From NCBI GenBank assembly GCA_030618105.1, contig JAUXED010000011.1, forward strand, positions 1-39,479: 39,479 bases of DNA, in the 5' to 3' direction. Below, piece by piece: positions 1-39,479 of the stretch; the stretch's first letter is position 1; the number at the start of each line of letters is the position of its first letter. Position numbers and translations under genes: made by a program. The DNA comes from Bacteroidota bacterium. GTDB taxonomy: Bacteria; Bacteroidota; Bacteroidia; Bacteroidales; VadinHA17. The notes below the pieces were generated by a model that had not been told where the DNA came from, made no database searches, and saw only the letters and a program-made list of their open reading frames with translations.

Positions 1-225
1 TTCGATATCTTTAACCTTACAAACCTGATTAACAAAGATTGGGGTCGCCGGTACTATTTGTCAAATGGCGCTTACCAATTATTGAGGTTCGAAGGATTTG
101 ATACAGACGGTACAACTCCGACATTCAGTTTCAGTAAACCTGATGGTGATATCTGGAGTATTGATGATGTAGGTTTCAATAGTTCAAGATGGCAGGCTCA
201 ACTTGGAATACGGTACATATTCTAA
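1..225 (+). CDS. C-terminal fragment of an outer-membrane beta-barrel / TonB-dependent receptor-like protein (5' end outside window)
   Basis: Frame 1 is open from base 1 to TAA at 223-225, translating ...FDIFNLTNLINKDWGRRYYLSNGAY...SSRWQAQLGIRYIF*; the ending in an aromatic residue is typical of outer-membrane barrels. Confidence 0.65.
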   Translation, partial: FDIFNLTNLINKDWGRRYYLSNGAYQLLRFEGFDTDGTTPTFSFSKPDGDIWSIDDVGFNSSRWQAQLGIRYIF

Positions 226-245
226 TTTGAGAATCTTCATAAATA

Positions 246-281
246 AAAAGGGAGGCCCCAATTTGTGGCCTCTTTTTTTTT
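246..281 (+). terminator. Rho-independent terminator
   Basis: GAGGCC (252-257) / GGCCTC (267-272) stem followed by a T run at 273-281, about 25 nt after the stop codon at 225. Confidence 0.85.
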
Positions 282-585
282 CTTATCAGAGTTATTTAAG
301 AGTAAAAAAGCTATTGATAACCCCTGATTTGATAATAGAAAAAAAGCTTCTAAATACAGGAACCATCAGGCATTAAGACAGATTTATAAAACCCGGCAAA
401 GCAGCAAGCAGCACATTGTCAGGCACATATACAAAAGTTAATAACTATTTTGAATTGTTAATAAACCAGTTGAATGTGACTTGTCAATAAATAATCCAAT
501 TTATAACTTGCACAAACCATTTTGGGTACAGGGGCCTTTTCATAATTTATAAATAAACAAACACTTAGTAAATAATTTATTTTCG

Positions 586-3186
586 ATGGGAGAATTACTT
601 GCTCAAAAAAACACGTTTAAGGAAGAGGAAAAGAAAATTAATGCCGGACAGGAGGAATTGCCATTACAGGAAAAAACCGGCCCGGAAACGTATTCCCATA
701 ATGAAGCATTTATGGCATCTCTTGAATATTTCAAGGGAGATGAACTGGCTGCCAGAGTTTGGGTGAACAAATATGCCATGAAAGATTCGTTTGGGAATTT
801 GTTTGAAAAGACCCCGGACGATATGCACCATCGTATGGCAAAAGAAATCAGCAGGATTGAAAAGAAATATAACAATCCGCTGAGTGAAGAATTGATCTAT
901 AGTGTCCTGAAAGATTTCAAATACATTGTTCCCCAGGGTGGTCCGATGACAGGTATTGGAAATAACCACCAGGTTGCCTCTCTCTCAAATTGTTTTGTTA
1001 TTGGGAATGAAGGAGAGTCAGATTCCTACGGAGGCATCATGAAGATAGACCAGGAACAGGTACAGCTGATGAAAAGACGCGGAGGAGTGGGACATGACCT
1101 GTCACACATACGCCCTTCCGGCAGCACAGTTCTTAACAGTGCGCTTACCTCAACAGGTGTTGTTCTGTTTATGGAAAGATATTCAAATTCAACACGCGAA
1201 GTTGCACAGGATGGTCGCAGGGGTGCTCTTATGCTTACCATTAGCGTTAAACATCCTGACGCAGAGAATTTCATTGATGCAAAACTTGAATCAGGTAAGG
1301 TAACAGGGGCTAATGTGTCGGTAAAAATTACGGATGAATTTATGAATGCCGTAATTAATAATTCCCCTTTCGTACAACAATACCCTGTTGATTCTGATAC
1401 TCCCCGGGTGAAAAAAGTTATTGATGCCGGTAAGCTTTGGGAAAAAATTGTAAATAATGCCTGGAAATCGGCAGAACCCGGAATCCTTTTCTGGGATACC
1501 ATCATCCGCGAATCGGTTCCGGATTGTTATGCCGATCTTGGCTATAAAACAGTATCAACAAACCCGTGCGGGGAAATTCCTCTTTGTCCATATGACAGTT
1601 GCCGCCTGCTGGCGATAAATCTATATAGCTATGTAGATAATCCTTTTACTGAAAATGCCAGGTTCAACTTTGATTTATTCAAAGAACATGTTGGTCTGGC
1701 TCAGAGAATAATGGATGATATTATTGATCTGGAACTTGAAAAAATTGATGCTATTATTAAAAAGATTGATTCAGATCCTGAGACTAAAGATATAAAATTA
1801 ATAGAGAGAACCTTATGGCAAAACATAAGGGAAAAAGCTCAGGAGGGCAGGAGAACCGGCATTGGAATTACTGCAGAAGGTGATATGATAGCTGCACTGG
1901 GGCTTGAATACGGAAGTGAAAATGCAATCGATTTCTCTGAGGAAGTACACAAAACCCTGGCGATGGAAGCTTATCGTTCATCAGTATATCTTGCCAAGGA
2001 AAGAGGTGCTTTCAAAATTTATGACCCGGATAGAGAGAAGAACAATCCGTTTATCCAACGGCTGAAGGAAGCTGATAAAGGTCTGTATAATTATATGGTG
2101 AAATACGGAAGAAGAAATATTTCTCTTCTTACCATAGCACCTACAGGTACAACCAGTCTTATGACCCAGACAACCAGTGGTATTGAGCCTGTTTTTCTGC
2201 CCGTGTACAAACGGCGAAGAAAGGTTAATCCTAATGATAAGGATGCTAAAGTTAATTTTGTTGATGAAGTGGGGGATTCCTGGGAAGAGTATTATGTTTT
2301 CCATCATAAATTTGTTAACTGGCTTGAGATTAATGGCTATAATTCTAAGGAAGTAAAGGGATATTCTGAGGAAAAGATCCGGAAGATCGTTGAAAAGTCA
2401 CCGTATCATAAGGCAACATCAAATGATGTTAACTGGGTTAGCAAAGTAAAGATGCAGGGAAGGATTCAGAAGTGGGTCGACCATTCAATAAGCGTTACCA
2501 TTAACCTGCCTGCTGTAGCAGAAAAAAAGCTTGTGGGTGAATTGTATAAAGAGGCTTGGAAATCAGGATGTAAAGGCACTACTGTTTACCGCGACGGATC
2601 ACGTACGGGAGTGCTACTTTCAAATTCTAAACAGAAGGGGAGGATTGTTCCAAAAAGGCCAAAAACACTTGAGGCAGAAGTTATCCGGTTCAATAATAAC
2701 AGTGAAAAATGGGTCGCTTTTGTTGGCCTCATAGATGGTAATCCGTATGAGATATTTACCGGTCCGGATGATGAAGAGATGTTTCCGATCCCAAAATCTA
2801 TAACAAAGGGGAAAATTATTAAAATTAAAGATGATCAGGGACTTACGAGATATGATTTTCAATATACAGATAAGTTTGGATATATGAATACTATGGGTGG
2901 TCTGTCTCATATGTTCCAACCTGAATTCTGGAATTATGCCAAATTGATCTCAGGTGTTTTACGTCACGGAATGCCAATTCCTAATGTGGTTAACCTTGTT
3001 TCATCCCTGCGGCTTGACAGCGAAAATATCAATACATGGAAAGCCGGGGTGGAACGAACTTTGAAACGTTATATACCTGACGGGACCAAAGCAAAAGGGA
3101 AATGTTCCGAATGCAGATCAACAAACCTTACTTATCAGGAAGGGTGCCTTATCTGTCAGGATTGTGGTGCATCAAAATGTGGGTAA
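586..3186 (+). CDS. nrdJ: Adenosylcobalamin-dependent (class II) ribonucleoside-diphosphate reductase
   Basis: 866 aa; LSNCFVIGNEGESDSYGGI, STNPCGEIPLCPYDSCRL, TIAPTGTTSLM and GCKGTTVYRDGSR motifs; C-terminal Cys-rich CSECRSTNLTYQEGCLICQDCGASKCG. Confidence 0.92.
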   Translation: MGELLAQKNTFKEEEKKINAGQEELPLQEKTGPETYSHNEAFMASLEYFKGDELAARVWVNKYAMKDSFGNLFEKTPDDMHHRMAKEISRIEKKYNNPLSEELIYSVLKDFKYIVPQGGPMTGIGNNHQVASLSNCFVIGNEGESDSYGGIMKIDQEQVQLMKRRGGVGHDLSHIRPSGSTVLNSALTSTGVVLFMERYSNSTREVAQDGRRGALMLTISVKHPDAENFIDAKLESGKVTGANVSVKITDEFMNAVINNSPFVQQYPVDSDTPRVKKVIDAGKLWEKIVNNAWKSAEPGILFWDTIIRESVPDCYADLGYKTVSTNPCGEIPLCPYDSCRLLAINLYSYVDNPFTENARFNFDLFKEHVGLAQRIMDDIIDLELEKIDAIIKKIDSDPETKDIKLIERTLWQNIREKAQEGRRTGIGITAEGDMIAALGLEYGSENAIDFSEEVHKTLAMEAYRSSVYLAKERGAFKIYDPDREKNNPFIQRLKEADKGLYNYMVKYGRRNISLLTIAPTGTTSLMTQTTSGIEPVFLPVYKRRRKVNPNDKDAKVNFVDEVGDSWEEYYVFHHKFVNWLEINGYNSKEVKGYSEEKIRKIVEKSPYHKATSNDVNWVSKVKMQGRIQKWVDHSISVTINLPAVAEKKLVGELYKEAWKSGCKGTTVYRDGSRTGVLLSNSKQKGRIVPKRPKTLEAEVIRFNNNSEKWVAFVGLIDGNPYEIFTGPDDEEMFPIPKSITKGKIIKIKDDQGLTRYDFQYTDKFGYMNTMGGLSHMFQPEFWNYAKLISGVLRHGMPIPNVVNLVSSLRLDSENINTWKAGVERTLKRYIPDGTKAKGKCSECRSTNLTYQEGCLICQDCGASKCG

Positions 3187-3196
3187 GTGCTTATAC

Positions 3197-4444
3197 CTAC
3201 AATCCGTATTTTTGAATTATCTCCTGCTTTGTGAGTCCAAGAATTCCATATTTTTTCCCTACTTTAATGAAAGCATCAAGGGCTTTATCCAAATGGTGAA
3301 TTTCATGACCGGCAGAGATCTGTGTCCGGATCCTGGCTTGCCCGTTTGGTACAACAGGGAAGAAAAATCCTATTGCATATATACCTTCATTATACAGATC
3401 TTTTGAAATATCCTGTGATAATTTGGCGTTAAAAAGCATTACCGGGACAATCGGGCTGTCACCTTCCTTCAGAACAAATCCGGCATCAGTCAACCCTTTT
3501 CTCCAATAGGTTGTATTCTTTTCCAGTTTATCGCGGCGCTCTGTACTTTCAGAAAGAATATCAAGTACCTTCAAAACACCTGATACAACTACCGGTGCAA
3601 TAGTATTAGAAAAGAGATAAGGACGAGCTTTTTGCCTGCACAATTCAACAAGTTCCTTCCTCCCCGAAACACATCCTCCGGAAGCTCCTCCAAGCGCTTT
3701 ACCAAATGTTGTGGTAATAATATCAATTTTCCCCATTACACCATACTTCTCATGAGTGCCACGTCCTGTTTTGCCAATAAATCCACTTGCGTGTGAATCA
3801 TCTACAAATAAGAGCGCATCATATTTTTCACATAATTCAACCATCTCATCCAGTTTTGCAGTATCTCCATCCATCGAATAAACCCCATCAGTAATGACCA
3901 ATTTAATACGTTTATCTGAATGTAATTGCAATTTGTTTTCCAGATGCTGCATGTTAGAATGTTTGAAAGTATCATGTTGGGCACTGCATAACCTTATACC
4001 GTCAATAATGGATGCATGAACCAGTCTGTCGGATATCATTATATCTTCATTGGAGAGTACTGCTTCAAAAACTCCTGCATTGGCATCCATACACGAAGGG
4101 AACAGAATAGTATCCTCTGTCCCCAGGAATTCAGTGACCCTGTTTTCCAGTTCCCTGTGAATATCCTGCGTGCCGCAGATGAAACGGACCGAAGACATGC
4201 CATATCCCCTCGACTCCAGTCCATCATGAGCTGCTTTAACAACTTCCGGGTGACTCGAAAGGCCAAGATAATTGTTAGCACACATGTTTATTACAGTTTT
4301 CAATGAGGAACCTATAGGGAATTCAACTTTAATATCTGCTGCCTGGCTTGAGTGAATGAACCTTTCTTCTTTAAAGATCCCGGCATTCCGTATTTGCTCC
4401 AACTGATCCTGGTAGGTTTTCTTGATTTTGTCAGTGTAACTCAT
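3197..4444 (-). CDS. Alpha-oxoamine synthase family protein, glycine C-acetyltransferase-like (second, divergent paralogue)
   Basis: 415 aa; CANNYLGLSSHPEV, GMSSVRFICGTQDIHRELE, FVDDSHASGF, TTTFGKALGGASGG (PLP lysine), QARIRTQISAGH; differs from the 6604-7818 copy at MDANAG, RLVHAS and FKHSNM. Confidence 0.88.
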   Translation of the reverse strand: MSYTDKIKKTYQDQLEQIRNAGIFKEERFIHSSQAADIKVEFPIGSSLKTVINMCANNYLGLSSHPEVVKAAHDGLESRGYGMSSVRFICGTQDIHRELENRVTEFLGTEDTILFPSCMDANAGVFEAVLSNEDIMISDRLVHASIIDGIRLCSAQHDTFKHSNMQHLENKLQLHSDKRIKLVITDGVYSMDGDTAKLDEMVELCEKYDALLFVDDSHASGFIGKTGRGTHEKYGVMGKIDIITTTFGKALGGASGGCVSGRKELVELCRQKARPYLFSNTIAPVVVSGVLKVLDILSESTERRDKLEKNTTYWRKGLTDAGFVLKEGDSPIVPVMLFNAKLSQDISKDLYNEGIYAIGFFFPVVPNGQARIRTQISAGHEIHHLDKALDAFIKVGKKYGILGLTKQEIIQKYGL

Positions 4445-4456
4445 AGTATTTGTAGT

Positions 4457-4702
4457 TTAATCAATAAATTCGTTAACTAGATTCACAATGTTATTAACCG
4501 AATCAAAAGCTTCCGGGGTTGCTTTATCATCAGGCAAACTGATCTTGAACTTGGTTTCAAGAAATACCTTTAACGAAACCATTGAAAAAGAATCTACAAA
4601 TCCGCCCGATATTAACGGCGTATCATATGTTATTTCTTCATCATCATCTTCCAGATATTCTTCAATTACATATTGCAAAACGACATCTTTTATTTCTTCC
4701 AT
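4457..4702 (-). CDS. Stand-alone acyl carrier protein
   Basis: 81 aa acidic protein with carrier-protein motif GGFVDSFSMVSLK (DSF in place of DSL); ends 12 nt before the start of the downstream Kbl-like gene. Confidence 0.85.
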   Translation of the reverse strand: MEEIKDVVLQYVIEEYLEDDDEEITYDTPLISGGFVDSFSMVSLKVFLETKFKISLPDDKATPEAFDSVNNIVNLVNEFID

Positions 4703-4773
4703 TTTTCTTGTTTTTAAATATATAGAAATTAGAAATTATTCAGTTTTCTTCTTCTTCCTTACTCACCTACTCT

Positions 4774-4799
4774 ACTTACTCAACTACTCAACTACTCAT
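4774..4799. repeat. Short tandem array, 8-nt unit CTACTCAA
   Basis: CTTACTCAA-CTACTCAA-CTACTCAT; overlaps the stop codon of the 4792-6495 gene. Confidence 0.6.
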
Positions 4800-6495
4800 T
4801 ATCAAGTGTTGAGACATCTCCTATTTCTTCTCCCCATTCCTTTGCATGGAGGATCCTTCGCATAATTTTTCCACTGCGGGTTTTGGGAAGCGAATCCATG
4901 TACTCAATATCTTGCGGCATAGCCAGAGGTGACAATTTTTTCCGTATAAAATTCATTATTTTCAATTCAAGTTCATCACCTGGTTCATAACCGGGTTTAA
5001 GGGTGATAAATGCCTTTACTACTTCCATGTTCACTTCATCAGGTTTTGCTACAACGGCTGACTCACTCACAGCTTCATGTTCCAGGAGTGCTGATTCTAC
5101 TTCGAACGGACTAACAAGATGCCCGCCGGTATTGATTACATCATCATCCCTGCCTGTAAACCAGAAATAGCCGTCATTATCAATACTGGACCTGTCCCCG
5201 GAGAGGTACCATCCATTCTTAAATTTCTCTTCAAATTTTTCATTGTTATTCCAATAGGTGGTCATCATTGCCGGCCATCCCGGCTTAAAAGCGATTAGTC
5301 CGATTTTCCCATGTTCAGTGAAGGGTTCAAATGTTTTGGGGTCAAGAAGGGCAGCTTCAATTCCGGGGAAAGCTTTGCCCATTGAGCCGGGCTTAATTTT
5401 CATACCCGGGAAATTAGTGATCATGATTGACCCTGTTTCAGTTTGCCAGTAGGTGTCAAGGAATTGTTTATTAAATACTTTTTCTGACCATACAACAGCC
5501 TCAGCATTTAACGGCTCTCCAACACTGGCAAGATGCCTCAGGCATGAAAGATCAAATTTGCCAACAATTTCATCACCTGCTTTCATCAACGACCGGATTG
5601 CAGTTGGGGCAGAATACCATACAGTAATCTTCTGTTTTTCTATGAATTTGTACCATGCTGCGGCAGAAAACCCTGAATTCAAAACGCATTGAGTAATGCC
5701 AAGACTCCATGGACCGATAATACCATATGATGTTCCTGTAACCCACCCTGGATCTGCAGTGCACCAATAGATATCATTATCCTGTAAATCAAGTATCCAT
5801 TTGGTTGTCAGATATTGTGAGATCAGTGAATAATGCACATGCCTTACTCCTTTAGGTTGTCCTGTGGTTCCTGATGTATAATGCAAAACTGAAGGTGAGT
5901 TGGCTTTAGTCGGGAAAATCTCAAAATCCTCAATTGGAGTAGCATCCTCAAGGTTAAATGGCACTTCATTTTTTTCTAGTGACTTGCTCTCTTTATGATC
6001 AACAATAATTATATGCTCAAGAGATGGAAGCTTATCTATTATTTTTCTGACCTTAGAGAGATGTTTTCTCTGTGTGATAATTGCACGGGTTTGTGCATTT
6101 TCCAAGCGTACATAAAGTGATTCCTCCCCAAAAGCTGAAAACAAAGGCTGCACAATAGCTCCGATTTTCAATACTCCCAGAAAGGAAAGATAAAGTTCGG
6201 GAATACGGTCCATGAAAAGACAAACCCTGTCCTCCTGAACGATCCCAAGATTGCGAAGAAATGCGCCAATAGTATTACCGGCCAGTCGGATATCATTAAA
6301 AGTATATTCTTTTTCAACACCGCCAAATCCTTCATAAATAAGAGCTAATTTATCAGCTTTTCCCATTTGACAAATGCGGTCGGAGCAATACCATGCAATG
6401 TTGATAGTATTGCCATCTTTGTAATCCAGTTCTTTTTCTGAAATAGACCAGTCGAAATTTTTTATTCTCTTTTCTAAGGAGCCTATATTTGACAT
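4792..6495 (-). CDS. acsA: Acetyl-CoA synthetase-like AMP-forming ligase
   Basis: 567 aa; LHYTSGTTGQPKGVRH, DTYWQTETGS (Trp typical of short-chain acyl specificity), YLSGDRSSIDNDGYFWFTGRDDDVINTGGHLVSPFEVE, LPKTRSGKIMRR. Confidence 0.88.
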   Translation of the reverse strand: MSNIGSLEKRIKNFDWSISEKELDYKDGNTINIAWYCSDRICQMGKADKLALIYEGFGGVEKEYTFNDIRLAGNTIGAFLRNLGIVQEDRVCLFMDRIPELYLSFLGVLKIGAIVQPLFSAFGEESLYVRLENAQTRAIITQRKHLSKVRKIIDKLPSLEHIIIVDHKESKSLEKNEVPFNLEDATPIEDFEIFPTKANSPSVLHYTSGTTGQPKGVRHVHYSLISQYLTTKWILDLQDNDIYWCTADPGWVTGTSYGIIGPWSLGITQCVLNSGFSAAAWYKFIEKQKITVWYSAPTAIRSLMKAGDEIVGKFDLSCLRHLASVGEPLNAEAVVWSEKVFNKQFLDTYWQTETGSIMITNFPGMKIKPGSMGKAFPGIEAALLDPKTFEPFTEHGKIGLIAFKPGWPAMMTTYWNNNEKFEEKFKNGWYLSGDRSSIDNDGYFWFTGRDDDVINTGGHLVSPFEVESALLEHEAVSESAVVAKPDEVNMEVVKAFITLKPGYEPGDELELKIMNFIRKKLSPLAMPQDIEYMDSLPKTRSGKIMRRILHAKEWGEEIGDVSTLDNE

Positions 6496-6603
6496 ACGTG
6501 CTTATAAAATTTAGTAAAAAAAAGTGCCGGCAATTTAGTGTTAATTGTAGATATCTAATAATTTCATTATATGATTTTGTACAGGTTATGTAACATGTTC
6601 TAA

Positions 6604-7818
6604 TCAGCATATCCCTTTCTTAATCCACTCCTGTCTGATCCTGGAAAAAGTTTCTATTGCAAATTGAATATGTTCATTTGAATGAGCAGCACTGATCTGA
6701 ACTCTTATTCTCGATTTTCCTTTAGGAACAACAGGGAAATAAAAACCAATTACATATATCCCATTAATTAAGAGTTCTTCTGCCAGTTCCTGTGATAATT
6801 TAGCGTCATTGGGGAGATGTCCGAGCATTATTGGAACTATCGGATGAGTACCGGGGACGATTGTATAGCCTGCATCCTCCAGTCCTTTTCTGAACATCCT
6901 GGTATTTGCTTCCAGTTTATCTTTTAAATCGGTGGTTTCGGATATAATATTCAATACCTCGAGTGTTGCTCCGGCAATAGCCGGGGATAAAGTATTGGAA
7001 AACAAATAAGGTCTGGATCTTTGTCTGAGTAAATCGATAATCTCTTTTTTCCCTGAAATGCATCCGCCGGAAGCGCCGCCGAGTGCTTTTCCGAAAGTTG
7101 TGGTAATAATGTCAACACGGTCAATGGCATTACAATATTCATGGCTTCCCCTTCCGGTTTTACCAACAAATCCGGTAGCGTGTGAATCATCAACCATAAC
7201 AAGCGCATTATGTTTTTCAGCCAGATCGCAGATCTTATCAACCTGTGCAATGATCCCGTCCATTGAAAATACACCATCTGTAACGATTAGTTTAAATTTT
7301 GCCTGGTTACAATCAGCTTGTTTGAGTTGTTCCTCAAGATCGTCCATGTTATTGTTCCGGTACCGGTACCGGTTGGCTTTGCAAAGTCTGACACCATCAA
7401 TAATGGATGCATGGTTAAGCTCGTCGGAAATAATTGCTGAATCAGATCCAAGCAACGGCTCAAAAACACCACCGTTAGCATCAAATGCAGAAGAATAGAG
7501 GATGGTGTCTTCGGCACCAAGAAATTGTGAAAGTTTATCTTCAAGTTCTTTATGGATGTCCTGAGTACCACAGATAAAACGAACTGATGACATTCCAAAA
7601 CCATGGGTATCAAGAGCTTTTTTGGCTGCCTCTATCACGCGGGGATGGGATGTGAGTCCGAGGTAATTATTAGCACAGAAGTTTAACACCTTTAGTCCTT
7701 TAATGGTTTCAATTACAACTCCTTGCGGAGTGGTGATTATCCTTTCTTCTTTATAGAAACCTCCATCACGGATTTCCTGTAATTGCTTTTCAAGGTGATC
7801 TTTAAAATTACCGTACAT
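6604..7818 (-). CDS. kbl: Glycine C-acetyltransferase (2-amino-3-ketobutyrate CoA ligase)
   Basis: 404 aa; CANNYLGLTSHPRV, GMSSVRFICGTQDIHKELE, LNHASIIDGVRLCKANRYRYRNNNM, VDDSHATGFVGKTGRGSHEY, TTTFGKALGGASGG; adjacent to tdh. Confidence 0.93.
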   Translation of the reverse strand: MYGNFKDHLEKQLQEIRDGGFYKEERIITTPQGVVIETIKGLKVLNFCANNYLGLTSHPRVIEAAKKALDTHGFGMSSVRFICGTQDIHKELEDKLSQFLGAEDTILYSSAFDANGGVFEPLLGSDSAIISDELNHASIIDGVRLCKANRYRYRNNNMDDLEEQLKQADCNQAKFKLIVTDGVFSMDGIIAQVDKICDLAEKHNALVMVDDSHATGFVGKTGRGSHEYCNAIDRVDIITTTFGKALGGASGGCISGKKEIIDLLRQRSRPYLFSNTLSPAIAGATLEVLNIISETTDLKDKLEANTRMFRKGLEDAGYTIVPGTHPIVPIMLGHLPNDAKLSQELAEELLINGIYVIGFYFPVVPKGKSRIRVQISAAHSNEHIQFAIETFSRIRQEWIKKGIC

Positions 7819-7853
7819 ATTATAGTTGAATTAATGTGTTAGATGGCTAAAAT

Positions 7854-7885
7854 GTTATGAGTTTCGGGTTACGAGTTACGAGTTT
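7854..7885. repeat. Short tandem array, 7-nt unit GTTACGA
   Basis: GTTATGA-GTTTCGG-GTTACGA-GTTACGA-GTTT in the kbl/tdh gap. Confidence 0.6.
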
Positions 7886-7913
7886 AAAAGATTGTGATGC
7901 AGTGTATTAAGAA

Positions 7914-8945
7914 TTACCAATCCAGAATTACTTTCCCACTGTTTCCCCGTTCCATAACATCAAATCCTTTCTGATAATCATCAACCGGAAAACGATGTGT
8001 AATTACCGGAGAAATATCCAATCCTGAGATTAACATCTGTTCCATTTTATACCATGTCTCAAACATCTCCCTTCCGTAAATACCTTTAATCTGCAGAGCT
8101 TTAAATATGATCTTATCCCATTCTACTTTTGTTTCATTTGGCAGTATCCCTAAAAGGGCGATTTTCGAACCATTATACATATTATCGATCATTTCTTCAA
8201 ATGCTTTTGGCGACCCCGACATTTCAAGCCCGACATCAAAACCCACCATCCCCAGAGAATCCATGGTATCTTTTACTTTTTCTCCTTTTGACGGGTTAAT
8301 TATCCTGGTTGCTCCCATTTTTTTTGCTATTTCAAGCCGTGAATCACTCAGGTCACTTACAACAATATACCTGGCACCTGCAAAACGGCAAATAGCAACA
8401 GCCATGCTCCCGATAAGACCTGCCCCTGTAATAAGTACATCTTCACCAATAACAGGGAACGAAAGAGCTGTATGAGCCGCGTTACCAAAAGGGTCCATAA
8501 TTGATGCTATTTCATCACTGATCCTTTCATCAACATGAATTATATTCTCTGCGGGAATAACAACATACTCGGCAAAAGCACCATCCCGGTGAACACCGAC
8601 ACCAATAGAATTTTGACAAACATGTTTCTTGCCACGCCGGCAGTTACGGCAGTGCCCACAGGCAATATGACCTTCGCCTGTAACCCGGTCGCCAACATAA
8701 ATGTTCCTTACTCCTGACCCGGTTTTATGAACCGTTCCTACATATTCATGACCAATTATCATAGGTGTTTTAATGGTTTTTTTTGCCCAGTCATCCCAGA
8801 GATAAATATGAAGATCAGTTCCGCAGATGGCTGTTTTGCGTATTTTTATCATCACATCATTAATTCCGGGCTCAGGTATCGGAACCTCTTCCATCCATAG
8901 TCCTTTACCGGGTTTTGCTTTTACGAGAGCTTTCATCTTTTTCAT
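7914..8945 (-). CDS. tdh: L-threonine 3-dehydrogenase
   Basis: 343 aa zinc-dependent [66 protein letters not shown]; next to kbl. Confidence 0.92.
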
Positions 8946-9008
8946 ATAGACTGGTATTGAGAATTTCGGTTAAAATTTGGATATACAATTAAAGCATAAT
9001 AAGTATAC

Positions 9009-9131
9009 GGATTTTGCGAACGAAGTGAAGCAATCTTTCATGATTTATCGTAAAGCTCATGACAGTCTATCTATTTTACATTCTGGTTGTTTTTGGGAGA
9101 TTGCTTCGTCGCTTCGCTCCTCGCAAAATCC
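9009..9131. repeat. Imperfect inverted-repeat element (REP/MITE-like)
   Basis: Left arm GGATTTTGCGAACGAAGTGAAGCAATCT (9009-9036); right arm AGATTGCTTCGTCGCTTCGCTCCTCGCAAAATCC (9098-9131) is its near reverse complement. Confidence 0.65.
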
Positions 9132-9304
9132 TTTTTTAAACTTTAAAATCAGGTTAAAACTTTACCTCTTTCCATTTACTCATTTTATCATTTACTTACC
9201 TGCTCACCTAACTTAACTTTTGCAACAAGAATTCCTAAATAATAAGATCGTTCGAAATTAACATAAATCCTTTCGTTAAAAAAATGCTTTTCCGGAAAAT
9301 GAAT

Positions 9305-9325
9305 CGTGAGTTGTAAGTCGTGAAT
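9305..9325. repeat. Degenerate short array, 7-nt unit
   Basis: CGTGAGT-TGTAAGT-CGTGAAT upstream of gltX. Confidence 0.4.
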
Positions 9326-9363
9326 TATCCGGAAGAACTTTATATTTGTATAAAATTTATTTT

Positions 9364-10899
9364 ATGCCAGAAAAACCCGTTCGAGTTCGTTTTGCCCCAA
9401 GTCCAACCGGTCCGTTGCATATAGGCGGGGTGAGAACAGCATTATTTAATTATCTGTTCGCGAAGAAGCATAATGGTAAATTTATTTTGCGTATTGAAGA
9501 CACTGACCAGGCAAGATATGTTGCCGGCGCTGAGGATTATCTATTAGAGTCACTGGAATGGTGTGGAATAAAACCCGATGAGGGAGTGAATATCGGTGGT
9601 GATTACGGACCATACAGACAATCGGAACGCAAAGAAAGTTATCATAAATATGTAAAACAACTGGTTGAAAAGGAGTATGCTTATTATGCTTTTGATACTC
9701 CTGAAGAATTGGAAAAGAAACGGAAAGAATATGAATCCAGGGGAGAAACTTTCACTTATAATGCAGCTGAAAGGAATAGTTTGTCAAATTCTCTCTCTCT
9801 GTCAGCTGAAGAGGTGAAGGAAAAGCTTAATTCGGGATACCCATTCGTTATACGTTATAAAATGCCCGTTGGCGAAGAGCTGGTATTTGAAGATGTCATC
9901 CGGGGTAGAGTAATGGTAAATACTAACACGCTGGATGATAAAGTATTGTTCAAAGCAGACGGGATGCCCACATACCATCTTGCTAATGTGGTGGATGATT
10001 ACCTTATGAAAATATCACATGTGATCAGGGGTGAGGAGTGGTTGCCATCATTGCCCCTGCATGTATTGCTGTACAGAAGTTTTGGATGGGAAGCTGAAAT
10101 GCCGGAATTTGCTCATATGCCGCTTACCCTGAAACCGGATGGTAAAGGAAAATTAAGCAAGCGGGATGGAGATCTGGGTGGTTTCCCTGTTTTTCCTTTG
10201 AGTTGGACAGATCCGAAAACCAATAAAATATCCAAAGGTTATAAGGAATCCGGCTATTTCCCTGAAGCTTTTATTAATATCATTGCTCTTCTGGGATGGA
10301 ACCCGGGAACAACTCAGGAAATTTTCTCCATGGATGAGTTAATCGGGGCTTTTTCACTTGAAAAGGTAGGTAAAGCAGGTGCCCGGTTCGATCCGGATAA
10401 GGCAAAATGGTTTAATCACTATTATCTGCAAAAACAGGATATGGGCACGTTGGCTGATTCTTTTAAAGAAATATTGGAGGAGAAAAAGGCAGATTATGCG
10501 GATATCGATGTCAGGAAAGTGGTGGAGCTGATACGGGAACGGGCAAATTTTGTCTCCGACTTCTGGGATCAGGGGCATTTCTTTTTCAAGCCTCCTGAAG
10601 AATATGATCCGAAAGCTGTGAAGAAAAATTGGAAAGAGGATACTCCAGGGATCATGAATGAATTAAAACAGGTTTTATCAGATATTGAAATTTCTGAATT
10701 TACAACTGAGAATACAGAAGAAAAGGTGAAGCAATGGATCAATAAAAAAGAACTTGGTATGGGTAAGGTAATGAACCCTTTCAGGTTGTCTGTTGTGGGT
10801 GCATTGAGGGGTCCGCATTTATTTGATATTATTGCTCTGACAGGGAAAAAGAAAACCCTGAAGCGAATTGATCAGGCTTTGAAATATATTAAAAAATAG
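9364..10899 (+). CDS. gltX: Glutamyl-tRNA synthetase
   Basis: VRVRFAPSPTGPLHIGGVRTALFNYLFAKK (HIGG) and KLSKRDGD (KMSKS-like). The track ORF begins at a TTG at 9346; the ATG at 9364 (MPEKPVRVRF) fits better. A possible -7 box TATATTTG is at 9341-9348. Confidence 0.93.
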   Translation: MPEKPVRVRFAPSPTGPLHIGGVRTALFNYLFAKKHNGKFILRIEDTDQARYVAGAEDYLLESLEWCGIKPDEGVNIGGDYGPYRQSERKESYHKYVKQLVEKEYAYYAFDTPEELEKKRKEYESRGETFTYNAAERNSLSNSLSLSAEEVKEKLNSGYPFVIRYKMPVGEELVFEDVIRGRVMVNTNTLDDKVLFKADGMPTYHLANVVDDYLMKISHVIRGEEWLPSLPLHVLLYRSFGWEAEMPEFAHMPLTLKPDGKGKLSKRDGDLGGFPVFPLSWTDPKTNKISKGYKESGYFPEAFINIIALLGWNPGTTQEIFSMDELIGAFSLEKVGKAGARFDPDKAKWFNHYYLQKQDMGTLADSFKEILEEKKADYADIDVRKVVELIRERANFVSDFWDQGHFFFKPPEEYDPKAVKKNWKEDTPGIMNELKQVLSDIEISEFTTENTEEKVKQWINKKELGMGKVMNPFRLSVVGALRGPHLFDIIALTGKKKTLKRIDQALKYIKK

Positions 10900-10925
10900 C
10901 TAATATCATTATACTTTGCATTTTT

Positions 10926-10939
10926 GCCAACTGCCAACT
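10926..10939. repeat. Two-unit 7-nt direct repeat GCCAACT
   Basis: GCCAACT-GCCAACT in the 42-nt gap between the convergent gltX and glnS stops. Confidence 0.5.
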
Positions 10940-10941
10940 GA

Positions 10942-12663
10942 TTATTTTTTCCCCATTTGTTCTTGTTTTTTCTGCATTTTCCCCCAGCTATCTCTAAGAG
11001 GAACTGTCAGGTTAAAGACTAGGTGATCTTCCGTGGAGTCATAATCAACACAGAAATAACCGATACGCTGGAACTGGAATTTATCCATTGGTTTGGATGT
11101 GCTGAGGGAAGGTTCAACCTTACATTTAAGCACCTTAAGTGAATCCGGATTAATAAATTCTTTATAATCATCATCTTTCTGCCCTGCCGGATCAGGATGA
11201 TCAAAAAGGCGGTCATACATTCTTACTTCAGCATTTACTGCATGTGGTGCAGAAACCCAGTGCAGTGTGCCTTTTACTTTCTTCTGGCTGCCGCTGCCAC
11301 TTTTTGTGTCCGGATCGTAAGTGCAATACAATTCTGTGATCTCTCCGGTCTCCGGATTTTTTTTGAAATCCTCACATTTAATGATATAAGCACTTTTCAG
11401 TCGAACTTCACGACCGGGGGCAAGCCGGAAAAATTTTCCGGGAGGATCTTCCATAAAATCACTTTTTTCAATTAATATCTCCCTGGAGAAGGGGATAGTG
11501 TGGCTCCCCATGGTTTCATCCTCAGGATTATTTATTGTTTCCAGGTTTTCAGTTTTTCCTTCAGGGTAATTTGTAATGATCACTTTTAGCGGGTCGAGAA
11601 CTGCCATTACCCTTGGAGCTTTTTTGTTCAGGTCATCTTTCAAGGCATATTCAAGCAGGGATACATCTATCACATTGTCCCTTTTTGCGACTCCTACCCG
11701 GTTGGAAAAATTGCGGATAGATTCAGAGGTATAACCACGTCGTCTCAGTCCTGAAATGGTAGGCATGCGTGGATCGTTCCAGCTGTTTACATAACCTTCA
11801 TTAACCAGCTCAAGCAGTTTGCGTTTACTCATAATGGTATAGCTCAGGTTCAGGCGTGCAAATTCAGTTTGCACAGGTCTGTAATCCCCTTCCACGATCT
11901 GGTCGAGAAACCAGTCGTATAATGGTTTATGAACTTCAAATTCCAGGGTGCAGAGTGAATGAGTGATTCCTTCAATAAAGTCAGATTGTCCGTGTGCCCA
12001 GTCGTACATCGGATAAATGCACCATTTGTCCCCGGTACGATGATGCGGTTTTTTAAGGATCCTGTACATAAGAGGGTCACGAAGGTGCATGTTGGGAGCA
12101 GCCATATCGATCTTTGCCCGCAACACTTTTGATCCTTCATCAAACACGCCGTTTTTCATACGATCAAACAGATCGAGATTTTCCTCAACGCTTCTGTTCC
12201 TGTACGGACTTTCCTGTCCCGGTTCTGTTGGTGTCCCTTTCTGTTTCGCAATCTCCGCAGCTGTCTGGTCGTCAACGTAAGCCTTGCCCTTTTTTATTAT
12301 CTTAATTGCCCACTCATATAACTGATCAAAATAATCAGAGGCATACCTGGGTTCACCTATCCAATCAAATCCCAACCATCTTATATCTTCCAGAATGGAA
12401 TCAATATACTCAACTTCCTCTTTAATAGGGTTTGTATCGTCAAAGCGAAGATTAGTTTTCCCTTTGTATTTCAGCCCGAGCCCGAAATTCAGACAAATTG
12501 ATTTGGCATGACCTATGTGCAGATATCCGTTTGGTTCAGGTGGGAACCGGGTATATACTTCTCCACGGTTTTTGTTGTTTTGGATATCCTCTTCAATCAT
12601 ACTTTCAATAAAATTGAGCGGTGTACGGGTTTCCTCTGATTTTTCCATGTTTCCCATTTTCAA
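10942..12663 (-). CDS. glnS: Glutaminyl-tRNA synthetase
   Basis: VYTRFPPEPNGYLHIGHAKSICLNFGLG, LRFDDTNPIKEE, YTIMSKRKL; start may be the internal ATG at 12648 (MEKSEETRTPLNF). Confidence 0.94.
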   Translation of the reverse strand: MKMGNMEKSEETRTPLNFIESMIEEDIQNNKNRGEVYTRFPPEPNGYLHIGHAKSICLNFGLGLKYKGKTNLRFDDTNPIKEEVEYIDSILEDIRWLGFDWIGEPRYASDYFDQLYEWAIKIIKKGKAYVDDQTAAEIAKQKGTPTEPGQESPYRNRSVEENLDLFDRMKNGVFDEGSKVLRAKIDMAAPNMHLRDPLMYRILKKPHHRTGDKWCIYPMYDWAHGQSDFIEGITHSLCTLEFEVHKPLYDWFLDQIVEGDYRPVQTEFARLNLSYTIMSKRKLLELVNEGYVNSWNDPRMPTISGLRRRGYTSESIRNFSNRVGVAKRDNVIDVSLLEYALKDDLNKKAPRVMAVLDPLKVIITNYPEGKTENLETINNPEDETMGSHTIPFSREILIEKSDFMEDPPGKFFRLAPGREVRLKSAYIIKCEDFKKNPETGEITELYCTYDPDTKSGSGSQKKVKGTLHWVSAPHAVNAEVRMYDRLFDHPDPAGQKDDDYKEFINPDSLKVLKCKVEPSLSTSKPMDKFQFQRIGYFCVDYDSTEDHLVFNLTVPLRDSWGKMQKKQEQMGKK

Positions 12664-12751
12664 TTTGGATTTTTCGATACGTTCGCCGAATGCAGGGTTG
12701 TATTTATTATATGCATTGACGGCTCATGTATATCGATTGTTTTACAGATGC

Positions 12752-13012
12752 AAAAATAAAAGGAAATATTAGATTTATTGAATAATTAGTGAAGGAATAA
12801 TGGAATGATGGAATAATGGGAAGATGGAAAAGGGGAATAGAGGGAATAGAGGGATTAAAGGGAATAGAGGGAATAGAGGGATTAAAGGGAATAGAGGGAA
12901 TAAAGGGATTAAAGGGAAAAGAGGGAATAAAGGGATTAAAGGGAATAATGGAATAATGGAATATTGGAATAATGGGAAGATGGGAGAGTGGAATAAAAGA
13001 AAAGAGGGAAAA
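12752..13012. repeat. C-free low-complexity tract with a 27-nt higher-order repeat of 9-mers (core 12833-12949)
   Basis: Core is [GGGAATAGA GGGAATAGA GGGATTAAA] x2, [GGGAATAGA GGGAATAAA GGGATTAAA], [GGGAAAAGA GGGAATAAA GGGATTAAA], GGGAATAAT: 13 contiguous 9-mers. No C on the + strand between 12752 and 13012. Confidence 0.95.
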
Positions 13013-13083
13013 CTGGCACAAATCATTTGAAAAACAGATTTTCTTTCGCTAATTTGCTTTTAAAAACAACTTAAAAATTATAT

Positions 13084-13455
13084 ATGAGCGTTATACAGAT
13101 TGAAAACATGGAATTTTATGCTTACCATGGGCATTTCAGGGAGGAACAGATTGTTGGGAACAGGTTCTTAGTGAATCTGTGGATTGAAACGGATATGAGC
13201 AAACCGGCTGAAACAGACAGTCTTGATGATGCTGTTAACTACCAGGTCGCGTATAAGCTGATAAGGAAAGAGATGGAGAAAAAATCAAATTTGCTCGAGC
13301 ATATTGCAAAAAGGATTTTGGATGCTCTTTTTGAGGGTTTGGAGGGAATTGAAAAGGTAAGGGTAAAAATTTCAAAAATGAATCCACCTGTGGGAGGGAA
13401 AGTAGATAGTGTAAGTGTATCTCTGGGGCGTACAAATAAAGGGGAATATTTTTAA
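13084..13455 (+). CDS. folB: Dihydroneopterin aldolase
   Basis: 123 aa; IQIENMEFYAYHGHFREEQIVGNRFLVNLWIETD, NLLEHIAKRILDAL, VRVKISKMNPPVGGKVDSVSVSLGR. Confidence 0.9.
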   Translation: MSVIQIENMEFYAYHGHFREEQIVGNRFLVNLWIETDMSKPAETDSLDDAVNYQVAYKLIRKEMEKKSNLLEHIAKRILDALFEGLEGIEKVRVKISKMNPPVGGKVDSVSVSLGRTNKGEYF

Positions 13456-13568
13456 GTTAATTATCGCATTTATTTAACTTATATTACCAGTTTCCGGTAG
13501 TTGAAATGATTTGTTTTTGAATTAAACATAAAAAGATATTATAAGTCATTGAAATATAGCATATTAAC

Positions 13569-13607
13569 CAGCAACTAGTAACCAGTAACCAGTAACAAGT
13601 AAGTAAC
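13569..13607. repeat. Short tandem array, 7-nt unit CAGTAAC
   Basis: CAGCAAC-TAGTAAC-CAGTAAC-CAGTAAC-AAGTAAG-TAAC. Confidence 0.7.
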
Positions 13608-13655
13608 TTAAATTAATTTATGCTTAAAATCAGAGGAAAGCGTATAAAATCATTA

Positions 13656-13687
13656 TTGGTATAACTGGATTAATTTGCATAAATTTG
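13656..13687 (+). promoter_or_regulatory. Bacteroidota-type promoter for tRNA-Cys
   Basis: TTG (13656-13658), 21-nt spacer, TAAATTTG (13680-13687, matches TAnnTTTG), 16 nt before the tRNA 5' end. Confidence 0.5.
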
Positions 13688-13703
13688 TAATCCATAAAAA
13701 AAA

Positions 13704-13774
13704 GGTCGCGTGACCGAGTGGCTAGGTGGCGGTCTGCAAAACCGTTGACGGCGGTTCGAATCCGCCCGCGACCT
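13704..13774 (+). tRNA. tRNA-Cys (anticodon GCA)
   Basis: GGTCGCG...CGCGACC acceptor stem, GGTCTGCAAAACC anticodon arm with GCA, GGCGGTTCGAATCCGCC T arm, discriminator T; CCA not encoded. Confidence 0.93.
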
Positions 13775-13876
13775 CAACAAAATCCTCATCCACGCAGGCA
13801 GTGAGGATTTTGTTGAGTGGCTACCCCAAACCGGATCAGCGTAGCTAATCCGCCCGCGACCTCAACAAAATCCTCA
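13759..13876. repeat. 30-nt direct repeat of the tRNA-Cys 3' end flanking a perfect 16-bp hairpin
   Basis: AATCCGCCCGCGACCTCAACAAAATCCTCA at 13759-13788 and 13847-13876. CTCAACAAAATCCTCA (13773-13788) pairs perfectly with TGAGGATTTTGTTGAG (13802-13817). Confidence 0.9.
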
Positions 13877-14030
13877 CCCAACTCATATTCTTCTCAGCTT
13901 ATAGGTTTCTCTATAACAATTGCAATCCCGCAGTTATTTTCTTAAGCTCTTTTAGTTATATTTGATCTTTCTGAAAAAAAATGAGCAGGGTCATTTATAT
14001 GCATGAAATTTTAAATCAAAAAAAATAGTT

Positions 14031-15170
14031 ATGGTACACGGAAAATTTTACGTTCGATTTCAAATATTTGTTGTTTTTATTTCTGTAGTTTTAATTACCT
14101 CCTGTTCTGGTCCGGATGATAAAACCGGTGATTGGATGATTGGACCGTTCAGTAAGCTGGATGATAGTAATCCGTGTCTTGTACCCGGTGACAGTGCGGT
14201 TTTTAATTGTCCTGTGAACGGAGAAATGATCAACTGGGAAATTAAAGATGTCTTTAACCCGGCAGTGGTTGTAAGAGACGATAAAATATATCTCCTGTAC
14301 AGGGCGGAAGATTCTGTCGGGCAACACCTTGGCACCTCCAGGATCGGACTGGCTGAAAGCTCTGATGGGTTGACATTCACAAAACGTCCGGAACCTGTTC
14401 TTTATCCTGACAATGACCAGATGAACCAGTTTGAATGGGATGGCGGTTGCGAAGATCCAAGAGTCGTGGAGGATAATGAAGGGAGGTATATTATGACCTA
14501 TACTGCATGGGATGGTGATATTGCCCGTTTATGTGTTGCCACTTCTGCCGACCTGGTGAACTGGAAGAAATATGGTCTTGCTTTCGATAACGCATATAAC
14601 GGCAAATATCATGATACATGGTCGAAGTCGGGATCAATAGTGTGCAAACTCAAAGGGAATCGTATTGTGGCAGATCTGGTTAATGGGAAATACTGGATGT
14701 ACTGGGGCGATTCTGATATATACCTGGCAACTTCTGAGAACCTTATCGACTGGAAACCGGTTGAAAATGAGGATGGGAGCCTTAAGCCGGTTTTTTCTCC
14801 CCGTAAGGGATATTTCGATAGTGAACTAATTGAGCCGGGACCGCCTGCCCTGATAACTGAACAAGGGATAGTGATGATATATAACAGTAAGAACAGTGCA
14901 ACCGAAGGAGATGAGAATCTTCCTGACGGAACATATGCAGCCGGACAGGTTCTAATGGATGCCCGGGATCCCGGAAAAATGCTTAAACGTACTGAAGAAT
15001 ATTTTTTCTTTCCTGAAAAGCCTTATGAGATAACAGGGCAGGTAAATAATGTATGTTTCCTGGAGGGACTAGCCTGGTTCAGGAATAAATGGTTCCTTTA
15101 TTATGGTACTGCCGATTCGAAAATCGCCGTTGCTGTTTATTATCCCCAAAGTCATTCTCCCGGTGAATAA
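14031..15170 (+). CDS. GH130-like glycosidase/phosphorylase family lipoprotein
   Basis: Lipobox-like VVLITSCSG; DVFNPAVVVRDDKIYLLYRAEDSVG, SRIGLAESSDGLTF, GGCEDPRVVEDNEGRYIMTYTAWDG. Confidence 0.75.
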   Translation: MVHGKFYVRFQIFVVFISVVLITSCSGPDDKTGDWMIGPFSKLDDSNPCLVPGDSAVFNCPVNGEMINWEIKDVFNPAVVVRDDKIYLLYRAEDSVGQHLGTSRIGLAESSDGLTFTKRPEPVLYPDNDQMNQFEWDGGCEDPRVVEDNEGRYIMTYTAWDGDIARLCVATSADLVNWKKYGLAFDNAYNGKYHDTWSKSGSIVCKLKGNRIVADLVNGKYWMYWGDSDIYLATSENLIDWKPVENEDGSLKPVFSPRKGYFDSELIEPGPPALITEQGIVMIYNSKNSATEGDENLPDGTYAAGQVLMDARDPGKMLKRTEEYFFFPEKPYEITGQVNNVCFLEGLAWFRNKWFLYYGTADSKIAVAVYYPQSHSPGE

Positions 15171-15201
15171 CAAGGAAAAATTCTCTGAGTTGAATTTATG
15201 A

Positions 15202-15231
15202 ACCTGTAAACCGTAACACGAAACACGTAAC
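15202..15231. repeat. Degenerate short array, 7-nt period with a GTAAC core
   Basis: ACCTGTA-AACCGTA-ACACGAA-ACACGTA-AC between the GH130-like and SSS genes. Confidence 0.45.
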
Positions 15232-15280
15232 TTTTTGACATAAAAAACATCAATTAAAAAATAGCTAAACATCTCATCTG

Positions 15281-16942
15281 ATGGAAGGATTTCATTTTCT
15301 TGACTGGATCGTTTTGGGTCTTTTCGGACTTGCTTTAATTGGTATCATTGTATGGGTAAGCAGGATGAAAGAAGATACATCGACAGATTATTTTCTTGCC
15401 GGTCGTGATGTTACCTGGCTGGCTATCGGAGCTTCGATATTTGCATCAAACATTGGTTCGGAACACCTGGTAGGTCTGGCCGGTGCCGGTGCTTCGAGCG
15501 GTATGGCAATGGCTCACTGGGAAATGCATGGATGGATGATCCTTGTCCTTGGATGGGTTTTTGTTCCGTTTTATTCAAGAAGTATGGTCTTTACCATGCC
15601 TGAATTCCTGGAAAAAAGATATAATGCAAGTACCCGCTCATTTCTTTCTATAATATCACTGGTTAGCTATGTGCTTACAAAAGTAGCTGTAACAGTATAT
15701 GCAGGGGGTATTGTGTTTAAGCAGGTATTCGGGATAGAAAGCTGGATGGGAATTGATTTTTTCTGGATTGGGGCAATCGGACTTGTAATTATTACAGGGA
15801 TCTATACCGTAATTGGCGGTATGAAATCGGTGCTGTACACTTCTATCCTTCAAACACCTATTCTGCTGATTGGATCAATCTCAATTCTTGTAATCGGGTT
15901 AATAAAAGTTGGGGGCTGGGGTGAGCTGAAAATGATATGCGACAGTAATGTAACCGGTTACGGTGATGGTATGATGAGCCTTATGCGGTCGTCAAAGGAT
16001 CCTGAATTTCCGTGGACCGGTGTAATACTGGGTTCGGCAATTATTGGTTTCTGGTATTGGTGTACAGATCAATACATTGTTCAAAGAGTTCTCTCCGGAA
16101 AGAACCAGACCCAGTCACGAAGAGGTGCCATTTTTGGCGGATACCTGAAACTATTGCCCGTATTCATCTTTCTTATTCCCGGAATGATCGCTTATGCATT
16201 AGACCAGAAAGGTGTTATTGAACTGACCAGTTCTGATGCAGCTTTCCCAACACTGGTGTCTGAACTATTACCGATTGGTATGAAAGGTCTTGTTGTGGGG
16301 GGACTGATGGCGGCACTTATGAGCTCGCTTGCTTCACTTTTCAATTCTTCGGCAATGCTGTTTACAATTGATTTCTACAAAAAATTTCGCCCTGATACCA
16401 GTGAAAAACGGTTGGTTTTTGTTGGACGGGTAGCAACAATTGTTATTGTTATCCTTGGTGTTTTATGGATTCCTGTTATGAAAAGCATCGGAAAGGTATT
16501 ATATGAATACCTCCAGGATGTTCAGTCGCTTCTTGCACCCGGGATCGCATCTGTTTTCCTGCTTGGTGTATTCTGGAAAAGGACTTCGCCGGCAGCCGGA
16601 TTCACCGGATTAGCGACAGGTTTCGTGTTGGGAATGACAAGGTTGGCACTGAAAGTATTTGAATCAGGTCTTAATACCGATGGATTTGTATATAAAATAT
16701 TTGTTGCACCCAACTGGCTCCATTATGAAATTTATCTTTTTGTTTTGTGTCTTGCTGTGATAGTGGTAGTTACATATTTCACAAAACCGCCAATAAAAGA
16801 AAAGCTGGTTGGTTTAACCTTTGCTTATTCAACACCTGAACAAAGAGCAGCAACAAGGGCAAGTTGGAATAAATGGGATGTTATTAATTCGGTTGTTATC
16901 CTGAGCGTGATCGTACTGTTCTATATTTATTTCTGGAAATAA
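15281..16942 (+). CDS. Sodium:solute symporter (SSS/SGLT family)
   Basis: 553 aa multi-TM; STDYFLAGRDVTWLAIGASIFASNIGSEHLVGLAGAGASSGMA, GLVVGGLMAALMSSLASLFNSSAMLFTIDFYKKF. Confidence 0.92.
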   Translation: MEGFHFLDWIVLGLFGLALIGIIVWVSRMKEDTSTDYFLAGRDVTWLAIGASIFASNIGSEHLVGLAGAGASSGMAMAHWEMHGWMILVLGWVFVPFYSRSMVFTMPEFLEKRYNASTRSFLSIISLVSYVLTKVAVTVYAGGIVFKQVFGIESWMGIDFFWIGAIGLVIITGIYTVIGGMKSVLYTSILQTPILLIGSISILVIGLIKVGGWGELKMICDSNVTGYGDGMMSLMRSSKDPEFPWTGVILGSAIIGFWYWCTDQYIVQRVLSGKNQTQSRRGAIFGGYLKLLPVFIFLIPGMIAYALDQKGVIELTSSDAAFPTLVSELLPIGMKGLVVGGLMAALMSSLASLFNSSAMLFTIDFYKKFRPDTSEKRLVFVGRVATIVIVILGVLWIPVMKSIGKVLYEYLQDVQSLLAPGIASVFLLGVFWKRTSPAAGFTGLATGFVLGMTRLALKVFESGLNTDGFVYKIFVAPNWLHYEIYLFVLCLAVIVVVTYFTKPPIKEKLVGLTFAYSTPEQRAATRASWNKWDVINSVVILSVIVLFYIYFWK

Positions 16943-18679
16943 TTATTTTACAACAAAGTTACACTGTCCTTCCAATATTACACCTTCGGCAGTAATCCCA
17001 TGTACTACTACTATATATTCACCCTGATTATCGGATGTATAGAAATCAAACCTGTTTTTTTCACCTCTATCTATTTCAATGTTGGGAATCCAGAACAGGC
17101 AATTTCTGAAATCCGGAATTCTTTCATTGTCAGTGTTTGTGCTATAATCGGGAAATTTTATCTCCTGTTGAGGTTCGAAAGTTTTAAAGTTAAAGAGACG
17201 CGAGTTCCGGGGAATATCTATTCCCGCCATGTCTCCTTCGCGGGATATAATACTAATAATGCCTCCGAAATGTATATAGCCCCTGATATATGTGGCATTG
17301 ATAATGTCAATATGATCGATTGTTTCAGGGGATAGTGACAAAATTGTTTCAACATCAATAACAGGAACATGATCGAGGAGTACAAGCGGTTTATATACAG
17401 CTAAATCGGAATGATCTCCAATTAGCGTAAAGTATCGTTTACCCTTTTTTTTCTTAAGAATCACTTTCGGAATTAATTCAAAAAAGAATTCTTCCAGTGT
17501 TGGGAGTTTAACCCAATCTTTGGTTTTTATTGTAATGAGTGGGCTGCCAAAAAAATCAATGAAAGCAGAGTCTACTTTTTCAACCGCTTCAGTATTTGTA
17601 AGAGGCTGATTGAATATTTTTTCAACCTGCATGTTGAACATAATTTCCCGGATAACCTCTGATTGTTTTGATGATAAGATGAAAGGCTGCTGAGGCAATT
17701 GCATAAAATCTGTTGAAAAGTTATTATCTATTAGAATCTCAACCGGAAGGTCATTGTTGGTTTCAACAGTAATAAACAGATCCTGAATACCTGTATGGGG
17801 AGGTAATGAAAACCGGAACCTGCCGGCCTTGTCAACTGCAGTACCAATATATCCCGGATTGTTTCCTAATACTGCCAGATGAATTCTTGCATATGTTACA
17901 GGAGCCTTTCCTTTATCTGTAACAATCCTGCCAGACAATGATAATTCTTTGGTTTCAGGAAAATAATTAATAAATTCCGGATAATCGGCGTTTTTATCAG
18001 CAGGAAATCTTATCCTGTACATGTTTGTGTCAAGAGTACCTGTTTTAACAACTGAAAGGCAATATCCATCGGGTGAGAGTGCATTCCTCTCAGGTAAAGA
18101 TATGCTTATGGTAACCCTTTCACGTTTTGCATATATTTTCTTATCGGTATTACACCGGATGGCATTTCTTTGGATTTCAGAATAATCCTGTAAAGAATAT
18201 GCATTTGTGACAGTCAGATCATTTCCGGTTTGTAGTTCATTTTTATTTGGGTTGATAATTGTAATATGGCTATGAAAATAATTTGTTGGAGGGAAATTAC
18301 GCATCCACTTTGTATAAGCTCTGAGGTAATAAAGCCCTGTTGGAGTAGCTTCAGGTATTTCGATATATCCCCATGTTCCATATTTGTTTAATAAGTATTT
18401 GCCTTGTGCGATAGGGGTATTTGTCTGGCTGATAATTTCGACATAAAGTATTTCGCTCCAGCTTGTTGTTCTTAAAAAGGGATAACTTAGGTTAAAAGCC
18501 CTGAAAAACACCTTTTCGTTCACGGCATAAATATTCCGGTCGGTAAACAATTGGAATTTTTCCTTAAAAACAGGTGATTTCAAAAGGACCGGATCATTGA
18601 TCAATGACTGGGCATTCGTCCTCACCTGTGCCTGGGAGATTATAAAAACAGCAATAATATATAGAATTATTTTTCTCAC
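16943..18679 (-). CDS. Secreted MG2 (macroglobulin)-like domain protein
   Basis: 578 aa with signal peptide; FQLFTDRNIYAVNEKVFFRAFNLSYPFLRTTSWSEILYVEII, GTWGYIEIPEATPTGLYYLRAYTKWMRN resembles MG2 domains; carboxypeptidase-regulatory-like stretch follows. Confidence 0.55.
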   Translation of the reverse strand: MRKIILYIIAVFIISQAQVRTNAQSLINDPVLLKSPVFKEKFQLFTDRNIYAVNEKVFFRAFNLSYPFLRTTSWSEILYVEIISQTNTPIAQGKYLLNKYGTWGYIEIPEATPTGLYYLRAYTKWMRNFPPTNYFHSHITIINPNKNELQTGNDLTVTNAYSLQDYSEIQRNAIRCNTDKKIYAKRERVTISISLPERNALSPDGYCLSVVKTGTLDTNMYRIRFPADKNADYPEFINYFPETKELSLSGRIVTDKGKAPVTYARIHLAVLGNNPGYIGTAVDKAGRFRFSLPPHTGIQDLFITVETNNDLPVEILIDNNFSTDFMQLPQQPFILSSKQSEVIREIMFNMQVEKIFNQPLTNTEAVEKVDSAFIDFFGSPLITIKTKDWVKLPTLEEFFFELIPKVILKKKKGKRYFTLIGDHSDLAVYKPLVLLDHVPVIDVETILSLSPETIDHIDIINATYIRGYIHFGGIISIISREGDMAGIDIPRNSRLFNFKTFEPQQEIKFPDYSTNTDNERIPDFRNCLFWIPNIEIDRGEKNRFDFYTSDNQGEYIVVVHGITAEGVILEGQCNFVVK

Positions 18680-18693
18680 GTTCTATTCTTTGT

Positions 18694-19863
18694 TTATTCC
18701 CAGAAATCAGGTTTCTCAGTTACTCCACCGCCATTGGTGCAATCGAAGCAGGTACCAAAACCTACTCCATAAGGCGGCCCTGTTCCCATTGCTGACTGTG
18801 ATATCATATAAACCGGGAATATTGTATACATGCGCAGTTGCCTTTCATACTCAATACCTCTGAGATAGCAAATTGCATCGTAGATTCTAAAATTAAATGA
18901 TTCAGAGACAAAAATGCGTTTTTCGGGTACAGAAGAAACATCAAAAAAACCTAACACCACTTCTTCAGGATCATTTATATTGGAAATATTTCCTTGAATT
19001 TGTACAGGCTGGGTTTCATATAATCCGCCTCTTTCCTGGCTCTGCTTTTGTACCTGAAACCAATAATCATATGCCGTATTGCTCAACGAATATTGCTTTA
19101 CAAGAAGGCTGTATTTTATTTTCAACCTGTTGCTCTGGTTAGAGACATAATTTAATGGAAATTTATTGATAGTATTACTGGTTGAATACCGGGTTGTGAA
19201 AGTATATATTTTACGAATTGGTTCTGTCCTCCAGCAGCGGAAAAGAAAAAAAGGATCATCAATTTCATGTATGGTACCATCATAATAATATTGAATCCTA
19301 TACGCTGCTTCATACTCCCATGTTTCTTCAAGTTCCCAACGGTAATTCCTGGCAAAATCACCGGGTACGTTAAGATCAAGATAGAACTGAATGCCATTCA
19401 AGGGCTTGTCAGGGTCATCAGTTTCCCTGGTCTCTATCTCGTAATAAATGTTATCGATAGGGGGGCTGGAAGATAACAGTTCATTAAAATCCGACTCATA
19501 TATATTCCCATCAGTAGTTATAACTTTTACTTTATATTGAGTGCCAATATTTAAGAAATCTTTGGGTATCCACTGCATATACAGTCCGGAGTCACTTTCA
19601 TAGAATTCGAAAATATTCCCGTAGTTATCAACAACTTCAACCTGACAGTCCGGCTCGGGAATTTTATGAGGATCATAATACGGTGCAGTACGTGAAATAT
19701 GAATATAATGATAACCTTCCTGATCGGTAATTTGTCCTTCTATTACAAGTGATTCCTCACTTTCATCAATCTGTGGTGTAAACGGTTCAATACACCCTGC
19801 TAACGTGATGAAAATGAATATAGGTATAATTATGTTCTTACTACTCACTGGCATAATTTCCAA
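18694..19863 (-). CDS. DUF4249-like lipoprotein
   Basis: Lipobox ITLAGCIEPFTPQIDESEESLVIEGQITDQEGYHYIHISRTAPYYDP; overlaps the TonB-receptor gene by 23 nt, a common DUF4249 context. Confidence 0.7.
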   Translation of the reverse strand: MEIMPVSSKNIIIPIFIFITLAGCIEPFTPQIDESEESLVIEGQITDQEGYHYIHISRTAPYYDPHKIPEPDCQVEVVDNYGNIFEFYESDSGLYMQWIPKDFLNIGTQYKVKVITTDGNIYESDFNELLSSSPPIDNIYYEIETRETDDPDKPLNGIQFYLDLNVPGDFARNYRWELEETWEYEAAYRIQYYYDGTIHEIDDPFFLFRCWRTEPIRKIYTFTTRYSTSNTINKFPLNYVSNQSNRLKIKYSLLVKQYSLSNTAYDYWFQVQKQSQERGGLYETQPVQIQGNISNINDPEEVVLGFFDVSSVPEKRIFVSESFNFRIYDAICYLRGIEYERQLRMYTIFPVYMISQSAMGTGPPYGVGFGTCFDCTNGGGVTEKPDFWE

Positions 19864-22621
19864 ATTTAAAATTCCACGAAAGAGTAACTATCTGGGTTCC
19901 GAAAATAGACATCTTATACCCGTTAGTTTTTGCCCCTTCTGATTTGAAGTAAACCGAATATGCATTTTTCCTTCCGGTAAGATTATAAATGTTTAACATC
20001 CAGAAGCTGTGGATCTTTTTCCTTGATTTGAGGTTTCCTTCCAGGTTAAAAGAAAGATCTATCCTGAAATAGTCAGGTATACGGTATTTATTTCGTGAAG
20101 AATAATTTAAGATTTCCTGTCCGTTAATATAATAAACCGATACGGGATAAGTAACAGGTCTGCCCGTGTTATATATCATATTAGATGAAAAACTTAACCT
20201 GCGGTTTATTCTGTAATTTACAATCAGATTTACCGCGTGCGGCTTAGAATAATTTGCCGGATAGCTGTTTCCATTGTTAATTTTCTCCCAGGAATTAATT
20301 CCATTGACAAGCACATTAGATCTGGAATAACAATATGAAAACCAGCCGTTTAATTTACCTGCTTTTTTCTCTACCATCAGTTCAACTCCATATGCAGTTT
20401 GGGTTCCCTGTAAAACATCGCCTTCAATGCGCGGGCTATAAATAAAGTCAGCGCCATCTTTATATTCCACAACATTTTTAGTTCGTTTGTAATAAGTTTC
20501 TATTGATGTTCTGAGACCTTTTTGGGAAAAATCTTTATAATAACCGGCTGATACCTGATCGCAATAAGGAGGATTAATATGGTAATCACATAATTTCCAT
20601 TGATCAACAGGTGAGATGGCAATGGTATTGCTAAGCATGAAAAGATATTGTTTGTTACGGTTATAGGAAACCTTTAGGGAACTGCTGGTGCCGGTACTCA
20701 GGTTTAAAGCAGCCCTGAGTTCCGGACCGGAATATGTTTTTATTATTTCTCCGGCGGAAAATACAATAGTATCTCTTATATTCCGACTATTTTTAGGCGC
20801 CTCCTGATTATATTCATAGACTTTCCCAGGCCCCAGAAAACCGTAAAAACTATACCGGATTCCTCCATAGAAAGTGAGTCGTTCTGAGATTTTGAGTTTA
20901 TCACTAAAATAAACCACACCTTCAATTCCATTTTCATTACCCAGGTGAACCGGGAGCCTGTTTGATCCCGGTCCGAAAGGTAAAACATTGCCCCGCTCGA
21001 GGTCATAATAAATTAAACTTCCGCCAAAAGAGATTATATGTTTTTGATCAGGAATCCAATGTAGATCAGATTTCAGTTCATAATGACCAATTTTGTATTC
21101 ATGCTGGTATGCTGAAAAAGAATATTCCTTGTTTATCGTGTTGAATGAATAATTTCCGAAAACAGCAGAAAAGTCAGATGAAAGTGAGGATGAAATTCGA
21201 TGCCGCCAGATTAATGATCCCCCCGAGTTGGAATAATCGTAATTATTGAGATTAGCCAGGTCAAAACGGTCAGAAGAAAAATACCCGAATATTTTGAACA
21301 GGTTATTTTCATTTGGTTCGATATTGATATTGGCTGAGAGATCGTAAAAAGAAGCCTGGCTGTTTCTTAAATTGGAATTTTGAAGTCTTGATAACAACCA
21401 ATCGGAATAGGTTGACCGTGCACTTACAACAAAAGAGGTATGTTCTTTAATTAATGGTCCTTCCAATGCAATATGGCCTGTAATCGGGCTGATCCCTCCA
21501 CGGCCGGTAAACTTGTTTTTATTTCCCTGCCTGGTGGAAATATCGAAGAACGAGGCTAATCTTCCGCCATATTCAACAGGAATGTTGCTTTTATACAGAC
21601 TGAAATCTTTAACAATATCAGGACTGAATGAGGAAAAGAACCCGAACAGGTGAGAGGTATTATAAACCGGAATTTTGTTGATATAAAACATATTCTGATC
21701 GGCAGGACTCCCGCGTACATTGAATCCTGCCGAACCTTCACCTACACTTTGAATCCCGGGCAACATCTGTGCTACTTTTAACAAGTCTTTTTCACCCAAC
21801 ACAAGTGGTATTTCTTTAATTGATTTAATATTCAAACTTTCAAACCCCATTTGCATGCCGCGTACATTATGAAACCGGTCAGCCTTAATAACCACTTCAT
21901 TTATCGGGATCATAGTTTTTTCCATACTAATATTCAACTGTCCGTCAGAATGAACCTCCAAAAAATAACCTGCCTCTTTCATTCCCAAACAATTAAATAC
22001 TGCACTATATTTGCCTGGTTTCAGAACCAGGCTAAAATGTCCGTCAATATCAGTCGCAGAGCCTGTTTTTAATTCTTCAATGTAAATAGTTGCACCAATT
22101 AAAGCCTCACCGTTTTCTTTGTTCCGGATTTTCCCGTTAATTATTGCTTGATTACGAGATATGTTTTTATCATCAATACCAATAATAATAGTCTCGACTA
22201 TCCTTGCTTTTTGTCCTTTAAAATATTTTTGACGGACATCGATAGTTCCATAATCACCACGAGAATTATTGTCTCCATCGTGTTGTTCATAGTCGGGAAC
22301 CTCAGGCAGAATTGTAACAAGGTTCACCGGAGTTAAAAAAACATTTCTATTATTATCTATATAAAAGTTCAATTCGGTTCCTGCAAGATTACTTTGCAAT
22401 ACACCGGTAAGGGATAAATGATCACCCTTTGCTGTAATAGTAATTCCGGAAATCCATTCCTGCCGGTAAAAGAAATGCACATCTTTTTTTCTTTCCACAT
22501 CGCGAATAAACCGGTCAAAAGGAATATCCTGATACTCCCCTGAAAAAATGATGTCATTGCCCAAAGCCTGATGGGAAAAGTAAAAGGAGAAAAACAAAAA
22601 TACTAATGTAATCCTATACAT
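19841..22621 (-). CDS. TonB-dependent receptor with N-terminal STN-like and CarboxypepD_reg-like domains
   Basis: 926 aa; FDRFIRDVERKKDVHFFYRQEWISGITITAKGDHLSLTGVL (STN), INGKIRNKENGEALIGATIYIEELKTGSATDIDGHFSLVLKPG, ADRFHNVRGMQMGFESLNIKSIKEIPLVLGEKDLLKVAQMLPGIQSVGEGSAGFNVRGSPADQN plug, barrel end. Confidence 0.9.
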   Translation of the reverse strand: MYRITLVFLFFSFYFSHQALGNDIIFSGEYQDIPFDRFIRDVERKKDVHFFYRQEWISGITITAKGDHLSLTGVLQSNLAGTELNFYIDNNRNVFLTPVNLVTILPEVPDYEQHDGDNNSRGDYGTIDVRQKYFKGQKARIVETIIIGIDDKNISRNQAIINGKIRNKENGEALIGATIYIEELKTGSATDIDGHFSLVLKPGKYSAVFNCLGMKEAGYFLEVHSDGQLNISMEKTMIPINEVVIKADRFHNVRGMQMGFESLNIKSIKEIPLVLGEKDLLKVAQMLPGIQSVGEGSAGFNVRGSPADQNMFYINKIPVYNTSHLFGFFSSFSPDIVKDFSLYKSNIPVEYGGRLASFFDISTRQGNKNKFTGRGGISPITGHIALEGPLIKEHTSFVVSARSTYSDWLLSRLQNSNLRNSQASFYDLSANINIEPNENNLFKIFGYFSSDRFDLANLNNYDYSNSGGSLIWRHRISSSLSSDFSAVFGNYSFNTINKEYSFSAYQHEYKIGHYELKSDLHWIPDQKHIISFGGSLIYYDLERGNVLPFGPGSNRLPVHLGNENGIEGVVYFSDKLKISERLTFYGGIRYSFYGFLGPGKVYEYNQEAPKNSRNIRDTIVFSAGEIIKTYSGPELRAALNLSTGTSSSLKVSYNRNKQYLFMLSNTIAISPVDQWKLCDYHINPPYCDQVSAGYYKDFSQKGLRTSIETYYKRTKNVVEYKDGADFIYSPRIEGDVLQGTQTAYGVELMVEKKAGKLNGWFSYCYSRSNVLVNGINSWEKINNGNSYPANYSKPHAVNLIVNYRINRRLSFSSNMIYNTGRPVTYPVSVYYINGQEILNYSSRNKYRIPDYFRIDLSFNLEGNLKSRKKIHSFWMLNIYNLTGRKNAYSVYFKSEGAKTNGYKMSIFGTQIVTLSWNFKFGNYASE

Positions 22622-23346
22622 TACTTATTTTCAGTTAATTGATTGCAAAATTCAAGTAAACGCTTCATATTGCCATCAGACTCATTTTTCAGCCTGATTT
22701 TATTATTTCTGATAAATTGTTTTATTTCTTTTTTGTGTTGTACAGGAAACAGTCTCCGGAATTGTTTTTTACTCTTAAAACGATACGGTTTGCCGTTCAT
22801 TACTATATAAGAAACCTTTTTCTGAGGGCTAAAATTGTACAAACTCGAAGTTGAGTAATTCAGTTCTTTTTCCCAGTAGTACAGACAATATATTTTACCT
22901 GATGTTACAACCTGATAGAACCTTGTACCGGTTTCGGGAAAGGAATATTTGCGAAAAAGTTTGCCATCTATTTTAAATTCATGGATAAATTCATTTTTTA
23001 AGAGGATTTGATTTGTGCCACCAGCAAAAGGGCTGTATTGTAAAATCATATTCTGATTATATAAATCATACTTAAGATATACATCCTGATATTCCCTGTC
23101 GGCTATAACCAGGGATCCTGCATAGAATTGGTTTTCTCTGAAAAATGGATGTCCATCTACATTTGAATACAAATAGAAATATTTAATGCCATTTATTAGG
23201 TTGTAATCAGGTCCGTATGATAGATCAAAATATTTTTTCCAACTGTATATAGTTGAATCAGAAACGGTTTGCACCTGAGCGGTAGCAGCACCCGAATAGA
23301 AACAGGCAAACAGTATGAGGCAATATTTTAAGCAACGAATTATCAA
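22621..23346 (-). CDS. Secreted hypothetical protein
   Basis: 241 aa with signal peptide (LILFACFYSGAATAQ), abuts the TonB receptor; no family recognised. Confidence 0.6.
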   Translation of the reverse strand: MIIRCLKYCLILFACFYSGAATAQVQTVSDSTIYSWKKYFDLSYGPDYNLINGIKYFYLYSNVDGHPFFRENQFYAGSLVIADREYQDVYLKYDLYNQNMILQYSPFAGGTNQILLKNEFIHEFKIDGKLFRKYSFPETGTRFYQVVTSGKIYCLYYWEKELNYSTSSLYNFSPQKKVSYIVMNGKPYRFKSKKQFRRLFPVQHKKEIKQFIRNNKIRLKNESDGNMKRLLEFCNQLTENK

Positions 23347-23416
23347 ACCGGTATGAATTATAAGGATTCAGAATAGAGTGTACTAATTTAGTAATTAATG
23401 ATGATTTTTTATTCAT

Positions 23417-23506
23417 ATAAATAACTGTTTTATCATTCAAAACTGGTAGCGGATGACACAATTCGTAACTTAGATAACCCGAATATCCAATTTCGTGCAT
23501 TGCACG
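23417..23506 (-). pseudogene. Decayed C-terminal remnant of a sugar phosphate isomerase/epimerase (xylose-isomerase-like TIM barrel)
   Basis: Minus-strand translation RAMHEIGYSGYLSYELCHPLPVLNDKTVIY resembles the C-terminal IGYxGYLSYELCHP motif of that family; no intact gene around it. Confidence 0.5.
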
Positions 23507-23599
23507 AACGAAAAATGTATTTGTAACAAAAAGGACAATTGTCTTTATTAATTTGCTCATTCATCATTGTCAGTTTAATTTCAAATTAAAATTTAACAA

Positions 23600-24481
23600 T
23601 TAAATATCTTTGCAAAAACGGAATCCCATTCCTAATCCACTTCCTGCCGGATAACCATTCTTAAGCCGATATGTAACTCTGCAGTATTCGGGGTAATAAC
23701 TCCAGCTGCCACCACGGCCGACACGATATGTGCCTTTTAGCGGACCGGCAGGATTGACCAGGGGACTTTCTTCATAATATGTTGAGTTGTACCAATCATT
23801 ACACCATTCCCATACATTTCCACTCATATCGCATATATCCAGTTCATTTGGTTTCTTTGTACCAACTTCATGAGTAGATACTTCAAGAAATATGTTTTCA
23901 AAATTAAATGAGTTGTTCAAGTACCACCCGACTTTATCAAGTGTATCACTACCACTATAAATATATCCTTTACTTTGATTTCCTCCTCTGGATGCAAATT
24001 CCCATTCTGCTTCAGTGGGTAGTCTCCCTCCGTAAAAATTGCAAAATGCTTTAGCACCGAACCATGATACTTCAATTACCGGATAATTCTCTTTACTTTC
24101 TTTTGGTATATATTTTCCATTTACATACTGAATCTGGCAATCATAATCATTAATATCCAGGTAAAGTACTTCTTTATGAGTTCCATCAGGCAATGCGTTC
24201 ACTTCATTCATAAACTGTGCAAACTGTTTGTTGGTAATCTCGTATTTACTGATATAAAAGCTAACTAAAAAAACTGTATGTAAGGGCTTTTCATCATTAT
24301 AACAAATGTAATTATCTGTGGCACATCCCATTGAAAATGTACCTCCTTGCACCAATATCATTTCAATGTCAATATAATGTTCGGGTTTATTGTTCTCCTC
24401 AATATCTTCTTCCCGGGGAGAAGTAGAGTCTTTCTCACATGAAATAAATATTATAAATAATATTAAAAGATATCTGGGCAT
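23600..24481 (-). CDS. SUMF1/formylglycine-generating-enzyme-like lipoprotein
   Basis: Lipobox LFIIFISCEK; MILVQGGTFSMGCATDN, YPVIEVSWFGAKAFCNFYGGRLPTEAEWEFASRGG, DMSGNVWEWCNDWY, RVGRGGSWSYYPEYCRVTYRL, GMGFRF. Confidence 0.9.
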   Translation of the reverse strand: MPRYLLILFIIFISCEKDSTSPREEDIEENNKPEHYIDIEMILVQGGTFSMGCATDNYICYNDEKPLHTVFLVSFYISKYEITNKQFAQFMNEVNALPDGTHKEVLYLDINDYDCQIQYVNGKYIPKESKENYPVIEVSWFGAKAFCNFYGGRLPTEAEWEFASRGGNQSKGYIYSGSDTLDKVGWYLNNSFNFENIFLEVSTHEVGTKKPNELDICDMSGNVWEWCNDWYNSTYYEESPLVNPAGPLKGTYRVGRGGSWSYYPEYCRVTYRLKNGYPAGSGLGMGFRFCKDI

Positions 24482-24664
24482 TTGTTTTATAAAAAGAAGG
24501 TATTTTAAGTCATCAGATAGTAAAATTAGTTATTTTTAATAAATTAATGAAAGTTCATTAGAATGTTAATTATCACTATAAATCAGTCTTTAAAATTATG
24601 TATCTTCAGTTTTTGGATTTTATCCATAAGCCTGTCTTGGTATCCGGATTTTTTCACATGGAAG

Positions 24665-24742
24665 TTCACGAGCGGGTTTACGCAATGGGTTCTTGTGGGA
24701 GCGAGTAACAACCGAACTGCCGATAGGCAGTGAGCTCGCGAA
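24665..24742. repeat. Palindromic REP-like intergenic element
   Basis: TTCACGAGC (24665-24673) pairs 8/9 with GCTCGCGAA (24734-24742); internal hairpin ACTGCC-GATA-GGCAGT (24716-24731). Confidence 0.5.
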
Positions 24743-24842
24743 TACCTTTGAAAATAAATTTATTTATGAGCAAATACCACAGAACTTGTAAAAAGGTAGA
24801 AAATATAAGTACCCTTGTCACTAACATAAAAGATTTAAACGT

Positions 24843-26321
24843 ATGAAAAACATACCTGAAGTAAGAACCGGAATAGTAGCCGTGAGTCGTGATTGTTTCC
24901 CAATTGAACTGTCTGAAAAGAGAAGAAAAAATGTTGTTAAAGCCTGCGGTGAAAAAAAAGTGCCTGTAACAGAGATAAATAAAATTGTTGAAAATGAAAA
25001 TGACATACCCGGGGCTCTTCTTGAACTAGAGAAGAAAAAAGTTAACACTCTGGTTGTTTATCTTGGTAATTTCGGACCTGAAGGACCTCTCTCAATGCTT
25101 GCGCAGAAGTTTAACGGTCCGGTTATGTTTGTTGCAGCGGCTGAAGAAACCGGAAATGATCTCTATGGTGGCAGAGGTGATGCGTTTTGCGGACTCCTGA
25201 GTGCTTCTTATAACGCGGGACTGAGAAGTATAAAACCATACATGCCCGAATATCCGGTTGGAAGACCTGAAGAAATTGCAGAAATGATCAGGGAGTTTAT
25301 TCCGGTTGCAAGAATAATTCTTGGAATAAAAAAGCTGAAGATTTTTACATTCGGACCAAGACCATTTGATTTTAATACACTACATGCTCCGGTTAAACCC
25401 TTGATGGATATCGGTGTGGAGGTCATGGAAAACAGTGAGCTTGATCTGTATGAGCTGTTTAACAGAGCAAAAAATAATCCTGAAGTGCCCGGGGTGTTGA
25501 AGGATATGGAAAAGGAACTTGGTTCAGGCAATAAGTTTCCCGGGATACTTCCGAAACTGGCACAATATGAAGTGGCTCTTACAAGTTTTTTTAAAGAAAA
25601 CCTGGGAACATCTGAATATGGGGTTTTTGCCAATAAGTGCTGGCCTGCATTTCAGACCAGCTTTGGGTTTGTACCATGCTATGTAAATTCCAGACTGGCT
25701 CAAAGAGGAATTCCCGTAGCCTGTGAAGCAGATATTTATGGCGCTTTAAGCGAATATATGCTCACCTGTGCAACCGAACATCCTGCTACTATCCTGGATG
25801 TTAATAATACCGTGCCTTTGGATATGTACGAGAAAGCACAAGAAACGATTGGGGATTATGCTCATAACGATCTCTTTATGGGATTTCATTGCGGAAATAC
25901 CTGCTCATCATGTATGGCAAACTATGAGATGAAATATCAACTCATTATGCACAGGTTAATGGAACCTGATAAAGAGCCGGATATTACAAGGGGAACAATA
26001 GAGGGAACAATCAGGGCAGGGGATATGACCCTTTTCCGCTTCCAGGCAACACCTGAAAATGAACTGAAAGTATATGTAGCAGAAGGAGAAGTGCTTGATA
26101 TGGATCCGAAAACATTCGGTAGTACCGGGATAATTGCTATCAAAGAGATGGGCAGATTTTACAGACATGTTCTATTGGAAAAGAAATTTCCGCATCATGC
26201 AGGTGTCGGATTCAAACATGCAGGGAAAACTCTCTATTCCGCATCCCGCCTTTTGGGAGTTGATGATGTTTCTTTTAATTTACCTAAAGAGATATATTAT
26301 CCTACTGAAAATCCTTTTTAA
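24843..26321 (+). CDS. L-fucose/L-arabinose isomerase-like family protein
   Basis: 492 aa; VVYLGNFGPEGPLSMLAQKFNGPVMFVAAAEE, CWPAFQTSFGFVPCYVNSRLAQRGIPVACEADIYGALSEYML, FHCGNTCSSCM. Confidence 0.75.
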   Translation: MKNIPEVRTGIVAVSRDCFPIELSEKRRKNVVKACGEKKVPVTEINKIVENENDIPGALLELEKKKVNTLVVYLGNFGPEGPLSMLAQKFNGPVMFVAAAEETGNDLYGGRGDAFCGLLSASYNAGLRSIKPYMPEYPVGRPEEIAEMIREFIPVARIILGIKKLKIFTFGPRPFDFNTLHAPVKPLMDIGVEVMENSELDLYELFNRAKNNPEVPGVLKDMEKELGSGNKFPGILPKLAQYEVALTSFFKENLGTSEYGVFANKCWPAFQTSFGFVPCYVNSRLAQRGIPVACEADIYGALSEYMLTCATEHPATILDVNNTVPLDMYEKAQETIGDYAHNDLFMGFHCGNTCSSCMANYEMKYQLIMHRLMEPDKEPDITRGTIEGTIRAGDMTLFRFQATPENELKVYVAEGEVLDMDPKTFGSTGIIAIKEMGRFYRHVLLEKKFPHHAGVGFKHAGKTLYSASRLLGVDDVSFNLPKEIYYPTENPF

Positions 26322-26325
26322 CGTT

Positions 26326-26384
26326 TGTAACAATTTTGTAGCAAACCTGTAATATGTCTGTAATATACTGAATTTAAATTTGTA
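26326..26384 (+). promoter_or_regulatory. PHO-box-like direct-repeat array overlapping a Bacteroidota -7 box, upstream of phoB-like gene
   Basis: TGTA at 26326, 26337, 26348, 26359 and 26381 (spacing 11, 11, 11, 22). Best pair is CTGTAAT-ATGT-CTGTAAT (26347-26364), i.e. 7-bp repeats with a 4-bp spacer. TAAATTTG (TAnnTTTG) at 26375-26382. Confidence 0.65.
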
Positions 26385-26518
26385 ACGAAAATTTGAATTA
26401 ATAGTTATTAAGTATTCTATGCAAAAACTCAAATCAAGACAATGAAAATATCTACAAAAAAGTAACAATAAGTTGTTTGAAAAAAACATTAATTTAAAAA
26501 AAAACAGGAGTTAAAGCG

Positions 26519-27199
26519 ATGAAAAAAGCAAGGATATTAATAGTTGATGATGAAGAAGATTTGTGTGAGATATTAAAATTTAATCTTGAAGGTGAAGGAT
26601 TTGAGGTTGATGAGGCGTATTCAGCAGAAGATGCTATAACAAAACGACTCGATAAATATGACCTGTTACTTCTTGATGTAATGATGGGCAAAATGTCTGG
26701 TTTCAAACTTGCTGAAAAAATCAGGAAAGAAAGAGGATCAACCATCCCAATAATTTTCTTAACGGCAAAGGATACTAAAAACGATACCTTAACAGGCTTT
26801 AGTATAGGTGCTGATGATTATATTTCAAAACCCTTTTCAATTAAGGAGGTGGTTGCCAGGGTTAATGCTGTATTGAACAGAACAACAGGTAAATATGCCG
26901 GTGAACAAATAATAAATGTTGAAGGAATGGAATTTGACCTTAATAAAAAGAAATTAATTATTGATAATAAAAGTATATATCTCACACGTAAAGAATTTGA
27001 AATTCTACAATTACTGATTGAAAATCAAGGCAGAATCTTTTCAAGAGAAGAAGTTTTAAATTATGTATGTAAATATGAAACCGTTGTTACTACCAGAACA
27101 GTTGATGTAAATATTGCCAGAATAAGAAAAAAAATGGGGAAATACGGGAAATTTGTCCGCAGCCGAACAGGATATGGATACTATTTTGATATACAATAA
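26519..27199 (+). CDS. phoB: OmpR/PhoB-family response regulator
   Basis: 226 aa; ILIVDDEEDLCEIL, DLLLLDVMMGKMSG, FLTAKDT, GADDYISKPFS, winged-helix ILQLLIENQGRIFSREEVLNYV...TTRTVDVNIARIRKKMGKYGKFVRSRTGYGYYF. Symbol from family and context, not proven. Confidence 0.85.
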   Translation: MKKARILIVDDEEDLCEILKFNLEGEGFEVDEAYSAEDAITKRLDKYDLLLLDVMMGKMSGFKLAEKIRKERGSTIPIIFLTAKDTKNDTLTGFSIGADDYISKPFSIKEVVARVNAVLNRTTGKYAGEQIINVEGMEFDLNKKKLIIDNKSIYLTRKEFEILQLLIENQGRIFSREEVLNYVCKYETVVTTRTVDVNIARIRKKMGKYGKFVRSRTGYGYYFDIQ

Positions 27200-27226
27200 A
27201 TTAATGGTTGACAAATAAGAAAAAAT

Positions 27227-28996
27227 ATGATTTTAGGATCAAGATATAAGAAAAAGCTTTTTTTATACTTCTTTTTTGTATTTATAGCCTTTACTGTAGT
27301 AATCATTATTTTCCAATATGATAGAGAAAAAAAATACCGTATTAATCAACTTGAAAATACGCTGGATAATTACACTGAATTAGTTAATAGCTTCGTCAGG
27401 CAAAGATCAATATTCAGGAATAAAAATTATCGTTTGGTTGACAGTATCATAAAATATATTCCCCGTTCTGATTTAAGAATTACAATGATAAGTCAGAACG
27501 GGACAGTATTATTTGATAGTTTTGTTGAGGATTTTTCTGCTATGGAAAATCATATAAACAGACCTGAGGTTCAAGAATCCATATATTCGGATTTTGGTGC
27601 AAGTGTAAGAAAATCGGAAACAACAGGTAAACAATATTATTATTATTCAAAATTTTATGAGGATTATTTTATCCGAACCGCTGTAATCTTTAATATTCAA
27701 ATTCAGAAATTCCTTAAAGCCGAAAGATTATTTCTCTATTTTATTATGATTCTGTTTTTTATTGTTTTAGTTTCATTAATATATGTATCTGATAAATTTG
27801 GAAAATCTATCTCAAAACTTAAAGATTTTGCTATAAATGCAGGAGAGAATAAGCCGGTTAATGTAGACATACAATTTCCTCAAAATGAATTGGGAGTGAT
27901 TGGCAGGCAAATAGTCCAAATATATACCAAACTGAAAACAACAAGTGATGAATTAAATCTGGAAAGAGAAAAACTTATTCATCATCTCCAACTATCTGCT
28001 GAAGGCATAGCAATATTCTCTCCTCAAAAAAAGAATATAATAGCGAATAGCCGTTTCATCCAATATTCAAATATTATTTCAGATAACCCATCAATTTCAC
28101 CCGATCAAATATTCGAAATCAAAGAATTTAAATCCCTGAATAATTTTATTGATAGTTATAAAAGCAGATCTGTTGATGAGAAACACCTGCCAGGGGAAAA
28201 ACATATTATTGAAAAAAGCAGGAAATATTTTGATATTCAATGTGTTATTTTTCAGGATAAAAGTTTTGAAGTATCAATAAACGATATTACAAAACCTGAA
28301 AAACAAAAGTTGCTGAAACATCAGATGACTACCAATATAGCCCACGAACTAAAAACACCTATTACATCGATAAAAGGGTACCTGGAAACTATATTAACTA
28401 ATGAGAATCTGGAAAACCAGAAACAAAAATATTTTGTCGAAAAGGCTTATAAACAAATAGACAGATTATCTGACTTGGTAAATGATATCTCAATTTTAAC
28501 AAAAATTGAAGAAGCACATAATCTATATAAAATAGAGGAGATGAAAATTCTTCCGTTAATAAATGATGTGCTGGAAAATTTAAAGACAAAATTAGATGAT
28601 AAGAATATTCGGGTTAATTTGGATGTAGATCAAAAAGTTAAAATTAAAGGCAACAAATCTCTTGTTTTTTCAATTTTTCAAAACCTTGTTGAAAATTCCG
28701 TCAATTATGCCGGCAACAATGTTGAAATATCTGTAAAAAAATACTTTGAAGACGATAATTTTTATTATTTTCTTTATTCTGATAATGGAGTAGGTATTAA
28801 GGAAGAACATTTACCGCGTATTTTCGAAAGATTTTATCGTATTGATAAAGGACGGTCACGTAAAGATGGTGGAACAGGCCTTGGCCTTTCCATTGTTAAA
28901 AATGCAATATTATTCCATAAAGGTGAGATATCTGTAAAAAACAGGGAAGAAGGAGGTGTTGAATTCCTTTTTTCAATAAGCCGTTATTTACCATAA
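27227..28996 (+). CDS. phoR: PhoR-like sensor histidine kinase
   Basis: 589 aa; two TMs, HAMP-like region, TTNIAHELKTPITSIKGYLET H-box, NLVENSVNYAG N-box, YSDNGVGIKEEHLPRIFERFYRIDKGRSRKDGGTGLGLSIVKNAI. Confidence 0.88.
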   Translation: MILGSRYKKKLFLYFFFVFIAFTVVIIIFQYDREKKYRINQLENTLDNYTELVNSFVRQRSIFRNKNYRLVDSIIKYIPRSDLRITMISQNGTVLFDSFVEDFSAMENHINRPEVQESIYSDFGASVRKSETTGKQYYYYSKFYEDYFIRTAVIFNIQIQKFLKAERLFLYFIMILFFIVLVSLIYVSDKFGKSISKLKDFAINAGENKPVNVDIQFPQNELGVIGRQIVQIYTKLKTTSDELNLEREKLIHHLQLSAEGIAIFSPQKKNIIANSRFIQYSNIISDNPSISPDQIFEIKEFKSLNNFIDSYKSRSVDEKHLPGEKHIIEKSRKYFDIQCVIFQDKSFEVSINDITKPEKQKLLKHQMTTNIAHELKTPITSIKGYLETILTNENLENQKQKYFVEKAYKQIDRLSDLVNDISILTKIEEAHNLYKIEEMKILPLINDVLENLKTKLDDKNIRVNLDVDQKVKIKGNKSLVFSIFQNLVENSVNYAGNNVEISVKKYFEDDNFYYFLYSDNGVGIKEEHLPRIFERFYRIDKGRSRKDGGTGLGLSIVKNAILFHKGEISVKNREEGGVEFLFSISRYLP

Positions 28997-29009
28997 AATT
29001 ATTACTGTT

Positions 29010-29546
29010 ATGTCAAATATAAAAGCTGTCATTTTCGATTGGGCAGGTACCATTATCGACTATGGATGTATGGCGCCTACCTTGGTTTTTATTGAGGTAT
29101 TTAAGAAGTATGATGTCAATATTTCGGTAAAAGAAGCGAGGGGCCCTATGGGCTTAGCCAAAAAGGAACACCTGAAAGTATTGTGCGAGATGCCGGGAAT
29201 AAGAAAAAAATGGGAAAATCAGTATGGAAAATTACCGGACAGGCAGGATGTTGAAGATATTTATCTTGAATTAGAATCAATGTTCGTCAAAATAGTTGTC
29301 GATTATTCTGACCCTATTCCCGGAGCTGTTAAATTACTTGAAAACTTAAAAAGGAAGGGAATTCGTTCAGGTTCTACAACCGGCTATGTACAATCAATTA
29401 TGGACTCAGTTGTCCCTGTTGCAGAAAGAAAAGGTCTTGTGCCGGAATCTATTGTGTGTTCTTCGGATGTTCCAGGGGGAAGGCCAAAACCATGGATGTG
29501 CTTTATGAACGCAATAAATCTAAATGTTTATCCCTATGAACTTTGA
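29010..29546 (+). pseudogene. phnX: Phosphonoacetaldehyde hydrolase, 3'-truncated
   Basis: 178 aa: IKAVIFDWAGTIIDYGCMAPTLVFIEVFKKYDV, ARGPMGLAKKEHLKVL, GSTTGYVQSIMDSVVPVAERKG, SSDVPGGRPKPWMCFMNAINLNVYPYEL*. Stops before the expected KVGDT motif and C-terminus of this HAD family. Confidence 0.85.
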
Positions 29547-29753
29547 AATCGAATATCCTACCAACTGTGCTGTAATAAGGAGGATTTTATAATCCACTGC
29601 AAAGAACGTTTGACCTTCAAATGTTGCGACCGCAAATGGTTTTCGAAAAGCATACATACAAGAATAAGTGGAAAAAGCAACCACTATGGCGTATACTGAA
29701 AACATGAATCCATTTGTATTGCCAATCCATCTTCTCAATAGAAAGTACTTCAT
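29520..29753 (-). pseudogene. N-terminal fragment of an MFS transporter (DUF5690-like)
   Basis: 77 aa: MKYFLLRRWIGNTNGFMFSVYAIVVAFSTYSCMYAFRKPFAVATFEGQTFFAVDYKILLITAQLVGYSISKFIGINI*; first two TMs of an MFS protein, then stop; overlaps the phnX 3' end head-on. Confidence 0.7.
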
Positions 29754-30042
29754 GCTTATTCTTTATTGTTGAGAAACCGTAATGAAAAAACTTCGTGTTT
29801 CATAATAACTGAGACTTGTAAAAAACCATGTACAACTCAGGTAAATGTAAAAACTAAAATTCTGGTTTTATTATATGGATACACAAAACACCTTCTTTTA
29901 ACCAAATTTTAATATTTATGAAATGATTATGAAACAACTTTATTTTATTCTTGCTTTTAAGAAATGAACAGCTTGATAAAACTCTGCAGGAATCAGATTA
30001 GATAATAAAAGATTAGTCTTTCAAAGATTATTAACAATAGTT

Positions 30043-30072
30043 ACTGAAAAATACAACCTATTAATTTAAAAC
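30043..30072 (+). promoter_or_regulatory. Leader motif shared with 35072-35101
   Basis: ACTGAAAAATACAACCTATTAATTTAAAA, 41 nt before the SusC start; near-identical to ACTGAAAAATATAACCATAATAATTCAAAA, 40 nt before the 35112 start. Confidence 0.5.
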
Positions 30073-30083
30073 CAAATTGAACT

Positions 30084-33000
30084 ATGAGAACAAAAATCTC
30101 CTTTTTTATTATATTGCTGTGCTGGAGCACATTGTGGACAGCCCTCGCACAACAACAAACTTTACAGGGTACTGTAATTGACACTGACGGCAGACCGTTG
30201 CCTGGAGTAAATATCACTCTGAAGGGAACATTTATAGGAAGTGTTACAGATATGGATGGAAAATATTCCATTGAAATCGATAGTCCATCTGACACCCTCG
30301 TCTTTTCTTTTATCGGACATTTTACAAAAGAATTTATTGCAGGGCTCTATGAAACGCTGGATGTCCAGATGGAAATAGAATCTGCTGAAATGAAAGAGGT
30401 AGTAATAACTGCACTTGGGATTAAAAGAGATGAAAAAACGCTGGGTTATTCAGTAACCGAAATTAGTGGAGATGATATTACCCAGGCTCAAGACCCTAAT
30501 TTTCTGAACAACCTCTCGGGAAAAGTGGCAGGGGTTCAAATAACCAGTGGAGGTTCAGGAGTGGGTAGCTCATCCAGGATAATAATACGTGGTGAATCAT
30601 CTCTAATGGGCAATAACCAACCGCTTTTTGTGGTTGATGGTATTCCAATTAATAATGAGACTTACAGTGTTAGGAGTGAAAATAACCTGGAGACTGATTA
30701 TGGAAACGGAGCTTCTGAGTTGAATCCTGATGACATTGAATCAATTAGTATTCTGAAAGGGGCAAATTCTACAGTTTTATATGGTTCACGAGCAGCCAAT
30801 GGTGTAGTTCTGATAACTACAAAATCCGGAAAAGGTAAAAAAGGAATAGGAGTTTCGGTAAATACAGGGGTAACCTTTGAAACCCCTCTCCGAATTCCAA
30901 AATACCAGAACCTGTATGGTCAGGGAAGTACTGATTCCAACGGGAATCCGGTTTTTGAATTTGAAGATGGTTCAAACGGTGGTACTTTTGATGGAATTGA
31001 TGAAAGCTGGGGACCAAGACTTGATGAAGGCTTGATTACAAAACAGCATGATTCACCAACCACTAACGGATTTCGCGGAGGAGATACACGGGTTGGCAAC
31101 AGGGGAGAAATTCAACCTACTCCATGGATATCTCACTCTGATAATGTCAGAAACTTCTTTGAAACAGGCGTTACTTCAAGGATTAATGTTGCCGTACAAG
31201 GAGGTTATGAAAAAGGCGATTTTCGCCTGTCATATTCAAATCTTGATTCAAAGGGAATTCTTCCGAACACCGATTTGAAACGAAATAGCGTAAATCTGAG
31301 TACCTCCTGGAACCTGACAGAAAAGCTAAAGATTGATGCAAAAGCAAACTATATTAAAAGCGGAAGTGATAACCACCCCAATAACAGTTACGGGACAGAG
31401 AACATTATGTATTTATGGGTTTGGTTCGGTCGCCAGATTGCTATGCCTGGTCTTCAAGATTATTGGCAACCCGGGTTTGAAGATGTTCAGCAATTCAACT
31501 ATAATTATAACTGGCATGATAATCCATACTTCACTATGTATGAAAACACCAATGCTTTAAATAAAAACCGGGTGATAGGCCATGTTTCAGCTACTTATGA
31601 ATTCACAAACTGGTTGAAATTAATGGTCAGATCAGGTACCGATGTTTTCAATGATCTTCATATCAGCAAACGTGCATTCAGCACACAGCGATTTCCCTAC
31701 GGACAGTATCGTGAAGACAAGATATATTTTGAAGAGAGAAATTCAGACTTTTTGCTGTCCTTTAACCGCCCGCTTTCCACAAAGTTAACTCTTTCAGCCT
31801 CATTTGGCGGAAACAACATGAGGCAAACGAATAATTATCTGCGTGTAAGTGCAAATCAATTATCTGTACCCGGAATCTACAACTTTGCAAACACGAGAGT
31901 TCCTCTAACAAACAATCAGTATAATCAGGGAAAAATCATTAACAGTTTGTATGGTTCTGCCCAGTTTGGATTCAATGAATTTTTGTTTCTTGATGTTGCC
32001 GGCAGAAATGACTGGTCAAGTACCCTTCCACCCGAACATAACTCGTATTTTTATCCATCAGTATCACTCAGTGCAGTCATAAACGATATGATCAATCTTC
32101 CCGATGTGGTTAGCTATGCAAAAGTAAGGACCGGTTGGGCACAGGTAGGAAATGATACCGATCCGTTCAATTTGAGAAATGTTTTTTTGAACGGTACAAA
32201 CTTATGGGATGGTAATCCAATATTATATGGTGAATCAGATTTAAAAAATTCCAATCTGAAACCTGAAACATCTTCATCTTTTGAAATAGGATTTGATATC
32301 AGGCTATTTAATAATCGATTCGATTTAGACTTTTCATACTACAATACCGATAGCCGGAACCAGATACTTAACGTCCCGGTGGTATTATCGTCAGGTTACA
32401 GTAGCTTTTGGTATAATGCCGGGTTGATAAATAGCAAGGGTGTTGAATTTATGCTTAACGCCATTCCAATCCAGTCGACAAATAATGGTTTCAAGTGGGA
32501 CATCGGCCTTTCATGGTCAAGAGACAGAAGCACTGTTGTAGAGCTGGCACCTGAATTTGAAATTAATGAATACCAGATTTCCTCCAACTATTTGATCGTA
32601 AAAGCTGTTGAAGGGGGAAGAATGGGTGATGTTTACGGCACGGGATTTACTGAGATTGATGGAAAAACTCTTTATCAAAACGGTTACCATGTCCGCGACA
32701 ACAACCTTAAAAAGTTAGGCAATTACAACCCTGACTGGCTATTAGGCATCAATAATGGATTTACATTTAAAAGGTTCAGGTTCGATGCTCTTTTTGATAT
32801 GAGGAAAGGAGGAGTGGTAATGTCCAGAACATTATTGATCGGGGGAACATCCGGAATGATGGAAGAGACAATACCCGGTCGTGATGAGTCTACAGGGGGA
32901 ATACCTTACTATTATGATTCCGGACTCGGAAGGAATGTAACTTTGCCCAGCCATTCTTCATCCAGTCCAAACGGTGAAACCGTTTTTCATGATGGCATAA

Positions 33001-33365
33001 TCGGTGAAGGAGTCATGAAAGATGGTGATTCTTATACTACCAATGATGTTCCCATACCTGCCCGTTCCTTTTACTGGTCTTATTATAACAGGAGCAATGA
33101 AGAGAGTGGAATCTATGATGCAACTTACATCAAGCTCCGGGAGATGAGATTAAGTTATACTCTTCCTCAATCACTTATCGCGAAAGCCGGGTTACAGGAT
33201 ATTACCATTTCTCTTATCGGGAGAAACCTTTTTTTATGGACTGACAATCCGCACTTCGATCCTGATGTACTCTCGTTTAATTCAGCAACCATGGTCCCCG
33301 GCGTTGAGGATATGGCAACACCATCATCTCGTAGCTATGGGGTCAACCTCAGTTTTAAATTCTAA
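30084..33365 (+). CDS. SusC/RagA-family TonB-linked outer membrane protein
   Basis: 1093 aa; LQGTVIDTDGRPLPGVNITLKGTFIGSVTDMDGKYSIEI, ALGIKRDEKTLGYSVTEISGDDI, LSGKVAGVQITSGGSGVGSSSRIIIRGESSLMGNNQPLFVVDGIPINNE, SISILKGANSTVLYGSRAANGVVLITTKSGK. Confidence 0.96.
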   Translation: MRTKISFFIILLCWSTLWTALAQQQTLQGTVIDTDGRPLPGVNITLKGTFIGSVTDMDGKYSIEIDSPSDTLVFSFIGHFTKEFIAGLYETLDVQMEIESAEMKEVVITALGIKRDEKTLGYSVTEISGDDITQAQDPNFLNNLSGKVAGVQITSGGSGVGSSSRIIIRGESSLMGNNQPLFVVDGIPINNETYSVRSENNLETDYGNGASELNPDDIESISILKGANSTVLYGSRAANGVVLITTKSGKGKKGIGVSVNTGVTFETPLRIPKYQNLYGQGSTDSNGNPVFEFEDGSNGGTFDGIDESWGPRLDEGLITKQHDSPTTNGFRGGDTRVGNRGEIQPTPWISHSDNVRNFFETGVTSRINVAVQGGYEKGDFRLSYSNLDSKGILPNTDLKRNSVNLSTSWNLTEKLKIDAKANYIKSGSDNHPNNSYGTENIMYLWVWFGRQIAMPGLQDYWQPGFEDVQQFNYNYNWHDNPYFTMYENTNALNKNRVIGHVSATYEFTNWLKLMVRSGTDVFNDLHISKRAFSTQRFPYGQYREDKIYFEERNSDFLLSFNRPLSTKLTLSASFGGNNMRQTNNYLRVSANQLSVPGIYNFANTRVPLTNNQYNQGKIINSLYGSAQFGFNEFLFLDVAGRNDWSSTLPPEHNSYFYPSVSLSAVINDMINLPDVVSYAKVRTGWAQVGNDTDPFNLRNVFLNGTNLWDGNPILYGESDLKNSNLKPETSSSFEIGFDIRLFNNRFDLDFSYYNTDSRNQILNVPVVLSSGYSSFWYNAGLINSKGVEFMLNAIPIQSTNNGFKWDIGLSWSRDRSTVVELAPEFEINEYQISSNYLIVKAVEGGRMGDVYGTGFTEIDGKTLYQNGYHVRDNNLKKLGNYNPDWLLGINNGFTFKRFRFDALFDMRKGGVVMSRTLLIGGTSGMMEETIPGRDESTGGIPYYYDSGLGRNVTLPSHSSSSPNGETVFHDGIIGEGVMKDGDSYTTNDVPIPARSFYWSYYNRSNEESGIYDATYIKLREMRLSYTLPQSLIAKAGLQDITISLIGRNLFLWTDNPHFDPDVLSFNSATMVPGVEDMATPSSRSYGVNLSFKF

Positions 33366-33383
33366 TCTTGTAATACTTAAATC

Positions 33384-34856
33384 ATGAAAACAATAACTAA
33401 AACACTGGCATGTATACTTGCAATCAATTTACTTTTGGTGTCGTGCACCAAGACCTTTGATGAGATCAATACAAACCCCAATTCCCCTGAAGAAGCGTTT
33501 CCTAATTTGCTCTTAACCGGAATTCTGGAAAGCACTTTAAACGAGACAGCCCTTAGAGCTTTTGAGCAAGGGAATGTAATTACTCAGCTAACTGCCAAAT
33601 TTATTTTCACGGACTTTGACAGGTACGACTGGAACGCCGGTCAAACAGCCGGTTTATGGAATGTTATGTACAAGAATCTCAGGGATAACAATACAATGAA
33701 ACAATTAGCAAAGAATTTGAATAATGAAAGCTACGAGGGGGTATCCCTGATCCTCCGGACATGGATGTTTACTAATCTTACTGACAACTGGGGAGCTATT
33801 CCGTATAGTGAAGCCCTGAATGGCTTAAGCTTCGGGAAATTCAAACCTGTATATGACAGCCAGCAAGAAGTTTATGCAGGATTACTTGCCACACTTGATT
33901 CAGCCAATACAATTTTATCCACGGCAAAATCAACAATTGATGGAGATATATTGTATAATGGTTCAGTTGAAAAATGGCAAAAACTCGCCAACTCGCTTAA
34001 GTTAAGATTGTTAATGCGTATGTCCGAAGTTGATCCAAATCAGGCAGAACAAGGCATTAATGAGATCATAAGCAATCCTAATACTTATCCCATTTTTAAC
34101 AGCAACGAGGATAACGCGGTAATGGAATACCTGGCAAGACCGAACAATTGGCCTTTCAGCGACTACCGTGTAGGCTCTTTCAATGAATGGAGATTGAGCT
34201 TAAACATGGAAAACATCCTGAAAGGGAATGATGATCCGCGGTTGTATACCTGGTTCAGGCCCATTGACAATGTTGATAGCACCGATATTTATCTTGGTGT
34301 GCCAAATGGGCTTAGTGATGGTAGCGCTGAAACTTATAACGGGGGCCGTTCAAACTTATCACGTTTATCCACCCTGTTTTATGAGCAGGAAGATGCTATT
34401 GATGCCATTCTGATGACTTATTCCGAGATACAGTTCATTTTGGCTGAAGCTGCTCATAGAGGTTGGATCGGCGGTTCAGTTGATGATTATTATAATGAAG
34501 GAATGCGTGCAACTTTTAATTATTGGAATGTTGATTGGGGAACTGTAAGTTGGGCTAACGAAAATGAGTATATGGCACAGGCTAATGTTGCTCTCGTACA
34601 TGATAATACCGATCTGGAGAAGATTATTAAACAAAAGTGGCTGTCCCTTTTCTTCACGGGGTATGAAGCATGGAATGATTACAGAAGGACCGGTTTTCCG
34701 TCTTTTATTGTTCCTGGCCCTGAGAACCTGAATAATAACATGGTTCCTGTTAAATTCTTGTATCCTGATTCTGAACAATCACTTAATAACGATAACTGGA
34801 ACAATGCAACCGGTGGAACAGATAATATTAATAAAAAAGTATGGTGGGCTAAATAA
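33384..34856 (+). CDS. SusD/RagB-family nutrient-binding lipoprotein
   Basis: 490 aa; lipobox NLLLVSCTKTFDEINTNPNSPEEA; MTYSEIQFILAEAAHRGW; directly downstream of SusC. Confidence 0.93.
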   Translation: MKTITKTLACILAINLLLVSCTKTFDEINTNPNSPEEAFPNLLLTGILESTLNETALRAFEQGNVITQLTAKFIFTDFDRYDWNAGQTAGLWNVMYKNLRDNNTMKQLAKNLNNESYEGVSLILRTWMFTNLTDNWGAIPYSEALNGLSFGKFKPVYDSQQEVYAGLLATLDSANTILSTAKSTIDGDILYNGSVEKWQKLANSLKLRLLMRMSEVDPNQAEQGINEIISNPNTYPIFNSNEDNAVMEYLARPNNWPFSDYRVGSFNEWRLSLNMENILKGNDDPRLYTWFRPIDNVDSTDIYLGVPNGLSDGSAETYNGGRSNLSRLSTLFYEQEDAIDAILMTYSEIQFILAEAAHRGWIGGSVDDYYNEGMRATFNYWNVDWGTVSWANENEYMAQANVALVHDNTDLEKIIKQKWLSLFFTGYEAWNDYRRTGFPSFIVPGPENLNNNMVPVKFLYPDSEQSLNNDNWNNATGGTDNINKKVWWAK

Positions 34857-34973
34857 AATAATACGTATACAATGGTTAAAAGAAAAAAAATCACAACAGA
34901 AGCATTACAAAATTTGTAACAATAATCTCTATTTTGGCGTTTTTCTCATAGTTTAAGTTTTAGGTTAGTACTT

Positions 34974-35010
34974 AGCAAGGGGATAATCAAAGTTTGAGAT
35001 TCCCCTTGCT
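34974..35010 (+). other. Stable intergenic hairpin
   Basis: AGCAAGGGG (34974-34982) pairs with CCCCTTGCT (35002-35010), with ATC/GAT pairing further inside; no T tract follows. Confidence 0.6.
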
Positions 35011-35071
35011 TTGAGTAACTGATAAACAATTATACTTATAATAAAGGAACCAAATTATTAAGTAATTATTG

Positions 35072-35101
35072 ACTGAAAAATATAACCATAATAATTCAAA
35101 A
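35072..35101 (+). promoter_or_regulatory. Leader motif shared with 30043-30072
   Basis: ACTGAAAAATATAACCATAATAATTCAAAA; see the SusC leader. Confidence 0.5.
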
Positions 35102-35111
35102 AAAAATTACC

Positions 35112-35747
35112 ATGAAAAAATATATAATACCAATTATAGGTTTAAGCTTTGTACTGATATCATTTTCAGGGGAAAAGCTGGCAGAAGAAAAGAACTCACC
35201 AGGTAAAGACAGGAAACGTGTTCTGATCATAGGGTTTCAACAGGATAAAATGACATCAAATTTCTATCTAAAGGATGATATTGCAAGTAAAACAAAGGTC
35301 AGTCCTGATAGTTTAGAGTCTCTTTACAGCCAGGCTATTATTGATGGCTTTACAAATATTGTATCAAAAGAGCTTGAATTTATACCCTGTTATGATAATA
35401 GGATAGTTCTGGAAATTCATAAGCATGTAAGGTATGATCTTGAAAAAGATATTATTCTTACAGATCTAACCATGCTGGATATGAACACTTATAAAGACTT
35501 TTTAAACCGGTACAACGCCGATTACCTTTTATTTATTAATCAGTATAAACTTAGTCGGATGGGAAATCCTTTCAATGTTGTTTTTCATATTATTAATTAC
35601 AATTTATTCAACGATTCCCACAATCGGCTATATGCAGGTCAAACATCTTTTAATATGGAAAAATTAATACCTTTAGCTGAATTGGATGTAAAATATAAAA
35701 AACAAGCGAAAAAAATTATTGTTCAGTGCGAAAAGGCTATTTTGTAG
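35112..35747 (+). CDS. Secreted hypothetical protein
   Basis: 211 aa with signal peptide; no family recognised; lies between SusCD and the phosphoesterase. Confidence 0.7.
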   Translation: MKKYIIPIIGLSFVLISFSGEKLAEEKNSPGKDRKRVLIIGFQQDKMTSNFYLKDDIASKTKVSPDSLESLYSQAIIDGFTNIVSKELEFIPCYDNRIVLEIHKHVRYDLEKDIILTDLTMLDMNTYKDFLNRYNADYLLFINQYKLSRMGNPFNVVFHIINYNLFNDSHNRLYAGQTSFNMEKLIPLAELDVKYKKQAKKIIVQCEKAIL

Positions 35748-35778
35748 TTAAGTATAAATATTAAGAATCTATAATACC

Positions 35779-38589
35779 ATGATTAAACGATCTGCCCTTA
35801 TTATAATTTCTGTTTTGGCCTTGATTTTCAGTTCTTGTAAAACACGGGAAGAAAATGCCAACCTGCTCAACCATCAGTGGCTGGCTGAGGCACCCGCTTA
35901 TACCCTCTATACTCAAATAAATAAGGCAGGTGAGACCATTATTCCGAACGGACGAATCATTACACCATCCGATAGAACCTTCCAGGTCGCACCTCATCCT
36001 TATGGTCTTAGCCTAAGCCACGATGGGAATACAATTGTCACTGCCAATTCAGGCACAAGTCCACTATCGATTACAATTATTCGTGATATTAATGACGAAC
36101 AGCCTGAAATTCAACAAATTCCTGAAGGAGCAAAAACCGATAAAGGTATTCTGGCATCTGTTTTTATGGGTCTTGCTATATCGCCCGATAATAAAATAGT
36201 ATACGTTGGTGGTGGACAGGAAAATAAAATATTCCTTTTTGATATTACAACAGGGGAAAAAGCAGGATATATTGACTGCAGTACCGATGACGAAGAAAAT
36301 GATTATTCGCATGGTTATATAGGAGACCTTGTTTTGAGCAGGGATGGCAAAACTCTGTATGCTGTTGACCAGACAAACTTCAGGATGATTATTGCTGATA
36401 CAGAAACAGCAAAAGTTACCGGCAATGTTAAGGTAGGTCGTTATCCATTTGGCATCACCCTTTCTCCGGACGAAAAAAAAATTTATGTAGCAAATGTTGG
36501 GATGTTCGAATACAAAAAAATTACCGGTGCTGACTTTGATAATTTGGAAGAAACAGCTCTGGAATTTCCTCCGTTCGCATACTTATCAGAAGAAGCTACC
36601 CATGGGATTCACACCGATACTTTGGAAATTCCAGGCATCGGGGAGCCGAATGTGCCGGAAGCCTTTTCGGTCTGGATCATAAGCCTTGAAAGCGAAAAGC
36701 CACCAAAAGTAATCGCGAAAATTAAAACCGGGCATTTGGTTGGCGCCTTGATTGAAGGTATTCCAGCGGTCGGTGGTTCAAGTCCAAATTCCCTGGTTGC
36801 AACGTCAGATTATGTATTTGTAAGCAACGGAAATAACGATAATATTTCAGTAATTGATATAAAAAATGATAGTTTATTACAACATATTCAACTTACCCTG
36901 GATCGCAGAATTGACCACTTACGTGGAATTATTCCATTCGGGCTGGCTTTGTCACCGGATAATAAACGACTATATGTTGCTGAATCAGGGATTAATGCGA
37001 TTGGTGTAATTGATGTAGAATCTAAGGAAGTAATAGGTCATATTCCTGCAGGGTGGTTCCCATCCAAACTAAAAGTTAGCAGGGATGGGAAAAAACTTAT
37101 TGTGGCAAATGCAAAAGGTTATGGGAGTGGACCAAATGGAGGACCGGAATTTACAGTTGGCCCCGAAGGCAGTTATATTGGAAGTCTTATGAAAGGTACA
37201 GTTTCAGTTATTAATATTCCTTCCGATCAAGAGTTAATACAAACTACCCAACAGGTTATCTCCAATAATTTTACCTTCAATCCGGTTTCTTCTGAGAAAT
37301 TTTTGTGGAGAAAAGAAAATCCTGTTCCTATCTATCCGGGGAATAAACCCTCTCCCATAAAACATATTGTATTTATATCCAAAGAGAACAGGACTTTTGA
37401 TGAAATTTTTGGACAGATAGAAAATGGAAAGGGAGAACCATCGCTTGCACGTTATGGAAAGAATGTAACATTTAGTAACCAGGCGAAAACCAAAACGGTA
37501 ACAGAGGCTGACGTTATGCCCAATCACCTGACTCTGGCTAAAAAATATGCGATCGCGGATAACTTTTATGTTGATTCTGATGTTTCGGCTGATGGACATC
37601 GCTGGCTCGTTAATACTTATCCCAACGAATGGGTTGAAACCAATACGGCTGCCAGTTATGGCGGTAACAGGAATTTCAATAGAGATTCAAAGGCTCCCGG
37701 TGCACTTGGCATGACCGGCGCTGCAGGAGCGATTTATCCTGAAGATTATAATGAGGCAGGTTCCATGTGGGAACATCTTGAGCGCCATGAGATTGATTTT
37801 TACAACTTTGGATTTGGTACAATGTTCGAACCGGCAGTGTATCTTCCATCTTTTAAATACACCGGAATAAAGCATATTTATAATTTCCCTCTTCCTGAAC
37901 CCATGTTTTACAAGACCTCACGATTATATGCAACCTATAATATGGCTATACCTGACCAGTTCCGCATCGATATGTTCATTAAAGAATTTACAGAAAAATG
38001 GATTGAAGGAGAAGATAAATTACCACCTGTTATTACTGTTATCATTCCAAATGATCATGGAGCCGGAGAAAGGCCTGAAGCCGGATATCCTTTCAAAGAA
38101 AGTTATATGTCTGATAATGATCTTGCAGTGGGCCGGATTGTTGAATTTTTATCCGGAACATCCTATTGGAAGGAGATGGCTATTTTTATTACTGAAGATG
38201 ATGCGCAGGGCGGAGTGGATCACATTGATGCTCATCGCAGTATTTTAATGGTAATTTCCCCCTTTGCTAAAAAGAATTATGTGGGTCATGTTCACTATAG
38301 CTTTGGCAGCATTTTTAAAACGTTTTGGAATATTCTGGGAATTCCGTACTTGAACCAGTATGATGCAGGTGCAACCGATTTGGCTGATATGTTCGCAGAC
38401 ACTACGGATTATACGCCTTATAATGCTATTCCTGTTGATGAACTGATCTTTGATCCCCAAAAAGCACTGGATCCGTTTGATGAAAAGTTTAACTGGAAAG
38501 CTATCGAAGAATCACCTGTTCTTGATGATGTGAAGGTAATGCTAAAAGACAGCAAAGAATTTGATGAGAAACAAGACGAGAAGAAATAA
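35779..38589 (+). CDS. YVTN/YncE-like beta-propeller fused to a phosphoesterase-family (AcpA/phospholipase C-like) domain, lipoprotein
   Basis: 936 aa; lipobox ALIFSSCKT; repeated blades such as GLALSPDNKRLYVAESGINAIGVIDVESKEVIGHIPAGWFPSKLKVSRDGKKLIVANAKG; C-terminal KHIVFISKENRTFDEIFG, DVSADGHRW, IPNDHGAGERPEAG, ITEDDAQGGVDHIDAHRS. Confidence 0.9.
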   Translation: MIKRSALIIISVLALIFSSCKTREENANLLNHQWLAEAPAYTLYTQINKAGETIIPNGRIITPSDRTFQVAPHPYGLSLSHDGNTIVTANSGTSPLSITIIRDINDEQPEIQQIPEGAKTDKGILASVFMGLAISPDNKIVYVGGGQENKIFLFDITTGEKAGYIDCSTDDEENDYSHGYIGDLVLSRDGKTLYAVDQTNFRMIIADTETAKVTGNVKVGRYPFGITLSPDEKKIYVANVGMFEYKKITGADFDNLEETALEFPPFAYLSEEATHGIHTDTLEIPGIGEPNVPEAFSVWIISLESEKPPKVIAKIKTGHLVGALIEGIPAVGGSSPNSLVATSDYVFVSNGNNDNISVIDIKNDSLLQHIQLTLDRRIDHLRGIIPFGLALSPDNKRLYVAESGINAIGVIDVESKEVIGHIPAGWFPSKLKVSRDGKKLIVANAKGYGSGPNGGPEFTVGPEGSYIGSLMKGTVSVINIPSDQELIQTTQQVISNNFTFNPVSSEKFLWRKENPVPIYPGNKPSPIKHIVFISKENRTFDEIFGQIENGKGEPSLARYGKNVTFSNQAKTKTVTEADVMPNHLTLAKKYAIADNFYVDSDVSADGHRWLVNTYPNEWVETNTAASYGGNRNFNRDSKAPGALGMTGAAGAIYPEDYNEAGSMWEHLERHEIDFYNFGFGTMFEPAVYLPSFKYTGIKHIYNFPLPEPMFYKTSRLYATYNMAIPDQFRIDMFIKEFTEKWIEGEDKLPPVITVIIPNDHGAGERPEAGYPFKESYMSDNDLAVGRIVEFLSGTSYWKEMAIFITEDDAQGGVDHIDAHRSILMVISPFAKKNYVGHVHYSFGSIFKTFWNILGIPYLNQYDAGATDLADMFADTTDYTPYNAIPVDELIFDPQKALDPFDEKFNWKAIEESPVLDDVKVMLKDSKEFDEKQDEKK

Positions 38590-38780
38590 TGATCCTGGTC
38601 AAAAAATTCTTTTTTTGTTTATCTTTCTCTGCTTTTGTTTATCTGCCTGTATTTGCTCAGGCAGGTTTTTTATCTGCAAATGATTCACTGAACAATGATA
38701 CCGTAATCAGTAAAGTATTCCTGCTAAATGAGATCGCTGTGATCGGACAACGGTTTGAAACAAATACTTTTGACTTTCCC
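38589..38780 (+). pseudogene. N-terminal fragment of a TonB-dependent receptor, interrupted by a tandem array
   Basis: Start ATG overlaps the preceding TAA (taATGa); FFFCLSFSAFVYLPVFAQAG signal peptide, then VFLLNEIAVIGQRFETNTFDFP typical of a plug start; the frame then runs into CCTCATCA repeats. Confidence 0.6.
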
Positions 38781-38939
38781 CCTCATCACCTCATCACCTC
38801 ATCACCTCATTACCTCATCACCTCATCACCACATCACCTCATTTCTCCATTTCTTCTCTTCCCATTTTATCATTTACTCATTCACTCATTTATTCATCAC
38901 CACATCACCTCATTACCTCATCACCTCATCACCACTCCT
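38781..38939. repeat. G-free tract with 8-nt tandem repeats CCTCATCA in two blocks
   Basis: Eight contiguous 8-mers at 38781-38844 and about six at 38892-38939. No G on the + strand from 38773 to 38947. A 9-mer repeat ATTTTAGTC follows at 38942-38959. Confidence 0.93.
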
Positions 38940-38983
38940 AAATTTTAGTCATTTTAGTCACTTTACATTTTAGTCATTCTACT

Positions 38984-39478
38984 TCATTCATATAGTTTCA
39001 GAAATTCATAACTATTCCCCGACCAGTCAAGAAAGCGAATAAAATTTTTATAATCAATTACTAACGATGCAGTATTGATATTAGGATGGAACGAGATAGT
39101 TTGAGCTTTTTGAAGATTGCTATCGATAAACAGATGTACATGATTTTTATGGTCATTGACCAGTCCGAAAGGAGAAACCGATCCCTGTTCAACGCCAAGA
39201 TATTTTTTTAATCGTCGTGCTGAAGCAAACGATAATTTGCCCTGCATTAATCTTTTTTCCAGGTCGTGAATGTCAAGTTGCTGCTCAGAGTTAAGAATAA
39301 CCAGGTAATGCCTGTTGCCCTTATGGTTTCTGAAAAATATGTTTTTACAATGCGTTGCATCTATGTTTTTCCAGTATTTTCTTGCATCACTGATGGTGGG
39401 AACAGGAGGATGTTCGTGATAATCAAATTCGATATTCAGTTCATCAAGTATTTCGTACAGTTTCTCCTGGCCATTCAT
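38984..39478 (-). CDS. YbaK/ProX-type aminoacyl-tRNA deacylase (PrdX-like)
   Basis: 164 aa; LYEILDELNIEFDYHEHPPVPTISDA, HCKNIFFRNHKGNRHYLVIL, RLKKYLGVEQGSVSPFGLVND, VHLFIDSNL, FHPNINTASLVI. Confidence 0.88.
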   Translation of the reverse strand: MNGQEKLYEILDELNIEFDYHEHPPVPTISDARKYWKNIDATHCKNIFFRNHKGNRHYLVILNSEQQLDIHDLEKRLMQGKLSFASARRLKKYLGVEQGSVSPFGLVNDHKNHVHLFIDSNLQKAQTISFHPNINTASLVIDYKNFIRFLDWSGNSYEFLKLYE

Positions 39479-39479
39479 A

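Follow-up and report, generated by a model that had tools for sequence, protein, structure and literature searches.

A putative four-repeat PHO box with Escherichia coli geometry at a Bacteroidota promoter upstream of phoBR

What controls the phoBR genes in a 39,479-nucleotide stretch of Bacteroidota DNA (the window)? In the 197-bp intergenic region directly before phoB (26322-26518), TGTA recurs at regular distances close to a candidate promoter element. A sequence-only reading had described these repeats as an operator resembling the PHO box of Proteobacteria. We asked how many repeats there are, how they are placed relative to the promoter, and whether PhoB is the regulator that they would serve.

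Repeats and promoter element before phoB

The intergenic region houses four heptamers in a single 11-bp register with 4-bp spacers, all on the plus strand: TTGTAAC (26325-26331), TTGTAGC (26336-26342), CTGTAAT (26347-26353), and CTGTAAT (26358-26364). Relative to the predicted transcription start they begin at -62, -51, -40, and -29, respectively. Tandem 7-bp direct repeats with 4-bp spacers, here at 26325, 26336, 26347, and 26358, are the arrangement of a PHO box. Heptamers 3 and 4 together form CTGTAAT-ATGT-CTGTAAT, the classical 18-bp box, as the sequence-only reading had recognized. Each of the two matches CTGTCAT at 6 of 7 positions, and the PHO-box consensus differs between species (PMC4415409). 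The second heptamer departs from the consensus.

That reading had placed TGTA at 26326, 26337, 26348, 26359, and 26381, along with a CTGAAT one base off the register, and all of these positions were correct. The 11-bp register also held, but the count of units did not. What reads as TGTA at 26381 comes from the promoter context, in which TTTG is followed by TA, and a sequence logo of orthologous promoters likewise shows TTTG[CT]A. The slot at 26370 holds no repeat, only CTGAAT at 26368-26373, shifted by one base. We therefore rejected an array of five or six units including 26381 and consider the operator to consist of four. It had also been thought to overlap the promoter element, although the array ends at 26364 and exactly 10 bp (26365-26374) separate it from the -7 box, such that the two abut.

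The -7 box, TAAATTTG at 26375-26382 on the plus strand, conforms to the TAnnTTTG of the Bacteroidota housekeeping promoter, and its TTTG is nearly invariant among aligned sites. As had been predicted from the letters, the array stands in place of the -33 element: positions 26350-26357 read TAATATGT, and neither TTG nor TTTG was found at -33, as expected of an activator-dependent promoter. The array is thus positioned as a PHO box should be, 10 bp upstream of the -10 equivalent and replacing the -35/-33 element. The -7 box was mapped to -12 to -5 in F. psychrophilum (PMC9723704), and if TAAATTTG spans the same positions, then the predicted start of phoBR lies at about 26387.

The earlier expectation of a PhoB-like regulator followed by a PhoR-like kinase was borne out by curated models for Bacteroidetes. 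The response regulator phoB (26519-27199, plus strand) scored 321.7 bits against NCBIfam NF053854 (RespRegPhoBBctds; cut-off 270), and the sensor histidine kinase phoR (27227-28996, plus strand) scored 720 bits against NF053855 (HisKinPhoRBctds; cut-off 500).

Conservation at orthologs and the predicted regulon

The sequence-only reading had proposed comparing the upstream regions of orthologous phoB genes. To this end, we gathered phoB loci from species genomes, which yielded 98 distinct upstream regions. Of the spacings between 7 and 18 bp, 11 bp alone showed clear enrichment, with 25 regions scoring at least 11 versus 3.7 in shuffles. Distances from heptamer to TTTG, counted with the window excluded, peaked at 43 (33 sequences), 54 (32), and 21 bp (18), compared with a mean of 4.0. 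The window's array occupies the same register of 54, 43, 32, and 21 bp before TTTG, its second heptamer falling at 43. Hence, the spacing to the core promoter is conserved like the repeats themselves. Many other phoB genes stand directly behind phoU, according to visual inspection of the coding sequence upstream, and would need no promoter at that position.

A pattern of two heptamers alone was unspecific, giving 34 matches with up to 2 mismatches versus 23 for the reversed control. We built a weight matrix from 36 phoB-upstream sites of other Bacteroidales, excluding the window, and scanned both strands of all 39.5 kb. Only two matches stood out, with TTTG at 26379 (22.5 bits) and 29950 (17.5 bits), and the next best scored -2.2. 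Maxima over 100 shuffled windows averaged 1.0, with a single one at 16.6. A sequence-only covariance model, R1, was derived from 45 sites, and the regulon searches used stretches together with R1. Within the window, R1 matched 26325-26384 (E = 4e-10) and the second array (E = 3.8e-6). Across the whole genome these two sites were the only matches below E = 0.02, with the second array at E = 2.3e-4. One further weak site (C82:1716-1765, E = 0.02) was taken as chance because no gene is suitably placed beside it.

Because phoB promoters supplied the training sites, orthologous sites match the motif partly by construction. We controlled for this bias with a matrix-free distance count outside of phoB promoters and a genome test without the training genomes. 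In the former, period-11 pairs lay most often 43, 21, 32, 10, and 54 bp from TTTG (28, 16, 10, 9, and 6 cases, respectively; mean 2.8), all of them in the same register. In the latter, we began from 99 genomes, of which 23 of the 37 with PhoB carried strong sites (E < 1e-4) versus 2 of the 62 without. Once genomes whose best site had served for training were removed, the counts were 16 of 30 versus 2 of 62 (Fisher p = 5e-8, a value that ignores relatedness among genomes). In six of the 37 PhoB-positive genomes no site reached E < 0.001, which may in part reflect a phoB located behind phoU in the pst operon.

Matrix sites outside of phoB promoters recurred before genes for phosphate acquisition. 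The 50 genes behind these sites included 10 PstS-like proteins, 6 phosphate-selective porins (Porin_O_P), 6 of CarbopepD/TonB-receptor type, 5 PhoU, and 3 Pit transporters (PHO4), as well as single cases of DUF47, PstC, a metallophosphoesterase (Metallophos), and GDPD. Phocaeicola vulgatus ATCC 8482 has sites before phoB and pstS as well as before genes for a Pit transporter, a Na/Pi cotransporter, a Porin_O_P protein, and a metallophosphoesterase. Parabacteroides distasonis has one site before a SusC/RagA receptor, as does the window. A 292-aa protein, a predicted regulon member, stands behind a site in P. vulgatus, P. massiliensis, and P. goldsteinii, and one copy searched against Pfam returned no match.

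Outside of Bacteroidales, R1 was weak, reaching E ≤ 0.001 in 8 of 147 other genomes of the phylum. Arrays of CTTAAC type with 11-bp spacing were found in other classes of the phylum, with 14 matches in 148 genomes and none for the reversed pattern. These arrays often have TTTG at 54 or 43 bp and precede porin-like, PstS-like, and TonB-receptor genes.

Activation by PhoB and its alternatives

We consider it very probable that 26325-26364 is the PhoB operator of the phoBR promoter. This putative assignment is based on the sequence, the identities of phoB and phoR, conservation, the fixed spacing, co-occurrence with PhoB, and the set of target genes. From these we infer binding by the window's PhoB, the number of dimers, activation, the start site, and a phosphate response. 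Judged by its sequence, the four-repeat array is the Bacteroidales form of the PHO box, which keeps the E. coli geometry on a Bacteroidota -7 promoter. It shares with the E. coli box its 7-bp direct repeats, 4-bp spacers (11-bp units), and TGT-A core, its end 10 bp upstream of the -10 equivalent, the missing upstream promoter element, and phoB among the targets. The Bacteroidales heptamer is YTGTAAY, whereas that of E. coli is CTGTCAT, and four units are usual in Bacteroidales. The promoters also differ, with the TAnnTTTG -7 box of the Bacteroidota housekeeping sigma factor in the place of a sigma-70 -10 element.

In E. coli, PhoB binds head-to-tail on 11-bp direct repeats (PMC4415409), the PHO box lies 10 bp upstream of -10 (PMC1906773), and in structural models PhoB covers the -35 region and touches both sigma and alpha (PMC3348028). 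With the same 10-bp gap in the window, class II-like activation is the likeliest mode. The array would form two tandem 22-bp sites, each of two 11-bp units, on one face of the helix, where phosphorylated PhoB would bind head-to-tail, probably as two dimers. The promoter-proximal dimer would cover -40 to -23 and replace the missing -33 element, with the second dimer upstream. Bound in this way, PhoB would bring RNA polymerase with the housekeeping sigma factor to TAAATTTG, transcription would start near 26387, and phoBR would be positively autoregulated under phosphate shortage.

The leading alternative, that a different OmpR/PhoB-family regulator binds the array, strikes us as improbable. Tandem direct repeats are common in this family, many of whose members bind 11-bp direct repeats, and the window's genome has 25 response-regulator profile matches. 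Yet most of the recognizable targets are phosphate genes, and PhoB-negative genomes, despite their many other OmpR-family regulators, have almost no strong sites.

That PhoB instead represses its own promoter seems marginally less plausible still. The box adjoins the core promoter, and PhoB bound there could obstruct polymerase. However, its position equals that of the activating site in E. coli, 10 bp upstream of -10 (PMC1906773), and no -33 element is present. Arrays of this geometry also stand before pst genes, pstC in B. fragilis depends on PhoB, and phosphate depletion induces rather than represses phoB in F. johnsoniae.

Chance periodicity of a short word, TGTA, in an AT-rich intergenic region has a negligible probability and is already refuted by conservation: the array is kept across families with its phase to TTTG fixed, and four consecutive TGTA at 11-bp spacing appeared in 0 of 20,000 order-2 shuffles of the 197-bp region (9 of the 20,000 for any period of 6 to 24) and never in 400 shuffles of the full window.

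Binding and activation by PhoB, our preferred reading, can be placed beside work on relatives. The PhoRB system of Bacteroides fragilis belongs to the same phylum and has the same regulator. Its PhoB binds the pstC promoter in EMSA and is required for pstC expression in low phosphate (PMC3547664); a term search of that text found no defined motif, and the study makes no statement about promoter geometry. In F. johnsoniae, phosphate depletion raises phoB (tabulated value 3.06), and phoBR, TonB/SusC-SusD (Pus) receptors, and phosphatases respond together (PMC8115612). The latter study defines no operator, and the terms 'motif' and 'binding site' are absent from its text. Phosphate control in these two other species agrees with our reading. 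Predicted Pho regulons of cyanobacteria (PMC1906773) similarly rest on lineage-specific Pho boxes identified by comparative genomics, but involve another phylum, heptamer, and promoter class. In keeping with the earlier suspicion that a PHO box on a Bacteroidota promoter is little described, we found no operator motif for a Bacteroidota PhoB in the open-licence literature, and it may have been described elsewhere. PhoB binding in B. fragilis is already known; the operator motif is new as far as we found.

A second array and the phosphate regulon

The second array (29896-29935, plus strand; weight matrix score 17.5) comprises TTTTAAC, TTTTAAT, ATGAAAT, and ATGAAAC at 29896, 29907, 29918, and 29929. 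It departs from the heptamer consensus, keeps the 11-bp register, and its fourth heptamer ends 10 bp before a -7 element, TATTCTTG (29946-29953, plus strand), with one mismatch to TAnnTTTG. Shuffling the local sequence 5000 times never gave an equal score. Downstream on the same strand are a SusC/RagA TonB-dependent receptor (30084-33365; TIGR04056, 626.7 bits), the probable target; a SusD-like lipoprotein (33384-34856; PF12771, E = 9.4e-102), probably cotranscribed; and a protein combining a beta-propeller with a phosphoesterase family domain (35779-38589; PF04185, 34.9 bits; PF10282, 39.5 bits), possibly of the same operon. This array, with its -7 element at 29946, would put the SusC, SusD, and phosphoesterase genes under the same control as phoBR. 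Its presence suggests that 29896-29953 marks a PhoB-controlled locus for the uptake of organic phosphate, resembling the SusCD-like Pus systems in the PHO regulon of F. johnsoniae.

The genomic setting of phoBR is unusual among close relatives. Only the window's genome among seven congeneric genomes has a PhoB above the cut-off, and there phoBR occurs without Pst. The pstSCAB-phoU set of a canonical Pho system was not found in the window's genome, PstC was found neither there nor in the six sampled genus mates, and the mates had no PhoB over the cut-off and no strong PHO-box sites. PhoU domains in the window's genome occur only within the frame of a Na/Pi cotransporter. The phoBR genes of this genome may have been gained separately and may serve the SusCD/phosphoesterase locus.

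Two neighboring genes also drew notice. Directly upstream of the phoB promoter, 24843-26321 encodes a protein with a fucose-isomerase C-terminal domain and a weak likeness to sulfoquinovose isomerase (82.7 bits versus a cut-off of 700). The open reading frame at 29010-29546 (178 aa) resembles phosphonoacetaldehyde hydrolase, covering positions 1-172 of the 251-position TIGR01422 model, and looks C-terminally truncated.

Taking these observations together, we lean slightly toward a Bacteroidota-wide PHO box of four units placed 10 bp from the -7 box, with a lineage-specific heptamer (TGTAAC in Bacteroidales, CTTAAC in at least one other class) and a fixed geometry, which in the window's genome would control a SusC/SusD/phosphoesterase locus without Pst. 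These results suggest that the geometry between PhoB and polymerase has been kept between E. coli and Bacteroidota despite their differing housekeeping promoters. For an order that is important both in the gut and in the environment, the putative operator offers a usable definition by which Pho regulons, including SusCD-type loci for organic-phosphate uptake, would become predictable from sequence.
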